This document shows positions 1 through 64,000 of a stretch of DNA of 64,000 nucleotides, in pieces. Position 1 is the stretch's first letter. The number at the start of each line of letters is the position of its first letter. This stretch comes from Corallococcus sp. EGB (GTDB taxonomy: Bacteria > Myxococcota > Myxococcia > Myxococcales > Myxococcaceae). Under the pieces are notes generated by a model that saw nothing but the letters and a program-made list of their open reading frames with translations, did not search any database and was not told the origin of the DNA. A program made the translations under genes and the position numbers. The DNA is taken from the NCBI RefSeq assembly GCF_019968905.1, contig NZ_CP079946.1, forward strand, positions 3,038,001-3,102,000, in the 5' to 3' direction.

Positions 1-474
1 ACCGCCGGGGGCGCGAAGCGCGTGCTCAACATGGACGCCAGCCGCCGCGTGCTCGAGTGGGGCGAGGAGAACGCGCGCCTCAACGGCCAATCCGTGGACC
101 GCTATGACTACGTGGCTGGCGATGTCTTCGATTGGCTCGGGAGGCTCGCGAAGAAAGGGGAGTCCTTCGATGTCGTGGTCTCCGACCCGCCGTCGTTCTC
201 CACCACCAAGACGACCCGCTTCTCCGCCGCCCGCGACTACGCCCGCCTGGCCGAGTCCGCGGCGAGGGTGGTGGCGCCCCAGGGCCGTCTGGTTGCCTGC
301 TGCAACCTGGCGGGACTGCCCCTGCGCCGCTTCGAGACGATGGTGCTGGAGGGCGTGACGCGGGCTGGCAGGAGCGGGAAGACGGTGGGGTCGTTGGGTC
401 CCTCGGGGCTCGACTTTCCGGCGCCCGCGGGTGAGGAACCGGCGCTCAAGGTGCTCGTCGTCCAACTTCGTTAG
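1..474 (+). CDS. Class I SAM-dependent rRNA methyltransferase, C-terminal part (RlmI/RlmK-like)
   Basis: The frame is open from base 1 and ends at TAG 472-474, so about 157 C-terminal residues are present and the N-terminus lies outside the window. A VVSDPPSF motif near residue 62 matches the catalytic motif of the RlmI/RlmK family of 23S rRNA cytosine-5 or guanine-N7 methyltransferases. It follows a LNMDASRR segment, which in this family marks the acidic end of strand 2 that contacts the SAM ribose. The end of the domain (VLVVQLR) is intact. Family membership is well supported, but which rRNA base is modified cannot be told without the missing PUA-like N-terminus. The downstream kinase starts 34 bp later on the same strand. 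Confidence 0.8.
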   Translation, partial: TAGGAKRVLNMDASRRVLEWGEENARLNGQSVDRYDYVAGDVFDWLGRLAKKGESFDVVVSDPPSFSTTKTTRFSAARDYARLAESAARVVAPQGRLVACCNLAGLPLRRFETMVLEGVTRAGRSGKTVGSLGPSGLDFPAPAGEEPALKVLVVQLR

Positions 475-508
475 CGCCCGTGGGCGGGGCGCGGCTACAT
501 TGCTTTCC

Positions 509-1729
509 ATGGCCCCCGCCACCTCCTCGCCCGCGCGTGACGCGTTCCGCTTTGGCAAGTACCGGCTCATCGACCGGATTGCTGTCGGGGGCATGGCGGA
601 GATCTTCCTCGCGCATGAGCTGGATGACAGCGGCGACGAGACGCCCATCGTCATCAAGCGCATCCGTCCGCATCTGTCCAAGCACGCGGCCTTCGTGAAG
701 ATGTTCCTCAACGAGGCGCGGCTGGCCGCCCAGCTCAACCACCCCAACATCGTGCAGATCCACGACCTGGGGAAGATCGTCGACAGCTACTTCATCGCCA
801 TGGAGTACGTGTCCGGCCGCGACATGCGCCGCGTCGTGCCCAAGGCGGAGACCCTGGGGATCCCCTTCCCCATGGTGTACGCGCTGAAGATCGCCTCCTG
901 CGTCTGCGCGGGCCTCCACTACGCGCACACGAAGAAGGACCGCTTCGGCAACCCGCTCAACATCGTCCACCGCGACGTGACGCCGGAGAACATCGTCGTC
1001 GCGTTCGACGGCTCGGTGAAGGTGCTCGACTTCGGCATCGCCAAGGCCGCCAACCAGGTGGAGGAGACGCGCTCGGGCGAAATCAAGGGCAAGCTCAGCT
1101 ACCTGTCCCCGGAGCAGTGCCTGGGCCGGCCGCTCGACAACCGCAGCGACATCTTCTCGCTGGGCACCGTCCTCTACGAGTGGCTCACCGGCTTCAAGCT
1201 CTTCACCGGCGACTCCGACGTCGCCGTCATGCGCAGCATCACCGAAGCCAAAATCTACGCGCCGTCGTACTTCCGCGAGGACCTGCCGGAGCGCGTGGAG
1301 GCCATCCTGATGCGCGCGCTCGCCCGTGACCGCGAGCGCCGCTACCAGACGGCGTTGGACATGCAGCGCGACCTGGACGACTTCCTGGAGTCCTACGACT
1401 TCACGCCCACGCCGCTGCACCTGGCCAACTTCGTCAAGCAGCTCTTCGAGGACGAGCGCCCGCAGGAGCTGAAGCGGCTGTCCACGCGCCAGTCCTCCGC
1501 GCCCACGTCGGAGATGGCCGTGGAGGTGGCGGCGGTGGCGGCGTTCGTGGACGCCTCGCCCACGGAGGCCATGCGCCTGGACGACCTCCCCGGCACCGAG
1601 CCGCGACTGCTCGCGATGCCCCTGGACCCCGTGCTGTACGCGAAGCTGGAGGCCCAGGCGCGCAAGGCGAATGTCTCCATCGCGAAGCTCGCGGCGGACG
1701 TGCTGGAGGGATGGCTCAAGTCGCGTTGA
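509..1729 (+). CDS. Eukaryotic-type Ser/Thr protein kinase with short cytoplasmic C-terminal tail
   Basis: The protein has 406 residues. The kinase domain spans about residues 18-285: glycine-rich loop AVGGMAEIF, ATP-binding Lys50 in VIKRI, catalytic Asp156 in HRDVTPEN (the myxobacterial variant of HRDLKPEN), Mg-binding DFG at 174-176 and LSPEQ for the APE motif. No transmembrane segment or extracellular sensor is present, so it should be cytoplasmic. The tail from about 375 (LYAKLEAQARKANVSIAKLA) resembles a ribbon-helix-helix motif. ATG 509 is chosen because the kinase-like sequence begins just after it, and upstream residues look like non-coding low-complexity sequence. An earlier in-frame ATG at 431 overlaps the preceding gene. 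The substrate is unknown. Confidence 0.92.
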   Translation: MAPATSSPARDAFRFGKYRLIDRIAVGGMAEIFLAHELDDSGDETPIVIKRIRPHLSKHAAFVKMFLNEARLAAQLNHPNIVQIHDLGKIVDSYFIAMEYVSGRDMRRVVPKAETLGIPFPMVYALKIASCVCAGLHYAHTKKDRFGNPLNIVHRDVTPENIVVAFDGSVKVLDFGIAKAANQVEETRSGEIKGKLSYLSPEQCLGRPLDNRSDIFSLGTVLYEWLTGFKLFTGDSDVAVMRSITEAKIYAPSYFREDLPERVEAILMRALARDRERRYQTALDMQRDLDDFLESYDFTPTPLHLANFVKQLFEDERPQELKRLSTRQSSAPTSEMAVEVAAVAAFVDASPTEAMRLDDLPGTEPRLLAMPLDPVLYAKLEAQARKANVSIAKLAADVLEGWLKSR

Positions 1730-1751
1730 TCCGCGTGCCGTTGCTCACCCC

Positions 1752-2549
1752 ATGCCCCGGCTGAAGCTGACGCTCGAATACGAAGGCACCCGATACGTGG
1801 GCTGGCAGGTGCAGCCCCAGGGCCCGTCCATCCAGTCCACGCTCCAGGACGCGCTCCAGAAGCTTTTGGGGGAACGCGTGTCCGTGGCCTCCGCAGGCCG
1901 CACCGACGCGGGCGTTCACGCGACGGGGCAGGTGGCCTGCTTCGACACGCCGCGCGTGCTGCCGATGAAGGCCTACACCATGGGCCTCAACAGCATCCTC
2001 CCGCCGGACATCGCGGTGGTGGCCGCGGAGGAGGTGGCCGCGGAGTTCGACCCGCGCCGCTGGTCTCGCGGCAAGCGCTACCGCTACCGGGTGAGCAACC
2101 GGCGCACGCGGTCCCCGCTCTTGCGCACGACGCACTGGGAGCTGTTCGCCCCGCTGGACGTGGAGGCCATGCGCCGCGCGTCCCAGGCCCTGGTGGGGCG
2201 GCATGACTTCTCCGCGTTCCGCGCCGCGGACTGCCAGGCGAAGCACGCGGTGCGCGAAATCCGGCAGGTGCGCGTGGAGGGCGCGTCCGGCGACACCATC
2301 GCCTTCGTGGTGGAGGGTACGGCCTTCCTCAAGCACATGGTGCGCAACCTGGTGGGCACGCTGGTGGAGGTGGGCAAGGGGCGCCGTCCCGAGGCCTGGG
2401 TGGCTCAGGTGCTGGCTTCGCGCGACCGCAAGCAGGCCGGGGCCACCGCGCCCCCGCAGGGGCTGGTGATGGAGGAGGTCTTCTACGGCGACGGCCCGCC
2501 CCCTCGCTCGGCGGGGGAAGCGGCTGTCGGGGAAGAGGACGAAGGGTGA
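1752..2549 (+). CDS. truA: tRNA pseudouridine(38-40) synthase TruA
   Basis: The protein has 265 residues, normal for TruA, which converts uridines 38-40 of the tRNA anticodon stem to pseudouridine. The catalytic aspartate is Asp52 in AGRTDAGVHA. The family landmarks YEGTRYVGWQ near the start and the C-terminal FLKHMVRNLVGTL are both present. ATG 1752 places the conserved LTLEYEGT strand at the normal distance from the N-terminus. An in-frame ATG at 1671 would add 27 unrelated residues inside the kinase gene. The C-terminus carries a short acidic tail (GEEDEG). It lies 22 bp downstream of the kinase stop and is probably transcribed with it. Confidence 0.95.
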   Translation: MPRLKLTLEYEGTRYVGWQVQPQGPSIQSTLQDALQKLLGERVSVASAGRTDAGVHATGQVACFDTPRVLPMKAYTMGLNSILPPDIAVVAAEEVAAEFDPRRWSRGKRYRYRVSNRRTRSPLLRTTHWELFAPLDVEAMRRASQALVGRHDFSAFRAADCQAKHAVREIRQVRVEGASGDTIAFVVEGTAFLKHMVRNLVGTLVEVGKGRRPEAWVAQVLASRDRKQAGATAPPQGLVMEEVFYGDGPPPRSAGEAAVGEEDEG

Positions 2550-2571
2550 GAGTGCGCTAGGCTTTCGGGCC

Positions 2572-3285
2572 GTGAGCACGAAACCTGGTGTCCTCGAGCC
2601 CCTGCGCGTCCGCGTCCGCCGCTTCCAGTTCATCGTCGGACTGGGCTTCCTGTCGCTGGTGGTGGGGGCCATGCTCAGCGTGTCGCTGGTGCTGCGCCTG
2701 CACTCACGGGTGAACGCGCTGCCATCCGACCTCCTGCGCATCCCCGTGGTGGTGGTGCTGGAGGACCTGTGGGTGCTCGCGGTGCTGCCGGTCTTCTGCT
2801 ACGGCGCCGCTCGCATCGTCGCGCTGCGCACGTGGACCACCGCCGTGGGGGCCGCGCTGTCCGGTGGCATGTTCGTCACCGCGCTCAACTTCGTGCGCGA
2901 CGGCGCGGAGGGGCTCACCTCGGGGTGGAGCTTCGCGTCGGTGCTGCGCATCCTGGCGTTCGTGGGAGGCATCCTGCTGAGCGCCCGGGCCATCCAGGCA
3001 GGCCGCGCCGCGGCGGAGCGGGGTTCCGCGGAAGCGGAGGCGAAGGCCGCCTCCCGCAAGTCGGAGTACGACGAGTTCCTCAAGGCCGCCGAGGCCGGAG
3101 GCGCGCGGCTGGAGCAGCGCGAGGGGAGCACCGCCGCCGAGGCTTCGGCCACGCCCGCCGCCAGCGACTCCGCGGCGACGCAGGCAACGGCCTCCGCTCC
3201 CGAGGCGGCGTCGTCAGGTGAAGCGAACGGCGCGGGGGCGGGCACCGCGTCGTCCGGCGACGTGCCGAAGACGCCCGCGGCCTGA
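2572..3285 (+). CDS. Multipass membrane protein of unknown function with Ala/Ser/Glu-rich tail
   Basis: GTG start; 237 residues. Hydrophobic stretches at about 20-42, 58-80, 88-105 and 122-142 suggest four transmembrane segments. A charged helical stretch rich in Ala, Glu and Lys follows (about 143-180), then a low-complexity Ala/Ser/Thr/Gly tail, probably disordered. I do not recognise the family. The gene sits 22 bp after truA, likely in the same transcript, and is followed by a hairpin shared with the convergent argC. Function cannot be inferred from context. Confidence 0.7.
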   Translation: MSTKPGVLEPLRVRVRRFQFIVGLGFLSLVVGAMLSVSLVLRLHSRVNALPSDLLRIPVVVVLEDLWVLAVLPVFCYGAARIVALRTWTTAVGAALSGGMFVTALNFVRDGAEGLTSGWSFASVLRILAFVGGILLSARAIQAGRAAAERGSAEAEAKAASRKSEYDEFLKAAEAGGARLEQREGSTAAEASATPAASDSAATQATASAPEAASSGEANGAGAGTASSGDVPKTPAA

Positions 3286-3295
3286 AGACGCAGGA

Positions 3296-3326
3296 AGGCG
3301 GCTCCGGCATCGCGCCGAAGCCGCCT
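3296..3326. terminator. Bidirectional hairpin between convergent genes
   Basis: AGGCGGCT (3296-3303) pairs perfectly with AGCCGCCT (3319-3326), with an inner CGGC/GCCG stem. It lies in the 55-bp gap between the convergent membrane-protein gene and argC, so it could stop transcription from both sides. There is no T-run. Confidence 0.55.
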
Positions 3327-3340
3327 CGGGCTGCGCGAAC

Positions 3341-4411
3341 CTACGGGTAGCAGGCCGCCTGGCGCAGTCCGGTGTCCTCGGGGAAGCCGAGGGCCACGTT
3401 GAAGTTCTGCACGGCCTGGCCGGCCATGCCCTTCACCAGGTTGTCCAGCGCCGCCATCACCGCCACGGAGCGGCCCTTCGTCGCCACGGAGATGTCGCAG
3501 AAGTTGCTGCCCGTGACGGCCGCCACGCGCGGCGTGCCCTCCACGATGCGCACGAACTTCGAGCCCTCGTAGTAGCGGCGGTACTTCTCCGTCAGCGACT
3601 GCGTCACCACCGCGCCGCCGTGCTCGGGCCACTCGAACTGCACCGTGGCGAAGATGCCGCGCACCATGGGCGCCGAGTGTGGCACGAAGGCCAGCCGGTG
3701 CCGCTGCGCGCCGTGCGCCACCAGCATCACCTCCACCTCCGCCTCGTGCTGGTGCTCCAGCGGCTTGTACGCGCGGAAGTCATGCGCGCGCGTCGGGTGG
3801 TGCGTGCCCTCGCCCGGCAGCGAGCCGGAGCCGGACGAGCCCGTCACGCCCGACACCGCCAGCAGCCCCAGCCCCGGCGTGGATGCGATGGGCAACAGCG
3901 CCAGCTGCACCGCCGTCGCGAAGCAGCCCGGGTTGGCGATGCGCTTCGCCGTCTTCACCTGCTCGCGCTTCCACTCCGTGAGGCCGTAGGTGAACGTGCC
4001 GAGCAGCTCCGGGGACGGGTGCGGCCGGCCGTAGGCGCCCGCGTACCGGCCGGGATGGTCCAGGCGGAAGTCGGAGGACAGGTCCACCAGCAGCAGCCGG
4101 TCTGTGAGCCCCGCGTCCGCCCACTGCTTCTCCAGCCCGGCGAACTGCGACGCCAGCTCGCCGTGCCCCAGCGCGCTGAACACCACCGGGCGCGGCGAGT
4201 CCGCCAGCCAGCGCCAGTCCGGCTCCGCCTCGAAGCGGGCGTCCACCAGTCCGCGCAGGTGCGGGTGCACCTTGTGGATGGGCGAACCCGCGTGGTGCCG
4301 GGACACCGCGCGGATGCCGGCGTTGCCGGGGTGGCCCGCGAGCAGCCGCAACAGCTCGCCTCCGCCGAAACCGGAGGCCCCCAGGATGTAGATGTGCGCA
4401 GGCGACGTCAT
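3341..4411 (-). CDS. argC: N-acyl-gamma-glutamyl-phosphate reductase ArgC
   Basis: The protein has 356 residues. ArgC reduces N-acyl-gamma-glutamyl phosphate to the semialdehyde with NADPH, the third step of arginine synthesis. The N-terminal Rossmann motif is ILGASGFGGGELLRLL. The catalytic cysteine is Cys163 in ANPGCF, followed by the family SSGSGS motif. It is the last gene of the arginine operon. Its ATG overlaps the stop of the upstream P-loop gene in an ATGA arrangement, implying translational coupling. Given the specificity residue in the operon's carbamoyltransferase, the acyl group here may be succinyl rather than acetyl. Confidence 0.93.
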   Translation of the reverse strand: MTSPAHIYILGASGFGGGELLRLLAGHPGNAGIRAVSRHHAGSPIHKVHPHLRGLVDARFEAEPDWRWLADSPRPVVFSALGHGELASQFAGLEKQWADAGLTDRLLLVDLSSDFRLDHPGRYAGAYGRPHPSPELLGTFTYGLTEWKREQVKTAKRIANPGCFATAVQLALLPIASTPGLGLLAVSGVTGSSGSGSLPGEGTHHPTRAHDFRAYKPLEHQHEAEVEVMLVAHGAQRHRLAFVPHSAPMVRGIFATVQFEWPEHGGAVVTQSLTEKYRRYYEGSKFVRIVEGTPRVAAVTGSNFCDISVATKGRSVAVMAALDNLVKGMAGQAVQNFNVALGFPEDTGLRQAACYP

Positions 4412-5469
4412 GACTTCCTCCCCGCTCCCAGCTTGGGCGCGAGCTTCTCCACGATGAGACTTCCCAGGGCGTTCGGATCCGCGCGCGCATTGCGAGCGGG
4501 CAGCCCCACCACCTGCTCCACGAAGCGCACGCCCACCGCGTTGTCCGTGGCGGGCCCGGCCACCATGTCCATCTCGATGCCGTACACCTCGCGCAGGTGC
4601 CGCACGCCGCCGGCCGCGCCCACGGGGTCGTTGGCGCACAGGATGTACGCGCCGCCCAGGGCCTTGAGCTCCGGGTCCGCCAGGATGGCCTGCACGCCGT
4701 ACTCGCCCATGATGCCGTCGCCCGTCTCCGCGACGATGACGTCCACGTCCTGCGCCGCCATCTCCGAAAAGACAATCCGCGCCACCTTGGACGCGGTGCG
4801 CGCGCCGGTGCACACGACGCCCGCGTCGGTGAAGTCCATCACCACGTCCGCGCCGCTGTCCTGCATGGACAGGGTGTCGCGCATCAGCGACACGCCCGTG
4901 AGCTTCGCGCCGCCCACCCGGTAGCCCGCCTGGGCGAGCTTGCGCACCACGACGCTGGCCGCGTACGTCTTGCCCGCGTTCATGCAGGTGCCCACCACGT
5001 ACACCACCGGGCACGTCACCGCCCTCGACGTGCCCTTGAGCGCGCCGGTGGAGATGTGCGCGTGCTGGCCCGCGCGCGACTGGAACTCCGGGAAGGTGAG
5101 GACCTGGCCCAGCACCTCCGCCTCGAAGGGCGCGCCCACGCCCGGGTTGTGCGACGTGCACTTCCCGATGACGCCGCCCATGTTGAGGATGTTGAGCCTG
5201 TCGCCCACCGTCACGGACGCGGGCACGATGCCCTCGTAGCCGTGCAGCGCGTTGCGGTGGCCGAGCGCGCCCACCACGATGTCGCCCGCATGGAGCGTGA
5301 CGAGCCGGCCGTTCACGTCCTCCAGCTGGTTGTAGACGCTCTTCTCCCCGTGGATGCGCACCGCGATGACGGCGCCTTCCTCGCACTTGACCTCATCCGT
5401 GAGGTGCACCGTGCGCCCCACCTGGAGGTTGCGCGTGACACTGCCCACCTTGTCGACGTGGATCTTCAT
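4408..5469 (-). CDS. P-loop NTPase of the BioD/MobB/DUF1611-like type, arginine operon member
   Basis: The protein has 353 residues. Residues 1-140 look like a beta-rich domain with many Gly and Val and a GKCTSHNPG segment. Residues 154-350 begin with strand VVYVVG and a P-loop GTCMNAGKT (160-168), followed by KLTG, MDF and a VDVIVAETGDG strand. This layout resembles SIMIBI-class enzymes such as dethiobiotin synthetase and the DUF1611 family, whose member DgcN is described as a D-glutamate N-acetyltransferase. It lies between argG (4-bp gap) and argC (ATGA overlap), so a role in arginine synthesis is likely. The exact reaction is unknown. No argA or argJ is seen in the operon. Confidence 0.75.
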   Translation of the reverse strand: MKIHVDKVGSVTRNLQVGRTVHLTDEVKCEEGAVIAVRIHGEKSVYNQLEDVNGRLVTLHAGDIVVGALGHRNALHGYEGIVPASVTVGDRLNILNMGGVIGKCTSHNPGVGAPFEAEVLGQVLTFPEFQSRAGQHAHISTGALKGTSRAVTCPVVYVVGTCMNAGKTYAASVVVRKLAQAGYRVGGAKLTGVSLMRDTLSMQDSGADVVMDFTDAGVVCTGARTASKVARIVFSEMAAQDVDVIVAETGDGIMGEYGVQAILADPELKALGGAYILCANDPVGAAGGVRHLREVYGIEMDMVAGPATDNAVGVRFVEQVVGLPARNARADPNALGSLIVEKLAPKLGAGRKS

Positions 5470-5473
5470 GTCG

Positions 5474-6661
5474 TCACTTCGCTTTCTGCGAGAGCATCTG
5501 CGCGACGCCGTAGAGCTTGGCGAACCCCGCCGCCTCCGTCCCCGTCCACAACACGTTGGCCTCTCCGTACGTGGCCACCTTCGCGTCCATCAGCGAGTGT
5601 GGCGAACGCACGCCTTCCACGACGTGGGCGCGCGGGGTGAGCACCAGCTTCACCTCGCCCGTCACGCGGTCCTGCGAGGAGGCGAGGAACGCCTCCAGGT
5701 CCTTCACCAGCGGGTCGAAGAAGTGCCCCTCGTGCAGCAGCGACCCGTACAGGTTGCCCACCGTCTCCTTCCAGAAGAGCTGCTTGCCGGACAGCACCAG
5801 CTTCTCCAGCTCGCGGTGCGACGCGATGAGCAGGTGCGCGGCGGGCGCCTCGAAGCCCACGCGGCCCTTGATGCCCAGGATGGTGTCGCCCAGGTGCACG
5901 CCCCGGCCGATGCCGTACGGCCGGCCCACGGCGTTGAGCTTCTCCACCACGGCCACCGCGGACATCGCCTTGCCGTCGAGCGCCACCGGCACGCCCTTGT
6001 CAAAGGAGATGATCAGCGGCTGCGGCTTCAGGCCGGTGGGGATCTCGCCGCCGGGGAAGGCCGCTTCCGGCAGGGTGCTCCACGAGTCCAGCGTCTCACG
6101 GCCGCCCACGGACGTGCCCCACATGCCCTCGTTGACGGAGTACGTGCCCGTCTTCGCCGGAAGGTGGAAGCCGCGCTCCGCGAGGAAGGAGATCTCCTGC
6201 TGGCGGGAGAGCGCCAGGTCGCGGATGGGGGTGATGAGCTGCAGCTGCGGCGCGAGCGTGCGGAAGGCCACGTCGAAGCGGACCTGATCATTCCCCGCGC
6301 CGGTGCTGCCGTGGGCCACGGCCTGCACGCCCAGCTTCTCCGCCATGCGCACGGCCTCCACGGCCTGGCAGGCGCGCTCGGCGGAGACGCTCAGCGGGTA
6401 GAGCTGGCCGCGCAGCACGTTGCCGGCGATGAGGAAGCGCAGGTAGCCCTGGAAGAGGGTGTCGCGCGCGTCCACCGTGTGGTGCGCCACCGCGCCCAGC
6501 TTCTGGGACAGGGCCTGGATGCGCTCCAGCTGCTCGGGCGGGAAGCCGCCCGTGTCCACGGTGACGGTGGTGACGTCCCAGCCCTGCTCGCGCAGGTACA
6601 CGGTGCAGAAGGCGGTATCGAGGCCGCCGGAGAACGCCAGCACCACGGACTTCTTGCTCAT
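5474..6661 (-). CDS. argG: Argininosuccinate synthase ArgG (Bacteroidetes/Xanthomonas-like branch)
   Basis: The protein has 395 residues. ArgG condenses citrulline and aspartate with ATP to argininosuccinate. The N-type ATP pyrophosphatase loop SGGLDT lies at residues 11-16, and ATP/citrulline-binding segments AHGSTGAGNDQVRF and TYSVNEGMWG are present. Phrases such as TVTVDTGGF resemble, from memory, the ArgG branch found in organisms that carbamoylate an N-acyl-ornithine, which fits the operon. ATG 6661 is used because the conserved strand KSVVLAFSGG begins right after it. It is 40 bp downstream of argH and 4 bp upstream of the P-loop gene. Confidence 0.94.
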   Translation of the reverse strand: MSKKSVVLAFSGGLDTAFCTVYLREQGWDVTTVTVDTGGFPPEQLERIQALSQKLGAVAHHTVDARDTLFQGYLRFLIAGNVLRGQLYPLSVSAERACQAVEAVRMAEKLGVQAVAHGSTGAGNDQVRFDVAFRTLAPQLQLITPIRDLALSRQQEISFLAERGFHLPAKTGTYSVNEGMWGTSVGGRETLDSWSTLPEAAFPGGEIPTGLKPQPLIISFDKGVPVALDGKAMSAVAVVEKLNAVGRPYGIGRGVHLGDTILGIKGRVGFEAPAAHLLIASHRELEKLVLSGKQLFWKETVGNLYGSLLHEGHFFDPLVKDLEAFLASSQDRVTGEVKLVLTPRAHVVEGVRSPHSLMDAKVATYGEANVLWTGTEAAGFAKLYGVAQMLSQKAK

Positions 6662-6701
6662 CTTCGGACTCCTGTTGCTGCGAAAGGGGTGATGAAAGGA
6701 T

Positions 6702-8051
6702 TCAGGGGGCCCAGACGCGGGCGGCCGCCTGGGCCGCTTGCGCGTGGGTGCGCGTGAGCCAGTCGCGCGCGTCCGCCAGCTCCTCGCGCGCGGTGGCGAG
6801 GCCCAGGTTGCCGGCGCCACCCAGGTGGGTGGCCGTCAGCGCGCCGCGGTCCGGCTGGAAGGTGCCTTCGTTCAGCTGGCGGCCCACCTCGCGGTACGCG
6901 TCACGGAATGGCTGGCCCTGGGCCACGAGCGCGTAGGCGTGGTGCGCGGCGTAGAGCGTGTCGTCGCACGCCGCGCGCGCCTTCTCCACGTTCACCTTCA
7001 GCGCGGGCACCAGCCGCGAGAGCACCTCCAACAGCGCCTTCGCGCTGGTGAGGGCCTGGAGGGTGGGGCGCTTCAGCAGCTGGAAGTCACGGTGGTAGCT
7101 GGAGGGAAGCCCGCCGGCCACCGCCTCCACCTGGTGCGAAAGGCCGCGCAGCTCGCGGCAGCGGCCCCGGGCCAGCTCCACCACGTCCGGGTTCTTCTTC
7201 TGCGGCATGATGGACGAGCCGGTCGTGAAGGCATCCGGCAGGGCCAGGAAGCCGAACTCGTCCATGCTGTAGAGCTGCACGTCCCACAGCCACTTCTCCA
7301 GAGTGCCCGCCACCGAGCACGCCCAGGTGAGCAGCGCCGCTTCATGCCGCCCCCGACTGTCCTGCGCGTCGATGGGGCTGCGTTGAACGCGCGTAAAACC
7401 AAGCAACCGCGCGACATATTCACGGTCGATGGGCAGCGGCACGCCGAAGCCCGCGGCGGCGCCCAGCGGGCAGCGGTCGAGCCGCCCCCACACGCCCTTC
7501 AGCGCCTCCAGCTCCTCCAGCAGTCCCTCCGCGAACGCCATGCCCCACAGGCCGAAGGTGGACGGCATCGCGCGGCGCAGGTGCGTGTAGCCGGGCAGGG
7601 GCAGGTCCGCGTGGCTCTGCGCGAAGTCCAGGAACGTGCCCGCCAGCTCCGCCGTGCGCGCGCCCAGCGCGAGCAGCTCCTCGCGCATGAACAAGCGCAG
7701 GGCCAGCAGCACCTGATCATTCCGCGAGCGCGCCAGGTGGATGCGCTTGCCCGCCTCGCCGGTGCGCTCCACGAGCGCGGCCTCCAGCGCGGTGTGGCCG
7801 TCCTCCTGCTCCGGGCGGATGGTGAAGCGGCCCGCGCGGGCTTCGTCGTGCAGCGCGTGCAGGGCGCTCACGAGCGACGCGGCGGCCTCCGGCGCCAGCA
7901 GCCCCACGTGCGCGAGCATGCGCGCGTGCGCGGCGCTCCCCAGCGCGTCGTGCGGGACGAGCGACAGGTCCACCACCGGGTCGTCGCCCACGGTGAAGGC
8001 GTGGATGGCCGCGTCCAACGGCTGGCCCTTGCCCCACAATGTCTCAGCCAC
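6702..8051 (-). CDS. argH: Argininosuccinate lyase ArgH
   Basis: The protein has 449 residues and cleaves argininosuccinate to arginine and fumarate. Landmarks are LARSRNDQV near 107, catalytic His157 in GYTHL, and the fumarase-superfamily signature GSSIMPQKKNP at about 278-288, carrying the mobile catalytic serine. I chose GTG 8051 because a GGGGAGGT ribosome-binding site (complement of 8058-8065) stands 6 nt before it. An in-frame ATG at 8069 would contain that site within the coding region. The GTG start overlaps the end of argE' by 8 bp, so translation is coupled. Confidence 0.93.
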   Translation of the reverse strand: MAETLWGKGQPLDAAIHAFTVGDDPVVDLSLVPHDALGSAAHARMLAHVGLLAPEAAASLVSALHALHDEARAGRFTIRPEQEDGHTALEAALVERTGEAGKRIHLARSRNDQVLLALRLFMREELLALGARTAELAGTFLDFAQSHADLPLPGYTHLRRAMPSTFGLWGMAFAEGLLEELEALKGVWGRLDRCPLGAAAGFGVPLPIDREYVARLLGFTRVQRSPIDAQDSRGRHEAALLTWACSVAGTLEKWLWDVQLYSMDEFGFLALPDAFTTGSSIMPQKKNPDVVELARGRCRELRGLSHQVEAVAGGLPSSYHRDFQLLKRPTLQALTSAKALLEVLSRLVPALKVNVEKARAACDDTLYAAHHAYALVAQGQPFRDAYREVGRQLNEGTFQPDRGALTATHLGGAGNLGLATAREELADARDWLTRTHAQAAQAAARVWAP

Positions 8052-9105
8052 GCGACACCTCCCCGGCATAGCCGTGCAGCAGTCGTCGATAGAACGCGAG
8101 CCCCGCCTCCAGCTCCGCGCGCGTGAGGTACTCGTTCGCCTGGTGGCTGCGGAGCGTGTCGCCCGGGCCCACCTTCACCGCCGGGACGTCGCCCAGGAAC
8201 GCCCAGTCGGACGTGGTGCTGGAGCCCACCGTGTCCTGGCCCGACGCCACCACCGCCGCGCGCACCAGCGGGTGCGACGCGTCCGTGCCCTTGGGCAGGT
8301 AGCGCGCGGAGTGCACCAGCACTTCACTCTCCAGCGCCTTGCCGATGTCCTCCGCCACCTTCGCGTGGTCCATGCCCGGCGTGGTGCGCAGGTCCACGAA
8401 GAACTCGCACCGGTCCGGCACCTGGTTGCGCGCCAGGCCTCCGGACACCTGCGTCACCTGTGCCCGCGCCTCACCCAGCAGCGGGTGCACGGGGAAGCGC
8501 AGCGCGGACACGGCCTGGATGTCCCGGGCCGCCTTGAGGATGGCGTTGTCCAGCCCTCCCGAATGCGCGTGCGCGACGTGGCCGCTCTTGCCATGCGCCA
8601 CGCAGCGCAGGAGCAGCATGCCCCGCTGCGCCGTGCAGGGCCTGAGCGACGTGGGCTCACCCACGATGGCGGCGTCCAGCGGCCCGAGCGTGGGCAGGAG
8701 CGGCCCCAGCCCCTTTCCGCCGGTCTCCTCCTCGGCGGTGAGCGCGAAGACGTACTCGACACCCCTGGGCGCGCCGTCCTCCAGGAGCGCCTTCGCGGTG
8801 AGGAGCATGGCGGTGACGCAGCCCTTGGCGTCGTTGGCGCCCAGGCCGTAGAGCGTGTCGTCCTTCCACACGGCCTCATGCGGCTCCGTGTTCCACCCGG
8901 CGCACGGCTTCACCGTGTCCAGGTGCGAGTTCACGAGCAGGCGCTTCGGCCCGCTGCCCACGCTGAACCAGACGTTGTGGCCCTGGCGGTGCACGCGGGC
9001 ACCCCAGCCTTCCGCATGGCTGGCCACGAGGTCCGCGATGCGGGCCTCGTCGCCGGAGACGCTGGGCGTGGCGACCAGCGCGGTGAGCAGCTCGGCGGGG
9101 TTCAA
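8044..9105 (-). CDS. argE: M20-family N-acyl-citrulline (or N-acyl-ornithine) deacylase ArgE'
   Basis: TTG start; 353 residues. Zinc-dependent M20 metallohydrolase: His61 in SHLDT, the bridging Asp in ANDAKG, and the general-base/metal pair in AEEETGG are visible. Because the operon's carbamoyltransferase belongs to the N-acyl-ornithine class, the likely substrate is N-acetyl- or N-succinyl-citrulline, deacylated before ArgG acts. TTG is accepted as start because it forms a TTGA overlap with the argB stop and the next residues match the normal M20 N-terminus. Substrate assignment is inference from context. Confidence 0.88.
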   Translation of the reverse strand: MNPAELLTALVATPSVSGDEARIADLVASHAEGWGARVHRQGHNVWFSVGSGPKRLLVNSHLDTVKPCAGWNTEPHEAVWKDDTLYGLGANDAKGCVTAMLLTAKALLEDGAPRGVEYVFALTAEEETGGKGLGPLLPTLGPLDAAIVGEPTSLRPCTAQRGMLLLRCVAHGKSGHVAHAHSGGLDNAILKAARDIQAVSALRFPVHPLLGEARAQVTQVSGGLARNQVPDRCEFFVDLRTTPGMDHAKVAEDIGKALESEVLVHSARYLPKGTDASHPLVRAAVVASGQDTVGSSTTSDWAFLGDVPAVKVGPGDTLRSHQANEYLTRAELEAGLAFYRRLLHGYAGEVSRG

Positions 9106-10028
9106 CCCTTGGCCTCGCCGTGCTTCACGGGGTGCTCGCGCACGACCATGGTGCCGCTGCCCTCGTTGGTGAAGACCTCCTCCAATAGGGCGTCGGACTG
9201 CTTGCCGCTCACCAGGTGCACGCTGCCCACGCCGCCTACCAGCGCGTGGCGCATGGCGTGCGCCTTGGGACGCATGCCGCCCGTGAGCCGGCCCTCGGCC
9301 TCCAGCGACGCCAGGTCCGACAGCGTGGCCAGCGAGATGAGCGACGACGGGTCGGAGACGTCCTTGAGGAGCCCCGGCACCTCCACCATGAAGAAGAGCT
9401 TCTCCGCGTGCAGCGCCGCCGCCAGGGCCGCCGCCACCGTGTCCGCGTTGGTGTTGTACACGGCACCGTCCTGGCCGCCCGACAGCGGGGCGATGACCGG
9501 CACGTAGTCCGCGCCGCGCAGGTGCTCCACCACGCGCGTGTCCACGGACTCGATGTCGCCCACGAGGCCGTAGTCCACCATGCGGCCTTGCGTCTCACCG
9601 GGCTCCGTCACGAGCACGGGCGGGCGCTTGCGCGCCTTGATGAGCCCCGCGTCCACGCCGGACAGGCCCACGGCCGGGACGCCCGCGGCCTGGAGGTCCG
9701 CGAGCAGGTCCGTGTGCAGCTTGCCCGCGAGCACCATCTTCGCCGCGTCCAGCACGGGCGCGGAGGTGACGCGGCGGCCGGCCACCTTCTCGATGGGCAG
9801 GTGCAGGGCGTCACAGAGCGCGTCCAGCTCCGGACCGCCGCCATGCACCACGACGGGGCGGATGGAGAAGGCCCACAGGAGGGCGATCTGCTCGCACGCG
9901 GCCTTGCGGGTGCGCGGATCCGTCAGCACGGCCCCGCCCAGCTTCACGACGAAGGTCTTGCTGCGGAACTGCTTCACGTACTTCGCCGCGTTGCGAAGCG
10001 CGGCGTACGGATCAGGAGACAAAGGCAC
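9102..10028 (-). CDS. argB: N-acylglutamate kinase ArgB
   Basis: GTG start; 308 residues, an amino-acid kinase fold protein that phosphorylates N-acyl-glutamate. Nucleotide- and substrate-loop motifs are VVKLGGAVL (about 27-35) and VVVHGGGPELDAL (about 58-70). The later YNTNADTVAAALA and GGMRPKA motifs bind substrate and ATP. The sequence is somewhat divergent from standard ArgB, as expected if the acyl group is not acetyl. It lies 63 bp downstream of argF' and overlaps argE' by 4 bp. The extended N-terminus may mediate oligomerisation and arginine feedback, but this cannot be judged from sequence alone. Confidence 0.9.
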   Translation of the reverse strand: MPLSPDPYAALRNAAKYVKQFRSKTFVVKLGGAVLTDPRTRKAACEQIALLWAFSIRPVVVHGGGPELDALCDALHLPIEKVAGRRVTSAPVLDAAKMVLAGKLHTDLLADLQAAGVPAVGLSGVDAGLIKARKRPPVLVTEPGETQGRMVDYGLVGDIESVDTRVVEHLRGADYVPVIAPLSGGQDGAVYNTNADTVAAALAAALHAEKLFFMVEVPGLLKDVSDPSSLISLATLSDLASLEAEGRLTGGMRPKAHAMRHALVGGVGSVHLVSGKQSDALLEEVFTNEGSGTMVVREHPVKHGEAKG

Positions 10029-10091
10029 GGTCGGACCTCTGGAAATTCAAAAGGGGGACGGAAAGGAGGGTGGGGCGGCGGGCCGTGTCAA

Positions 10092-11096
10092 TCAGCCGCC
10101 GCGCATCCAGGCCAGGAGGGCGCGCTGCACGTGGTAGCGGTTGCCCGCCTCGTCCACGACGCGGCTGCTGGCATGATCCAACACCTCGTCGGCGACCTCC
10201 ACGTTGCGGCGCACGGGCAGGCAGTGCAGGAAGGCCGCGTCCTTCGCGGCCTTCGCCATGTGCCGGCGCGTGGGCATCCAGCCCGAGTACGACGCGAGCA
10301 GCGCCGCCACGTCCGCGGGCGAGTGCGCCGTCTGCGCGCTCGGGCCCCAGGACTTCGCGTACACGGCGCGGCTGCCCACCAGCGCCTCGTCCTGATCGTG
10401 CGTGTACGTGATGCTGCCGCCGGTGGCCCTGGCGTACGCCTCCGCCTCCGCGCGCACGGCCGGGTGCAGGTCGAAGCCCGGCGGATGCGCCACGCGCACC
10501 TCGCAGCCCGCGGCCGCCGCGGACAGGAGGAAGGAGTTGGGCACGGCCTTGGGCAGGGGCTTGATGTGCGGCGCCCAGGTGAGCGTCACCGGCAGCTTCT
10601 TCGTGGTGCCGAACGTCTCGCGCAGCGTGAGCGCGTCCGCCAGACCCTGGCAGGGGTGCTCGCGCGCGGACTCCATGCTCACCACCGGCACGGTGGCCCA
10701 CTTGCGGAAGGCGTTGATGACGGGGTCGGCCTCGTCCTCCTCGTCACCGCCGCCCTGGGAGAAGGTGCGGATGCCGAGCATGTCCACGAAGCGCGACAGG
10801 ACGGGCGAGGCCTCCTTGATGTGCTCCGCGCGGTCCGCGTTCATCACCGCGCCGGGCCGGTCCTCCAGCTTCCACACGCCAGAGCCCACGTCGAGCACGA
10901 TGGCGTGCCCGCCCGAGCGCAGCATCACCGCCTCGAAGGACGTGCGCGTGCGCAGGGACGGGTTGAAGAACACCATGCCCAGGAGCTTCCCCGGGAAGAT
11001 GTGCCCCGGATCCTTCTGCTTCCACGCGGCCGCCTGCGAGAGGACCGCCTCGACGCCTTCCGGGCCCAGGTCCTGGATGCGGGTGACATGCTTCAT
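10092..11096 (-). CDS. argF': N-acyl-L-ornithine carbamoyltransferase ArgF' (predicted N-succinyl-ornithine type)
   Basis: The protein has 334 residues. Carbamoyl-phosphate loop FNPSLRTRTSFE (44-55), HPCQ and HCLPVRRN mark a transcarbamylase. WKLED, TWAPHIKPLPKAVPNSF and YAKSWG place it with the N-acetyl-/N-succinyl-ornithine enzymes of Xanthomonas and Bacteroides, not ordinary OTCase. The residue known to switch specificity (Glu92 in X. campestris, Pro90 in B. fragilis) is Ala90 here, in the context NADRAEHIKE. E92A is a published change that turns the acetyl enzyme into a succinyl enzyme, so N-succinyl-ornithine is the predicted substrate. ATG 11096 follows a GGGGGAG site; an in-frame ATG at 11150 lies inside the operator. 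It is the first gene of the arginine operon. Confidence 0.9.
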   Translation of the reverse strand: MKHVTRIQDLGPEGVEAVLSQAAAWKQKDPGHIFPGKLLGMVFFNPSLRTRTSFEAVMLRSGGHAIVLDVGSGVWKLEDRPGAVMNADRAEHIKEASPVLSRFVDMLGIRTFSQGGGDEEDEADPVINAFRKWATVPVVSMESAREHPCQGLADALTLRETFGTTKKLPVTLTWAPHIKPLPKAVPNSFLLSAAAAGCEVRVAHPPGFDLHPAVRAEAEAYARATGGSITYTHDQDEALVGSRAVYAKSWGPSAQTAHSPADVAALLASYSGWMPTRRHMAKAAKDAAFLHCLPVRRNVEVADEVLDHASSRVVDEAGNRYHVQRALLAWMRGG

Positions 11097-11140
11097 GGGC
11101 TTCGTGCTCCCCCGGCCGCGCTGGATGGATGGGGACTGCT

Positions 11141-11168
11141 GAATATGCACTTGAATTCATGCATATTC
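11141..11168. promoter_or_regulatory. ARG-box-like operator
   Basis: A perfect 9-bp inverted repeat, GAATATGCA (11141-11149) and TGCATATTC (11160-11168), flanks a TGAATTCA core. This AT-rich island lies between argF' and divergent argR, matching where and how ArgR binds (TGAAT/ATTCA-like half-sites). Related pieces recur at 11184-11192 and as a GAGAATTCTC palindrome at 11212-11221. Confidence 0.7.
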
Positions 11169-11183
11169 GTTGAGGAGGCGCGG

Positions 11184-11211
11184 ATATTATGCAGAACGGC
11201 GCAGCGCACAA
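11184..11211 (-). promoter_or_regulatory. Predicted promoter of the arginine operon
   Basis: On the minus strand TTGTGC (complement of 11206-11211) is followed after 16 bp by TAATAT (complement of 11184-11189). Transcription would begin near 11177, so the ARG-box palindrome would lie just downstream of the start, where bound ArgR could block elongation or open-complex formation. Confidence 0.55.
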
Positions 11212-11276
11212 GAGAATTCTCAGGGGATTTTCATGCGCCTTGCGTGCGTATTCAGCCGCATGCATGGTGAACCTGA

Positions 11277-11696
11277 ATGAACCTGGACGACGCCATTCTT
11301 GAGCTCATCTCCCGGCAGGACGTTCCGGATCAGTTCGTCCTGCAGTCGCTGCTCGAAGAGGCGGGGCACACGCCCAGCCAGTCCACGCTGTCGCGGCGGC
11401 TGAAGAAGCTGAACGTGCAGAAGGTGAACGGCCGCTATCAGCGCGCCGAGGCGCCGGTGACGCCCGTGCCGCTCGCGCCGTCGGTGACCATCATCGAGGC
11501 GCCGCCCAACATGCTCGTGCTGAAGACGGCGCCCGGCTACGCGCAGATCTTCGGGCTGGCGTTGGATCGAGAAGAGGTGGAGGGGCTGGCGGGCACGGTG
11601 GCGGGCGACGACACCATCTTCATCGCGGTGAGGGATCCGTCGTACCTGCGGGACGTGCGCGAGGCGGTGGAGGAGCTCATCCAGCGCGGCCCGTGA
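11277..11696 (+). CDS. argR: Arginine repressor ArgR
   Basis: The protein has 139 residues. The N-terminal winged helix contains QSTLSRRLKKL, the family's recognition-helix region (usually STVSRDL). The C-terminal arginine-binding/hexamerisation domain has the hallmark GTVAGDDTIFIAVRD, whose Asp-Asp pair contacts arginine. It is divergent from the arginine operon with the AT-rich operator in between, so autoregulation and repression of the operon by arginine are likely. ATG 11277 is the only start that keeps the winged helix complete at normal length. Its last 20 bp overlap the convergent 2H phosphoesterase gene. Confidence 0.93.
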   Translation: MNLDDAILELISRQDVPDQFVLQSLLEEAGHTPSQSTLSRRLKKLNVQKVNGRYQRAEAPVTPVPLAPSVTIIEAPPNMLVLKTAPGYAQIFGLALDREEVEGLAGTVAGDDTIFIAVRDPSYLRDVREAVEELIQRGP

Positions 11697-12201
11697 ACGG
11701 GAAGCGGCGCACGGGCTCCCACGGGCCGCCGAGGTAGCGCCAGAGCAGGAGCGCGGGCGCGTGTGAATCGAAGGCGGCCCAGTCCGCGGCCAGCTCCGCG
11801 AGCGCGGCCTTCGCATCCTCCACGGTGGCCTTGTTCATCAGCGTGACGTGGGGGCGGAAGGGCTGCCGGTCCTGCGGCGTGAGCCACTCCGCGAACGCGC
11901 GGGACAGCTCGCGATGCACGGGAGTGAGGTCAGGCGCCTCCACGTCCACCGCCATGCCGCGTCCCAGGCTTCTCGGCTGCGTGAGGCGCAGCGTGGGCGA
12001 GCGGCGCTCGGTGGCGACCTCGAGCGCGGCCTCCACGGCGTCCTGTTCGTGCGCGGGCAGGTGGTGGAAGAGGGAGACGTGCGCCGGGATGACGTTGCGC
12101 TCGGCCGGGAAGTAGCGGCGGCGCAGGCCGTCCAGGCGCGCGAAGGCCTCCGGCTCCAGCTCGGCGGTGATGATCAGCGGGGCTTCGGAGGGCGCGGGCA
12201 T
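11677..12201 (-). CDS. 2'-5' RNA ligase family (2H phosphoesterase) protein
   Basis: The protein has 174 residues. Two H-x-S/T motifs, His41-Val-Ser43 in AHVSLFH and His118-Val-Thr120 in PHVTLMN, are the defining catalytic pairs of the 2H superfamily (LigT/ThpR), which cleaves or forms 2'-5' or cyclic phosphodiesters. Length and spacing are normal. The natural substrate of this branch is unknown; bacterial members include RNA 2',3'-cyclic phosphodiesterases. The gene is convergent with argR and overlaps its end by 20 bp, with no sign of functional linkage. Confidence 0.88.
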   Translation of the reverse strand: MPAPSEAPLIITAELEPEAFARLDGLRRRYFPAERNVIPAHVSLFHHLPAHEQDAVEAALEVATERRSPTLRLTQPRSLGRGMAVDVEAPDLTPVHRELSRAFAEWLTPQDRQPFRPHVTLMNKATVEDAKAALAELAADWAAFDSHAPALLLWRYLGGPWEPVRRFPFTGRAG

Positions 12202-12299
12202 GAAGGAGCACTCTTGGCACGGCGGCGCCGCGCCACAAGGTCTTCACTGCCCGCGCCGTTCGACGACGGCGTGCTCAAGCCACGGGGGGAGCGCCGGGC

Positions 12300-12998
12300 T
12301 CACTTCTGAGACGCGAGGAAGGCCTTCAGCGAGTCGTCGGCCTTCTTGCGGTACTCCGACAGGCGCGAGCGCTCGGCCTCGGCGAGGGCCTTCTTCACGC
12401 CCGGCGCGTCGAGGTCGCGGGTGTAGACCGGCGTGCCGGGCTGCTGGCGCCACGAGTCCGCGAGGCCGCCCACGTCGATAGCGTCGAAGCCCAGCTCCTC
12501 CACGAGCTTGATCACCTTCGCGCGGTGCTCCGGGGGATCGCCCGCGATCGGTAGCGCGATGCGGCCGGGCGTGCCCTTGGGCACCCCCTTCTCCCCGAGG
12601 CTCATGTAGAAGATGTTGTTGAAGGCCTTGATGACAGGGCGGCCGAGCAGCTTCGAGACCCACTCGCTCTCCGGCGTGCCCGCTTCGAGCTCCGGGATGC
12701 TGCCGTCGCGCACGGGGTAGTAGTTGCCCGTGTCGATGACCACGACGTCCTTCGGCACGTTCGCGAACAAGCCCTTCGGCAGGTGGGGGACCGCCTTCTG
12801 GGGAATGGTCACCACGACGACCTCGCCCGCCTTCGCCGCCTCCTCGACGGTGACGGCCTTCGCGCCCGTCTCCTTCGCCAGCTCGCGCAGCGTCTCCGGC
12901 CCGCGTGAGTTCGCGATGGACACCTCGTGGCCCAGCTGGGTCCACCGCCGCGCCAGCGTTCCGCCAATGAGCCCCGCGCCAATGATTCCGATCTTCAT
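12300..12998 (-). CDS. NADP-binding oxidoreductase of the F420:NADP oxidoreductase-like family
   Basis: The protein has 232 residues. The N-terminal Rossmann motif GIIGAGLIGGTLARRW is followed by NSRGPETL, where the residues after strand 2 favour NADP phosphate binding, and by VVVVTIPQKAV. This fits the family annotated as NADPH-dependent F420 reductase. Many bacterial members are not shown to use F420, so the cofactor partner is uncertain. ATG 12998 has a GGAGGA site 7 nt upstream; an in-frame GTG at 13010 lies on that site. It is transcribed away from the divergent GST-like gene. Confidence 0.85.
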   Translation of the reverse strand: MKIGIIGAGLIGGTLARRWTQLGHEVSIANSRGPETLRELAKETGAKAVTVEEAAKAGEVVVVTIPQKAVPHLPKGLFANVPKDVVVIDTGNYYPVRDGSIPELEAGTPESEWVSKLLGRPVIKAFNNIFYMSLGEKGVPKGTPGRIALPIAGDPPEHRAKVIKLVEELGFDAIDVGGLADSWRQQPGTPVYTRDLDAPGVKKALAEAERSRLSEYRKKADDSLKAFLASQK

Positions 12999-13190
12999 GT
13001 CGTCCTCCACCGGGAAGTGAGTCCCACGACTGCAAGCGCCGGTCGGATGCCTGACCTGTTTTCGCGATGCACGGCCCCAGAGGGAATTCTTCGTGAGCGC
13101 TTTGGATCACTGGCGTCGCAGGGTGACGGCCGCCTGCCCGCGGGAGCGCTGAGGCTCGGAGCCCGACGGGCTGCTAGGGTCGCGGTCCCT

Positions 13191-13931
13191 ATGCGAACCC
13201 TCGTCGGACTGTCCACGTCGGGCTGGACGGAGAAGGCCCGGTGGGCGTTGGACCACCACCGCGTGGCCTACCGCTACCAGGACTACCTCCCGCTCCTCCA
13301 GGAGCGCTGGCTGCGCAAGCAGGTGGCGCCCGGCGAGAAGCCCTCGGTGCCGCTCCTCGTGGAGCCACCCCATCCGGCCGCGCACGGTTCGTTCGCCATC
13401 GCGAAGCGCGCCGAGGCGGTGGGGCAGGGCAGCCCGCTCTTCCCGGCCGCGCACCTGGACGCCATCACCGCCTGGAACAGCACCAGCGAGGAGGTGCTGG
13501 ACGCGGCGCGCGCCTACGCCATGCCGCGCATGCTGGCGAGCTCCCGCGTCCAGGCGGAGATGCTGCCCAGGTTCGTCCCGGGCTGGCTGCGCCCGGTGTT
13601 CGCGCCCTCCGCGCGAATGATCATGCGCTTCGTGGTGAAGAAGCACCAGGTGACGGACGGCAATCCGGAGGCCATCGAGGCCGCCGTCGCTCCCGCCTAC
13701 GAGAAGCTGCGCGCGGCGCTGGGCGGCCGGACCTACCTGCTGGACACGGGCTTCACCTACGCGGACGTCACGGCCGCGGTGATGCTCGTGCTGCTGGGAC
13801 CACCGGCGGACCGGCACCAGCCCATGGGCCCGAACACGCGCGAGGTGTGGACCCATCCGGGGCTCACCGCCCGCTTCCCGGACCTGCTCGCGTGGCGCGA
13901 CGCGCTCTACGACAAGCACCGCCGCACCTGA
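13191..13931 (+). CDS. Glutathione S-transferase-like protein
   Basis: The protein has 246 residues. Residues 1-80 look like a thioredoxin-fold GST N-domain: LVGLSTSGWTEKARWALDHH gives the strand, the Ser-Gly-Trp active-site turn and helix 1, and KPSVPLLV supplies the cis-proline strand. Residues 90-240 are mainly helical, as in the GST C-domain, with DTGFTYADVTAAVML matching the usual LTLADI region. ATG 13191 begins exactly at the first strand. The glutathione-contact residues are too divergent to predict a substrate. The gene is monocistronic and convergent with clpB. Confidence 0.75.
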   Translation: MRTLVGLSTSGWTEKARWALDHHRVAYRYQDYLPLLQERWLRKQVAPGEKPSVPLLVEPPHPAAHGSFAIAKRAEAVGQGSPLFPAAHLDAITAWNSTSEEVLDAARAYAMPRMLASSRVQAEMLPRFVPGWLRPVFAPSARMIMRFVVKKHQVTDGNPEAIEAAVAPAYEKLRAALGGRTYLLDTGFTYADVTAAVMLVLLGPPADRHQPMGPNTREVWTHPGLTARFPDLLAWRDALYDKHRRT

Positions 13932-13940
13932 AAACACCAC

Positions 13941-13969
13941 GGGCCGCCTCCCAGAAGGGAAGGCGGCCC
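13941..13969. terminator. Bidirectional hairpin between GST-like gene and clpB
   Basis: GGGCCGCCTCCC and GGGAAGGCGGCCC form a long stem with a single bulge and an AGAA loop. It lies in the 66-bp gap between two convergent genes, so it can terminate both transcripts. There is no long T-run. Confidence 0.65.
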
Positions 13970-13997
13970 GCCGTGAATCCCCCGTGGGTGAAGAGGA

Positions 13998-16622
13998 CTA
14001 CGCCGTCTTCTTCACGCCCTTCGTGTTGTCCACCAGCACCTTGGCGAAGGTGAGCCCGTCCGGGCCCGCGTCCGCCTGGATGTGCTCGCCCGGCGCGAAC
14101 TCGCCGTTGAGCACCTTGAGCGCGAGCGGATCCAACAGGTACTTCTGCACGGCGCGCTTCAGCGGACGGGCGCCGTACGTGGGGTCGTAGCCCCGCTCCG
14201 CCAGGAGCTCCCGCGCGCTGTCCGTGAGCTCCAGCGTGAGGCGCTTGGCCTGGAGCAGCTTCTGCAGCCGGCCCAGCTGGATGTCCACGATGCGGTAGAT
14301 GTCCTTCTTGCGCAGCGGCTCGAAGACGACGATTTCGTCCACGCGGTTGAGGAACTCCGGCCGGAAGTGTCCGCGCAGCGCGTCCATCACCTCGCTGCGC
14401 GTCTTCTCGTTGAGCGTGTCCGTTCCCGCCATGCCCTCCTGGATGGCCTGCGAGCCGATGTTGGACGTGAGGATGAGCACCGTGTTGCGGAAGTCCACCG
14501 TGCGGCCCTGGCTGTCCGTCACCCGGCCCTCGTCGAGGATCTGCAGCAGGATGTTGAACACGTCGTGGTGTGCCTTCTCGATCTCATCGAAGAGCACCAC
14601 CGTGTATGGCCTGCGGCGCACGGCCTCCGTCAGCTGGCCGCCCTCCTCGTAGCCCACGTAGCCCGGGGGCGCGCCCACGAGCCGCGACACCGCGTGCTTC
14701 TCCATGTACTCGGACATGTCGATGCGGACCATGGCCGTGTCGTCGTCGAAGAGGAACTCCGCCAGCGCCTTGGCCGTCTCCGTCTTGCCCACGCCCGTGG
14801 GGCCCAGGAAGATGAACGAACCGATGGGCCGGTTCGGATCCTGAAGCCCGCTGCGCGCGCGGCGCACGGCGTTGGACACCGCTTCAATGGCGCTGCGCTG
14901 GCCAATCACGCGGTCCGCGAGCCGGTCCTCCATCTTGACCAGCTTCTGCATCTCGCCCTCCATCAGCTTGGAGACCGGGATGCCCGTCCACTTGGCCACG
15001 ACCGCGGCGATGTCCTCGGAGTCCACCTCCTCCTTGAGGAACTTCTGGTTCTTCTGCAGCTCCGCCAGCTTCGCGTTCTGCGCCGCGAGCTCCTTCTCCA
15101 GGCCTGGGATGACGCCGAACTTCAGCTCCGCGGCGCGGTTGAGGTCGCCCTGGCGCTCGGCCGCGGCCTGGTCGTTGCGCGCCTTCTCCTGCTTCTCCTT
15201 GAGGGAGCGCAGCGCCGCGATGGCCTTCTTCTCCTCGTCCCAGTGGGCCTTGAGCGAGTTGAACATCTCGTTGAGGTTCGCCAGCTCCTTCTCGATGACG
15301 GCCAGGCGCTCACGCGAGTGCGGGTCCGTCTCCTTGCGCAGGCCCTCGCGCTCGATCTCGAGCTGCGTCACCTTGCGGCGGATGTCGTCGATCTCCGTGG
15401 GCATGGAGTCGATTTCGATGCGCAGGCGGCTGGAGGCCTCGTCGACCAGGTCGATGGCCTTGTCCGGCAGGAAGCGGTCGGAGATGTACCGGTGGCTGAG
15501 CGTGGCCGCCGCGACGAGCGCGGAGTCCTGGATGCGCACGCCGTGGTGGACCTCGTAGCGCTCCTTCAGGCCACGCAGGATGCTGATGGTGTCGTGCACC
15601 GAGGGCTCGCCCACGAACACCGGCTGGAAGCGGCGCTCCAGCGCGGCGTCCTTTTCGATGTGCTTGCGGTACTCATCCAGCGTCGTCGCGCCAATGCAGT
15701 GCAGCTCGCCGCGCGCGAGCGCCGGCTTGAGCATGTTGCCCGCGTCCATGGCGCCTTCCGCCTTCCCGGCGCCCACGAGCGTGTGCATCTCGTCGATGAA
15801 GAGGATGATCTCCCCCGCCGCGTCCGCGACCTCCTTGAGGACCGCCTTGAGGCGCTCCTCGAACTCGCCGCGGTACTTGGCGCCGGCCACCATGGCCCCC
15901 AGGTCCAGGGTGATGAGGCGCTTGTTCTTCAGGCCTTCCGGAACGTCGCCGTCCACGATGCGGCGGGCCAGGCCTTCGGCGATGGCCGTCTTGCCCACGC
16001 CCGGCTCACCGATGAGCACCGGGTTGTTCTTGGTGCGGCGGCTGAGCACCTGGATGCAGCGGCGGATCTCCTCGTCACGCCCGATGACGGGGTCCAGCTT
16101 GCCGCTCCTCGCGGCCTCCGTGAGGTCGCGGCCGTACTTCTCCAGCGCCTGGTAGGTGGACTCCGCGTCCGCGCTCGTCACGCGCGAGGAGCCACGCACC
16201 TCCTTGAGGCCCGCCTGCACGCGCTCGCGCGTCACGCCGGAGGACTTCATGGCCTCGCCGACCGCGCCCTTGTCCTGGGTGAGCGCGAGCAGCAGGTGCT
16301 CGGACGAGGTGAACTCGTCCTTCAGCGCCTTGGCCTCGTCCTCGGCCTTGTCGAAGGTCTTCATCAGGCGCTGGCTGAGCATGGCGCTCTCGCCGCCCTG
16401 GATGCGCGGGAGCTTCTGGAGCGCTTCGCCCAGCCGGCCCGCGAACAGCTTCACGTCCACGCCAATCTTGCGCAAAAGGGGTTCGACGATGCCGTCCTTC
16501 TGCCCCAGCAATGCCGCGGCGAGGTGCTCCGGCTCGTAGTGGGGGTTGTCGGCCCGGCGGGCCAGGGACTGACCCTCCTGGATCGCCTCCTGCGCCTTCA
16601 CCGTGTATTTGTCGAGTCGCAT
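13998..16622 (-). CDS. clpB: ATP-dependent protein disaggregase ClpB
   Basis: The protein has 874 residues, full length. Clp-N repeats occupy about 1-145. NBD1 has Walker A GEPGVGKT (205-212) and Walker B FIDEMH (275-280). A long coiled middle domain covers about 400-530, with [13 protein letters not shown] typical of ClpB rather than ClpA/C. NBD2 has a second GPTGVGKT near 605 and DEIEKAH. It threads aggregated protein through its hexameric pore with DnaK help. ATG 16622 starts the conserved [13 protein letters not shown]; an upstream in-frame ATG at 16664 is not supported. The leader contains two short perfect palindromes. Confidence 0.97.
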
Positions 16623-16841
16623 GACTTCAACGTAAGGGCCGGGGTCCCCTTGGCAAGGCGACACGGCCCGTGTGGCTAACGATTTCCCCGGAATACTTTG
16701 AGCCGCTGGAAGCAGCCGGGTAATCGTGGTGGCGAAGTTGCCAGGGGGCGGGGGGGTCGGTTATAGGCGGCGCCCATCCTCGGGGGCTTCACTCTGGACG
16801 CGCACGGCGGCTATCTCGTTCGACTCGACACCTTCTCCGGG

Positions 16842-17396
16842 TTGGCGCTGGTGCGTCTGGCCCGGGAAGCCCTGTCGATGGACAGCGCCCCGGCCGCCAC
16901 GGCGCTGCGCGTCACCATCAACCGCCGCCGCAAGGTGGTGCGCCTGGCCTTCCTGGGGCCCTTCTCCCAGGGCCGGCAGGGCGCCCACTGGTACGCGGCG
17001 CACCATGCCCTGGCCCGCCTCCTGTCCGCCGCCGCCAACGCCACCGTGCACGCCTACGTGTACGACGCGGACGAGGGCGAAGAGGTGATTGCCTACGGCA
17101 ACGGCCGCCGGGTGGGGGGAGAGAAGGTGGTGTACGAGGACGCGGAGCTGCCGTGTCCCCTGGAGGAACTGGATGACGCGGCGTTCGCCCGGCTCCAGTC
17201 GCGCTGGCCCATGGGCCACCTGGCGTACGTCTTCGGGCTGACCCGGGACGAGCTCTTGCGCATGCCCCGCGCCCCGCTGGCCCACGTGCTGCCGCTGGAG
17301 GGCACCGCCGACGGCTCGGAGGCGGACGCGATGGCCTCCCTGGAGGCGCTGCTGCTGGACCCCGCGCAGCCCCGCGCGGAGACGGACGCGGGCTGA
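16842..17396 (+). CDS. Conserved-looking protein of unknown function, start uncertain
   Basis: At least 184 residues. A Lys/Arg-rich strand pair (VTINRRRKVVRLAFLG) is followed by a helix (AHWYAAHHALARLLSAA) and a strand with acidic turns; I do not recognise the family. The only standard start is TTG 16842. The frame stays protein-like and G/C-ending back to the TAG at 16764 (reading GGFTLDAHGGYLVRLD), so translation may begin further upstream at a CTG or ATC. Alternatively, the G-rich tract at 16743-16757 may hide a frameshift from the GTG at 16726. It is divergent from clpB. Confidence 0.6.
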   Translation: MALVRLAREALSMDSAPAATALRVTINRRRKVVRLAFLGPFSQGRQGAHWYAAHHALARLLSAAANATVHAYVYDADEGEEVIAYGNGRRVGGEKVVYEDAELPCPLEELDDAAFARLQSRWPMGHLAYVFGLTRDELLRMPRAPLAHVLPLEGTADGSEADAMASLEALLLDPAQPRAETDAG

Positions 17397-17401
17397 GGCG
17401 C

Positions 17402-17432
17402 CCGGACGTCCCTCTGCGTCAATCCCGTCCGG
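17402..17432. terminator. Possible hairpin between convergent genes
   Basis: CCGGACG (17402-17408) and CGTCCGG (17426-17432) form a perfect 7-bp stem with a 17-nt loop in the 39-bp gap between convergent genes. The loop is long and there is no T-run, so this is weak. Confidence 0.35.
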
Positions 17433-17435
17433 AGC

Positions 17436-18098
17436 TCAGTTGTCTTCCGTGGGCCCGTCGAGCGTGAGGATGGCGGCGCGCACGCCGTCGCTGCGGAAGT
17501 ACTGGGCCAGCACCGCGAAGCCGCCGGCGACGAGCACCGTGGGCAGCACCGCGCTGAGCGTCATCAGGGACGGCACGAGCGCGTAGAGCTGCTCCGCCGT
17601 GGCCGGGTCCTGGAACTCCGGCAGGCCCTTGAGCCCCTCCACCATGGCCTGGCTGGTGTGGCGGGCCACCACGGTCCACTGGGCCCCGTCGATGGTGCGC
17701 ATCAGCGCGGCGAAGATGCCCGCGGCGCCCAGCACCTGCCGGAAGCCGTCCCGGGGCATGCCGTCCGGGGAGCGGAGCATGCGGCTGGAGGCGAAGAAGA
17801 GCAGGGTGCAGGACACGGAAAGGCCCATCAGCACCAGGGCGCGGGACTCGCGCATGGGGGAGAGCGCGGACAGCTGCGCCTCCATGATGGCCTGGGTGAC
17901 GGCGGGGTCCTTGCCCAGGAGCGCGATGGGGGGCGTGTGCTCCCGCTGCGCTTCCTTGTGCGCCTCGAAGTTCATCATGACGGAGGCCTCGCTGCAGGCG
18001 AGGAACCCCGTCAGGGTGGAGAGCACCAGGCACAGCGCGGCGGCGATCCGCACGCCCCGGGGCAGGGCCCCCGGGCGGGTGGCTTCAGGGGGCTTCAC
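17436..18098 (-). CDS. Membrane protein of unknown function
   Basis: GTG start; 220 residues. A basic N-terminus precedes a hydrophobic stretch at about 17-36 containing a cysteine (FLACSEAS), which could be a signal anchor or lipoprotein-like segment. Further hydrophobic stretches occur at about 85-104, 123-134 and 182-202. I do not recognise the family. It is the last gene of a three-gene minus-strand operon, its GTG overlapping the stop of the DUF1844 gene (GTGA). Operon partners suggest a housekeeping role but give no specific function. Confidence 0.7.
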   Translation of the reverse strand: MKPPEATRPGALPRGVRIAAALCLVLSTLTGFLACSEASVMMNFEAHKEAQREHTPPIALLGKDPAVTQAIMEAQLSALSPMRESRALVLMGLSVSCTLLFFASSRMLRSPDGMPRDGFRQVLGAAGIFAALMRTIDGAQWTVVARHTSQAMVEGLKGLPEFQDPATAEQLYALVPSLMTLSAVLPTVLVAGGFAVLAQYFRSDGVRAAILTLDGPTEDN

Positions 18099-18406
18099 TT
18101 CCGGCTTGCCTCCACGTAGCGCATGCGCAGGTCGGACAGGAGGTTGTCCACCAGCTTCTCCTCCTCGGCGGTGAGGTTGCCGCGCGTCTTCTCGCGCAGC
18201 ATCGCCAGGAGGTCCAGGTTCTGCCGGGCCGCCGGCAGGTCCTTCTCCATGCGGCCCGTGTCCGGGTTCGGCGCCCCCCCCAGGTGGATGAGGACGGCGG
18301 AACCCAACCCGACGACGAAGGTGCTGAACGACAGGGACTCCTCGGAGGCGGGGCTCGCATCCCCCGTCATCACGAAGGTCTCACCCCGCTTCTCCGAAGG
18401 GCTCAT
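18095..18406 (-). CDS. DUF1844 domain-containing protein
   Basis: The protein has 103 residues. The sequence SFSTFVVGLGSAVLIHLGG, then AARQNLDLLAMLREKTRGNLT and LLSDLRMRYVE, matches the DUF1844 pattern found in many deltaproteobacteria and acidobacteria. A moderately hydrophobic first helix suggests membrane association. Biochemical function is unknown. Its ATG overlaps the stop of the upstream acidic-protein gene (ATGA), and its stop overlaps the start of the membrane-protein gene, so the three are translationally coupled. Confidence 0.85.
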   Translation of the reverse strand: MSPSEKRGETFVMTGDASPASEESLSFSTFVVGLGSAVLIHLGGAPNPDTGRMEKDLPAARQNLDLLAMLREKTRGNLTAEEEKLVDNLLSDLRMRYVEASRK

Positions 18407-18675
18407 TCGGACGCCTTGTCCTCTTCGTCGGCCGACTCGTCCGCCTCGTCCTCGTCGGAGGCGTCGTCCGTGTCGTCCGTCTCGTCTTCGTCCTCGTCAT
18501 CGAAGTCGTCGTCGATGTCGCCGTCCATCAGCGTCTCGATGGGGACGGCCTTGTCGGCCACGTCCGGCAGCTCCTCGAGGTGCTTCTTGTAGGCTTCCTC
18601 GTCCACCTGGCCGCTGCGCTGGTAGCGCTCGGCGGTGCGCTTATCGAGGTGCTTCGGGTTGATGCCTTCGGCCAT
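18403..18675 (-). CDS. Small acidic protein of unknown function
   Basis: The protein has 90 residues. The first half (KHLDKRTAERYQRSGQVDEEAYKKHLEELPDVADKA) is a predicted helical hairpin. The second half is almost entirely Asp, Glu, Ser and Thr and should be disordered and highly negative. It is the first gene of a coupled three-gene operon with the DUF1844 protein. Such acidic tails often bind basic proteins or nucleic-acid-binding proteins, but nothing here shows a partner. The start ATG 18675 is well placed. Confidence 0.7.
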   Translation of the reverse strand: MAEGINPKHLDKRTAERYQRSGQVDEEAYKKHLEELPDVADKAVPIETLMDGDIDDDFDDEDEDETDDTDDASDEDEADESADEEDKASE

Positions 18676-18768
18676 GATTCAAATCCTCGGAATTGCTTGG
18701 AAAACAGCGCGGCACCTTATAGCAGGAGGGGCGCCTGTCAACGCTGGTCTCCCCAGGCCCGGAATCCG

Positions 18769-19428
18769 ATGAACGTCTCATCCCGCCCCCCGCTTCCCCC
18801 AGGCCCCTACCTGCTGTGCGACGACAGCCTCCGTCCGGAGCTGTCGCTGGTGGACAAGGCCGGGCGCCTGCTCGACGGCGGGGCCCGCATCCTCCAGCTG
18901 CGCATGAAGCGCACCCCGCCCCGGGAGGCGCTGGCGGCGGCCCGGGCGGTGGTGGCGCTGTGCCGGCGGGCGGGCGCGGTGTGCCTGCTCAACGACCGGG
19001 TGGACCTGGCGCTCCTGTCGGACGCGCACGGCGTGCACGTGGGGGACGAGGACCTGCCCCCGGAGGCGGCGCGCGAGCTGTTGGGCCCGGACCGGTACGT
19101 GGGCGTGACGGCGCGGGGGACGGAAGGGGCGAAGGCGGCCCGGGCGGCGGGGGCGGACTACGTGGGCGTGGGGCCCTTGTTCGGCACGGCGACGAAGGTG
19201 GTGAACGCGCCGGTGCTGGGCCTGGAGGCCTTCCGGCGGGTGGTGGCGGAGAGCCCGCTGCCGGTGGTGGGCATTGGCGGGGTGGGCCTGTCGAACATCG
19301 CGAGCGTGGCGGCGACAGGGGCGCACGGCGCGGCGGTGGTGTCCGACGCCCTGCTTGCCCAGGACATCGCCGGGCGTGTGCGGCAGCTGGCGGCGGCGTT
19401 TGACAGCGCGCGGGGGACTGGCCTCTAA
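18769..19428 (+). CDS. thiE: Thiamine-phosphate synthase ThiE
   Basis: The protein has 219 residues, a TIM-barrel enzyme joining HMP-PP and the thiazole phosphate to make thiamine phosphate. Family motifs visible are QLRMK on strand 2, LLNDRVDLAL, GVHVGDEDLP and GVGPLFGTATK, the phosphate-binding loop, with a final GIGG. ATG 18769 gives the normal N-terminus; longer in-frame starts run through the promoter region of the divergent operon. It is 20 bp upstream of a glutamine-amidotransferase-like gene, and a thiD-like gene follows, so this is probably a thiamine-related operon. Confidence 0.92.
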   Translation: MNVSSRPPLPPGPYLLCDDSLRPELSLVDKAGRLLDGGARILQLRMKRTPPREALAAARAVVALCRRAGAVCLLNDRVDLALLSDAHGVHVGDEDLPPEAARELLGPDRYVGVTARGTEGAKAARAAGADYVGVGPLFGTATKVVNAPVLGLEAFRRVVAESPLPVVGIGGVGLSNIASVAATGAHGAAVVSDALLAQDIAGRVRQLAAAFDSARGTGL

Positions 19429-19448
19429 CCTGGAGGCGGTACTCCCAC

Positions 19449-20219
19449 ATGAACCCATCCTCCTCCACGCGTCACCACGGGGCGACGCCGCGCCGTCCCA
19501 ACATCGGCCTGAGCCCGGACTGGGCCCAGCCGGCTGACTCCGCCTTCCCCCGCTACGAGCTGAAGGTGCCGTACGCGGAGGCGGTGCTGCGCGCGGGGGG
19601 CCTGCCCTTCGTGCTGCCGTACACCGACGACCCTTCCTGCGTGGACGCCTACCTGGAGCGGGTGTCCGGGCTGGTGGTGACGGGGGGCGCGTTCGACATC
19701 CCCCCGTCCGCGTACGGCGAGGAGGCCCGCGAGGGCATGGGCCCGTTGAAGGAGGGCCGCACGGCCTTCGAGGCGCAGCTCATCCGGGGCGCGCTCAAGC
19801 GCAACCTGCCGGTGCTGGGCGTCTGCGGCGGCATGCAGCTGTTGGCCGTGGTGCTGGGCGGCACGCTCTTCCAGGACATCCTGCGGGAGGTGCCGGGCGC
19901 GCGCGACCACGAACAGAAGCACGACCGCACCCAGCCGCAGCACCCGGTGGAGGTGAAGAGCGGCACGCTGCTGGCGGAGGCCGTGGGGCACGGGCAGCTG
20001 ATGGTGAACTCCACGCACCACCAGGCGGTGAACAGGCCGGGCACGGACGTGACGGTGAGCGCGGTGGCGCCGGACGGCGTGGTGGAGGCCATTGAGTCCA
20101 CCGCGCACACGTTCGCGCTGGGCGTGCAGTGGCACCCGGAGCTGATGCTGGGGACCATCCCGGTGCACCTGGGCGTCTACAAGTCGCTGGTGCAGAAGGC
20201 GCGCGAGCACCGCCGGTGA
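19449..20219 (+). CDS. Class I glutamine amidotransferase / gamma-glutamyl hydrolase family protein (peptidase C26)
   Basis: The protein has 256 residues. Nucleophile Cys126 sits in GVCGGMQLL, and the catalytic His-Glu pair in VQWHPE near 225. The N-terminal NIGLSPDW and later VTGGAFDIPPSAYG match the C26 group that includes PuuD, which hydrolyses gamma-glutamyl-GABA. No synthetase domain is attached, so hydrolysis of a gamma-glutamyl compound is more likely than ammonia transfer. It sits between thiE and thiD with a GTGA overlap to thiD. A link to thiamine metabolism is possible but not established. Confidence 0.85.
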   Translation: MNPSSSTRHHGATPRRPNIGLSPDWAQPADSAFPRYELKVPYAEAVLRAGGLPFVLPYTDDPSCVDAYLERVSGLVVTGGAFDIPPSAYGEEAREGMGPLKEGRTAFEAQLIRGALKRNLPVLGVCGGMQLLAVVLGGTLFQDILREVPGARDHEQKHDRTQPQHPVEVKSGTLLAEAVGHGQLMVNSTHHQAVNRPGTDVTVSAVAPDGVVEAIESTAHTFALGVQWHPELMLGTIPVHLGVYKSLVQKAREHRR

Positions 20220-20956
20220 GGCCGCGCGTCCTGCTCCTGGCGGGACTGGAGCCCACGGGCCGGGCGGGGCTGCTCGCGGACGTGGCCGCGGTGCGTGCTC
20301 GCGGCGGCGACGCGGTGGCGGTGCCCACGGCCCAGACGGCGCAGGGGGCGCACACCTTCGCGGTGGTGCCGGCGTCCCCGCGCATGCTGACCGCGCAGGT
20401 GGCGGCCGCGCGCGAGTGGGGCCCGTTCCACGCGGTGAAGTGGGGCGTGGTGCCCGGGCCCTCGCAGCTGGCCGCGGCGAAGGCGGCGCTCGGGGACGCG
20501 GACGCGTGGTGGGTGGTGGACCCGGTGGTGCGCTCGTCGCGAGGGCAGGTGCTGTCGCGCCTCACGCCCCGGCACTTCCTGGCGCTGGCGGGCCCGCGCG
20601 TGCTGGTGACGCCGAACCTGGAGGAGGCCGCGTGGCTCCTGGGCCGGTCCGCGCTGGGCACGGTGGACGACGCCCAGGAGGCGGCGGAGGCGCTGTGCCA
20701 GCGCGGCTTTGGCGCGGTGCTGGTGAAGGGCGGGCACCTGCCGGAAGGGCAGGGGCTGGCGGACGTGCTGGCCCATGCCGGGCGAACGGTGGTGATGCGG
20801 GGGCGGAGGCTGAAGCGGCCCCCGGAGCGCCGGGGCACGGGCTGCCGGCTGGCGTCCGCGCTGGCGGCGGAGCTGGGCCGGGGCACGGGGCCGGAGGCCG
20901 CGGTGAGAGCGGCCCGTGAGCACGTCACGGGCTACCTGCGCACCGGCCGGGACTGA
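20216..20956 (+). CDS. thiD: Hydroxymethylpyrimidine/phosphomethylpyrimidine kinase-like protein (ThiD family)
   Basis: GTG start; 246 residues, ribokinase-like fold. The anion-hole/catalytic loop GTGCRLASALAAELGRG matches the ThiD GTGCTL motif, and WVVDPVVRSSRG, LVTPNLEEAAWLLG and AVLVKGGH are in family order. The N-terminal substrate motif is less typical (AGLEPTGRAGLLAD, where ThiD has SGGAGIQAD), so some loss of specificity is possible. GTG 20216 overlaps the preceding stop as GTGA, giving coupled translation with the amidotransferase. Together with thiE it would supply the HMP-PP arm of thiamine synthesis. Confidence 0.82.
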   Translation: MRPRVLLLAGLEPTGRAGLLADVAAVRARGGDAVAVPTAQTAQGAHTFAVVPASPRMLTAQVAAAREWGPFHAVKWGVVPGPSQLAAAKAALGDADAWWVVDPVVRSSRGQVLSRLTPRHFLALAGPRVLVTPNLEEAAWLLGRSALGTVDDAQEAAEALCQRGFGAVLVKGGHLPEGQGLADVLAHAGRTVVMRGRRLKRPPERRGTGCRLASALAAELGRGTGPEAAVRAAREHVTGYLRTGRD

Positions 20957-20969
20957 CCGACAGGAGGGG

Positions 20970-22364
20970 CTACTCGCTGCGGGCGCGGCTTTCGAAGCGC
21001 GTGTACTCCGCGAGGAACACCAGCTCGACGGAGCCGATGGGGCCGTTTCGCTGCTTGGCGACGATGAGCTCCACGGGGATGACCGTGTTGCTCTGGCCGC
21101 CACCGCCGCCCCCTCCACCTCCGCCACCCCCTCCTCCCTCGCCGCCGTCCTCCTCGGTTTCACGGTGGATGAACATCACCACGTCGGCGTCCTGCTCGAT
21201 GGAGCCGGACTCACGCAGGTCCGACAGCATGGGCTTGCCGCCCTTGCGCTCCTCCACCTTACGGCTGAGCTGGCTGAGCGCGATGATGGGCACCTCCAGC
21301 TCCTTGGCCAGCTGCTTGAGCGCGCGGGAGATCTCCGCCACTTCCAACTGGCGGCTCTCCACCTTGCCCTTCTGGTGCATCAGCTGGAGGTAGTCGATGA
21401 CGATGAGCGACAGGCGCGGGTCCTTCTGCTTCACGCGCCGCGCCTTCGCGCGCAGGTCGAACGGGGACAGGCCGCCGGAGTCGTCGATGTAGATGGGCGC
21501 GTTGTAGAGGGCGCCCGCCATCTCCTGGAACTTCTCTTCGTCATGAGGCGACAGCCGGCCGCCGCGCAGCTTCTTCATGTCCACGCGCGCCGTGGACGCG
21601 AGCAGACGCATGAGCAGCTGATCCGCGGGCATTTCCAGGCTGAAGATGCCGACGGCCTTGTTCTCCTTGAGCGCCGCGTGCACCGCGATGTTCATGGCGA
21701 AGGACGTCTTGCCGATGCCGGGACGCGCCGCGAGGATGATGAGCTCACCGGCGTGCAGGCCGGTCAGCTGGTTGTCCAGGTCGATGTAGCCCGTGGACAG
21801 GCCCGTCACGCCCGTCGCCGCGGTCTTCATCTTGTCGAGCAGGTCGAGCGTCTGCTCCATCAGCTCGCTGACCGGCCGCAGGTCGCCTTCGCGCTTCTTC
21901 TCCGCGAGGAGGAAGACCTTGCGCTCGGCCTCGTCGAGCAGGACCTCCAGCTCCCCCGTCTCCTGGCTGGCGAGGTCCTGGATCTCCCGGCCCACGTTGG
22001 CCAGGCGCCGGCGGATGGCCTGGTCCTTGACGATGTTGGCGTACTGGACGGCGTTGGCCGCCAGCGGGACGACCTGGTCCAGGCCCATCAGGTACGCGGG
22101 GCCGCCCACCGCGACGAGCTGCCCGAGGATCTTCAGCTCCTCCGCGAGCGTCAGGTGGTCCACCTGCTTGCTCTGGGCATCCAGCCGCATCATCGCGGCG
22201 AAGATCTGCGCGTGCGAAGGGCTGGAGAAGTCGTCCGCGTGGACGACCTCCGCCACGGGCGTGATGAGCCCGTTGTCCGCCAGCACGGCGCCCAGCACCG
22301 CGCGCTCCGCGGCAAGGTCCTCGTGGACCCGCCGACCTTCCCTACCGTCCAGGACGTTCTGCAT
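20970..22364 (-). CDS. dnaB: Replicative DNA helicase DnaB with poly-glycine insertion
   Basis: The protein has 464 residues. The N-terminal helical domain (15-115) begins AAERAVLGAVL. The RecA-like domain has Walker A ARPGIGKT (213-220), Walker B LIVIDYLQLM (320-329), the SQLSR motif and the C-terminal KQRNGPIG arginine-finger region. Between ADVVMFIHR and VELIVAKQRNGP it carries EEDGGE followed by 14 consecutive glycines (410-423) in place of the short acidic loop of other DnaBs. It unwinds DNA at the fork as a hexamer. It lies downstream of the rpsF-rpsR-rplI group but separated from it by three unrelated genes. Confidence 0.96.
   Translation of the reverse strand: MQNVLDGREGRRVHEDLAAERAVLGAVLADNGLITPVAEVVHADDFSSPSHAQIFAAMMRLDAQSKQVDHLTLAEELKILGQLVAVGGPAYLMGLDQVVPLAANAVQYANIVKDQAIRRRLANVGREIQDLASQETGELEVLLDEAERKVFLLAEKKREGDLRPVSELMEQTLDLLDKMKTAATGVTGLSTGYIDLDNQLTGLHAGELIILAARPGIGKTSFAMNIAVHAALKENKAVGIFSLEMPADQLLMRLLASTARVDMKKLRGGRLSPHDEEKFQEMAGALYNAPIYIDDSGGLSPFDLRAKARRVKQKDPRLSLIVIDYLQLMHQKGKVESRQLEVAEISRALKQLAKELEVPIIALSQLSRKVEERKGGKPMLSDLRESGSIEQDADVVMFIHRETEEDGGEGGGGGGGGGGGGGGQSNTVIPVELIVAKQRNGPIGSVELVFLAEYTRFESRARSE
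21096..21137 (-). repeat. Glycine-codon run inside dnaB
   Basis: Fourteen glycine codons in a row, mixed GGC/GGG/GGA/GGT, encode residues 410-423 of DnaB. The codons are mixed, so the run is probably selected at protein level as a linker and not only produced by slippage, although it is a likely site of length variation. Confidence 0.85.
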
Positions 22365-22519
22365 GGCTGCTTGGAACCTCTACAGGCAGCGTCTGACACG
22401 GTCCAGCGCCCGTCCAGTTTCCGGCAACAGGCCTGTAGCACCCGGTAGGTCCCGGAGGGATGCCGCGACCCGCCGTGGCGCCCGGGCAGCCTGACGGTGA
22501 ACCGACCCGGGGCGTCGGA

Positions 22520-23290
22520 CTACTCGGCCGCGCCCCACTGCTGGAGGAAGGCCTCCCGGTAGGTGCGACTGAGGATCACCGTGGACCCGTCCTTGAGGAC
22601 GAGGATGCCGTCGCCGTGCGTCCACGGCTCCAGGCGGGCCACGGCCTCCAGGTTCACGAGGTCGCCGCGGTGCACGCGCACGAAGCGGGTGGGGTCCAGG
22701 CGCTCCTCCAGGGCCCGCAGCGTCTGGCGCACCAGGTGTTCGCCCTGGGCGGTGAGGAGCCGCACGTACTTGTCGTCGGACGACAGGCGCCACACGGTGT
22801 CCAGGCGCAGGGGGACCCAGCCCTCGCCCACCTTCACCACCAGCCGTTCCAGGGGGCGCTCCGGGCGGGCCTTGGCCACCGTGGCGAGCAGGGCGTCCAG
22901 CGCGGCGCCGCCGTGCGTCCCCGCGCTCAAGAGCGCATGGGCCTTGTCGAGCGCCCGGCGGAAGCGTCCTGCGTCGTAGGGCTTGAGGAGGTAGTCCGCG
23001 GCGTGGGCCTCGAAGGCCTGGAGCGCGAAGCGTTCGTAGGCGGTGGAGAAGATGACGGCGGGGCAGGCGTCCGGCCCGAGCGCCTCCAGGACCTCGAAGC
23101 CGGTGAGGCCGGGCATCTGCACGTCCAGCACCACCAGGTCCGGCCGCAGCGCCTCGATGCGCGCGAGCGCCTCCGTCCCGTCCTGGGCCTCGCCCACGCA
23201 GGTGAAGCGAGCGTCTGCGGCCAGGAGGCGCTTCACCTTCGCGCGCGCGGGCGCCTCGTCGTCCACCACCAGCACGCGGAACACCGTCAT
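22520..23290 (-). CDS. LytTR-type DNA-binding response regulator
   Basis: The protein has 256 residues. Receiver domain 1-125: acidic pair Asp10-Asp11 in VVDDE, phospho-acceptor Asp56 in VVLDVQMPG, Thr in FSTAY and Lys in LLKPY. A LytTR DNA-binding domain covers about 150-250: WRLSSDDKYVRLLTAQGEHLVRQTL, FVRVHRGDLVNL and LSRTYREAFLQQ. The ATG overlaps the stop of the upstream LytS-type kinase gene (ATGA), so the pair is cotranslated and very probably cognate. LytTR regulators usually control secreted or cell-surface functions; the target here is unknown. Confidence 0.92.
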   Translation of the reverse strand: MTVFRVLVVDDEAPARAKVKRLLAADARFTCVGEAQDGTEALARIEALRPDLVVLDVQMPGLTGFEVLEALGPDACPAVIFSTAYERFALQAFEAHAADYLLKPYDAGRFRRALDKAHALLSAGTHGGAALDALLATVAKARPERPLERLVVKVGEGWVPLRLDTVWRLSSDDKYVRLLTAQGEHLVRQTLRALEERLDPTRFVRVHRGDLVNLEAVARLEPWTHGDGILVLKDGSTVILSRTYREAFLQQWGAAE

Positions 23291-24414
23291 GACGCCTCCA
23301 CCCGGGCCGCCTCGCGGGGCAGCCACACCGTCACGCGTGCGCCGCCCTCGGGGCCCGCGCCGCGTTCCAGCCGGGCCCGCTCGCCGTGCAGCAGCGCGAG
23401 CACGCGCGCCAGCTGCGTGAGCCCCACGCCGGGCCCGGAGGCCGGGGAGGGCGCGGTGAAGCCGCGTCCGGTGTCCTCCACCTCCAGCGCCCAACGGTCC
23501 GCCTCGGCGCGGGCGCGGATGCGCACCTCCAGCGCTCCGCGCAGGTCCTGGTTGTGCTTCACCGCGTTCTCCACCAGCGTCTGGAGCGCGAAGCAGGGCA
23601 CGCGCTGGGCCTCCAGCCCCGGCGCCACGTCCCAGCGCACGTCCAGCCGGTCGCCGAAGCGCGCCGCGAGCAGCGCCACGAAGCGCTCGGTGTGGCCGCG
23701 CTCCTCGGACAGCGTCCAGGTGGGCTCGGTGCGCTCCAGGCTCGCGCGCAGCAGTTGGCCCAGGTCGCTCAGGAGGCGGTCCGTGCGCGGCAGGTCCTCG
23801 TACATCACCGACCCGATGGTGTGCAGCGCGTTGAAGAGGAAGTGCGGGTGCAGCTGGCCCGTGAGCGACTGGAGCTGTGCGGCCCTCAGCTCGCCCTCCA
23901 GCTCCGCGGACCGGAGCGCACGGGCCTGTCGCTCCCGCCACGCGTACAGGAGCGCGATGACCGCGCAGCTCAGGCCGTAGGAGACCAGGTCCTTCTGCGC
24001 CTCCATGGGCAGCGCGTACACGGCGGGCCCCAGGTCGTAGTCCCCCAGCTCCAGGACCGCGTAGATCGCGTGCCGGAAGCCCGCCATCAGCGCGATGTGC
24101 AGCGACGTGAAGAGGAGGAACGCCGCCGCGTGGATGCCCAGGAAGCGCATCCAGCCCACGCGGGGCGACGGCGCGTTGAGCACCGCCGTCATCAGGATGG
24201 GCAAGAGCAGCGTGACGGCCAGCGCGCTGGTCATCTCCCAGATGAACGCCGGCGCCCAGGGGCCCGGATTCGGCCGCATGAGCTGCGTCAGCCGCACCGC
24301 GCTGCCCTGCCACACGCCCAGGGCCACGCCGAACGCCAGGACCTTCAGCGCCGGACGCAACCGCAGCCGGGGCCACCGCCACCCTGTGGACGGAACATCC
24401 TCCCAGTCGCTCAC
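23287..24414 (-). CDS. LytS-type sensor histidine kinase
   Basis: GTG start; 375 residues. Four to five hydrophobic segments between about 20 and 160 form the membrane domain, with no recognised periplasmic sensor. The phospho-acceptor motif GQLHPHFLFNALHTIGS of the His_kinase family follows, then a HATPase with LQTLVENAVKHN and EDTGRGF. GTG 24414 overlaps the stop of the acyltransferase gene (GTGA), and its own stop overlaps the start of the response regulator. The tight three-gene coupling suggests that the acyltransferase and the two-component system act together or under one signal. Confidence 0.9.
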   Translation of the reverse strand: MSDWEDVPSTGWRWPRLRLRPALKVLAFGVALGVWQGSAVRLTQLMRPNPGPWAPAFIWEMTSALAVTLLLPILMTAVLNAPSPRVGWMRFLGIHAAAFLLFTSLHIALMAGFRHAIYAVLELGDYDLGPAVYALPMEAQKDLVSYGLSCAVIALLYAWRERQARALRSAELEGELRAAQLQSLTGQLHPHFLFNALHTIGSVMYEDLPRTDRLLSDLGQLLRASLERTEPTWTLSEERGHTERFVALLAARFGDRLDVRWDVAPGLEAQRVPCFALQTLVENAVKHNQDLRGALEVRIRARAEADRWALEVEDTGRGFTAPSPASGPGVGLTQLARVLALLHGERARLERGAGPEGGARVTVWLPREAARVEAS

Positions 24415-25568
24415 CCCACGGCCTCCGGGGTCAGGACGCCCGGGGGCGCCGCGCGCGGCTTCATGCCGAAGAGCGGCCGCAGCCAGGACACGCGCGACAC
24501 GCCCTCGCACAGCGCCAGCGTGACGGTGAAGGACAGCAGGAGCACCGCGAGGAGCATGGCCCAGGGACCCACCGGCAGGCGCAGACACAGGAAGCCCACG
24601 CAGACGATGACCGTCTGGTGGAGGATGTAGAACGGATACGACAGCGCCTGCGCGCGCGGAAGCCACGCGGGGGCCGTCCGCACGCGGTGACGCGCGTACG
24701 CCAGCGCCGTCAGCAGCCCGCTCCAGAGGAGCACCGTGCCCCCCACGATGGCGGGCACCACCGGCATGAGCGGCCACGGCAACACCACCTCCACGAAGAG
24801 CGCCGCCACCGCCACGGCCAGGAGCACGTGGCGCAGCGCCACCAGCCGGTCCCACGCGCCCGGGCAGCGGCCCAACAGGTGCCCGTAGAGGAACAGCAGG
24901 CCGTAGAGGAGGAAGGTGCGCGGATCATCCAGCAGCGCGTGCGTCTCCGGAAAGTCGCGCAGGAGCACCCGGGTGAGCGCCAGCGGGACCACGAGCCACA
25001 GCACGTTCACCCCTCGCGACAGCCACGCGTCCGCCCACGCGAGGAACCGTCCCCCGGCCTGCGTGCGCAGCGCCGCGAAGAGGGGCAGCGCCAGGAGGCA
25101 GTAGACGAACAGGTAGGCCACGAACCACAGATGGTGCCAGCTGAAGCTGCCCGCGGGGTAGGGCACGAAGCCGAACACCGTCGGGTAGAACTCGGCGTAG
25201 CTCCCCTGGAACTGCCCGCGGAACAGCCGCTCCACGTAGATCTGCGGCGGCACCACCACGAACATGCCGAACACCAGCGGCAGGAAGAGCCGCTTCGTCC
25301 GGTCCTTCGTGAACGCGCCCAGGCCGCGCCGCCGCAGCGCGAACGCCGTGCCCGCGCCGGAGATGACCATCAGGAGCGGCATGCGCACCAGGTGCAGCAC
25401 GGACATCACCGGCTCCAGCGCCGGCAGCGCCTGGGGGCTCTTCACGTGCCACTCCCAGGTGTTGAACATCATCCCGGTGTGGAACAGGTGCAGCACCACG
25501 ATGGCCAGCACCCGGAGCCAGTCCAGGTCGGGGTGGTGCGCGGTGACGGGGCGGGGTGGGGCGCTCAT
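24411..25568 (-). CDS. Acyltransferase family 3 integral membrane protein
   Basis: The protein has 385 residues with about ten hydrophobic segments. The N-terminal motif DLDWLRVLAIVVLHLFHTG with conserved Arg and His and the middle HHLWFVAYL are typical of the acyltransferase-3 family (OafA/OpgC type), which O-acylates sugars or lipids at the membrane. ATG 25568 is chosen because the conserved helix follows 17 residues later; longer in-frame starts give Pro/Gly-rich sequence. It heads a coupled operon with LytS- and LytT-type genes. The acceptor substrate is unknown. Confidence 0.88.
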   Translation of the reverse strand: MSAPPRPVTAHHPDLDWLRVLAIVVLHLFHTGMMFNTWEWHVKSPQALPALEPVMSVLHLVRMPLLMVISGAGTAFALRRRGLGAFTKDRTKRLFLPLVFGMFVVVPPQIYVERLFRGQFQGSYAEFYPTVFGFVPYPAGSFSWHHLWFVAYLFVYCLLALPLFAALRTQAGGRFLAWADAWLSRGVNVLWLVVPLALTRVLLRDFPETHALLDDPRTFLLYGLLFLYGHLLGRCPGAWDRLVALRHVLLAVAVAALFVEVVLPWPLMPVVPAIVGGTVLLWSGLLTALAYARHRVRTAPAWLPRAQALSYPFYILHQTVIVCVGFLCLRLPVGPWAMLLAVLLLSFTVTLALCEGVSRVSWLRPLFGMKPRAAPPGVLTPEAVG

Positions 25569-25708
25569 GCGGTGGGGACCTCCAGGCGGTGTCCGCCGGG
25601 GAAGTACCCACGCCCCGGTCACTTCTTCCACGCGGATGCCGTGAGCCGGACCCCGGGCGGCGCCAGCCGGACGTCCGGAAGGGGGCACCACGGCCTCCTG
25701 GAACGCGA

Positions 25709-25740
25709 AAAGGACCGCCCGGTTTCCCGGACGGCCCTTC
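25709..25740 (-). terminator. Rho-independent terminator of the rpsF-rpsR-rplI operon
   Basis: On the minus strand a GC-rich stem (AAGGGCCGTCCGG pairing imperfectly with CCGGGCGGTCCTT around a short loop) is followed by TTTTCG. It lies about 40-70 bp after the rplI stop and before the acyltransferase gene, so it separates the ribosomal operon from the downstream three-gene module. Confidence 0.65.
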
Positions 25741-25778
25741 CCGTTGAAGCGATGGAGCGCTTCAGGTGAAGCGGTGGA

Positions 25779-26222
25779 CTACTCGGCCACCACGTCGACC
25801 TTGATCTTCGCCGTCACCTCGCGGTGCAGGCGCAGCTCCACGTCGTAGCTGCCCAGCGACTTGATGGGCTCGGCCAGGTGCAGCTGGCGGCGATCCACCT
25901 GCTGGCCCTGGGCCGCGAGCGCCTCGGCGATGTCCAGCACCGTGACGGAGCCGAACAGCTTGTCCTGCTCGCCCACCTTGCGCTTGATGGTGACCTTGAC
26001 GCTGCCCAGCTTCTTGGCCTGCTCGTCGGCGGCGCCCTTCAGCTTGGCGTTGCGCGCGGTCTGCACGGCCTTCTCGTGCTCCAGCTGGCGCAGGTTCTGC
26101 TCGCTGGCCAGCACCGCCTTCTTGCGCGGCAGCAGGAAGTTGCGGCCGAAGCCGTCCTTCACCGTGACGAGCTCGCCGGACTTGCCGAGGTTGTCGATGT
26201 CCTCACGCAGAATGACCTTCAT
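25779..26222 (-). CDS. rplI: 50S ribosomal protein L9
   Basis: The protein has 147 residues, normal for L9. The N-terminal domain [36 protein letters not shown] is the family signature and binds 23S rRNA. The long central helix (about 40-75) and the C-terminal domain ending in [14 protein letters not shown] are complete. ATG 26222 is at the conserved first residue. It is the last gene of the rpsF-rpsR-rplI operon, 28 bp after rpsR, and is followed by a terminator instead of dnaB. Confidence 0.97.
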
Positions 26223-26250
26223 GTCTGTCTCCTGTGTTGCGGACCGGCGA

Positions 26251-26652
26251 CTAGCCGACCACCGCGTTGTAGGGGAGGAGCGCGATGCCGCGGGCGCGCT
26301 TGATGGCCACCGCCACCTCACGCTGGTGCTTCGCGCAGTTGCCGGAGATGCGGCGGGGGATGATCTTGCCGCGCTCGGTGACGAAGTACTTCAGCGTCGC
26401 CTGGTCCTTGAAGTCCACCTGCGCGTTCTTCTCCGCGCAGAAGCGGCAGACCTTCTTGCGGCCGAAGCCGCGACCACCGCGCTTGTCGTCGTCGCCGCCC
26501 ATGCCGCGGTCGCCGCGATCACCACCACGGTCGCGGTCACCGCCGCGATCACCGCCACGGTCGCCACCGCGCGAACCGCCGCCGTAGCCGCCACCGCCAC
26601 CGGGGCCGCGGGAAGCGCCCGCGCCCTGCTTGCTATCCATGCCGTTGCTCAT
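26251..26652 (-). CDS. rpsR: 30S ribosomal protein S18 with Gly/Arg/Asp-rich N-terminal extension
   Basis: The protein has 133 residues; the usual length is 75-90. Residues about 63-133 are normal S18: [51 protein letters not shown]. Residues 12-60 are an added low-complexity arm of [16 protein letters not shown]-like units with RGD/GGDR steps, probably disordered and possibly RNA-binding. Cysteines in CRFC and C of GNCAKH could bind zinc. S18 pairs with S6 on the 30S platform, and rpsF, encoding S6 with an acidic tail, lies 48 bp upstream. Confidence 0.96.
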
Positions 26653-26700
26653 GAACGTTCTCGTTTCCTGGAAGGTTGGGGGAAGGTCCCGACAGAGGCG

Positions 26701-27180
26701 TTACGCCTCCTCGGAGGACTCCTCTTCCGAATCGCCACCCGCGAACTCGGACGACTCGCCGCCGCGGAAGCCACCCTCGCGGTCCGCCGGAGCGCCCGGA
26801 CGCGTCTCCTCGACGTCGCCAGCCAGCTTCAGGTCCTCGAGCACCGGACGCGACTCGGGGTCCACCTCGTCCGCGATCTTCACGGAGATGTAGCGGGTGA
26901 CCTCGTCGATGTTGCGCAGGTTGCGCTCGATCTCCGCCACCAGCTTGCCGTCACCCAGGAAGCTCGTGTGGACGTAGATGGCGCGGGGCTGCTTGGCCAC
27001 GGGGAACAGGGTCTTCTTCTTCCCCCACACCGTGAAGCGGAGGACCTTGCCGCCCTCACGCGAAACGATGCCGCGGACGCGCTCCTTCAGCTTGTCCACG
27101 TTGTCGTCGGTCAGGTCCGGCTTGACCAGGAAGATGGTCTCGTACTCACGAAGCCGCTTGGCGGCCTGCGTCTCTGCCAT
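26701..27180 (-). CDS. rpsF: 30S ribosomal protein S6 with acidic C-terminal tail
   Basis: The protein has 159 residues. The S6 core is residues 1-110: LREYETIFLVKPDLTDDNVDKL at the start and AIYVHTSFLGDGKLVAEIERNLR in the middle, including the binding face for S18. Residues about 118-159 form a Gly/Glu/Ser-rich acidic tail ending EEESSEEA, as in E. coli S6 whose C-terminus is glutamylated. It is the first gene of the rpsF-rpsR-rplI operon with its own promoter and an unusually long leader that may be an S6:S18 autoregulation site. Confidence 0.96.
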   Translation of the reverse strand: MAETQAAKRLREYETIFLVKPDLTDDNVDKLKERVRGIVSREGGKVLRFTVWGKKKTLFPVAKQPRAIYVHTSFLGDGKLVAEIERNLRNIDEVTRYISVKIADEVDPESRPVLEDLKLAGDVEETRPGAPADREGGFRGGESSEFAGGDSEEESSEEA

Positions 27181-27207
27181 GTTTCTCTCCCCTTGGGGTC
27201 GAGTGCC

Positions 27208-27224
27208 CCCCGGACCATCCGGGG
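27208..27224 (-). promoter_or_regulatory. Hairpin in the rpsF leader
   Basis: CCCCGGA and TCCGGGG form a perfect 7-bp stem with a 3-nt loop just upstream of the rpsF ribosome-binding region. In several phyla the rpsF leader carries a hairpin with a CCG element bound by the S6:S18 complex. This hairpin is a candidate for that role, but the match is only general. Confidence 0.35.
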
Positions 27225-27381
27225 AGCGGGGAAACGGCCGGCAGCCCTCGAAGGCCACCACCGGGGACGGGAAATCCTCTCGCGCGCCCGTCACCGCCGC
27301 GCCTTGGCCCGTGCGTGAACACGGGAAGCTTTGAAAGAACATCCACCGGACCGCGTGGGACGCACTCCGGGGGAAGGGGGC

Positions 27382-27410
27382 TTCTAAGAGGACCCCTCCC
27401 GCAAAGTCAA
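27382..27410 (-). promoter_or_regulatory. Predicted sigma-70-type promoter of rpsF-rpsR-rplI
   Basis: On the minus strand TTGACT (complement of 27405-27410) and TTAGAA (complement of 27382-27387) are separated by 17 bp. The predicted start near 27375 leaves a leader of about 195 nt before rpsF. The promoter lies 45 bp after the pth stop, making the ribosomal genes an independent unit. Confidence 0.6.
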
Positions 27411-27454
27411 GCGGAGCCAGGAGGAGGAGGGGATGCCAGGCGGCCCGGCCCGCT

Positions 27455-28030
27455 TCAGGCCCGGCGGTTGTGGCGGTTCATGGCCGTGGAGAGCCCGTCG
27501 CGCACCCAGCTCTCCGCCATGTCCGCCGCCTTGCCGATGAGCTCCTCCAACTGGCGGCGCTCGCCGTCGTCGAAGTTGGACAGCACGTAGCCCGCCACGC
27601 GCTCCTTGGCGTTGGGCCCCTCCGGCTTGCCAATGCCCACCCGCACGCGGATGAAGGCGTCCTCGCCCAGGCACTGCACCATGCTCTTGAGGCCGTTGTG
27701 GCCCCCCGCGCCGCCGCCCGCCTTGAGCTGCAGCCGGCCGAAGGGCAGGTCCAGCTCGTCGTGCACCACCAGCACATCCTGCACGGGAATCTTGTAGAAG
27801 CGCGCGGCCTCCGCCACGGAGCGGCCGGACAGGTTCATGTACGTCTGCGGCTCCACGAAGAGGATGCGCTCGCCGCCCAGGCTCCCCTGGCCCACCCGCG
27901 CCTGGAACTTGTCCTGGGTGAGCTCCGCGCGGGCGCGGGCGAGCAGCGCGTCCACCACCATGAACCCGACGTTGTGGCGGTGGCGCTCGTATTCGCGCCC
28001 GGGGTTGCCCAGCCCGCAGATGAGCTTCAT
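27455..28030 (-). CDS. pth: Peptidyl-tRNA hydrolase
   Basis: The protein has 191 residues, normal for bacterial Pth, which releases tRNA from peptidyl-tRNA dropped by ribosomes. Motifs: [18 protein letters not shown] with catalytic His near residue 19-20, [18 protein letters not shown] and the [12 protein letters not shown] loop. ATG 28030 is the conserved first residue. It follows rplY on the same strand, with a terminator-like hairpin between them, in the spoVG-prs-rplY-pth order. Confidence 0.97.
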
Positions 28031-28067
28031 GGAAGGCTCCCAACAAGGCCCCCGCGAAGGGGGCCGG

Positions 28068-28108
28068 AAAAGACAGCGGGGCAGGCCCTGGAAAGAGGCC
28101 CGCCCCGC
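28068..28108 (-). terminator. Terminator between rplY and pth
   Basis: On the minus strand GCGGGGCGGGCC pairs with GGCCTGCCCCGC around a short loop and is followed by TCTTTT. A second perfect stem, GGCCCCC/GGGGGCC (28047-28065), lies next to it near the pth start. Some read-through to pth is likely since no separate pth promoter is obvious. Confidence 0.7.
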
Positions 28109-28136
28109 GAACAGATACAGAAACGGCGGAAGAGGA

Positions 28137-28823
28137 CTACTTCTTCGCCGGGGCCTTGGCCGCGGCCGCCGCGGGGGCCTTCGCGTCGCCCGCCGGGGCC
28201 GCCTTGCCCGCCGCCGCCGGGGCCGCCGCAGCAGCCGCCGCCGCCGGAGCCGCCTCCGCCGCTTCCGGCGCGGAGATGGTCGCGATGGTGTAGTTGACGT
28301 GCGTCTTCACGGACACGCCCTCGGGGAGCTTCACGTCGTTCACGTGGAGGGCTTCCGCGATCTTCAGGTTGGTGACGTCCACTTCAATCTGGAGCGGGAT
28401 GGCGCCGGGGAGGGCCCAGACCTCCAGGTTGCGGCGGATCTGCGTGAGCAGGCCGCCGTCGGCCACGCCCGCGGCCTTGCCGGTGAGCACCACCGGGATG
28501 TTCACCTTGACCTGCTCCTTCTCGCTCACGGCGATGAAGTCCGCGTGCAGGATGTCGCGGGTGAGCGGATCCATCTGGTAGTCCTTCAGGAGGACCTGCT
28601 GCTCGTTGCCCGCCAGCTTCAGCTGGATGAGCGTGTTCAGCTTGTGCGGGGTGTTGATGGCCGTGCGGATGCCCTTGGGGTCCACGGAGATGTGCAGCGG
28701 CGCCTTCAGGTGCTTGCCGTAGACGACGGCGGGAACGCGGCCCTGCGCGCGCAGGCGGCGGGCAACGCCCTTGCCGGAGTTGTCACGGGCCTGGGCTTCG
28801 AGGGTGCTCTTTTCGGTGGCCAT
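28137..28823 (-). CDS. rplY: 50S ribosomal protein L25/general stress protein Ctc
   Basis: The protein has 228 residues. The N-terminal L25 domain (about 5-95, binding 5S rRNA) has [13 protein letters not shown] and the central ILHADFIAV. The C-terminal TL5-type domain (about 100-185) has [14 protein letters not shown] and [17 protein letters not shown]. The last 40 residues are Ala/Pro/Lys-rich and probably disordered. Length and domain order match the long CTC form. ATG 28823 is the conserved start. It is 221 bp downstream of prs in the usual prs-rplY-pth order. Confidence 0.95.
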
Positions 28824-28990
28824 GGAAAGGCTCTCTTTTCGGTGGGTACCGCGGGGTTCACCGGCGTCTGGGCGCCCTCGGCATCCCACCCCCATGGTGG
28901 GCCCCGAAGACGGCGCCCGGGCCGTGATGACTGGCCCTTGGAACCGGTGGAGGGGGCCGGACATGCCAGCCCCCGGGGTCCTTCGTCAAG

Positions 28991-29035
28991 CCGCCCGGAC
29001 TCCAGGCGCCGCTCCGTGCGGAGGCGCCCGGGCGG
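28991..29035 (-). terminator. Hairpin downstream of prs
   Basis: On the minus strand CCGCCCGG and CCGGGCGG enclose a nested CTCCG/CGGAG stem, a long GC-rich hairpin starting just after the prs stop. No T-run follows. It may act as an attenuator or mRNA-stability element between prs and rplY. Confidence 0.45.
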
Positions 29036-29044
29036 CCGCTTCGC

Positions 29045-29998
29045 CTAGACGAACAGCGAGCTCAGCGAGTCCGCGCGGTGGATGCGCGCGATGGCCTCTC
29101 CGAAGAGGGCGTCGGTGTTCAGGGCGCGGATCTTCGGGCACCCCTTGGCGTTGGCCGCCAGGGGCACCGTGTCCGTGAAGACGACCTCCTCCAGCACGGA
29201 GTCCGTGATGCGCTGGATGGCGGGGCCGGACAGGATGGGGTGCACCGCGTAGGCGACCACCCGGCGCGCGCCCTTGTCCTTCAGCGCGGCGGCGGCCTGC
29301 GCGAGCGTGCCCGCCGTGTCCACCATGTCGTCCACCAGGATGGCGTCCTTGCCCTTCACGTCGCCAATGAGGTTCATCACCTCCGAGGCGTTGGGGCGCG
29401 GGCGGCGCTTGTCGATGATGGCCAGGCCCGTGTTCAGCCGCTTGGAGTAGGCGCGCGCGCGCTCCACGCCGCCGGCGTCCGGGCTGACGATGACCAGCTC
29501 GGTGGGCTCCGGGAAGCGCTTGCGGATGTCCTCCAGGAACACCGGCGAGCCATAGAGGTGATCCGAGGGCATGTTGAAGAAGCCCTGGATCTGCCCGGCG
29601 TGCATGTCCATGGACACCACCCGGTTGACCCCCGCGACCTCCAGCATGTCCGCCACCAGCTTGGCGGTGATGGGCGTGCGGGCCGCCACCTTCCGGTCCT
29701 GCCGCGCGTACCCGTAGTACGGCATCACCGCGGTGATGGAGCCGGCGCTCGCCCGCTTGAGGGCGTCGCACATGATCAGCAGCTCCATCAGGTGATGGTT
29801 CGCCGGCGGACACGTGGACTGGACGATGAACACGTCCTGTCCACGCACGTTCTCGCCGATCTCGACGTGGATCTCCCCGTCGGAAAACGTGTCCACCGTC
29901 GCCTTGCCCAACGGACGCTGGAGGTACTCGCAGATGCGCTGCGCCAACGCCGGGTTGGAGTTCCCGGCGAACACCTTGAAGTCACGCGACGGCTGCAT
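29045..29998 (-). CDS. prs: Ribose-phosphate pyrophosphokinase (PRPP synthetase)
   Basis: The protein has 317 residues, full length. It makes PRPP from ribose-5-phosphate and ATP for purine, pyrimidine, NAD, His and Trp synthesis. Motifs: [20 protein letters not shown], the ATP-binding flexible-loop region, [25 protein letters not shown] and the PRPP loop [17 protein letters not shown] 29998 gives the standard N-terminus [12 protein letters not shown]. It is 42 bp downstream of spoVG, probably in the same transcript, and near the PRPP-using upp and hpt genes. Confidence 0.97.
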
Positions 29999-30040
29999 GG
30001 GGGCGCTGACTAACCCGTGCGCGCCCCGAAGGGAAGATCG

Positions 30041-30340
30041 TTAGTCGAGTTCCGCGGCCACGGGGCCGAGCGTCCCGTTCTGCGCCTGGTGAAGGTGTTT
30101 CTCGTACTCAATCAGGATGACGCGCTCCATCTGGCTGCGCGTGTCCGCGTTGAGCGGGTGGGCAATGTCCTTGTAGGTCCCGTCCTTCCGTTTTTTCGCG
30201 GGCATCGCGATGAAGAGCCCGGTGGAGCCGTGGATCACCTTCAGGTCGCGCACGACGAAGCAGTGATCCAGGGTGATGGTGACGTACGCCTTGAGCTTGT
30301 CCTCTTCGACCGGAAACACCCGGACGTCGGTGATGTTCAT
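30041..30340 (-). CDS. spoVG: Septation/sporulation regulator SpoVG
   Basis: The protein has 99 residues. The compact SpoVG fold is complete: MNITDVRVFPVEEDKLKAYV, ITLDHCFVVRDLKVIHG and GLFIAMPAKKRKDGTYKDIAHPL. In Gram-positive bacteria SpoVG binds nucleic acid and affects septation, sporulation and virulence; in myxobacteria its role is not well defined. ATG 30340 is the conserved start; longer in-frame starts read through the leader. It lies just upstream of prs, and the spoVG-prs pair is conserved in several phyla. Confidence 0.95.
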   Translation of the reverse strand: MNITDVRVFPVEEDKLKAYVTITLDHCFVVRDLKVIHGSTGLFIAMPAKKRKDGTYKDIAHPLNADTRSQMERVILIEYEKHLHQAQNGTLGPVAAELD

Positions 30341-30456
30341 GGTCCCCCCCCGAACCTGTAAGGCCGGAGCTATGGGGAAGCCTGGGACAGACGGGAGGTG
30401 AAAATCAAGCACCCCCTACCTGTCGCGCTGGGGACCGTTCACTGGTCCTCCCGGTG

Positions 30457-30828
30457 TCATGCCCCGAAGGGCCAGTGACTCACCAGGTGGGCAAGAAATG
30501 CCAGGTGGTAGACGACGATGATGGCGTAGACGACGGCCCCCGCGCGGATGGCCAGGCGGCTGGCCTTGAGCCGGCGGTGCAGGCACAGCAGGCACAGCCC
30601 CGCGTTCACGATGAGCAGCTTGGAGAACATGAAGAGCAGCGGAGACTGCTCGTACGCCACGCGCATCACCGGGTTGAGCTCCTCCGCCACCCCCAGCTGC
30701 AGGAAGAGCAGGGTGAAGAGCCCGTCCAGGAGGTTCAGCATGAGCAGCGCCACCGACGCCGGTGACGTGTAGAAAGAAGCCTGCTGCGCCCAACCCCCCG
30801 CCTGCACCCCATCCGCCGTCGCCGCCAC
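30457..30828 (-). CDS. DUF5658-like small membrane protein
   Basis: GTG start; 123 residues. Three hydrophobic segments at about 25-47, 65-84 and 91-112. The segment LLNLLDGLFTLLFLQLGVAEELNPVM resembles the start of DUF5658 proteins, which are short multipass membrane proteins of unknown function. It is upstream of spoVG on the same strand with a 116-bp gap and divergent from tdk. No functional hint beyond membrane location. Confidence 0.7.
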   Translation of the reverse strand: MAATADGVQAGGWAQQASFYTSPASVALLMLNLLDGLFTLLFLQLGVAEELNPVMRVAYEQSPLLFMFSKLLIVNAGLCLLCLHRRLKASRLAIRAGAVVYAIIVVYHLAFLAHLVSHWPFGA

Positions 30829-31025
30829 GCCCCACCCCCAAGGTTTCCGACCGTGTCCCTGGGCCGGGGGCTATTCAAATCCCTTGCCAGGGCTTGACGG
30901 GACTTGCCGGAAAGCAGCCGGGCAGGCGGCCGAAGGCGGGGGCTTGCGCCGCCGGAAACGAAATTGACGGGAAGGGGTGGGTCGCGGAGATTGGCCCCGC
31001 CCAGCCCCTCCCGGACGAGTGTGCC

Positions 31026-31625
31026 TTGCATCAATTCCCCAAAGATATCGGGTGGATAGAGGTCATCTGCGGTTCGATGTTCTCCGGCAAGACGGAGGAG
31101 TTGATCCGCCGCGTCAAGCGGGCGCTGTACGGCCGCCAGAAGGTGCGCGTGTTCAAGCCGCGCATCGACACCCGCTATGACGAAACGCAGGTGGTGAGCC
31201 ACAGCCAGTTGAAATTGACGTCCCTGCCCATCGAAAGGGCTGAAGAAATTTTCCGGCACCTAGCCCCCGACACGCAGGTGGTGGGCATCGACGAGGTCCA
31301 GTTTCTGGGCGGAGAGGTGGTCCAGGTGTGCGAGGCGCTCGCCCAGAAGGGCATGCGCGTCATCTGCGCGGGCCTGGACCAGGACTACCAGGGGCGCCCC
31401 TTCGAACCCATGCCGCAGCTGATGGCGGTGGCGGAGTACGTGACGAAGGAGCTGGCCATCTGCGCGGTGTGCGGGAACCCGGCCAACCGTTCGCAGCGCA
31501 TCATTGGCAGCGAGGAGCGGGTGGTGGTGGGCGCGGCCGGTGCCTACGAGCCGCGCTGCCGCAAGTGTCACGTGGCGGAACCCGCGGAAGCGAGCCCTCC
31601 GCGGACGCTGAACCTGTTCGACTGA
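31026..31625 (+). CDS. tdk: Thymidine kinase Tdk
   Basis: TTG start; 199 residues, type II thymidine kinase of nucleoside salvage. P-loop GSMFSGKTEEL (about 16-26), Walker-B-like GIDEVQFL, lasso-region YEPRCRKC and the zinc-binding pairs CAVC and CRKC are all seen. TTG 31026 is the only start in frame shortly before the P-loop. Upstream sequence in frame is Pro/Gly-rich non-coding sequence. No strong ribosome-binding site is visible. It heads a plus-strand salvage group with upp and hpt. Confidence 0.93.
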   Translation: MHQFPKDIGWIEVICGSMFSGKTEELIRRVKRALYGRQKVRVFKPRIDTRYDETQVVSHSQLKLTSLPIERAEEIFRHLAPDTQVVGIDEVQFLGGEVVQVCEALAQKGMRVICAGLDQDYQGRPFEPMPQLMAVAEYVTKELAICAVCGNPANRSQRIIGSEERVVVGAAGAYEPRCRKCHVAEPAEASPPRTLNLFD

Positions 31626-31661
31626 AAGCCGCCTCAAGCCTGGCGCGGGAGCCCCATTCCG

Positions 31662-32477
31662 ATGCGCGACACCCTGTACGCGAACGTGCCCTTCCAGTTG
31701 AACGAGCTGGCCCACCACTACGGGCCCAACGTCCACCTGGTGGGAAATCCGTTTCTCCTCTCACAGCTGGCCACGTTGTGCGCCAAGGGCACGCTGCAGC
31801 CGCAGATCAACCGGCTGGTGGAGCAGCTGTACACGGACCTGGTGAAGACGGTCATCAACGCGGAGTTCCCGCGCAAGATGGTGACCCTTCCCACCCGCAT
31901 GATCGACTCCACGCCCCTGGGCATCTACCAGGGCGAGGTGGTGGATCCGCAGCTGCGCGTGGTGACGGTGAACATCGCGCGGGCGGGGACGCTGCCGTCG
32001 CAGGTGACGTACGACCTGCTCAACTTCACGGTGGATCCGTCCCTGGTGCGGCAGGATCACATCATCATGAGCCGGATGATCGACGCGGCCCAGGCGGTGG
32101 TGGGCTCGGAGATTGGCGGCGCGAAGATTGGCGGGGACGTGGACGACGCGTTCGTGCTGTTCCCGGACCCCATGGGGGCCACGGGCGGCAGCCTCTCCAC
32201 GGCCATCCAGCTCTACAAGACGAAGGTGCCCGGGCGGGCCCGGCGCATCATCACGCTCAACCTCATCGTCACGCCGGAGTACCTGCGCCGGATGACGACG
32301 GAGCACCCGGACGTCATCATCTACGCGCTCCGTCTGGACCGCGGCCTGTCCCCGCCGGAGGTGTTCGGCACCGCGCCGGGGCTGCTCTGGGACAAGGAGC
32401 GGGGCCTGGATGACCGGCAGTACATCGTCCCCGGCGGCGGCGGCTTCGGGGAGATCATGAACAACGCCTACGTGTAG
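31662..32477 (+). CDS. upp: Uracil phosphoribosyltransferase family protein
   Basis: The protein has 271 residues, longer than the usual ~209. The PRPP-binding loop is FPDPMGATGGSLSTAI, and the uracil-binding C-terminal segment DDRQYIVPGGGGFGEIMNNAYV is recognisable, with IARAGTLPSQ as the earlier loop. Extra residues lie near the N-terminus and around 200-240. The enzyme would make UMP from uracil and PRPP. Because of the extra length a broader pyrimidine-base specificity or a regulatory addition is possible. It is 36 bp after tdk and 12 bp before hpt. Confidence 0.85.
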   Translation: MRDTLYANVPFQLNELAHHYGPNVHLVGNPFLLSQLATLCAKGTLQPQINRLVEQLYTDLVKTVINAEFPRKMVTLPTRMIDSTPLGIYQGEVVDPQLRVVTVNIARAGTLPSQVTYDLLNFTVDPSLVRQDHIIMSRMIDAAQAVVGSEIGGAKIGGDVDDAFVLFPDPMGATGGSLSTAIQLYKTKVPGRARRIITLNLIVTPEYLRRMTTEHPDVIIYALRLDRGLSPPEVFGTAPGLLWDKERGLDDRQYIVPGGGGFGEIMNNAYV

Positions 32478-32489
32478 AGGGAGCACCCG

Positions 32490-33023
32490 GTGACGTTCCA
32501 CGAGAAGGATGTCGGCGTCCTCATCTCCGAGGAGGCCGTGCAGGCGCGCGTGAAGGAGCTGGGCGCGCAGATCACCCGCGACTATCAGGGCAAGGAGCTG
32601 ACGCTCATCTGCGTGCTCAAGGGCTCCGCGTTCTTCGCCATCGACCTGGCGCGGGCCATTGATCTGCCGCTGACGCTCGAGTTCCTGGGCGTGTCCAGCT
32701 ACCACGGCGGCACGGAGTCCACGGGCGAGGTGCGCATCACCACGGACGTGTCCAAGCCGATGGCGGGCAAGCACCTGCTCGTCATCGAGGACATCATCGA
32801 CACGGGGCTCACCATGAGCTTCCTGCTGGAGAACCTCCGGGCGCGCCACCCGGCGTCGGTGAAGATCTGCTCGCTGCTGGAGAAGCCCGCGCGGGCCAAG
32901 ACGAAGGTGGACATCGACTACAAGGGCTTCGTCATCGAGGACAAGTTCGTCGTCGGTTACGGCCTGGACTACGGCGAGAAGTACCGGAACCTGCCGTTCA
33001 TCGGCGTGTGGAAGCACGTCTGA
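32490..33023 (+). CDS. hpt: Hypoxanthine phosphoribosyltransferase
   Basis: GTG start; 177 residues, normal size. The enzyme makes IMP/GMP from hypoxanthine/guanine and PRPP. Motifs: LICVLKGSAFFAIDLAR, VSSYHGGTESTGEVRI (flexible loop), the PRPP loop VIEDIIDTGLT and the base-binding VVGYGLDYGEKYRNLPFIG. Its GTG is 12 bp after upp, so tdk-upp-hpt is probably one operon. It ends before two strong hairpins that separate it from the aquaporin gene. Confidence 0.96.
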   Translation: MTFHEKDVGVLISEEAVQARVKELGAQITRDYQGKELTLICVLKGSAFFAIDLARAIDLPLTLEFLGVSSYHGGTESTGEVRITTDVSKPMAGKHLLVIEDIIDTGLTMSFLLENLRARHPASVKICSLLEKPARAKTKVDIDYKGFVIEDKFVVGYGLDYGEKYRNLPFIGVWKHV

Positions 33024-33046
33024 GAGACGCCTGATGGGCCTGGCTG

Positions 33047-33124
33047 CCCCTCCCTTCGGGGTGGGGGCCTTGGGACTGCGAGGGCCTTGTCCACGCGCCG
33101 CAGTGCGGCCGTGGGCAGGGCCCT
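33047..33124 (+). terminator. Two hairpins downstream of hpt
   Basis: CCCCTCCC-TTCG-GGGTGGGG (33047-33066) forms a stem capped by a stable UUCG tetraloop. A longer 45-nt stem (33080-33124) starts GAGGGCC and ends GGCCCTC with an inner CCAC/GTGG and CCGC/GCGG. Neither has a T-run, but both are strong and lie right after the salvage operon, so termination or 3'-end protection is likely. Confidence 0.55.
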
Positions 33125-33186
33125 CTCGCGTTGTGGGGCGCACGCATGCGCAGCCTCTCCTCTGGACACCTCGAGGAGGGTTGACC

Positions 33187-34017
33187 ATGCGAGACGGGAA
33201 CGTGAGGGCTTCCCCGCGGACGGCGACAGCGGGCGGGGAGGCGATGCAGAAGTACCTGGCGGAGGCCATCGGCACGTTCGTGCTGGTGCTCGGCGGCGTC
33301 GGGGCGGCGGTGCTGGCGGGCGACCGCATCGGCTTTCTGGGGGTGGCCTTCGCCTTCGGGCTGTCGCTGCTGGCCATGGTCTACACGATTGGCCCCATCT
33401 CCGGCTGCCACGTGAACCCGGCGGTGACGGTGGGCCTGCTGATGGCGGGCAAGTTCGACAAGCGCCATGTGGCTGGATACGTCATCGCGCAGTGCGTGGG
33501 CGCCATCGTCGCGGCGGGCGTGGTGCTGCTCATCGCGAAGGGCGCGCCGGGAGGGTACTCCGCGGGCGCGGAGGGGCTGGGCAGCAACGGCTATGGGGCG
33601 GCGTCGCCGGAGGGCTATGGCGGCGGGGCGGCCTTCCTCACCGAGGTGGCGCTCACCTTCCTCCTGGTGCTGACGGTGCTGGGGGCCACGGACTCGCGTG
33701 CGCCGGTGGGCTTCGCGGGCCTGGCCATTGGCCTGGTGCTGACGCTCATCCACCTGGTGGGCATCCCCATCACCAACACGTCGGTGAACCCCGCGCGCAG
33801 CCTGGGCCCGGCGCTGTTCGCCGGAGGCGCCGCGTTGGGCCAGCTGTGGCTGTTCATCATCGCGCCACTGCTGGGCGCGGCCTTCGCGTCCGCCGTGTAC
33901 CGGCTGGTGGCCCGCCCGGCGGTGCAGATTTCGGCCGCGCGCGCGGAGCAGGCCCTGGAAGAGGAGCGCCGCGAGCGCATCGTGGGCGGCCGGCGCGACA
34001 TGGAACGCCCCGTCTGA
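33187..34017 (+). CDS. aqpZ: Aquaporin Z-type water channel
   Basis: The protein has 276 residues. Six hydrophobic segments and both pore NPA boxes are present: CHVNPAVTVG and NTSVNPARSLG. LAEAIGTFVLVLGG is the family N-terminus and the arginine after the second NPA forms the selectivity filter, so it is the water-specific AqpZ kind rather than GlpF. A Gly-rich loop between helices 3 and 4 (GGYSAGAEGLGSNGYG) is long. ATG 33187 has a GGAGG site; ATG 33244 nearer the first helix is an alternative. The C-terminal tail is highly charged. Confidence 0.92.
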   Translation: MRDGNVRASPRTATAGGEAMQKYLAEAIGTFVLVLGGVGAAVLAGDRIGFLGVAFAFGLSLLAMVYTIGPISGCHVNPAVTVGLLMAGKFDKRHVAGYVIAQCVGAIVAAGVVLLIAKGAPGGYSAGAEGLGSNGYGAASPEGYGGGAAFLTEVALTFLLVLTVLGATDSRAPVGFAGLAIGLVLTLIHLVGIPITNTSVNPARSLGPALFAGGAALGQLWLFIIAPLLGAAFASAVYRLVARPAVQISAARAEQALEEERRERIVGGRRDMERPV

Positions 34018-34031
34018 GCCGTGGACGCACG

Positions 34032-34066
34032 AAGGCCGTGCCTCGCTCGTCGCGGGGCACGGCCTT
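34032..34066. terminator. Bidirectional hairpin between aqpZ and nrdB
   Basis: AAGGCCGTGCC (34032-34042) and GGCACGGCCTT (34056-34066) form a perfect 11-bp stem in the gap between the convergent aqpZ and nrdB genes. Confidence 0.75.
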
Positions 34067-34093
34067 GGGTGTGAAGCAGGGGAGGGTGGGGCC

Positions 34094-35104
34094 CTAGAAG
34101 GCGGCGTCGAAGACGACGTCGTTGGCGGCGCCCACGCCCACGGCCACCTGGTAGGAGGACACGCGGCGCTCGAAGAAGTTGGTGAGCTCCTGCACGTCCT
34201 GCAGGTCCATGAAGTGCAGCGGGTTCTTGGTGTGGAAGACGGGGGCCATGCCCAGCATCTGGAGGCGCTGGTCGGCCACGTACTCCAGGTAGCCGCGCAT
34301 GTCCTGCACGGACAGGCCCGCGACGCCGCCGCTCAGCAGGTCCTGCGCGAACTGCGTCTCGCACTCCACCGCGTCGCGCATCATCTGCACCACGTCCCGC
34401 TCCAGGCTCGCGTCGAAGAGGTCCGGCTCCTCCTTGCGCGCCGTCTTGATGGCCTCGAAGGCGAAGGCCATGTGGGCGGACTCGTCGCGGAACACCCAGT
34501 TGGTGCCCGCGGCCAGGCCGTTCAGCAGCCCCTTGCTGCGCAGGAAGTACACGTACGCGAAGGCCGCGAAGAAGAAGAGGCCCTCGATGCAGCCGGCGAA
34601 GCAGATGAGGTTCAGCAGGAACTGGCGGCGGTCCGCCTTGGAGCGGACCTGATCCAGCGCCTGGATGCTGTCCATCCACTTCATGCAGAAGCGCGCCTTG
34701 CGCTGGATGGACGGGATGTTGTCCACCGCCGCGAAGGCCTTGGCGCGCTCGGCCGGGTCCGGCACGTAGGTGTCCAGGAGCGTCAGGTAGAACTGGACGT
34801 GCAGGGCCTCTTCGTAGAGCTGGCGCGACAGGTACATGCGCGCTTCGGGCGCGTTCAGGTGCTTGTAGAGGTTGAGCACCAGGTTGTTGCCGACGATGGA
34901 GTCTCCCGTCGCGAAGAAGGCCACCAGCCGGTGGATGAGGTGACGCTCCGCGTCCGTCATCTTCGAGCGCAGGTCCACCAGGTCCGTGGAGAAGTCCACC
35001 TCCTCCACCGTCCAGGTGTTCTTGATGGCGTTGCGGTACATCTCGAAGAAGACGGGATACGCCATGGGGCGCAGCGTCAGGTTCATTCCCGGATCGAGCA
35101 GCAT
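34094..35104 (-). CDS. nrdB: Class I ribonucleotide reductase small subunit NrdB
   Basis: The protein has 336 residues. Diiron and radical residues are visible: the Glu/His/Tyr set in LYEEALHVQFYLTLLDTY (the tyrosine sits four residues after the metal-binding His as in E. coli Y122), and the later Glu/Glu/His set in FRDESAHMAF. The presence of that tyrosine argues against the tyrosine-free subclass. It generates the radical used by NrdA. The C-terminus ends VVFDAAF, the NrdA-binding tail. It lies 63 bp after nrdA in the same operon. Confidence 0.95.
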   Translation of the reverse strand: MLLDPGMNLTLRPMAYPVFFEMYRNAIKNTWTVEEVDFSTDLVDLRSKMTDAERHLIHRLVAFFATGDSIVGNNLVLNLYKHLNAPEARMYLSRQLYEEALHVQFYLTLLDTYVPDPAERAKAFAAVDNIPSIQRKARFCMKWMDSIQALDQVRSKADRRQFLLNLICFAGCIEGLFFFAAFAYVYFLRSKGLLNGLAAGTNWVFRDESAHMAFAFEAIKTARKEEPDLFDASLERDVVQMMRDAVECETQFAQDLLSGGVAGLSVQDMRGYLEYVADQRLQMLGMAPVFHTKNPLHFMDLQDVQELTNFFERRVSSYQVAVGVGAANDVVFDAAF

Positions 35105-35167
35105 TGCTTCGGCACTCCCTTACTCACACGACGACAGGGGACAGCAGGGTGGGGGACCGCCAGGGGA

Positions 35168-37660
35168 CTACTGGCAGGCCTCGCACGCCTCGGGGTTCTC
35201 CAGCGAGCACGCCACCGCTTCCGCCTCCGCGGTCACCGTCTGCGGCGCGGACGTGGGGGCGGCGGTGAGGGTCGGGCCGCCCTGGCCCACGGTGGCCTTG
35301 GCGATGCGGGTGGCCGGGCGCGAGCGCAGGTAGTAGGTCGTCTTCAGCCCCTTCTGCCACGCGTAGAAGTACATCGAGGACAGCTTCCCGATGTTGGGCG
35401 TCTCCACGAAGAGGTTGAGAGACTGGCTCTGGTCGATGAAGGCGCCGCGGTCCGCGCCCATGTCCAGGAGCGAGCGCATGGGGATCTCCCACGCGGTGCG
35501 GTAGATGGCGCGCAGCTCCTCCGGCAGCTCCGTGAGGTCCTGCACGCTGCCTTCCGCCAGCTTGATGCGGTTGCGGGTGTTCTCGTTCCACAGCCCCAGC
35601 TGCTGCAGGTCGCGCACCAGGTAGCGGTTCACCTGGAGGAAGTCACCCGACAGCGTCTCGCGCTTGAAGAGGTTGGACACCTGCGGCTCGATGCACTCGT
35701 AGCAGCCGGCGATGGACGCGATGGTGGCCGTGGGCGCGATGGCGATCATCAGCGAGTTGCGCAGGCCCACCTTCATGATGCGCGAGCGCAGCGCGTCCCA
35801 GCGCAGCGTGTCCTCCGGGACGATGCCCCAGCTGTCGAACTGCAGCTCGCCCTTGGCCGCGCGCGTCTCCGGGAAGGCCGGGTGCGGGCCGAACTGCTCC
35901 GCCAGGTCGGACGAGGTGACGAGCGCCGCGTAGTAGATCTCCTCCGAGATCTTCTTGGACAGGTTGCGCGCCTCGGCGGAGTCGAAGGGCAGGCGCAGCT
36001 GGAAGAAGACGTCCTGGAGGCCCATCAGGCCCAGGCCCACCGGGCGCCAGCGGCGGTTGGAGTCCGCGGCGGTGGGGATGGGGTAGTAGTTGAGGTCGAT
36101 GACGCGGTCCAACTGCTTGAGCGCGAGCATCGCGTTGGAGCGCAGGAGGTCGAAGTCGAACTTCCCGTCCTTCACCATGCGGCCCAGGTTGAGCGAGCCC
36201 AGGTTGCACACCGCCGTCTCACCCTGGCTCGTGACCTCCAGGATTTCGGTGCACAGGTTGGACAGGTGGATGACGTTGCCGGGCTGGCCGGTCTGGTTGC
36301 TCTTGCGGTTGGAGATGTCCTTGAAGGTCATCCAGCCGTTGCCCGTCTGGGCCAGCACCTTCATCATCCGCGCGTACAGGTCGCGCGCCTTCACCTTGCG
36401 CACGGCCTGGCCCTGCGCTTCGGCCTCCACGTAGGCCTTCTCGAAGGCGTCACCGAAGAGGTCGGTGAGGTGGGGGACGGCCTTCGGGTCGAAGAGGCTC
36501 CACTCCTGGTCCGCCTCCACGCGGCGCATGAAGAGGTCCGGCACCCAGTTGGCCAGGTTGAGGTTGTGCGCGCGGCGGGCCTCGTCACCGGTGTTGTCGC
36601 GCAGCTCGAGGAAGTCCTCGATGTCCGCGTGCCAGGTCTCCAGGTACACGCAGCACGCGCCCTTGCGCTTGCCGCCCTGGTTCACCGCCGCCACGGACGC
36701 GTCCAGCGTCTTGAGCCACGGGACGATGCCGTTGGAGTGGCCGTTGGTGGACTTGATCAGCGAGCCGCGCGCGCGCACGCGGTGGTAGGCCACGCCGATG
36801 CCGCCGGAGAACTTCGACAGCATCGCGATGTCCGAGTACTTCTTGTAGATGGCGTCCAGCTCGTCCGCCGGCGAGTCCAGCAGGAAGCAGCTGGAGAGCT
36901 GCTCGTGGCGCGTGCCGGAGTTGAACAGGGTGGGCGAGGACGGGAGGTACTCCAGCGAGCTGAACAGACGGTAGAGCTCGATGGCCTCGCGCGCGTTGTC
37001 GCCGGACAGGGCGCAGGCCACGCGCAGGAAGAAGTCCTGCGGCGTCTCGATGACCTCGCGCGTCTGCGGGTTCTTGAGGAGGTAGCGGTCGTAGACGGTG
37101 CGCAGGCCGAAGTACTCGAACAGGTCGTTGCGGACCGGGTCGATGGCGGCGTTGAGCTTGCGCGCGTTGGCCTGGACGAAGGTGAGCAGGCGGTCCGCGA
37201 TGAGGCCGTGCTTGTGGCCGGCGGCGACGGACTGGCTGAAGGACTGGATGTCCTGGTTGCTGACCTCCTTCTGGATGAAGGTGGAGAGCAGGCGCGCGGA
37301 GAGCCGGGCGTACTCGGGCTCTTCCACGATGAGCGCCGCGGCGGTCTGGATGGACAGGCTGTCCAGCTCCCGCGTGGTGGCGCCGTCATACAGGCCGCTG
37401 ATGGTCTTGGTGGCCACGCGCATCACGTCCACGCGCGACAGGCCCACGCAGGACTTGCCCACCGCGCGGACGATCTTGTTCAGGTCCACCGGCTCCGCCG
37501 TGCCGTTGCGCTTCTTCACCCGCATGGTGGTGGTGAAGTCACCGGGGGCCGACGGGGCCTGCGTGGCGGGCGCCACGGTGGCGGAGTCGGGGGGCGGCGA
37601 GGCGACGACGTTCGGCTTCAAGGGCGTCTGGACGGTCACGGGCGTCTCACTTCCGAGCAA
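35168..37660 (-). CDS. nrdA: Class I ribonucleotide reductase large subunit NrdA
   Basis: The protein has up to 830 residues. An N-terminal ATP-cone (VKKRNGTAEPVDLNKIVRAV, about 48-67) gives allosteric on/off control. Catalytic residues: Cys in SSCFLLD, the N-x-C-x-E triad in SNLCTEI, Cys in AVCNLGSLNL, the radical-path Tyr pair in KTTYYLRSR and the C-terminal swivelling CEACQ. About 45 Pro/Ala-rich residues precede the cone. The start is uncertain: TTG 37660 is the longest, GTG 37639 has a GGAAG site about 10 nt upstream. It reduces ribonucleotides to dNTP precursors. Confidence 0.95.
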   Translation of the reverse strand: MLGSETPVTVQTPLKPNVVASPPPDSATVAPATQAPSAPGDFTTTMRVKKRNGTAEPVDLNKIVRAVGKSCVGLSRVDVMRVATKTISGLYDGATTRELDSLSIQTAAALIVEEPEYARLSARLLSTFIQKEVSNQDIQSFSQSVAAGHKHGLIADRLLTFVQANARKLNAAIDPVRNDLFEYFGLRTVYDRYLLKNPQTREVIETPQDFFLRVACALSGDNAREAIELYRLFSSLEYLPSSPTLFNSGTRHEQLSSCFLLDSPADELDAIYKKYSDIAMLSKFSGGIGVAYHRVRARGSLIKSTNGHSNGIVPWLKTLDASVAAVNQGGKRKGACCVYLETWHADIEDFLELRDNTGDEARRAHNLNLANWVPDLFMRRVEADQEWSLFDPKAVPHLTDLFGDAFEKAYVEAEAQGQAVRKVKARDLYARMMKVLAQTGNGWMTFKDISNRKSNQTGQPGNVIHLSNLCTEILEVTSQGETAVCNLGSLNLGRMVKDGKFDFDLLRSNAMLALKQLDRVIDLNYYPIPTAADSNRRWRPVGLGLMGLQDVFFQLRLPFDSAEARNLSKKISEEIYYAALVTSSDLAEQFGPHPAFPETRAAKGELQFDSWGIVPEDTLRWDALRSRIMKVGLRNSLMIAIAPTATIASIAGCYECIEPQVSNLFKRETLSGDFLQVNRYLVRDLQQLGLWNENTRNRIKLAEGSVQDLTELPEELRAIYRTAWEIPMRSLLDMGADRGAFIDQSQSLNLFVETPNIGKLSSMYFYAWQKGLKTTYYLRSRPATRIAKATVGQGGPTLTAAPTSAPQTVTAEAEAVACSLENPEACEACQ

Positions 37661-37875
37661 GGCAATAGCGGAGCCACCAGGGTGGGCGGACCCCGTGGGC
37701 GATGGCTTCCGGAGATGGCAGGGGAGGGCTACTTCCGATCAGGACCCGCGGGTCTGGCGACAGCGACCCGACATGTAGCGAATTGTCTGGCAGATGTGTG
37801 TGTCGATCAAGAAAACCACACCGGCCTCCGGGTTCCGTGGGCGTGCCCCCTTGGTGGCGGGCGAGCAACAGAGGA
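37661..37875 (-). promoter_or_regulatory. Long structured leader of nrdAB
   Basis: About 215 nt lie between the predicted transcription start and nrdA. They hold a perfect GACCCGCGGGTC palindrome (37743-37754), which competes with a CGGGTC/GACCCG stem formed with upstream sequence, and a CGACA/TGTCG pair further up. Competing hairpins suggest attenuation, a riboswitch or a protein site. I see no match to the cobalamin riboswitch core or to paired NrdR boxes. Confidence 0.5.
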
Positions 37876-37880
37876 GACCC

Positions 37881-37909
37881 AAGCTATGGGGGGTCATCCG
37901 GTGTGTCAA
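37881..37909 (-). promoter_or_regulatory. Predicted sigma-70-type promoter of nrdAB
   Basis: On the minus strand a perfect TTGACA (complement of 37904-37909) and TAGCTT (complement of 37881-37886) are separated by exactly 17 bp. This is the best promoter match in the window and points at nrdA. Confidence 0.7.
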
Positions 37910-38068
37910 CGCAAGATCCTGTGTAAACCTGCCGGGTAGGTCGGATCGATCATTGCAATCTATGATCATTCACCGACACATTTCCGGCCGTCCTTTGGGC
38001 GACATTTACAGGCGCGCAAAGGCCGGTCGGGCCCCGTCTTTTTTACCCCCTCACCCAACCCCTGGAGA
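37910..38068. other. Intergenic AT-rich stretch upstream of the nrdAB promoter
   Basis: This is the rest of the only gap over 300 bases in the window (37661-38068). It has lower GC than its surroundings around 37945-37985, with a GATCAT...ATGATC inverted repeat suited to a regulator, and a T6 run at 38040-38045. No reading frame looks coding and no RNA gene is recognised. Confidence 0.5.
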
Positions 38069-38854
38069 TCAGGGCTGCGCGCCCGCGTCGGGGGTTGGAG
38101 CGGTTGTCGGGGGCGTGGCGGACGCGTCACCGGCGGGTGTCGGGGCGGCGGGGCGGGGGGCGGGTGCTACAGGGGTGTTGTCCGGGGCGCTGTCGGTGTG
38201 GACGGCGCGGCGCAGGGCCTCCTCCAGGTCGCGGGCGGCGGGGCCCACGGTGCTGAGCATCTGGTTGGCGGCGCGGGCGTGGCGGTTCTCCGTCTCCGCG
38301 GCGAGCTTGAGCTGGGCGAGGCCTTCCGACACGAGGCGGCGCGCGTCCTCCAGCTTCTGGCGCGCCTGGTAGAAGGCGACGTCGGTGAGCATGGAGTGGA
38401 GGCTGCGGCGCTGCTCCTCCGTGATGCCGGAGAGCTTCTCCGCGCGGCGCAGGTAGTAGAGGCCGCGCTCCACCTTGGCGGGCTCGCCGGACGCGATGCG
38501 CGGGCGGGCCAGGGTCTCCAGGAGGGGGAAGAGGGCGCGGTCCAGGTCGTCACGGTCGGTGAACTTCTGCTGCGTCAGCAGGGTGACGTCCTGGCCTTCC
38601 AGGGGCACAGGCGCGTAGGCGTCCGCGAGGCGCGGGTCCCCGGGGCGGTAGGCGGCGGCGCCGGTGGGCAGGGCGCGGCCCTTCATCACCACCAACTCGC
38701 CGTTCTCCTGCACGACGGTGAAGGTGCGGGCGTTGAGCTGGCCCAGGAGGAAGACGACGCCGGCGCCCAGGCCCAGGATGACGAGGAAGACGACCAGCCG
38801 GGTGAAGGTGCGGCGGGCCCGGTAGCCGAAGCCCTGGGGGGAATGGGTGGTCAT
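38069..38854 (-). CDS. Single-pass membrane protein with helical periplasmic/cytoplasmic domain, unknown
   Basis: The protein has 261 residues. A basic segment (RARRTFTR) precedes one transmembrane helix at about 20-40. A short beta segment follows (FTVVQENGELVVMKGRALPTG), then a helical domain (about 90-215) rich in Leu/Ala/Arg, and a Pro/Ala/Thr-rich tail. FTVVQENGELVV could be a small recognition module; the family is not known to me. ATG 38854 follows a GGAG-like site; an in-frame ATG at 38929 would precede it with unrelated sequence. It is divergent from the giant coiled-coil gene. Confidence 0.7.
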   Translation of the reverse strand: MTTHSPQGFGYRARRTFTRLVVFLVILGLGAGVVFLLGQLNARTFTVVQENGELVVMKGRALPTGAAAYRPGDPRLADAYAPVPLEGQDVTLLTQQKFTDRDDLDRALFPLLETLARPRIASGEPAKVERGLYYLRRAEKLSGITEEQRRSLHSMLTDVAFYQARQKLEDARRLVSEGLAQLKLAAETENRHARAANQMLSTVGPAARDLEEALRRAVHTDSAPDNTPVAPAPRPAAPTPAGDASATPPTTAPTPDAGAQP

Positions 38855-38982
38855 GTCGCCTGCTCTCCGGTCGGACGGGCGTGGGCCCGTGGGTGGGTGG
38901 CCATGAAATTGGGTCTTCTGGGACTCCAACGCTACAGTCCTGGGCCCGCCGGGATCATCATTTGCAATCGACCTTTCGACGC

Positions 38983-41900
38983 ATGGGGCCCAGCGAGCTG
39001 CTGCCCCGCTACATCTTCGCGGAGAGTTTGTTCGCGCGCCGACGGGTGCTCGAGGTCGACGCCGTGGCGTCCACGGGCGGCGAGAGCGCGCGCTTCCTGG
39101 TGGAGCGGGGCGCGCGCACCGTGGTGGCGTGCGACGCGGACGTGGTGGCGGTGGAGGCCGCGCAGAAGGCCCATGCGCACCCGCAGGTGCGCTTCCGGGC
39201 CAACGTCTATGACGACCTGGAGGCGGGAAGCTTCGACCTGGTGCTGGTGACGGACCTGGCGCCCTACGTGCGCGCGCCGGAGCTGTTGGCGGAGCTGGCG
39301 CGGCTGGTGGCCCGGCAGGGCTTCCTGGTGGGCGGCCTGCGCAACATCGCGGGGCTGGCGCTGCCCCAGTTGATGGAGCCGGAAGAGACGGTGCCGCCCA
39401 CGTACGGACAGCTGTTGGACGCGCTGTCCGCGCACTTCCCGCATGTGGAGGTGGCCACGCAGTCGCCGGTGCTGGGCTACCAGCTGGCGTTCGAGCGCGG
39501 TGAAGGGCTGCAGGTGGACGGCTCGCTCGTGCGGCACAGCGAGGCGGCGTACTTCGTGGTGATGGCGGGCCTGGAGCCGGCGCGGGTGGTGGACCCCACG
39601 TGGGTGCAGCTGCCGCCGGAGCCGCTGGCCTTCACGCGCGGCAAGCTGGACGAGGTCGCCGCCCGGGCCAGGACGTGGGAGGAGCGGGCGGGGCGGCTCA
39701 AGGAGGCCGTGTCGAAGCTTCGCGCGGAGATTGGCGACCGCGAGGCGGAGGTCGTGGCGCTCAAGCCGGCGCTGGAGGGCGCGCGGCAGGACATGGCGCG
39801 GCTGACCGCGCAGCTGGAGCAGGCGCGGGGCACGGTGGAGTCCGCTCGCGAGCGGGATGACCTGAGCAGCCGGCTGCGGCGGCGCGAGCTGGAGTTGCAG
39901 GTCGCCACGGAGCGCATCGCGGACGCGGACCGGCGGCTGGCGGCGCAGCGCCTGGAGGTGGAGGCGGCGCAGCGGGCGCAGGCGGACGCGGGCGTGCAGG
40001 TGCTGGCCGCGCAGGAGTCGCTGCGGCTGGAGCGGGCCCGGCGCGAGGAGACGGCCGCGACGCTGGACGAGTCTCGCGAGCGGCTGACGCAGGCGTACAC
40101 GGAGCTGCGGGCGCTGCAGGATGAGTTGGGGGCGCTGCGCATCGACCGGGAGCGGGACCGGCTGGCGGCGGAGCGCGCGCAGGACAGCGCGGAGGACCGG
40201 CGCCGGCAGGCGGAGGCGGCTCGCGAGCGGGAGCTGCGCATCGCGGAGCAGTATTCGACGGCGCTCGCGGCGGTGGAGCACCTGAAGGCGGAGCTGGCGC
40301 GCGCACAGGAGTCGGCGCGGACGGTCGGCGACGCGGTGCCGGTGAAGGAGGCGGAGCTTGCGCGGGCGCGCCGGGAGCTCGCCGAGGCCCAGCAGCGGAT
40401 GCACTCCGCCGAAGGGGCGCGCAAGGACGCGGAGGCGCGGCTTTCGGAGCGTGAGTCGCTGCTGCGCGGTGTGGAGACGGAGCTCGCCGCGGCGCGCGAG
40501 GCGGCAGGCCGGCTGGCGCGGGAGCTGGAGGGACGCGCGCAGTCGGAGTCCGCGGCGCGGGCGCTGGCGGCGCGGTTGGAGGAGGAGCTTCACGCGGCCG
40601 GGCTGCGCCTGGAGGCGCTGGAGGCAGAGCAGAAGCGCGTCGAGTCCGCGCAGCACGTGGCGGGACAGCGGCTGGCGGCGGCGGAGACGGAGCGCGTCCG
40701 CGTGGAGGCGGCGCTCGTCCAGGCCATCGATGCGGAGCGGGCGCAGGCGCAGGCGCAGTTGGAGGAGGCGCTCACCCAGGCCCGTGCCGAGGCGGATGAG
40801 CGGGTGACGAACGCGCTGGCCGCCGCGCATGCCGACGCGGATTCGCGGCAGGAGCGCGCGCTGACGGAGGCCCGTGAGCAGGCGGAGGCCCGGCTCGCGC
40901 AGGCGCTGGAAGAGGCGCGGACTGAGTCGGAGGCCCGGCTCGCGCAGGCGCTGTCGGATGCGGATGCCCGTGTCGAGCGCGCACGGGCGGAGGCGCGGGA
41001 GGCCGCTCAAGCGCTGGATGCCGCCCGCGCCGATGCGGATGCCCGTGTCGAACGTGCGTTGTCGGACGCGGCGCAGGTGTTGGAGGTCGCCAAGGCCGAC
41101 GCGGACGCGCGTGTCGAGCGCACGCGGGTGGAGGCGGCGCAGGCGTTGGAGGCCGCCCGGGTCGATGCGGATGCTCGACTGGCGAAGGCGCTGGCGGAAG
41201 CGGAGAGCCGCCGGGAGCAGGCGCTCGCCGAGATTCGCGCCACCGCTTCGGCTCAACGCAGCAAGCAGCTGGCGGACGTCGAGGCCCGTACGGCCCAGGC
41301 GCTCGCGGAGGCGCGTGCCGAGGCGGAGGCCCAGCAGGCCCAGGCCCTGGCCGAAGCCCGCGCCGAGTCCGAGGCCGAGCGCGTCCGGCAGTTGGAGGAA
41401 GCCGAGGTCCGCTCGGCACGGATGCTCGCGGAGGCGCGCGCCGAAGCCGAGGCCGTCTTCGCCCGTCGGTTGGAGGAGGTGGAAGCCCGCGCGGCCACCG
41501 CGCTCGCTGAAGCCCGCGCCGAGTCGAGTGGCCAGACGGAACAGGTTCTCGCCGGCGTCCGCGCCGAGGCCGAAGCGCGTCTCATGGCGGCGGAGGCCCG
41601 TGCCGCGGAAGCCCTCGATGCGGCGGTCGAACAGGCCCGCTCCGAGGCTCGCGATGTCCTGGCCCGTGAGGTGTGGGAGCACGGCGCCCGGCTCGCGGAA
41701 TCGAACCAGGCCCGAGAGGCCGCCGAGGCTCGCAACACGGAGCTGGAGGCAGCGCTCCGCTCGCTGCGGCAGGAGCTGACCGACTCGGAAGCCCTGGCGG
41801 CGCTCATCCAGGAGGACCTGTCGCGGGAGCAGAAGGCCCGCGCGTCGGTGCAGGCAGAGCTTGCTGCGGCACGCGAGGCCCTGTCCTTCGAACAGGAGCG

Positions 41901-44900
41901 GGGGGCTCGCTGGGAAGCGCTGCTCGCCGATACCCAGGCGCAGCTGCTGGCGGAGCGCGAGCAGCAGTCCCGCGCGCAGGTGGCGCTCGCGAACCTTCAG
42001 GAGTCGCTCGACGCCGAGCGGGCCCTTCGCGCCCGTTTGGAGGGCTCCGAGTCTTCTTGGAACGAAGCGCAGAGCGCGCTGGAGGCGGACCGGCTGCGGC
42101 TGGATGCCGCGCTGGGGGTGGCGCGCACGGTCCTGGAGGAGGAACGCTCGCAGCGGGCCCGACTGGAGACGGCGTTCGCCCAGCTCCAGCAGGACTCCGC
42201 GTCGGCGCTGGAGGAGGAGCGCGCCCGGGCCGAAGCCTCGCGGGTTTCGGCGCAGGAGTCCCGGACACAGCTCGAAGCGGAGCTGTCGGCGGCGCGTGCC
42301 GCGCGGCTGTCCACCGAAGCCGCCTTCGAGCAGACGCGGCAGACCCTTTCAGAGGTCCAGGCCGCCTTCACCGAAGCGCAGCGGACGAACGAAGCCGCGA
42401 TGCAGGAGCTGCGGCAGTCGCACGAGGCCGCGTCGGACGAGGCGCGTCGTTATGCCCGTGAGCTGGACGAGGCCCGTGCCGCGCTGTCGGACGCGAAGCA
42501 GTCGCAGGCGGCCCTGGAGTCGACCGTGCGCGAGCTTCGCGCGGAGCTCACCGAGGCTCGGCGGTCCGAGATGGAGGCGCTGTCCTCGCTGGATGAAGCG
42601 CGCACGCAGGATGCTCGCGACCGTGAGTCTCGCGCGAAGGACGAGTCCGCGCTTCGTTCGGAGCTGGAAGCCCTGCGCGCGGAGCTCACGGCTCAGCAGG
42701 TGCGCGTGTCCGACGCGGAGCAGGCTCGGGCCGAGGTCGAGATCCGGCTCTCGGAAGTCGAGGCGCGCCGTGCCGAGCTGGAAGCGTCGTTGTCGGACTC
42801 CGAGTCCCGCCTCGCGGCAGAGGCGGCCCGCTTCGGGGCCGAGACCGCGCGAGCGACCACGCTGGCGCAGGCCCTGGCGGAGGCCGAGGCCCGGCAGGCG
42901 GCCGTGTCTTCACAGCGGACCACGCTGGAGCAGGCGCTCGCCGACGCGGAGGCCCGTCACGCCGACGATGCCGCGCGACTGGCCTCGCTGGAACAGGCCC
43001 TGGCGGAGGCGGAGTCTCAGCGGGCCAGCGAGACGGCGCGCCATGCTTCGCTGAGCCAGACGCTCGCGGACGCGGAGGCCCGGCTTGCCGCCGCGTCGAC
43101 ACGGCGCTCGGAACTGGAAGAGGCGCTCTCGGATGTGGAGGTCCAGCGGACCACTGAAGCCACGCGACGTGCCGAGCTGGAAGCGTCGCTCGCGGAGGTG
43201 GAGGCCCACCTGGCCGCGGAGTTCACGCGCCGCGCCGAGCTGGAAGCGTCCATCGCCACGGCGGAGTCCGCGGTGGCCGCCGGGTCCACGCGCCGCTCCG
43301 AACTGGAAGCTTCGCTGAAGGACGCGGAGACCCGTCTCGCCACGCTGGAGCAGGCGCTCGCGGACGCGGAGAAGCGCGCCGCCTCCGAGACGTCGCGCCG
43401 TGTCGGACTGGAAGCCTCCCTGACGGAGGTGGAGTTCCGGCTCGCCGCCGAGACGGCGAACCTCAGCGCACTGGAGGATTCGCTCGCGCAGGCGGAGGCC
43501 CGGCTCGCGGAAGGCTCGCGGTCGCAGGACGCGGCGCTCGAGTCCGAGGCTCGGGCTGCACGCCTCGCGGAAACCCTTTCCGCGCGCGAGCAGGAGCTGC
43601 GCGAGGCCGGTGCCCTGCGGGTCTCCATGGAGGCGCAGCTGGAAGGCGCGCTCTCGCGGGCCGAGCGGCAGCAGCAGGACCTGGACGAGCTGCGCGGGCA
43701 GCTGGGACTGAAGGAGCAGGAGCTGACGGCCCTGCGCGCGGAGACGGCGCGCCTGGGCGCCGCGCACCAGGAGCTGATGCGCCTGGGCTCCGAGCTGCAA
43801 CGGGCGCACGCCGCGCTGCATGAGCGGAACCAGCAGGTCGGCCGGCTGGAAGCGGAGCTGGTGGACGCCAGCGACCGGCTCGCCGCGACGCGCGAGCACG
43901 CGGAGGTGCTCGTGGTGCAGCTCGAGACCGCGCGCCGCTTCGCGGGCAAGGCCACGACCCTGGAGTCGTCGCTGGAAGGCCTGCGCGCCGAACTGGAAGC
44001 CGCGCGCGCGGACGCCGCCCGCCTCACGGAGACCGCCCAGAGCGGGAACGAGCGCACCGCCTCCCTGGAGGCCCAGCTCGCGGAGCTCACCGCGCGCGCG
44101 GAAGGGGAGCGGACCGACCTGGAAGCCCGGCTCGCGAGCGCCGCCACCGAGAAGGCCGCGCTGCAGGTTCGCTTGGAGGAGGTCTCCTCGGAGCAGGCCG
44201 AACTGGAGCTGCGCCTGACCGAAGCGCTCACGAGCGCCGGCACGGACAAGGCCACGCTGGAGCTGCGCCTCAACGAGGCACTCGCAAGGGTCGGCCTGGA
44301 GAAGGCCGAGCTGGAGTCGCGCCTCAACGAGGTCCTCGCGAACGCTGGGACGGAGAAGGCGGAGCTCGAAGCACGCCTCGCCGAAGCGCTCGCCCAGGCC
44401 GCCACGGAGAAGGCGGAGCTCGAAGCCCGCCTTGCACGATCCGCCGAACAGACCCGCGAGTCCTTTGCCGCACTGGAGGCCCGGCTCGCCACGGCGCTCG
44501 CGGACGCCCAGGGTGGACAGGCCGCGCTGGAGGCCCGCGTCACCTCGCTGACCCAGGCCGTCGCCGACGCGGAGGCCCACGCCCGCCGCGCGGACGCCGA
44601 GCGCACCGCCATGGCCTCCGAACGCGAGCGCCTCCAGTCGGACCTGACCGTGGCCCGCGCCGCCCGCGTCCGCCTGGAGGGCCGCACCAACTCCCTGGAG
44701 ACCGCCGCCGCGGACGCCGCGCGCCTGCTGGACACCGAGCGCGCCGAACGCGACCAGCTCGCCGCGCGGATCCGCGAACAGCAGGCCCGGCTGGAAGCGT
44801 TGGAGGCCGAACGCGCGACCCTGCTCCAGGCCGTGGAAGAGGCCCGGAGCGCCGCCGCCCCGCCCCCGGAGGACGTGCTGGAGATGGCCGCGGAGATGGA

Positions 44901-45069
44901 GGTCCTCCAGGCCCACGTCGAGAAGATGCAGGACCAGCTCGCCGCCCGGGAGGCCGAACTGGCCGAGCTGCGCCGTGCCAGCGCCCCCGCCGCCTCCGGG
45001 ACTTCACGCCGGGCCATGCCCGCCCTGGACGTCCCGTCCGCGCCCAAGAAGGTCGGCGAGCGCGAATAA
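38983..45069 (+). CDS. Giant coiled-coil protein with N-terminal methyltransferase-like domain
   Basis: The protein has 2,028 residues. Residues 1-210 look like a class I methyltransferase fold: strand VLEVDAVASTGGESARFL where LDxGCGxG is expected, TVVACDADVVAVEAA for motif II, and FDLVLVTDLAPYVRAPELLAELARLV for the motif IV/V region. The SAM glycine loop is degenerate, so activity is doubtful. Residues about 221-1990 are almost unbroken heptad-rich coiled coil of Ala, Glu, Arg and Leu with internal repeats. The tail is SGTSRRAMPALDVPSAPKK. The head-plus-coil plan recalls myxobacterial AglZ and FrzS, which carry pseudo-receiver heads. It is 24 bp upstream of dapF. No transmembrane segment. 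ATG 38983 starts the folded head. Confidence 0.85.
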   Translation: MGPSELLPRYIFAESLFARRRVLEVDAVASTGGESARFLVERGARTVVACDADVVAVEAAQKAHAHPQVRFRANVYDDLEAGSFDLVLVTDLAPYVRAPELLAELARLVARQGFLVGGLRNIAGLALPQLMEPEETVPPTYGQLLDALSAHFPHVEVATQSPVLGYQLAFERGEGLQVDGSLVRHSEAAYFVVMAGLEPARVVDPTWVQLPPEPLAFTRGKLDEVAARARTWEERAGRLKEAVSKLRAEIGDREAEVVALKPALEGARQDMARLTAQLEQARGTVESARERDDLSSRLRRRELELQVATERIADADRRLAAQRLEVEAAQRAQADAGVQVLAAQESLRLERARREETAATLDESRERLTQAYTELRALQDELGALRIDRERDRLAAERAQDSAEDRRRQAEAARERELRIAEQYSTALAAVEHLKAELARAQESARTVGDAVPVKEAELARARRELAEAQQRMHSAEGARKDAEARLSERESLLRGVETELAAAREAAGRLARELEGRAQSESAARALAARLEEELHAAGLRLEALEAEQKRVESAQHVAGQRLAAAETERVRVEAALVQAIDAERAQAQAQLEEALTQARAEADERVTNALAAAHADADSRQERALTEAREQAEARLAQALEEARTESEARLAQALSDADARVERARAEAREAAQALDAARADADARVERALSDAAQVLEVAKADADARVERTRVEAAQALEAARVDADARLAKALAEAESRREQALAEIRATASAQRSKQLADVEARTAQALAEARAEAEAQQAQALAEARAESEAERVRQLEEAEVRSARMLAEARAEAEAVFARRLEEVEARAATALAEARAESSGQTEQVLAGVRAEAEARLMAAEARAAEALDAAVEQARSEARDVLAREVWEHGARLAESNQAREAAEARNTELEAALRSLRQELTDSEALAALIQEDLSREQKARASVQAELAAAREALSFEQERGARWEALLADTQAQLLAEREQQSRAQVALANLQESLDAERALRARLEGSESSWNEAQSALEADRLRLDAALGVARTVLEEERSQRARLETAFAQLQQDSASALEEERARAEASRVSAQESRTQLEAELSAARAARLSTEAAFEQTRQTLSEVQAAFTEAQRTNEAAMQELRQSHEAASDEARRYARELDEARAALSDAKQSQAALESTVRELRAELTEARRSEMEALSSLDEARTQDARDRESRAKDESALRSELEALRAELTAQQVRVSDAEQARAEVEIRLSEVEARRAELEASLSDSESRLAAEAARFGAETARATTLAQALAEAEARQAAVSSQRTTLEQALADAEARHADDAARLASLEQALAEAESQRASETARHASLSQTLADAEARLAAASTRRSELEEALSDVEVQRTTEATRRAELEASLAEVEAHLAAEFTRRAELEASIATAESAVAAGSTRRSELEASLKDAETRLATLEQALADAEKRAASETSRRVGLEASLTEVEFRLAAETANLSALEDSLAQAEARLAEGSRSQDAALESEARAARLAETLSAREQELREAGALRVSMEAQLEGALSRAERQQQDLDELRGQLGLKEQELTALRAETARLGAAHQELMRLGSELQRAHAALHERNQQVGRLEAELVDASDRLAATREHAEVLVVQLETARRFAGKATTLESSLEGLRAELEAARADAARLTETAQSGNERTASLEAQLAELTARAEGERTDLEARLASAATEKAALQVRLEEVSSEQAELELRLTEALTSAGTDKATLELRLNEALARVGLEKAELESRLNEVLANAGTEKAELEARLAEALAQAATEKAELEARLARSAEQTRESFAALEARLATALADAQGGQAALEARVTSLTQAVADAEAHARRADAERTAMASERERLQSDLTVARAARVRLEGRTNSLETAAADAARLLDTERAERDQLAARIREQQARLEALEAERATLLQAVEEARSAAAPPPEDVLEMAAEMEVLQAHVEKMQDQLAAREAELAELRRASAPAASGTSRRAMPALDVPSAPKKVGERE
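42850..43353 (+). repeat. Eight tandem 63-bp units (21-residue coiled-coil repeats)
   Basis: Eight consecutive 21-residue units, exactly three heptads each, are encoded without gaps. They begin R-x-x-x-L at each start (RATTL, QRTTL, RLASL, RHASL, RRSEL, RRAEL, RRAEL, RRSEL). One more unit lies at 42766-42828 before a 7-residue spacer and a further one at 43396-43458. They probably arose by in-gene duplication. Confidence 0.85.
44242..44442 (+). repeat. Tandem 54-bp units (18-residue repeats)
   Basis: Three full 18-residue units beginning TDKATLELRL, LEKAELESRL and TEKAELEARL, plus a partial fourth (TEKAELEARL), lie near the C-terminal end of the giant coil. Eighteen residues equal five helical turns rather than whole heptads, so this segment should have altered supercoil geometry. 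Confidence 0.8.
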
Positions 45070-45093
45070 CCGCCGGCGTCTACACTTGCACCC

Positions 45094-45945
45094 GTGGACG
45101 CAAGCGAACGCATCTTCAAGTACCACGGCCTGGGCAACGACTTCGTCGTCCTGGACCGCCGCCGCACGGGCGTGGACATCAACGCGGAGCAGTCCCGCTG
45201 GCTGTGCGACCGGCGCCGGGGCATCGGTGCGGACGGGGTGCTCGCCATCCTCCCGTCGCCCCGCGGCCTTGCCCGCATGGTCGTCCACAACGCCGACGGC
45301 AGCATCGCGGAGATGTGCGGCAACGGCCTGCGCTGTGCGGTGAAGTATCTGGTGGACCACTCCGGCGAGCACCCCGCGCTCATCGACGTGGAGACCGGAG
45401 CGGGCGTCCTCACCTGCGAGCCCGGCTACGGCGACGGCGGCGTCGTCGGCGTGGACATCTCCATGGGCCCGGCGCGGCTGGTGGCCGCGAACCTGCCCTC
45501 CGGGCCGACCGGACAGCCCTTCGTGCGCGCCCCCGTGCCCGGCCATGAAGCGTTGCTCGGCACGGCGGTGAACATGGGCAACCCGCACCTGGTGCTCCTG
45601 GATCAACCCCTGGAGGCCGCCGAGCGCCTGGGCCCCGTCCTGGAGCGGCACCCCGCCTTCCCGGACCGCACCAACGTGGAGTTCGTCCGCGTGGACGAGG
45701 ACGGTCTCACGGTCGTGGTCTGGGAGCGCGGCTGCGGCCTCACCCAGGCCTGTGGGACGGGCGCGTGCGCGTCCGCGGTGGCGGCCGTGCTGGCGAAGCG
45801 CCTGCCCTCGAACGCCTGGCTGCGCGTCACCCTGCCGGGCGGCGACCTGAAAATCCGCGTTCCGGACGACCTGTCCGACATCCGGCTGCGGGGCCCCGTG
45901 TCCTTCGTCTTCGAAGGCGTTGTCGCGCTTCCAAGGGCCCGATAG
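45094..45945 (+). CDS. dapF: Diaminopimelate epimerase DapF
   Basis: GTG start; 283 residues. It converts LL- to meso-diaminopimelate for peptidoglycan and lysine. The two catalytic cysteines are Cys75 in EMCGNGLRC and the one in QACGTGACAS near 222. YHGLGNDFVVLD and NMGNPHLVL complete the signature. GTG 45094 is 24 bp after the giant coiled-coil gene and keeps the conserved FKYHGLGND at the normal place. Co-transcription with a large scaffold-like protein and two response regulators is unusual for dapF. Confidence 0.96.
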   Translation: MDASERIFKYHGLGNDFVVLDRRRTGVDINAEQSRWLCDRRRGIGADGVLAILPSPRGLARMVVHNADGSIAEMCGNGLRCAVKYLVDHSGEHPALIDVETGAGVLTCEPGYGDGGVVGVDISMGPARLVAANLPSGPTGQPFVRAPVPGHEALLGTAVNMGNPHLVLLDQPLEAAERLGPVLERHPAFPDRTNVEFVRVDEDGLTVVVWERGCGLTQACGTGACASAVAAVLAKRLPSNAWLRVTLPGGDLKIRVPDDLSDIRLRGPVSFVFEGVVALPRAR

Positions 45946-45981
45946 CCTTCGGTTTTCCTCTCTTCCCCCCTCGCGAGCGCC

Positions 45982-47832
45982 GTGGCCGGTCCCATCCTCG
46001 TCGTCGACGACGACCTGTTCTTCCGACAACTCGCCACGGACCTGCTGTCGCGCCGGGGGCACCGCGTGGTGGCGGTGGAGAACGCCACCCTCGCCCTGGA
46101 AGAGGTCTCCCGGGCGACGTTCGACCTGGTCCTCACCGACGTGGTGATGCCCGGCGTGGACGGCTTCGCGCTCACCGCGCGCCTGCGTGAGCGGGACCCC
46201 GAGCAGGAGGTCATCCTCGTCAGCACCCGCGACGACGTGCAGGGCTCGGAGGTCGCGCTGCGCCTGGGCGTGGCGGACTGCCTGGTCAAGCCCGTGGAGG
46301 AGTCGGACCTGCTGCTCGCGGTGGACCGCGCCATGGAGCGCGCCCAGCTGCGCCACGAGCGCGCGCGGCTCCAGGACGAGAACCTGGAGTTCGCCCGCTT
46401 CCACAACCTCCAGCAGCGCTGCCTGGAGCTGCTCTCCCATCCGGACCTGGAGTGGCTCCAGGAGCGCGTCATCGCGGACCTGGGCGCGGTGTGCGACGCG
46501 CAGAGCGCCGCGCTGTGGGTGGTGGACGACCGGGGAGACCTGGCGCTGCGCTCGTACCGGGGCCTGCTCGACAAGCAGTTCCTGCCGGAGAAGATGAGCC
46601 CGGAGGGGCCGCTGTCCCTGCGCCTGCGTGAAGCGGCGCCGTGGCTCGCGCGCGATGAGCGCTCCCCGGTGCTGTACGTGCCGCTGGTGGCCACGGGCGA
46701 GGTGATGGGCCTGGCGCAGCTGTCGGATCCGCTCACCGGCGACTTCCGGCTGGAGCACACGCGCGACGCGAAGGTGCTGGCGGACTTCGCCGCGGTGGGC
46801 GTGAAGAACGGCCGCAAGCTGATGGCGCTCCAGCGCCTGGGCCTGCGCGACCGCGACACCGCCGCGTACAACCTCAGCTACTTCACCGACTATGCGTCCA
46901 AGGAGATCTACAAGGCGCGCCGGTACGGCCGCACGTTCTCGCTCCTGACCTTCAGCATCGACAACCTGCCGCTCGTGCGCGTGCGGCTGGGCGCGCAGGA
47001 CGCGAAGAAGGCCGTGCGCGGCATCATCAAGGCGCTCAGCAAGATCATCCGCGACTCGGACGTCATCGCGAAGGCGAGCGACCAGGAGTTCTACCTCCTG
47101 TTGCCTGAGACGGACTTCTTCGGCGCGATGATGTTCGTGCGCCGCGCGGTGGCCGCCGTGCGCGACGAGCCGGAGGTGCAGGACGTGGAGCAGCGCCTGC
47201 CGCTGGCGCTCGTGGGCGGGGCCAGCACCTTTCCCAAGGACGGCGAGGACTTCGACGAGCTGGTGCACCGCTGCCGCCGCCGCATGGACGAGCGCCGCGC
47301 GTCGCTCCAGCGCCGGCTGATGCTGGACGGGCTGCCGTTCTGGGACGAGGTGGACCTGCTTTTGGGCACGCCCAACAGCCCGCGCCTGCCCACGGATGAC
47401 CGCGCGGAGCCCAGCCGCCGGGGCAAGGTGGCGGACGTGCTCTTCGACGAGCTCCAGGTGGAGATCGCCCGGGAGCTGGTGCGCGACCCGGGCTCGCGCG
47501 GGCTGCTCTACGTGGGCGGCCCGGAGATCCGCGCGGACCTGCCGCTGGCGGTGGGCCTGGAGCAGGCGCCGCCGGACCTGGCGTCGCGCATCTACCTGTT
47601 GGGAAGGCGCGTGGACCTGGAGTCGCACGCGGCGCTCACGCCGGTGTTCCTGGAGGGCGACGAACGGGTGTCGCGCCACGAGTTCATCCTCTGGCTGTCG
47701 GAGAGCGCGTCGTACGCGCTGATCCAACGGCGGGGGCGGGGCGCGACGTGGGGGTTCCACACCTCGGACACCGCGGTGGTGGACGGGCTCATCTCCAAGC
47801 TGCAGGCCGAGTACGACCTGCAGCCCTACTGA
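45982..47832 (+). CDS. Response regulator with GAF-like and degenerate GGDEF domains
   Basis: GTG start; 616 residues. A receiver covers 1-120 with Asp pair VVDDD, phospho-acceptor Asp in LVLTDVVMPG and Lys in LVKPVE. A GAF-like domain (about 145-280) holds LWVVDDRGDLALRSYRG and LYVPLVATGEVMGLAQL. A GGDEF-like domain (about 295-440) begins YNLSYFTDYASKEIYKARRYGRTFSLL but has SDQEF in place of GGDEF, so c-di-GMP synthesis is unlikely. The final ~170 residues (DVLFDELQVEIARELVRDPGSRGLLYVGG) form an extra domain I do not recognise. It follows dapF by 36 bp and precedes another receiver gene by 24 bp. Confidence 0.88.
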   Translation: MAGPILVVDDDLFFRQLATDLLSRRGHRVVAVENATLALEEVSRATFDLVLTDVVMPGVDGFALTARLRERDPEQEVILVSTRDDVQGSEVALRLGVADCLVKPVEESDLLLAVDRAMERAQLRHERARLQDENLEFARFHNLQQRCLELLSHPDLEWLQERVIADLGAVCDAQSAALWVVDDRGDLALRSYRGLLDKQFLPEKMSPEGPLSLRLREAAPWLARDERSPVLYVPLVATGEVMGLAQLSDPLTGDFRLEHTRDAKVLADFAAVGVKNGRKLMALQRLGLRDRDTAAYNLSYFTDYASKEIYKARRYGRTFSLLTFSIDNLPLVRVRLGAQDAKKAVRGIIKALSKIIRDSDVIAKASDQEFYLLLPETDFFGAMMFVRRAVAAVRDEPEVQDVEQRLPLALVGGASTFPKDGEDFDELVHRCRRRMDERRASLQRRLMLDGLPFWDEVDLLLGTPNSPRLPTDDRAEPSRRGKVADVLFDELQVEIARELVRDPGSRGLLYVGGPEIRADLPLAVGLEQAPPDLASRIYLLGRRVDLESHAALTPVFLEGDERVSRHEFILWLSESASYALIQRRGRGATWGFHTSDTAVVDGLISKLQAEYDLQPY

Positions 47833-47856
47833 CGTAACGAAGCGGAGCAAGCGACC

Positions 47857-49356
47857 GTGGCCCAGGTGCGGAAGATCCTCATCGCCGACCCCGACCTCGA
47901 CTCGGTGCGCGCCCTGTCGCGGGCGCTGCGCACGAAGGGGTATCAGGTGCACTACGCGCCGGATGGCTCGCGGGCCCTGGAGGTCGCGGTGCTCCGGCAC
48001 CCGGACCTGACGCTCTTCGACGAGGCGTGCCGGCTCCTGGACGCGCGCACGTTCGTGCAGATCCTCCGCACCAACCCGCGCACGGAAGACATCCCCGTGG
48101 TGCTCACCACGTCCAGCCTGGACACGGACCGGGCGCGGGGCATGCGGGACGGCACGCTGCGCAAGCCCTTCAACCTGGACGAGGTGCTCAGCCGCATCGA
48201 GCACATCTTCCGCCGCAACGAAGCGGCCAAGGACCTGAAGAGCGAGCAGCAGGAGATCGAAGGCTCGCTCAGCCAGCTCAGCATCCCGGACCTCATGCAG
48301 ATCCTGGGCATGAACAAGCGCAACGGGCGCCTGGCGCTGGAGCGCGGTTCGGAGCGCGGGGAGATCACCGTCTCGGAGGGGCGCACGGTGAACGCGCGGC
48401 TCGGGAGGGTGGAAGGGGAGAAGGCGCTGTTCCGGCTCCTGGCGTGGACGGAGGGCAACTTCACCTTCACGCCCGGCACCAGCGCCGCGCGTCCGCGCAT
48501 CAACCGCGCGATGGACGACGCGCTCCTGGAGGGCATGCGCCAGTCGGACGAGGTGAACCGCCTGCTGCCGGGTCTGCCGCCGCGCCACACGCGGCTGATG
48601 CTGGCACCGGAGGTGGACCTGTCCGAGGAGCAGCACCCGGTGACGGCGCAGGTGATGGAGCTGCTCCGTCAGCCGCGAGCGCTGGGCGAGGTGCTGGACC
48701 TGGCGCCCGCGACGGACATGGAGGTGCTGGGCGTGCTGTCCACGCTGCTCCAGAAGGGCGTGGCGCGCCCGACGGAGAGCGAAGGCCAGAACCTGGGCGC
48801 GGGAGACCTCATCGGCGCGGCGGAGGTGCACGCGCTGCGCGGGCGCCTCTTGCGCACCCGCACGCTGGCGAAGGTGGCGACGGCGAAGGTCTTCGTCTGT
48901 GGCAGCGGCTCGTCCGCGGCGCGGCGCATCCTGGCGCGGGTGCCGGGGCTGGAGGCGATGTCCGCGGACCCCACCGCGGTGAAGAGCGGCTTCGGGACGC
49001 TGGGCCGTCTTGAGTTGAGCGACGTGCTGAACGTGGACTTCTGCGTGCTGCCGCCCGCGGAGGCCGCGCGTCCGCTGTGGCGCCCGTTCAGCGCGGGGGC
49101 CATTGGCGCGCTGTTGATGGACACGTCGGAGCCGGCGGTGCGGCTGGCGCATTATCTCGCGTGGGAGGTCCGCATCCCCATCGTGGTGGTGGGCACGGAG
49201 GTCCCCGCGCCGCTGCAGGGAGCCCCGGCCGGAGTGAGCGCCCCGGGCGAGGACCTCACCGAAGCCCTGCGCGCCATGCTGGTCCAGGCGCTCAACCCCG
49301 CGCCCACGCTGCCCGGCGTCACCCAGGTGCAGCGCGCGTCCGTGACACCCAGCTGA
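47857..49356 (+). CDS. Response regulator with DUF4388 domain and extra C-terminal domain
   Basis: GTG start; 499 residues. Receiver 1-125: acidic ILIADPDLD, phospho-acceptor region LTLFDEACRLLD, LTTSS and RKPFN, so phosphorylation is plausible. A DUF4388/PATAN-like domain follows (about 135-235): EGSLSQLSIPDLMQILGMNKRNGRLAL, ITVSEGRTVNARLGRVEGEKALFRLLAWTEGNFTF. A winged-helix-like stretch (270-315) comes next, then a Rossmann-like C-terminus (KVFVCGSGSSAARRIL ... IGALLMDTSEP ... IPIVVVGTEV) reminiscent of a small GTPase without a true P-loop. It probably transmits a signal by protein contacts rather than DNA binding. Confidence 0.85.
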   Translation: MAQVRKILIADPDLDSVRALSRALRTKGYQVHYAPDGSRALEVAVLRHPDLTLFDEACRLLDARTFVQILRTNPRTEDIPVVLTTSSLDTDRARGMRDGTLRKPFNLDEVLSRIEHIFRRNEAAKDLKSEQQEIEGSLSQLSIPDLMQILGMNKRNGRLALERGSERGEITVSEGRTVNARLGRVEGEKALFRLLAWTEGNFTFTPGTSAARPRINRAMDDALLEGMRQSDEVNRLLPGLPPRHTRLMLAPEVDLSEEQHPVTAQVMELLRQPRALGEVLDLAPATDMEVLGVLSTLLQKGVARPTESEGQNLGAGDLIGAAEVHALRGRLLRTRTLAKVATAKVFVCGSGSSAARRILARVPGLEAMSADPTAVKSGFGTLGRLELSDVLNVDFCVLPPAEAARPLWRPFSAGAIGALLMDTSEPAVRLAHYLAWEVRIPIVVVGTEVPAPLQGAPAGVSAPGEDLTEALRAMLVQALNPAPTLPGVTQVQRASVTPS

Positions 49357-50718
49357 TCAGCTCCGGCGCTCCAGCGACATGGGGAGCGCCCCCCTGGGCC
49401 GCAGCGTCACGTTCGACTCCGCTTCCATCGTGAAGCCGGGCGCCGCGCGCAGGCGGTAGCGCCGGGCCACCGTGGCCAGCAGGAGCTGGGCCTCCATCAA
49501 CGCGAAGCTGTTGCCGATGCACTGCCTTGGCCCGCCGCTGAAGGGGAAGTACGCGAAGCGGTGCCGCTTCGCGGCGGCCTCGGGGGCGAAGCGCTCCGGA
49601 CGGAACGCGTCCGGCTCCTCCCAGAAGTCCGGGTGTCTCTGCGTGACGTAGGCGCTCACGTCCACCCAGGTTCCCTTCGGAATGTGGAACCCACCGACGA
49701 CGTCATCCTCCTTCACGGCGCGGCTGATGACGATGACGGGGGGGTACAGCCGCATCGCCTCCTCCACGACCTGCCGCGTGTATCCAAGCTTCGGCACGTC
49801 CTCCATCGTGGGCGCGCGTCCGCCCAGCACCGCGTCCAGCTCCGCGTGCAGCCGCGCCTCCACCTCTGGATGCATGGACAGCAGGGCCCACGTCCAGCTC
49901 AGCGCCGTGGCGGTCGTCTCATGGCCGGCGAGGAGCATGGTCATCACCTCACTCCCCAGCTGTTCGTCCGTCATGCCCTCGCCGGTGTCCTCGTCGCGCG
50001 CGAGCATCAACATGGAGAGCAGGTCGCCGGTGTCCTCGCTGCGCTGGCGCCGCGCGGCGATGATGCCCTGCACGGTGTCGCGCAGCGTGGCGCGCGCCCG
50101 CCGGAAGGCCCGGTCGTAACGCGTGGGGAGCACGGGCGGCAGCATCCGGAAGGTGCGGAAGCGCTCCGTCATCTGTTGGCTCAGCTCGGTGAAGGACGCG
50201 CCGACCCGTTCGGTCTGGTCCTCCACGGACGTGCCGAAGAGGGCCTCGCCGACGATGCCCAGCGTCAGCCGCATCATCTCCTCGTTGACGCCCACGGCTG
50301 TTCCGTTCGCGGCCGCCGGTTCCCATCGCTGGAGCATCGCTTCCGTCCGGCGGACCATGCCCGCGGCCATGCCCGCGATGCGCTGCCGGTGGAAGGCGGG
50401 CTGGGCGAGCCGCCGCTGCCGGAGCCAGAAATCCCCTGTGCTCGTGAGCAGGCTATCGCCGGTGATCCACCGGCCCATGCGGTACGCGAAGTGGTCCTTC
50501 GTGTAGTTCTTCACGTGCTCCTGCAACACGTGCTTCACGCCGTCCGGATGCGCGATGAGGTGCGAGCGCATCGGGCCCAGCCGGTAGCGCACCACGTCCC
50601 CGTACTGCCGATGGAGGTCTCCCAGGCAGGCCAGGACGTCGCGGCGCACCTCGGGCAGGATGCCCATGAACACGTGGCCCCGAGGGCCTGGAGCCTGGCG
50701 GCGGACGGCGCTGGTCAT
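49357..50718 (-). CDS. Cytochrome P450
   Basis: The protein has 453 residues with no N-terminal membrane anchor, so it is soluble. The I-helix is AGHETTATALSW, the ExxR pair is in EEAMRLYPP, the PERF meander is FRPERF, and the heme-thiolate loop is FPFSGGPRQCIGNSF with the axial Cys. Sequence style resembles bacterial fatty-acid hydroxylase or CYP102-like heme domains more than camphor P450. No ferredoxin or reductase gene is nearby, so its redox partner lies elsewhere. The stop abuts the convergent response-regulator stop with no gap. Confidence 0.95.
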   Translation of the reverse strand: MTSAVRRQAPGPRGHVFMGILPEVRRDVLACLGDLHRQYGDVVRYRLGPMRSHLIAHPDGVKHVLQEHVKNYTKDHFAYRMGRWITGDSLLTSTGDFWLRQRRLAQPAFHRQRIAGMAAGMVRRTEAMLQRWEPAAANGTAVGVNEEMMRLTLGIVGEALFGTSVEDQTERVGASFTELSQQMTERFRTFRMLPPVLPTRYDRAFRRARATLRDTVQGIIAARRQRSEDTGDLLSMLMLARDEDTGEGMTDEQLGSEVMTMLLAGHETTATALSWTWALLSMHPEVEARLHAELDAVLGGRAPTMEDVPKLGYTRQVVEEAMRLYPPVIVISRAVKEDDVVGGFHIPKGTWVDVSAYVTQRHPDFWEEPDAFRPERFAPEAAAKRHRFAYFPFSGGPRQCIGNSFALMEAQLLLATVARRYRLRAAPGFTMEAESNVTLRPRGALPMSLERRS

Positions 50719-50850
50719 CGAACACGACCTCCTGGCGGGAAGTATCGCTCGTCAGGCAGCGCGTGGGGATACAGGCACCGGAATCCGCTCGGGACGCGGA
50801 ATGTTTTCCCAGGGGCGCGGCACACGGCCACGCCGGAGAGGGGCGCGCGG

Positions 50851-51450
50851 ATGATCAAGACGCTGAGGGACGCGGAGGAGCTGGTGCGCACGCGCCACGT
50901 CATCACCGAGGTGCCCACCCACGGGCCCACGTCCCTCGTCGAACAGGTCATGGGCGCCCGGCCCACCGGCAGCTGGCGCGACCACGCGAAGGGGCGGCTC
51001 GCGTACCGGCTGGGGCGCATGTTGCGCGCGTCGAAGGACGTGCTCGCGGTGCGGCTCGTGGAGGGCAAGGTCGCCTTCGTGGACCCCACGCTCTGGCCCG
51101 CCGTGTACCGCGTCGCCATGGAGCCCTCGCGCCGCCGTCCGTCCCTCCAGGGGCTGTCCCCGGACGCCCGCGCGCTGCTCACCGCCGTGGAGCGCGACAA
51201 GCGCGTCCCCCTGGACAAGGAGGGCCCGTGGACCAAGGCGCGCGAGGCCCTGGAGGAGCGCCTGCTGGTGCACGTCTCCGAGGCGCAGGAGGACGACGGC
51301 CGCCACGTCGCGGTGCTGCGCTCCTGGCGGGGCTGGGCCTCTCCCACGCTCCAGGCGGACGCGGCCCGGCTCTCCTACGAGGACGCCCAGGCGCGGCTCC
51401 GGGCGGCGTGTGACGGGGCACCTACCGGACTGGGGCCCTGGGTGTTCTAG
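50851..51450 (+). CDS. Conserved-looking protein of unknown function
   Basis: The protein has 199 residues. It has mixed helices and strands: an N-terminal helix (MIKTLRDAEELVRT), then VLAVRLVEGKVAFVDPTLWPAVYRVAM, a helical region with LSPDARALLTAVERDKRVPLD and a C-terminal EDAQARLRAACDG. The middle could be a winged-helix-like fold, but I do not recognise a family. No signal peptide or membrane segment. ATG 50851 has a GGAG site. It is divergent from the P450 gene. Confidence 0.65.
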   Translation: MIKTLRDAEELVRTRHVITEVPTHGPTSLVEQVMGARPTGSWRDHAKGRLAYRLGRMLRASKDVLAVRLVEGKVAFVDPTLWPAVYRVAMEPSRRRPSLQGLSPDARALLTAVERDKRVPLDKEGPWTKAREALEERLLVHVSEAQEDDGRHVAVLRSWRGWASPTLQADAARLSYEDAQARLRAACDGAPTGLGPWVF

Positions 51451-51463
51451 CCGCGCAGGGCCC

Positions 51464-51808
51464 TCAGGCCGCTTCGTCCAGGACCTCCAGCGCGTCCCTC
51501 ACCCCCGGCAGCCGGGCGAGCAGCTCGTACTCCGCGGGCTGGAGCATGGACACGCGGCGCCCCGCGACGCGCTCCATCCACAGCTCGATGCGGTGCTCCC
51601 CCTCGGGGTTGACCTGTCGCGAGATGCGGGCGCGGCGGCCCTCCTTGTGGCAGGCCAGGATGTCCTGCTGGAGGCTGCGCAGCCGGCGGAACACCTTCAG
51701 CGCCATCCGACCCTCGGGGGTGTCGAACGTGTGGAAGTGCCGGTTCCGCGACAGCGGCCGGCTGGGATCATGAAGCCTCTCCACGAGGCGGCGCACGAAG
51801 GGGTCCAT
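51464..51808 (-). CDS. Small basic protein of unknown function
   Basis: The protein has 114 residues, basic, with no membrane segment. The core reads FHTFDTPEGRMALKVFRRLRSLQQDILACHKEGRRARIS and HRIELWMERVAGRRVSML, a helix-strand arrangement. The family is not known to me. ATG 51808 is chosen because a longer in-frame start would overlap the divergent TPR lipoprotein gene. It converges with the preceding plus-strand gene. Confidence 0.6.
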   Translation of the reverse strand: MDPFVRRLVERLHDPSRPLSRNRHFHTFDTPEGRMALKVFRRLRSLQQDILACHKEGRRARISRQVNPEGEHRIELWMERVAGRRVSMLQPAEYELLARLPGVRDALEVLDEAA

Positions 51809-51848
51809 CGACGCAGAAGGATAACATCCGCTACCCTGTCCCTCAGCG

Positions 51849-53174
51849 ATGCCCCATCGATTTTTCCCCCGTCCCTGGACGCTCGTCCTCCTCCTGCCGC
51901 TTGCCTGCAAGGACCCTGAGACGGCGGCCGCGCAGAAGCAGGCCACCCAGGTCCAGAACTCCCTGTCACAGGGGCGTGAAGCCCTCGCGCAGGGGCAGTA
52001 CGTCCGCGCCATCTCCGAGCTGCAGAAGGCCGCCAACGCCGCGCCGGAGAGCGTGGAGCCGCTCCTCCTCCTGGCCAGGGCCCATCAGGGCGCCGGCAAC
52101 CCGGGCGCATCCATCCTCACCCTCAAGCAGGCGGAGAGCCTGATTCCGGGGACGGACCCCGTCATCCAGAAGCAGCTCGCGGACCTGTATCTGGGGGAGG
52201 GACAGACGCCCCAGGCCATCTCCACGCTCGTCGCGCTCAGGGACGAGGGCAAGCTGCCCAAGGACGACGTCCTGGCGCTGGCCCGCCTCCAGGCGCGGCA
52301 GGGCCACCCGGACGAGGCCTTCTCCACGCTGGAGCGCATCCTCCGGGAGAACCCGGACGACGCCGCGACGAAGACGGTGGAGGCTGAAATCCTCCTCATG
52401 AAGGGCGACGAGCTGCTCGCGGCCAACCTGATGGACCGGGTGCTCCAGAGCTCGCCGAGCTTCACGCCCGCGCGCCTCCTGCGCACGCGCTTCTTCCTGA
52501 TGAGCGGCGTCAACGACATGGCGGAGGCGGACCTCCAGGCCGTGCCGCCCGAGGACGCGGAAACCACGGACGTGGTGACGATGAAGGCCCGCGTGCTGAT
52601 GGCGCTCGGGCGCCCGGCGGAAGCGGAAGGCGCGCTCCGGAAGCTGCTGGAGGACGACGCGGACAACGCGGAGGCCGTCGCGTGGCTGGCGGAGATCGTC
52701 TGCGCCCAGGGCCGCGCCTCCGAGGCCCAGCAACTGGTGGACCGCGCGCTGCACCTGCGCCCGCGCTTCGCCCGCGCCCTGTACGTGCGCGGCCGCGTCC
52801 TGGAGGAGCAGGGCGACGCGCGTGGGGCGGAGGACAGCTACCGCTTCACCCTCAAGACGGAGCCCACCTTCGCGCCCGCGCTGTCGCGCATGTGGCGGCT
52901 GCACCTGAAGGCCGGACGCAAGCCGGAGGCCCAGGAGGTCCTGGAGCAGCTGACCCGCCTGAACGAGGCCACCGTGGAGGAGAAGGCCGCGCTCGCGGGC
53001 CTCTACGCCCAGTTCGAGACCCAGCTGCCGCGAGGCCGGAAGCTCATCGAGGAGGCCCTGAAGCGCGAGCCCCAGAACCCCGAGTACCTGCGCATCCAGA
53101 AGGCCATCGACAAGGCGACGCCCAAGAAGAAGAAGGCCCCGACGGGGCCCATCATCATCCGCGGGCGGCGCTGA
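51849..53174 (+). CDS. TPR-repeat lipoprotein-like protein
   Basis: The protein has 441 residues. A basic N-terminus, hydrophobic stretch and PLACK suggest a signal peptide with possible lipidation at Cys20, although the residue at -3 is not ideal for a lipobox. About ten tetratricopeptide-type helix pairs follow (YVRAISELQKAANAAPES, GDARGAEDSYRFTLKTEPT and similar), and the tail is Lys/Arg-rich (KKKKAPTGPIIIRGRR). It is likely an envelope-facing adaptor for protein-protein contact. Its last 20 bp overlap the convergent M16 peptidase gene. Confidence 0.85.
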   Translation: MPHRFFPRPWTLVLLLPLACKDPETAAAQKQATQVQNSLSQGREALAQGQYVRAISELQKAANAAPESVEPLLLLARAHQGAGNPGASILTLKQAESLIPGTDPVIQKQLADLYLGEGQTPQAISTLVALRDEGKLPKDDVLALARLQARQGHPDEAFSTLERILRENPDDAATKTVEAEILLMKGDELLAANLMDRVLQSSPSFTPARLLRTRFFLMSGVNDMAEADLQAVPPEDAETTDVVTMKARVLMALGRPAEAEGALRKLLEDDADNAEAVAWLAEIVCAQGRASEAQQLVDRALHLRPRFARALYVRGRVLEEQGDARGAEDSYRFTLKTEPTFAPALSRMWRLHLKAGRKPEAQEVLEQLTRLNEATVEEKAALAGLYAQFETQLPRGRKLIEEALKREPQNPEYLRIQKAIDKATPKKKKAPTGPIIIRGRR

Positions 53175-54474
53175 GGACGGGCGCGGAGGAGGGCAGGCCC
53201 GCCGCCTCCGCGACCACCTTCTCCAGCGCCTTGTGCCCCTTGCGCTGACCCACCGCCACCACGAGCAGGTTCTCCCGGGTGAAGTAGCGCCGGGCCACCT
53301 CGCGCACCTGCGCGGCCGTCTGCCGGTCCACCTGATCCGCGCGGTGGCCGAACGTCTCCGGGCGGCGGAACAGCTCCACGCCGCCAAACCACCCGGCCAG
53401 CTCCCCCGGCGAGTCCTGGGAGAACTCCAGCAGCATGCGGTGGCGGCGCTTGGCGCGGTTCAGCTCCTCTTCGCTCGCGTCCTTGTCGCAGAGCTCCGCG
53501 AGCACGCGCAGCGCCTCCGCCACCACCAGCGACGCCTTCTCCGGCGCGCTGGCCGCTTCGATCTCGAAGAGGCTCAGGTCGTGGTACGTGTCCAGGCCCG
53601 CCTGCACCGAGTACGCCAGGCCGCGCTTCTCCACGATCTCGAAGGGCAGCCGCGACGACAGCCCGTCGTCCAGCAGGCGCCGCAGAATCTGGAGCGCGGG
53701 GAAGTCCTCGTGCTGCTCCGGCACGGCGCGGAAGGTGAGCTTGAACTCGGTCTGCGACTCGTCATGGGAGACGAAGTGGAAGTGCGGCCCGGGACCCAGC
53801 AGCGATGGCGCGCTCTCCGTGGTGGCCTCGCCCCTGGGGAGGTGGGCGAAGGCGCGCTCGGCCAGGGCCAGCACCTCAGAATGCTTCACGCTGCCCGCGG
53901 CGGACACCACCAGGTTGCCGGCCACGTAGTGCCGGGCGAAGTGCTCCCGCACCTGCGCGTGGGTGAGGGCCTTCACGGACTCGCGGGTGCCGGCGATCTT
54001 CAGGGACAGCGGGTGGCCGGGGAACAGCAGGCGCTTGGACAGGTTGTCCAGGTCGATGTCGCGCCCCTTGTCGTCCACCTCGTCGAGCATCTCCTCCAGG
54101 ATGATCTGCCGCTCCACCTCCATGTCGGTGAGGCGGGGGCGGGTGAGCATGTCGCCGATGACGTCCAGGCCCACGCCCAGGTGCGCCGGGTGCAGCGGGG
54201 TGTAGTAGTAGCCGTGGTCGCGGGTGGTGGCGCCGTTGAGGTTGCCGCCCGCCTCCTCCACGGCCGCGTTCATCTTCACCGTGTCCGGCCAGGCCTCGCT
54301 TCCTCGGAAGAAGAGGTGCTCCAGGAAGTGGCTGACGCCGTTGTTCTCCACCGTTTCGTGGCGGCTGCCGGTCCGCACGTAGACGGCCAGGAGGGCGGTG
54401 TGCAGGTGGGGCGTTTCGACGGTGACGACGCGCAGCCCCGAGGGCAGCACGTCCCGGTACGGTGTAAAGCTCAT
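53155..54474 (-). CDS. M16-family zinc metallopeptidase (processing-peptidase-like)
   Basis: The protein has 439 residues. The inverted zinc site HFLEH (49-53) is intact, with the third ligand Glu in RQIILEEMLDE. The second, non-catalytic half contains the usual RGLAYSV and Arg/Tyr docking region. It is a single-chain processing-peptidase-like member without a clear signal peptide, so cytoplasmic or peripherally exported. ATG 54474 overlaps the stop of a histidine kinase gene (ATGA), making translational coupling likely. Substrates are unknown. Confidence 0.93.
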   Translation of the reverse strand: MSFTPYRDVLPSGLRVVTVETPHLHTALLAVYVRTGSRHETVENNGVSHFLEHLFFRGSEAWPDTVKMNAAVEEAGGNLNGATTRDHGYYYTPLHPAHLGVGLDVIGDMLTRPRLTDMEVERQIILEEMLDEVDDKGRDIDLDNLSKRLLFPGHPLSLKIAGTRESVKALTHAQVREHFARHYVAGNLVVSAAGSVKHSEVLALAERAFAHLPRGEATTESAPSLLGPGPHFHFVSHDESQTEFKLTFRAVPEQHEDFPALQILRRLLDDGLSSRLPFEIVEKRGLAYSVQAGLDTYHDLSLFEIEAASAPEKASLVVAEALRVLAELCDKDASEEELNRAKRRHRMLLEFSQDSPGELAGWFGGVELFRRPETFGHRADQVDRQTAAQVREVARRYFTRENLLVVAVGQRKGHKALEKVVAEAAGLPSSAPVLSAARG

Positions 54475-56012
54475 GCGCGAGGAAGCCTTAACACGAAGGT
54501 CGTCCCCTGGCCGGGAATACTCTGGCAGGAGAGTGAGCCCCCGTGGGCCTGGAGGATCTGCTGGCTCACCGCGAGCCCCAGGCCCGTGCCGCCCTCCTTG
54601 GTGGTGAAGAAGGGCTCGAAGAGGTGGCGGCGGACCTCCTCCGTCATGCCGTCGCCGGTGTCGCGCACGGTCACCTCCACGTCGCCGTCGCGCGGGGCGG
54701 TGGCCACGGTGAGCCTGCCCCCGGCGGGCATGGCCTCGCGGCTGTTGCGCAGCAGGTTCAAGAACACCTGCCGCAGCTGGCCCTGGTCCGCGAGCACGCG
54801 GGGCGTGTCGGGCGCGAAGTCGCGCACCACCTCCACGCCCGCGCGCACCAGCTCCTCGCGGGTGAAGTCGAGCACTCCGTCGAGCACCGCGATGATGTCC
54901 TCCGGCTCCAGGTCCGGCCGGGCGGGGCGGGCCATGCGCAGGTACTGCTCGGTGACGTCGGTGAGGCGATCCACCTCGTGGGTGACGGCCAAGAGCAGCT
55001 CGCGCGCCTCCGTGGCCGTGTCCTGCGAGTCGAAGCGCGCGCTGTCCACCGCGTCCTGGAGCAGCTCCACGTTGAGGCCGATGGAGGACAGGGGGTTGCG
55101 CACCTCGTGGACGATTTGGGCGGAGATGCGACCGACCGCGGCCAGCTGCTCCGCGCGCATCAGCGCCTCCGCCTGGGATTTGAGCTGGGCCTCGCGCGCC
55201 TGGAGCGAGCGGGCCATCTGGTCGAACTCGCGCGCGAGCAGGGCGACCTCGTCCTCGCCGCGCACGCCCAGCTGCGCGGAGTAGTCCCCCTTCCCGATGC
55301 GCGACACGCCTTCGATCAGGGTGCGCACCGGGCGCAGCGTGCGGGAGGACCACGCGGTGACGCCCACGCCCACGCCAATGGCCATGATGGACAGCGCGAT
55401 GATGGTGAGGCCCGTCCGGCGCTCGCGCTCCTCGGCGCCGTCCACGCGCTCGCGGATGCGGTTGGTCAGCGTGGCGCGCAGCACGCGCAGCTCGCGGCCG
55501 ATGGCGCTCTCCAGCTGGCGCAGCTCGGCGGTGGCGCGCGTCACCTCCTGGCTCTCCGGCGACTCCGAGGCGAGCGCGGTGAACACGGCCTCCACCGCGC
55601 GGCCGTAGGCCTGGGAGTTGCGGGCCAGCTCCGCGAAGCGCGTGTCCAGCTCGTTCACGAAGGGCACCTCGCCCTCGGGGGCGAAGGTGAGCACCTCGCG
55701 GGCCTTGGCGCGGGCGGCCTCCAGGCGCTGGGCCATCTGGGGCGCGTAGTACAGGCTCGCCAGCCGGATGAGGGCGCGGCGCGTCTCCACGCTGTTCTGC
55801 TCCAGCACGCGCTCGGTGTCCTTCTCCTGGCTGGTCTGGAAGGTCTCCAGCGCGGCGGCGTCCTGGGACAGCTGGAGGTAGCCCTGGCTGACCAGGCGGA
55901 TCTCCAGCCGGTTGCGGTGCAGCTCCGCCACGCTGAACAGGGACACCGCCCCGAACGTCAGCAGCACCAGCGCGTAGCCCAGGAAGATGCGGGTGGCGAG
56001 CGAGAGCTTCAT
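54471..56012 (-). CDS. Membrane sensor histidine kinase with HAMP domain
   Basis: The protein has 513 residues. TM1 (about 9-28), an extracytoplasmic helical sensor of about 170 residues rich in Glu/Arg and probably a four-helix bundle, and TM2 (about 200-221) come first. HAMP (about 222-275, ending GEDEVALLAREFDQMA) follows, then HisKA with His302 in VHEVRNPLSSIGLN, and a HATPase with LLRNSREA, DTGDGM and GTGLGLAV. The HEVRNPL form is typical of NtrB-like kinases. No response regulator is adjacent, so it is an orphan; it is coupled to the M16 peptidase instead. Confidence 0.93.
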   Translation of the reverse strand: MKLSLATRIFLGYALVLLTFGAVSLFSVAELHRNRLEIRLVSQGYLQLSQDAAALETFQTSQEKDTERVLEQNSVETRRALIRLASLYYAPQMAQRLEAARAKAREVLTFAPEGEVPFVNELDTRFAELARNSQAYGRAVEAVFTALASESPESQEVTRATAELRQLESAIGRELRVLRATLTNRIRERVDGAEERERRTGLTIIALSIMAIGVGVGVTAWSSRTLRPVRTLIEGVSRIGKGDYSAQLGVRGEDEVALLAREFDQMARSLQAREAQLKSQAEALMRAEQLAAVGRISAQIVHEVRNPLSSIGLNVELLQDAVDSARFDSQDTATEARELLLAVTHEVDRLTDVTEQYLRMARPARPDLEPEDIIAVLDGVLDFTREELVRAGVEVVRDFAPDTPRVLADQGQLRQVFLNLLRNSREAMPAGGRLTVATAPRDGDVEVTVRDTGDGMTEEVRRHLFEPFFTTKEGGTGLGLAVSQQILQAHGGSLSCQSIPGQGTTFVLRLPRA

Positions 56013-56135
56013 GGAGGAGGGGACAGGACATACGTCCTGGGGCGGGCGCATTACAGCGCAATCCCCGCCGCCCCGCCTGCTTCCGGCCGTCTGGACTCCA
56101 CCCCTCCGGGGAGGGGGGCTGGTAGCGTCCGCCGC

Positions 56136-57650
56136 ATGGCTCCGCGCTTCGTCCGCTCCACGCTCCTCGCTGGCCTCGTGGCCCTCACCCCCGCCTGCGG
56201 GGAGAAGGAGGTCCGCCCCTCCGTGGACCTCATCACCGCCTCCTGCGCCGGCACGCAGCCCCTGGCCGGGGTGACGCACCTGCGCTTCCGCGTGACGGGG
56301 CCGGGACTCGACACGCCGCGCGAACGGGTGTCGACGGTGGCCTGGACGGAAGCGGACGTGCCGGCCGTGCCGCAGGGCGGCGCGCGGGTACTGGAGGTGC
56401 GGGCCTACGTGGGCGCGCCGGATTCGGGCGGACGGCTGGTGGCGCTGGGCCGCACCGCGCCGTTCGAGGTGACGGAAGGGCAGGCGCCCACGGTGCGGGT
56501 GTTCCTGCGGCGGCTGGGGGAGTCCGTGCCGGTGAACCTGGCGTCCGCGCCGGGGACCTGCTCGCTGCCGGCCGAAGCGCGCGCGGCGCACACGGCCACG
56601 ACGCTGCCGGATGGACGCGTGCTGTTCACCGGAGGCTACCGGCCCGAGGCGAACGGGGCGCGCCCCGTGTCGAGGACCTCGGAGCTGTTCAACCCGGCGG
56701 ACGGCACGTTCAGCCCCGGACCGGACGTGGGCGCGCGGGCGTTCCACACGGCGTCGCTCCTGCCGGAGGGCCGCGTGTTCCTCGCGGGTGGCGCGGAGTC
56801 CTTCGCTCCCGTGACGTTGCAGCCCACGGCGCGTCTCGTGGACCCGGGGTCGGGCGCGGTCACGGAGCTCACGCCGAAGGTCGCGCGCTACCAGCACGCG
56901 GCAGCGGTGGACGCGGCGGGACACGTGCTGCTGGTGGGCGGACGCGCGGCGGATGGACGCGGGGTGTTCACGGCGGATGCCTTCGACAGTGCCTCCGGTC
57001 GCTTCGTGGACGGGGTCGGCGAGGTGCGCCGCGTCGACGCGACGCTGGTGGCCATGGAGGATGGGAAGACGCTCTTCATCGCTGGGGGCGCGGACACAAC
57101 AGGGCCTGTTCCGGAGGTCCTGTCCCTCGGCTTCAACGGGATGGACCTCGAGCGTCTGGCGAACGTTCCGCCCCGGCTGCGAGTGCCCCGCGTGGGCGCG
57201 GCCGTGGCGGTGCTGGGACGGCCGGACGAGTCCCCCCGCCCGTTGCTGGTGGGCGGCTTCGACGGTGTGGATCCCACCCAGGGCGCGCGCCCGGTGGGCG
57301 TCTCCGAGGTGCTGGAGAACGAAATGACCGTGCGCGACGGCCCGGCGTTGATGCCCCGGAGCAACCCGTGCGCGGTGACGCTGCCGGATGGCCGCGTGGT
57401 GGTCATGGGCGGGCGGGGCACGAACCCCGGCACGACGACCGCGGTGCCCTGGGCGGAGCTGATCACCCCGCACGCGGGCGCGCAGCCCACCGTGCTGGGC
57501 CTGCCGCTGATTCCGCAGCCGCGCGTGTGGCACACGTGCTCCGCGCTGCCGGATGGCTCCGTGCTCGTGGTGGGCGGCGTGGACGACAGCACCGGGGAGA
57601 TCCGCGCCAACACGGAGGCCCTGGTCGTGATGCCGCCGCCGCGCGACTGA
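56136..57650 (+). CDS. Kelch-repeat putative lipoprotein
   Basis: The protein has 504 residues. A signal sequence with TPACG suggests an exported, possibly lipid-anchored protein (Cys22). After an N-terminal beta domain (about 30-130), six or seven kelch-type blades are seen, each with a DGRVLFTGGY-like strand (LPDGRVLFTGG, LPEGRVFLAGG, GHVLLVGGR, LPDGRVVVMGG, LPDGSVLVVGG). This should form a beta-propeller on the outside of the cell, a common myxobacterial type of unknown ligand. It ends at a perfect hairpin. Confidence 0.85.
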   Translation: MAPRFVRSTLLAGLVALTPACGEKEVRPSVDLITASCAGTQPLAGVTHLRFRVTGPGLDTPRERVSTVAWTEADVPAVPQGGARVLEVRAYVGAPDSGGRLVALGRTAPFEVTEGQAPTVRVFLRRLGESVPVNLASAPGTCSLPAEARAAHTATTLPDGRVLFTGGYRPEANGARPVSRTSELFNPADGTFSPGPDVGARAFHTASLLPEGRVFLAGGAESFAPVTLQPTARLVDPGSGAVTELTPKVARYQHAAAVDAAGHVLLVGGRAADGRGVFTADAFDSASGRFVDGVGEVRRVDATLVAMEDGKTLFIAGGADTTGPVPEVLSLGFNGMDLERLANVPPRLRVPRVGAAVAVLGRPDESPRPLLVGGFDGVDPTQGARPVGVSEVLENEMTVRDGPALMPRSNPCAVTLPDGRVVVMGGRGTNPGTTTAVPWAELITPHAGAQPTVLGLPLIPQPRVWHTCSALPDGSVLVVGGVDDSTGEIRANTEALVVMPPPRD

Positions 57651-57674
57651 CGACGGCGGGCCTCCAGAAACACC

Positions 57675-57712
57675 AAGGCCCCGCGTCCCGGCGAGGGGGA
57701 CCGCGGGGCCTT
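57675..57712. terminator. Bidirectional terminator between convergent genes
   Basis: AAGGCCCCGCG-(T)CCC and GGG(GGA)-CCGCGGGGCCTT form a nearly perfect stem of about 15 bp. It separates the kelch protein gene from the convergent coiled-coil membrane-protein gene and works for both strands. Confidence 0.8.
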
Positions 57713-57735
57713 CAGGCTTCAAGCCGGGATGCGGC

Positions 57736-58815
57736 TCAGGCGTTGGACGGCGGGGCGTCGGAGGGCTTCGCCTCGCTGTCGCTGGACGCGGGCTCCGTGG
57801 CGGCCGGGGCCTCCGTGGGCGTCGCGGCGGCGGCGGCGCGGGCCTCCGCTTCGGCGCGAGCGCGGGCCTGCTCGTCGCTGCGCTGATCGCTGGCGGCGAC
57901 CTCGTCCGGCGTCAGCTCCGTGCGGTCCGCGAGCATGCCCGTCTTCTTCTCCAGGTCCTTGATGGCCCGGCGAAGCAGGTCGCGCTCCAGGAGCGTGCGG
58001 TTGAGGCGCTTCTCCAGCGCCTTGTACTTGTCCTTGCCCAGGTCGGCCTCGGACTTCGTCACGGACAGGATGCGCGCCTGCGTGTCGGCGCGGCCCTTCA
58101 GCCGGCGGACTTCCTTCTCCAGCTCCGCGGCGCGGGCGCGGTCCTTGTTGGCCGCCTGCTCCAGCCGGTTCATCTTCTCGCGGTCCGCGTCGTTCAGCTC
58201 GCGGTAGCGGCGCACGGGCTCGGCCGGGGCCACCGGCGCGGGCGTCACGGACACCGCCGCGTTCACCACGGGCTCGCTCGCGGGCGCGGCGATCTGCTCC
58301 GACGGGGCGGGGGCCGCCGGAGCGGCCACGGGCGTGGGGACGGCGGCCGGGGCGGTGACCGGAGCCTCACGGCGGCGGGGCGCGCCGCGCGACTCGGTCT
58401 CGGCGCGCAGGCGGGCGTTCTCCGTCAGGGCCTGCGCCAGCTCCGCGCGAGTCTGCTCCAGCTGGATGCTGGCGTTGCGCTCCACCTCGGCGCGGGCCTT
58501 CAGCAGGTCGTTCGAGCCCTTCTCGCCTTCCTTCTGCTCGAAGAGCTTGCGCTTGGCCTGCTTCAGCTGCTCCTTGACCTCCTGGAGCTGCGTGCGCTGC
58601 TCGTCCAGCTCCTTCTGCTTGCGCTGGACCTCCGATTCCGCCTTCGCGCGCGCCTTGCTCTCCGATTCCAGCTCGCCACGGAACGACGGCGCGGAGGAGG
58701 AAGAAGAGAGCGAGGGACGGCCCGCGTTGGCACCAGCGCCGCTCTTGTCTCCGAAGAGCAGCAGGCCGAGCGTCACGGCGAACCCGACCGATACGAGGAT
58801 GAGTGCAACCAGCAA
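57736..58815 (-). CDS. Membrane-anchored coiled-coil protein, unknown
   Basis: TTG start; 359 residues. One transmembrane helix (LVALILVSVGFAVTLGLLLF) opens the protein. Two long coiled-coil stretches rich in Glu/Lys/Arg/Gln follow (about 45-145 and 200-290), separated by a Pro/Ala/Val linker, and it ends in an Ala/Pro/Ser tail. I chose TTG 58815 because GGAGGT stands 7 nt before it; an in-frame TTG at 58842 lies upstream of that site. It probably organises something at the membrane; no family recognised. Confidence 0.75.
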   Translation of the reverse strand: MLVALILVSVGFAVTLGLLLFGDKSGAGANAGRPSLSSSSSAPSFRGELESESKARAKAESEVQRKQKELDEQRTQLQEVKEQLKQAKRKLFEQKEGEKGSNDLLKARAEVERNASIQLEQTRAELAQALTENARLRAETESRGAPRRREAPVTAPAAVPTPVAAPAAPAPSEQIAAPASEPVVNAAVSVTPAPVAPAEPVRRYRELNDADREKMNRLEQAANKDRARAAELEKEVRRLKGRADTQARILSVTKSEADLGKDKYKALEKRLNRTLLERDLLRRAIKDLEKKTGMLADRTELTPDEVAASDQRSDEQARARAEAEARAAAAATPTEAPAATEPASSDSEAKPSDAPPSNA

Positions 58816-58993
58816 GGGAACGACCTCCACAGAAGGATGCAAAAAGCGGGGCAGCCTAACTCCCGGACATGGCGCGTCAAGGCTTCACTGGCAGGCAACC
58901 CGGCGGGCCCCGCCCGCGGCGCTGGCTCGGGCCGGGAGTCCATCCGTCTTCCGGCTCCCCTGGAGGCGCGGTCCTGGGGCACGCTGGGGCCCC

Positions 58994-59842
58994 ATGGCGC
59001 ACCTGGAGTTGAAGCCGAAGCGGGACGTGTCGAGCTTCCGCAAGCTCGCCATCGGCAGTTGGGCGACCGCGTATGACCCCACGGTCTACGGCACGCTGAC
59101 GGTGCGCATGGATGCGGCGCTCGCATACCTGGACGCCTTCCATCAGCGCACCGGCGTGCGGCTCAGCGCGACGCACCTGGTCCTCAAGGCGGTGGGCGAA
59201 GCGCTGCGCCGCTGCCCGGACGCCAACGCGCTCCTGCGCTACCAGCGCATCTACCTGCGAAAGCGCATCACCGTGTGCGCGGTGCTCCCCGGAGCGGACC
59301 GACAGGGCCTCACGCCCGTGCGCATCGAGGACGTGGATCAAAAGTCCGTGCGCGCTCTGGCGCTGGAGGTGGAGTCCGCCGCGGCGCTCGTGCGCGAAGG
59401 CAGGGACCCGCGGGTGGAGCACGGCCGGCGCCTCCTGGAGCGCGTGCCGCACCTGCTCCTGCACCGCTTCACCGGGCTCGTGTCGTTCCTCACGTACACG
59501 CTGAACCTCAACCCTTCATGGCTGGGCCTGCCGAGGGATCCATTCGGCTCGGCGGTGGTGGTGGACGTGGGCGAGCTGGGGCTGGACACGGCGTACCTGC
59601 CGCTCGCGCCCTTCACGCGCGTGCCCATCTTCCTCGCGCCCGGGGGGGTGCGGGAGGTGGCGGTGGTGGAGGAGGGGAGGGTGGTGCCCGGCCACGTGAT
59701 GAACATCAACGCGTCCTTCGACCACCGCTTCCTGGACGGCTACCACGCGGGCGTCATCGCCAGCACGCTGCGGGAGATGCTGGAGCACCCGGTGGAGGCC
59801 TTTGGCCCCTTGCCGGATGCTCCGCTTCCTGCCGGCCGCTAG
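58994..59842 (+). CDS. Stand-alone 2-oxoacid dehydrogenase E2-type acyltransferase domain protein
   Basis: The protein has 282 residues. Only the catalytic E2 fold is present: MDAALAYLDAFHQRTGVRLSATHLVLKAVGEALRRCPDANA and the C-terminal NINASFDHRFLDGYHAG, which contains the HxxxDG active-site box with His and Asp. No lipoyl or E1/E3-binding domain precedes it, so it cannot act as a normal dehydrogenase core without a partner. Some such proteins are free-standing CoA acyltransferases. The gene is preceded by non-coding sequence and converges with htpX, overlapping it by 4 bp. Confidence 0.85.
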   Translation: MAHLELKPKRDVSSFRKLAIGSWATAYDPTVYGTLTVRMDAALAYLDAFHQRTGVRLSATHLVLKAVGEALRRCPDANALLRYQRIYLRKRITVCAVLPGADRQGLTPVRIEDVDQKSVRALALEVESAAALVREGRDPRVEHGRRLLERVPHLLLHRFTGLVSFLTYTLNLNPSWLGLPRDPFGSAVVVDVGELGLDTAYLPLAPFTRVPIFLAPGGVREVAVVEEGRVVPGHVMNINASFDHRFLDGYHAGVIASTLREMLEHPVEAFGPLPDAPLPAGR

Positions 59843-60813
59843 TATGCGTACTCCCAGCCGCCGCGGCCGCGCGTCCCCTGGCCCATCCGCGCGCTCATCT
59901 CGCGCAGGCGGCGCACGCGCTCCGGGATGGGCGGGTGCGTGGAGAACAGCGACATCACCCCGCCGTGGTGCAGCGGGTTGACGATGAACAGGTGCGACGT
60001 CGCGGGCGCGCGATCATACGGGATGGCCTCCGCGCCGCGCTCCATCTTCAGGAGCGCGCTCGCCAGCGCGTCCGGGTCTCCGCACAGCTCCGCGCCCGTG
60101 GCGTCGGCGCCGTACTCGCGCGAGCGGCTCACCGCCAGCTGCAGCAGCGTGGCCGCGATGGGCGCCACCAGCAGCAGGCCCAGGTTGGACAGCGCCCCGG
60201 CCAGGCCGTCCTCACGGTCGTCGCCGCGGCTGAGCATGCTGCCGCCGAACCAGAAGAGCATCTGCGCCGCGTAGCTGATGATGCCCGCGAGCGTCGCCGC
60301 CACCGTGCCGATGAGCGTGTCCCGGTTGCGCACGTGGCCAAGCTCGTGCGCCAGCACGCCCTCCAGCTCGCGCCGGTCCAGGATGTCCATGATGCCCGCC
60401 GTCACCGCGACCGCCGCGTGGCTCGGGTTGCGGCCCGTGGCGAACGCGTTCGGCTGCGCCGTGGGCAGCAGGTACACCTTCGGCTTCGGCATGCCCGCGC
60501 GCGCGGCCAGCCGCGCCACCATCTCATGCAGCCACGGCGCCTGCTCATAGGACAGCGGCTGCGCGCCGTGGATGGCCAGCGCGATGCGGTCGCTGAACCA
60601 GTACGAGCCGAAGTTCATCACCACCGCGAAGAAGCCCGCCATCACCAGGCCCTGCGCGCCGCCCAGCCGCTGACCGATGACGAGCACCAGCGCCGTCAAG
60701 CCCGCCAGCAGCACGGTCGTCTTCAAGGCATTGCCCAGCCGGTGCCACCCGCCGCCCTTGAGCGCCGGTGCCGCCGGTCCTCGGGATGTCATGTGGGGGT
60801 CACGCTGCGCCAT
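59839..60813 (-). CDS. htpX: M48 membrane zinc peptidase HtpX
   Basis: The protein has 324 residues. Zinc site HELGH (156-160) in LAHELGHVRNRDT, third ligand Glu in SREYGADATGAE, and the closing STHPPIPERVRRL are all present. Hydrophobic segments at about 30-47, 53-71, 165-185 and 205-225 place it in the inner membrane with the active site in the cytoplasm, where it helps FtsH degrade misfolded membrane proteins. ATG 60813 is used; an ATG at codon 8 is an alternative. A promoter lies about 45 bp upstream. Confidence 0.94.
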   Translation of the reverse strand: MAQRDPHMTSRGPAAPALKGGGWHRLGNALKTTVLLAGLTALVLVIGQRLGGAQGLVMAGFFAVVMNFGSYWFSDRIALAIHGAQPLSYEQAPWLHEMVARLAARAGMPKPKVYLLPTAQPNAFATGRNPSHAAVAVTAGIMDILDRRELEGVLAHELGHVRNRDTLIGTVAATLAGIISYAAQMLFWFGGSMLSRGDDREDGLAGALSNLGLLLVAPIAATLLQLAVSRSREYGADATGAELCGDPDALASALLKMERGAEAIPYDRAPATSHLFIVNPLHHGGVMSLFSTHPPIPERVRRLREMSARMGQGTRGRGGWEYAY

Positions 60814-60857
60814 GGTCCTCTTTCCGTGCCTTTCGCCCCGTCAAGGGGGCCACACGA

Positions 60858-60885
60858 AACGTAAGCAGGCGCGAAGGAGCGTCAA
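60858..60885 (-). promoter_or_regulatory. Predicted promoter of htpX
   Basis: On the minus strand TTGACG (complement of 60880-60885) and TACGTT (complement of 60858-60863) are separated by 16 bp. The start would be near 60850, giving a leader of about 37 nt before htpX. Confidence 0.55.
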
Positions 60886-60952
60886 CGTGACGGGGCCAGC
60901 CTGCCCCGGAGGCCCATGGCCCCGGCCGCCGGTCGTCTCAAACGTAATCCGC

Positions 60953-61372
60953 TCAAAGGTAGAAACGATCCGTCACGCCCGCCGTACGCTGGAGGATGGC
61001 GCTCCAACCGAGCCAGACGTCAATGCCACTGTCGCCCGCCTTCGACTCGCTCCCCAGGGCACCGAGCGAGCCCGTGCAGCCCGCCACCGTGCCCAACCCG
61101 GAGTCGCGCACGTGCTCCAGCAGCATGCGCACGGTGGGCATGCCACGCGCCTCGAAGCGGTCCGCCACGTCCTCGCGGCCGGTGAAGTCCGGCTCGTCCA
61201 GCCTGTCCGTCAGGAAGCGTTCCAGCGCCCACCAGAACAGGTACACCTCCGCGCGCCGTCCGGCGGCCGTCGCCGCGGCCGCGATGGAGAGCCCCTGGTG
61301 CACCCGGTCGTATTCGCCACTGTGCAGGAAGACGACGACCCTGTTGTCCGGCGTGCTCACGCGCAGGCTCAT
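60953..61372 (-). CDS. DsrE/DsrF-like protein
   Basis: The protein has 139 residues. The fold order fits DsrE/TusD: strand VVVFLHSGEYDRVHQGLSIAAAATAAGRRAEVYLFWWALERF, then ARGMPTVRMLLEHVRDSGLGTVAGCTGSLGALG with a Cys in the loop where the sulfur-carrier cysteine sits in active members. Persulfide relay or a peroxiredoxin-like role is possible. ATG 61372 starts just before the first strand. It is divergent from fni. Confidence 0.75.
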   Translation of the reverse strand: MSLRVSTPDNRVVVFLHSGEYDRVHQGLSIAAAATAAGRRAEVYLFWWALERFLTDRLDEPDFTGREDVADRFEARGMPTVRMLLEHVRDSGLGTVAGCTGSLGALGSESKAGDSGIDVWLGWSAILQRTAGVTDRFYL

Positions 61373-61432
61373 ACCGTCCAGAAGCCACCGCGTCCATCCA
61401 CGCCTCGGGGGCGACCGCTGGGGCCCTTTGGC

Positions 61433-61462
61433 TTGCACCTCGGCCCTGGCGCTTGCTAGGAA
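61433..61462 (+). promoter_or_regulatory. Possible promoter of fni-mvaA
   Basis: TTGCAC (61433-61438) and TAGGAA (61457-61462) are separated by 18 bp, about 60 bp before the fni ATG, in the intergenic stretch between divergent genes. Both boxes match sigma-70 only moderately. Confidence 0.4.
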
Positions 61463-61523
61463 CCCAGGGACCTTCCAGGCTTACACGTTTTTTGCAGCGA
61501 CAGCGCGGGTGGCTTTCAGCGAC

Positions 61524-62582
61524 ATGGGCGACGAGACGACAGCCAGGCGGAAGGATGCCCACCTCGATTTGTGCGCGACCGGAGACGTGGAACCGGCGCA
61601 GAACTCCACGCTGCTGGAGTGCGTGCACCTCATCCACTGCGCCATGCCGGAGATGGCGGTGGAGGACGTGGACCTGAGCACGCCGTTCCTGGGCAAGCGG
61701 CTCCAGGCGCCGCTGCTCGTCACCGGGATGACGGGCGGCACGGAGCGCGCGGGCGCGGTGAACCGGGACCTGGCGCTGCTCGCGGAGCGGCACGGCCTGG
61801 CCTTCGGCGTGGGCAGCCAGCGCGCGATGGCGGAGCACCCCTCGCGCGCGGCGTCGTACGCGGTGCGCGACGTGGCGCCCACGGTGGCGCTGTTGGGCAA
61901 CATCGGGCTGTACCAGGCCATTGGCCTGGGCGTGGACGGCGTGCGGCGGCTGATGGACGCCATTGGCGCGGACGGCATGGCGCTGCACCTCAACGCCGGC
62001 CAGGAGCTGACGCAGCCGGAGGGCGACCGCGACTTCCGGGGCGGCTACCGTGTGGTGGAGGAGCTGGCGCGCGCGCTGGGCGACCGGCTGCTGGTGAAGG
62101 AGACCGGGTGCGGCATCGGCCCGGACGTGGCGCGGCGCCTGGTGGAGCTGGGCGTGTCCAACGTGGACGTCTCCGGGCTGGGCGGCACGTCGTGGGTGCG
62201 GGTGGAGCAGCTTCGCGCGGTGGGCTCGCAGGCCCAGGTGGGCGCGGAGTTCAGCGGCTGGGGCATCCCCACCGCGGCGGCCATCGCCAGCGTGCGCAAG
62301 GCGGTGGGGCCGGAGGCGCGGCTCGTCGCCAGCGGCGGGGTGCGCGGTGGGCTGGAGTCCGCGAAGGTGCTCGCGCTGGGCGCGGACCTGGCGGGCATGG
62401 CGCTGCCGCTGTTCCGGGCCCAGCAGCAGGGGGGATTGCCGGCCGCCGAGGAGGCGTTGAAGGTCATCCTCACCGGGCTGAAGCAAGCGCTGGTGCTGAC
62501 GGGAAGCCGTACCGTCACGCAATTGCGCCAGCGGCCCCGCGTGGTGACCGGAGCGTTGAAGGATTGGTTGGCGGCGTTGTGA
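61524..62582 (+). CDS. fni: Type 2 isopentenyl-diphosphate delta-isomerase (FMN-dependent)
   Basis: The protein has 352 residues. The FMN-dependent TIM-barrel isomerase interconverts IPP and DMAPP. Motifs: ARRKDAHLDLC near the N-terminus, PLLVTGMTGGTERAG, GVGSQRAM, LHLNAGQELTQPEGDRDFRG with the key Gln, KETGCGI and GGTSWVRVE. ATG 61524 begins the conserved region; a GTG at 61509 would add five residues. It lies 33 bp upstream of mvaA, forming a mevalonate-pathway pair. Confidence 0.95.
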   Translation: MGDETTARRKDAHLDLCATGDVEPAQNSTLLECVHLIHCAMPEMAVEDVDLSTPFLGKRLQAPLLVTGMTGGTERAGAVNRDLALLAERHGLAFGVGSQRAMAEHPSRAASYAVRDVAPTVALLGNIGLYQAIGLGVDGVRRLMDAIGADGMALHLNAGQELTQPEGDRDFRGGYRVVEELARALGDRLLVKETGCGIGPDVARRLVELGVSNVDVSGLGGTSWVRVEQLRAVGSQAQVGAEFSGWGIPTAAAIASVRKAVGPEARLVASGGVRGGLESAKVLALGADLAGMALPLFRAQQQGGLPAAEEALKVILTGLKQALVLTGSRTVTQLRQRPRVVTGALKDWLAAL

Positions 62583-62615
62583 TGCAGGGTGGATCCCAGG
62601 TTGGGAAGGAAGAAC

Positions 62616-63944
62616 ATGTCTGACACCGTGACGTCCCGGCTCGCCGGATTCCACAAGCTGCCCCTGGAAGAGCGCCTGGCGCGCATCGGCCAGATGTTCC
62701 GCCTGACCGAGGCGGAACTGGAGCAGCTGCGCGGAGAGAGCGGCCTGGACCTGTCCATCGCCAACCAGATGATCGAGAACGCGGTGGGCACGTTCTCCCT
62801 GCCGCTGGGCCTGGGCCTCAACCTCAACGTCAACGGGCGCGACTACCTGGTCCCCATGGCCGTGGAGGAGCCCTCCGTCGTCGCGGCGGTGTCGTTCGCG
62901 TCCAAGATCGTCCGCGAGGCGGGCGGCTTCACCGCGGAGGCCGACGAGTCGATGATGATCGGCCAGGTGCAGGTCTCCAACTACGGCGACCCCGGCCTCG
63001 CGTCCGAGAAGATCCTGGAGGCGAAGGATCAGATCGTCGCCCTGGCCAACAGCTTCCACCCGGCCATGGTGGCCCGCGGCGGTGGCGCGAAGGACGTGGA
63101 GGTGCGCCTCCTGCCCGCGCCGGAGGGGCCGCGCGGCGAGCCGCTGCTCATCGTCCACCTCCTCATCGACGCGCAGGAGGCGATGGGGGCGAACCTCATC
63201 AACACCATGGCGGAGGGCGTGGCGCCGCTGATCGAGCAGCTGACGGGCGGCCGGGTGTACCTGCGCATCCTGTCGAACCTGGCGGACAAGCGGCTCGCGC
63301 GCGCCACGTGCCGCATCCCGCTGCCGCTGCTGGCGGACTTCGGCCTGCCGGGCGAGGTGATCGCCGAGGGCATCGCCCAGGCGAGCCGCTTCGCCGAAGC
63401 GGACCCGTACCGCGCCGCCACGCACAACAAGGGCGTGATGAACGGCATCGACGCGGTGGCCATCGCCACGGGGCAGGACTGGCGCTCCATCGAGGCGGGC
63501 GCGCACGCGTTCGCGTGCCGCAAGGGGCAGTACCGCCCGCTGTCCACCTGGTACCTGGAGGAAGGGCACCTGGTGGGCCGCATCGAGCTGCCGCTGGCGC
63601 TGGGCCTGGTGGGGGGGCCCATCAAGATCCACCCGGGCGCGCAGGTGGCGCTCAAGCTGATGCGCGCCACCAGCGTGCGCGAGCTGTCCATGGTGTTCGC
63701 CGCGGTGGGCCTGGCGCAGAACTTCGCCGCGCTGCGGGCCCTGGGCTCCGTGGGCATCCAGAAGGGCCACATGGCCATGCACGCGCGCAGCGTCGCGGTG
63801 ACGGCGGGCGCGCGCGGCGGGGACGTGGAGAAGGTGGCCAACCTGCTGGTGAAGGCCGGACACGTGAAGGTGGAGAAGGCGCGGGAGATCCTCGCGAGCC
63901 TGCCGCCGGAGACGCCCGCCATCGCCACCCTCACCAACGGCTGA
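62616..63944 (+). CDS. mvaA: Hydroxymethylglutaryl-CoA reductase, class II
   Basis: The protein has 442 residues, complete. Class II (Pseudomonas mevalonii-like) HMG-CoA reductase: ENAVGTFSLPLGLGLN, catalytic Glu in VEEPSVVAA, AMGANLINT, the Lys/Asn region THNKGVMNGIDAV and the C-terminal flap His in GHMAMHARS. It makes mevalonate, or runs the reverse reaction in degraders. Pairing with fni argues for isoprenoid synthesis. ATG 62616 has a GGAAGGA site. A clear terminator follows. Confidence 0.96.
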   Translation: MSDTVTSRLAGFHKLPLEERLARIGQMFRLTEAELEQLRGESGLDLSIANQMIENAVGTFSLPLGLGLNLNVNGRDYLVPMAVEEPSVVAAVSFASKIVREAGGFTAEADESMMIGQVQVSNYGDPGLASEKILEAKDQIVALANSFHPAMVARGGGAKDVEVRLLPAPEGPRGEPLLIVHLLIDAQEAMGANLINTMAEGVAPLIEQLTGGRVYLRILSNLADKRLARATCRIPLPLLADFGLPGEVIAEGIAQASRFAEADPYRAATHNKGVMNGIDAVAIATGQDWRSIEAGAHAFACRKGQYRPLSTWYLEEGHLVGRIELPLALGLVGGPIKIHPGAQVALKLMRATSVRELSMVFAAVGLAQNFAALRALGSVGIQKGHMAMHARSVAVTAGARGGDVEKVANLLVKAGHVKVEKAREILASLPPETPAIATLTNG

Positions 63945-63949
63945 CCCGG

Positions 63950-63976
63950 AAGCGCCCCCGACCCGAGGGGGCGCTT
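63950..63976 (+). terminator. Terminator of the fni-mvaA operon
   Basis: AAGCGCCCCC and GGGGGCGCTT form a perfect 10-bp stem with a 7-nt loop beginning 5 bp after the mvaA stop codon. No T-run follows, as usual in this genome. Confidence 0.75.
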
Positions 63977-64000
63977 GACGGGACCGGGCGGCGCGCGGAA

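Follow-up and report, generated by a model that had tools for sequence, protein, structure and literature searches.

Results

A long coiled-coil gene beside a conserved membrane-protein gene

The window, a 64,000-nucleotide stretch of the Corallococcus sp. EGB genome, contains an ATG at position 38983 that opens a 2,028-residue ORF exactly where the first-pass annotation had placed it. The features of this gene and its neighbors are as follows.

38069–38854, minus strand: candidate partner gene, divergent to the rod gene; single-pass membrane protein of 261 amino acids from ATG 38854, with a predicted helical domain
38855–38961, no strand: short divergent intergenic region by coordinates, possibly a shared promoter region
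38983–45069, plus strand: rod-protein gene, 2,028 amino acids from ATG; alternative start TTG 38962
38983–39618, plus strand: head, residues 1–212, class I methyltransferase fold with non-canonical loop VLEVDAVASTGGESARFL (Pfam, AF2, Foldseek/VIA-align, alignments)
39643–44859, plus strand: rod, residues 221–1959, near-continuous and mostly heptad coiled coil (periodicity, phase-keeping indels)
40693–41742, plus strand: Ala-rich hendecad (11-residue) segment, residues 571–920 (period 3.695, 0 of 500 shuffles)
44860–45066, plus strand: variable C-terminal tail with prolines, residues 1960–2028, 69 residues (sequence)
45094–45945, plus strand: dapF (diaminopimelate epimerase), 24 bases past the rod gene (Pfam, synteny)
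45982–47832, plus strand: receiver-GAF-GGDEF protein with a weak GAF match and the GGDEF signature ASDQE (Pfam, sequence, synteny)
47857–49356, plus strand: receiver-DUF4388 protein (Pfam, synteny)

Starting instead from an in-frame TTG at 38962 would give seven further residues, which match the N-termini of many relatives, and the rod gene may therefore start there. By eye from the match list, the head is detected in 93 of the 96 genomes of the window's family (all but G054, G093 and G123), and the long ORF recurs in many of them, which rules out the assembly error that the first-pass annotation had raised as a possible source of the coil. Relatives of the rod protein are present across Myxococcota: among the 195 phylum genomes searched, 178 have a head-profile match at E ≤ 0.001. 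Genes at distant loci were called with a home-made codon score. Weak profile matches cannot all be counted as members, as some are ordinary methyltransferases and others (L143, L145, L158 and L159) are sugar-locus proteins. The latter resemble the window's protein in carrying a methyltransferase domain in an ORF of 1,100–1,300 amino acids, but have a canonical G-x-G loop and sugar-gene neighbors, and fall on a separate branch in the tree of heads. In the same tree, control L184 branches off at the base of the heads, control L175 groups within family f11 and 14 forks are unresolved, so that monophyly of the heads is likely on these alignments but short of proof. Family members also vary in architecture, with one lineage (L153) encoding a 216-residue head without a rod and several members (L043, L048 and L050) encoding rods of just a few hundred residues. 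We found no paper on the rod protein in the open-access collection searched, where a gene named by its M. xanthus locus tag alone would escape notice, and none of the phylum-wide relatives was found to have an assigned function. This family is uncharacterized, Myxococcota-wide and probably ancient.

The head has a methyltransferase fold and an altered SAM loop

Pfam Methyltransf_11 matches residues 29–116 (E 1.7e-8; 35.4 bits vs a cut-off of 21.2); for the head of at least one member, L047, Pfam gives nothing at E ≤ 0.001. The AF2 model of the head, with good confidence at approximately residues 11–120 and 141–160 and poor confidence at 161–187 and 203–236, is a class I methyltransferase fold. 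Foldseek and VIA-align agree, the latter giving Z scores of up to 16.1 against class I SAM-dependent methyltransferases. Two PDB sequence searches returned generic methyltransferases, one yielding a single match and the other 29, including one shikimate dehydrogenase. The methyltransferase-like head on a long coil that had been read from the ORF alone is thus borne out.

The head shares fold and sequence family with Methyltransf_11 enzymes but differs in motif I, which reads VDAVASTGG and does not form a G-x-G glycine loop. This loop had been called broken, and it is indeed unusual within its own genome. Among the best 30 of 49 same-genome Methyltransf_11 matches, 21 have the conventional pattern and, on inspection by eye, another eight are conventional or nearly so (two with GCxAG, one with H in place of the acid); only L175 clearly deviates. 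These 30 controls lean towards typical enzymes, because all of them outscore the window's head, which ranks 32 in the same list. Across the head alignments, G-x-G is absent from the SAM loop in most families seen. Other parts of the site are retained: acidic residues follow strand 1 (E24) and strand 2 (D51), and E24, D51, D91 and several loop residues are invariant in all 41 aligned heads. Elsewhere, f6 and some members of f3 have lost the acid after strand 2, and canonical-looking loops occur in f11 heads and in that of L132 (f13). Given the conserved acidic residues and these canonical-looking loops, the head may have enzymatic activity, and it may bind SAM.

These features bear on an unlikely alternative, in which the protein is an active or re-purposed SAM enzyme whose altered loop still binds SAM or a related adenosine ligand, and whose rod keeps the active site off the membrane. 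WbdD of E. coli O9a provides the precedent, being described in PMC3482155 and PMC5082667 as a methyltransferase–kinase head on a coil. It resembles the window's protein in that a methyltransferase domain precedes an extended coiled coil close to a membrane. The claim that a methyltransferase-type head on such a rod is not a characterized arrangement was therefore too strong. The methyltransferase fold, the invariant residues and the canonical-looking loops of f11 and L132 fit the enzyme reading; the missing G-x-G in most families and the replaced acid in f6 and part of f3 do not. Moreover, WbdD is an active kinase and methyltransferase whose rod sets chain length, whereas the window's protein has no kinase domain by Pfam, an altered loop, a rod length that is not conserved and, within the window, no polysaccharide genes as immediate neighbors.

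The rod keeps its phase but not its length

The rod of ~1,740 residues (221–1959) contains only two prolines. Its L/I/V/M/F residues recur with a period of 3.49 and a power of 25.9, compared to a mean of 7.0 and a highest value of 14.9 across 200 shuffled sequences. Allowing 0.15 nm per residue, its extended length would be ~260 nm, the same figure as in the first-pass annotation. Heptad periodicity is present in 57 of 57 distinct rods, the window's included (0 of 100 shuffles each), in a set of 58 rows that comprises chosen closed rods, omits short-rod members and contains one genome twice (L083 and L054). Among the rods tested, the hendecad segment marks those of Corallococcus. Within NCBIfam, the rod scores best against SMC_prok_B (E 1.5e-23), which would favor an SMC-like or nucleoid-associated coil. 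We consider this possibility very remote and reject SMC membership, as the score of 82.6 is far below the cut-off of 567.35, the best-matching stretch lies in the coil and Pfam finds no ABC ATPase head.

Nine Corallococcus orthologs are 2,078–2,244 residues long, compared to 2,028 here, yet have heads that are 93.4–97.2% identical to that of the window. Between the window gene and these nine genomes, dN/dS is 0.10–0.21 for the head and 0.24–0.36 for the rod. Of 18 disjoint pairs, eight were below 75% identity and were set aside; in the ten close pairs that remained, 98 of 103 rod indels have lengths in classes 0, 1, 3 or 4 modulo 7, whereas simulated random-length indels under the same alignment do so in 171 of 276 cases (62%). 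Classes 0 or 4 alone account for 78 of the 103 indels vs 79 of 276 simulated ones, and for 79 of 136 in a broader comparison of 14 pairs that overlap. According to a review (PMC5082667), coil insertions of 1, 3 or 4 residues cause local deformation, those of 2 or 6 strain the coil to breaking, and coiled coils are on average 3.6 times less length-variable than other regions. As length drifts yet nearly all indels are of tolerated lengths, coil continuity is selected and exact length is not. This speaks against a precise ruler, a model that we reject, as rod length drifts even among close relatives. A mutational origin, in which DNA-repeat slippage in heptad-sized units generates the length and indel pattern of a rod with little function, would fit the frequent indels of this repetitive rod. 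It is nevertheless highly improbable given that 4-, 11- and 18-residue indels are common besides multiples of 7, that the rod dN/dS is that given above and that every rod measured is periodic. The rod is thus a natural experiment in coiled-coil evolution, in which length drifts with phase kept, so that selection for continuity can be told apart from selection for length.

Neighboring genes

Judged from gene order, the upstream membrane-protein gene is a conserved neighbor of the rod gene. Of 56 named loci, mostly from close relatives, 54 have it on the upstream side of the head, and it occurs in 157 of the 195 phylum genomes. Outside the window's family, head and membrane-protein genes lie within 2.5 kb on one contig in 22 of 48 genomes, counted by eye among genomes with a listed head match, some of whose contigs are short. 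The two genes are not inseparable, because each occurs without the other nearby (membrane protein alone in, for example, L151 and L152; head alone in L127, L128, L129–L131 and L160). The membrane protein has no Pfam match and belongs to no recognized family, Foldseek finds no PDB match at E ≤ 0.001, and its best VIA-align Z score of 7.4 falls inside the noise range of that tool, leaving it without a fold assignment.

GGDEF or PilZ genes lie near the head in seven of 15 families examined, with none seen in the other eight, as called by home-made profiles whose training data came from a few of these loci, and with a head model that missed L132, L136, L137, L139, L140, L142 and L154 at its cut-off. 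These seven all scored as heads in a separate profile scan, whose scores include rows used to build the profile. Pfam confirms GGDEF neighbors in the window and at L032, L048, L055, L058, L128, L141, L142, L144 and L150, and PilZ neighbors at L038, L039, L042 and L160; a stretch at L050 that was read as GGDEF by a home-made profile has no Pfam match.

Discussion

The first-pass annotation likened this protein to the polarity and motility proteins AglZ and FrzS of Myxococcus xanthus. AglZ combines a large coiled coil with a degenerate signaling-type domain at its N-terminus, and the DUF4388 domain encoded downstream of dapF is one that we take to be PATAN. FrzS is a pseudo-receiver with a large coil (PMC11580455, PMC1974792), and PATAN proteins are described in the former as co-occurring with SgmX in M. 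xanthus. A polarity or motility scaffold of this type, with a head that docks to leading-pole regulators and a coil that localizes to the pole and steers type IV pili or gliding, is conceivable but rather unlikely. The shared plan of a pseudo-enzyme-like head and a long coil stands, and the receiver-DUF4388 neighbor is consistent with such a role. So is the gene that lies immediately upstream of that for the head in G035, which encodes a PilT-family ATPase (446.7 bits, over the TIGR01420 cut-off, at the L160 position). The likeness does not extend to family membership, however, as FrzS and AglZ have an N-terminal receiver domain, whereas the window's protein has a methyltransferase fold, no Response_reg match in Pfam and a conserved membrane-protein neighbor. 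Moreover, of 23 genomes that, like five further ones, were picked by hand, 21 have a match that exceeds the curated cut-off for PilT, and the two that do not (G127 and G142) keep the head and membrane-protein genes, a weak result given that both are draft genomes. A GltJ profile matches all 23, three over its cut-off.

Our preferred model, to which we give about an even chance, is that the rod protein serves Myxococcota as a long coiled-coil scaffold or tether, docked by its head, anchored by its membrane partner and adjusted by c-di-GMP. Genome comparisons show a methyltransferase-fold head whose SAM loop is altered in most of the family, a coil whose continuity is selected while its length drifts, a conserved membrane-protein neighbor, and GGDEF or PilZ genes nearby in several lineages. 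The rod would multimerize into a long, bendable fiber whose reach matters roughly but not exactly, and the head would serve for docking and not for methylation. Charges flanking the membrane helix of the partner protein predict a short N-terminus inside and the helical domain outside, and this protein could anchor or recruit one rod end at the inner membrane. Adjustment of the fiber by c-di-GMP signaling could then hold envelope or surface machinery in place. New here are the conserved upstream membrane-protein gene, the phase-keeping indels, the GGDEF/PilZ neighbors and the hendecad segment of Corallococcus rods; like the spread of the family through the phylum, these had escaped the first-pass annotation.

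More speculatively, and unlikely in this full form, the family could constitute a phylum-wide, bacterial golgin-type tether: a membrane-recruited, c-di-GMP-adjusted fiber of at least a quarter micron, whose docking head is a dead methyltransferase and whose coil is fixed in continuity and free in length. Golgins such as giantin are long membrane-tethering coils of about 50–600 nm (PMC5082667), but are eukaryotic and unrelated to the window's protein, and the parallel is one of analogy alone. The family would offer a direct handle on how Myxococcota organize their interior over hundreds of nanometers.

The rod protein and its relatives

38983-45069, + strand: open reading frame of the rod protein, 2,028 residues
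Residues 221-1959 of that protein: rod, with two prolines
40693-41742, + strand: alanine-rich eleven-residue segment of the rod (residues 571-920), period 3.695

The single long reading frame called in the first-pass annotation is borne out and encodes one protein of 2,028 residues, whose true start may be an in-frame TTG at 38962, since similar sequence begins seven codons earlier in many relatives. We found no paper on this protein in the open-access literature searched. The labels of 53 of the 56 named hits are Myxococcota taxa or Myxococcales bins, and those of two (loci L124 and L125) unresolved Delta-/Proteobacteria bins; L086 is labelled Comamonas, yet its 603,379-base contig is equal in length to that of G107, which belongs to the same family as the window. 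Against the head profile, the family members compared score 37.8-343.9 bits, some being rows from which the profile was built, same-genome methyltransferases at most 30.4 bits and sugar-locus methyltransferase proteins 59.7-78.7 bits, so that the scores of the sugar-locus proteins run into those of distant members. A tree separates the sugar-locus proteins, which are flanked by sugar genes, from the head family (86/86; 14 forks open). These sugar-locus proteins of Myxococcota (L143, L145, L158 and L159) form a separate group with a canonical methyltransferase domain in reading frames of 1,100-1,300 residues. Second, shorter head-rod copies (L043, L044 and L045) occur in genomes G084, G092 and G139.

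Selection on the coiled-coil rod

Over residues 221-1959 the strongest period of the L/I/V/M/F signal is 3.49, and its power of 25.9 is reached by 0/200 shuffles (mean 7.0, maximum 14.9); with two prolines in this stretch, the coiled coil is nearly unbroken, as first proposed. The heptad dominates in 57/57 distinct rods measured (0/100 shuffles each; 58 rows, of which L083 and L054 come from a single genome). Residues 571-920, about one third alanine, follow the eleven-residue pattern (0/500 shuffles), which recurs in 11/11 Corallococcus rods, counting the MAG record L112 (5-8 windows each), and is scarce in other rods (0-2 windows). The loci with this alanine-rich segment, marked in Corallococcus, are that of the window, L109-L117 and L126.

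In comparisons with nine Corallococcus orthologues the head has a dN/dS of 0.10-0.21 and the rod one of 0.24-0.36, indicating that purifying selection acts on both. Whole reading frames span 2,028 residues here, 2,078-2,244 in those orthologues and 2,286 in L112; closed reading frames across the whole set compared span 707-2,286. Of 18 disjoint pairs, 8 with identity below 75% were left out. The ten close pairs that stayed carry 103 rod indels, and sorting these by length modulo 7 gave 42, 9, 1, 11, 36, 1 and 3 in order of remainder, from 0 to 6. The classes {0,1,3,4} held 98/103, versus 171/276 random-length indels simulated and passed through the same alignment procedure, and {0,4} held 78/103 versus 79/276; widening the set to 14 overlapping pairs put 79/136 in {0,4}. 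Passages of PMC5082667 describe insertions of 1, 3 or 4 residues as deforming a coiled coil locally, and of 2 or 6 as straining it to breaking. Taken with these tolerances, the indel classes indicate selection on the continuity of the coiled coil but not on its exact length, evidence against the rod acting as a ruler.

An unusual methyltransferase-like head

The head has a Methyltransf_11 match above the Pfam cut-off at residues 29-116. Its AF2 model (mean pLDDT 71.8) is of high confidence at about residues 11-120 and 141-160 and falls below 50 at 125-135, 161-187 and 203-236; Foldseek returned 541 PDB matches with E <= 0.001, many of them methyltransferases, in agreement with the fold originally assigned, and the best VIA-align Z was 16.1, over 172 residues at 3.0 A. 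Motif I reads VLEVDAVASTGGESARFL. Among the best 30 of 49 same-genome Methyltransf_11 matches, 21 loops fit the conventional pattern and a further 8 are conventional or near-conventional by eye; the sole deviating loop, VLGLASAGGQQ in the small methyltransferase L175, partly resembles that of the head. The altered loop is common across the family, typically GAVAS-T-x-G-x-S-A in Myxococcaceae, with the first G changed to D in Corallococcus and some other genera, and takes other altered forms outside Myxococcaceae. The f11 heads, four in number, and that of L132 (f13) have canonical-looking loops, and E24 and D51 are invariant across the 41 rows of the head alignment. The degenerate head of the first-pass annotation thus stands as an unusual loop, differing from 29 of the best 30 controls; the head may be a pseudo-enzyme, though with E24 and D51 invariant it may still bind SAM. 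An active SAM enzyme, towards which the invariant residues and canonical-looking loops would point and from which the altered loop would detract, seems unlikely.

A linked membrane-protein gene

38069-38854, - strand: single-pass membrane protein, 261 residues, no Pfam match (from sequence)

This gene, omitted from the first-pass annotation, encodes a protein whose AF2 model (residues 1-226; mean pLDDT 90.2) opens with a long helix and also has a helical domain and a small region of strands, with no recognisable PDB fold by Foldseek or VIA-align. The gene lies upstream of the head at 54/56 named loci, mostly close relatives, and is divergent at 53; the exceptions are L104, with 160 bases upstream only, and L124, which lacks it. 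It is present in 157/195 genomes of the phylum, and outside the window's family head and membrane gene lie within 2.5 kb in 22/48 genomes (those with a printed head match, read by eye, three sugar-locus-type genomes left out). Several families share the order phosphoribosyltransferase gene (Pribosyltran; presumably hpt), membrane gene, rod gene, partly preceded by a uracil phosphoribosyltransferase gene. The head-rod and membrane genes are apart in f10 and f11; at L151 and L152 no head lies near the membrane gene, and L153 has a head without a rod. At L160 in G035 the membrane gene is missing, and a PilT-family ATPase gene (5329-6882) takes the position immediately upstream of the head-rod gene. 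Three MAGs of 2.1-2.7 Mb (L119, L121 and L125; G126, G125 and G127), which by their isolate names may be insect-gut samples, retain both the head and the membrane gene, the rods being short (reading frames of 707-750 residues).

The best fit, which we consider about evenly balanced, is a long coiled-coil scaffold or tether in which the head would serve as a docking module and the membrane protein would recruit or anchor the rod protein.

Neighbouring genes

Downstream of the rod gene (Pfam): dapF, then a receiver-GAF-GGDEF protein (45982-47832) and a receiver-DUF4388 protein

A polarity role of the FrzS/AglZ kind would draw on the nearby receiver-DUF4388 protein, on the PilT-family gene of G035 and on the shared plan of a pseudo-enzyme-like head and long coil, a likeness noted at first pass that matches passages on FrzS (PMC11580455, PMC1974792); against it, G127 and G142 keep head and membrane gene without PilT over cut-off, and we regard this role as rather doubtful beside a scaffold or tether.

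The 45982-47832 product reads ASDQE at its GGDEF signature, so that a degenerate cyclase may neighbour a degenerate methyltransferase head; the f10 locus L128 retains the order rod, dapF, receiver-GAF-GGDEF. Within the few kilobases covered per locus, GGDEF or PilZ genes lie near the rod gene in 7/15 families (f1, f3, f8, f9, f10, f24 and f25), most confirmed by Pfam (the L050 stretch was not), and none was seen in f6, f7, f11, f13, f17, f27, f28 or f31. A GAF-GGDEF gene upstream is one recurrent setting, a receiver-GAF-GGDEF gene downstream the other. In f3, PilZ is directly downstream in L038-L042 and L160, with none in L035; in f8, GGDEF/PilZ genes are upstream of the membrane gene in L032 and L144, with none in L033 and L045; in f25, L141 has one between hpt and the rod gene, with none in L136 and L140. 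Five genomes, picked by hand and not an unbiased sample, hold 10-29 GGDEF and 6-37 PilZ matches, numbers at which few neighbours of this kind would be expected by chance. A protein with CarboxypepD_reg repeats and PDZ (Pfam) follows the rod gene in L047, L048, L033 and L144 (f6, f9 and f8).
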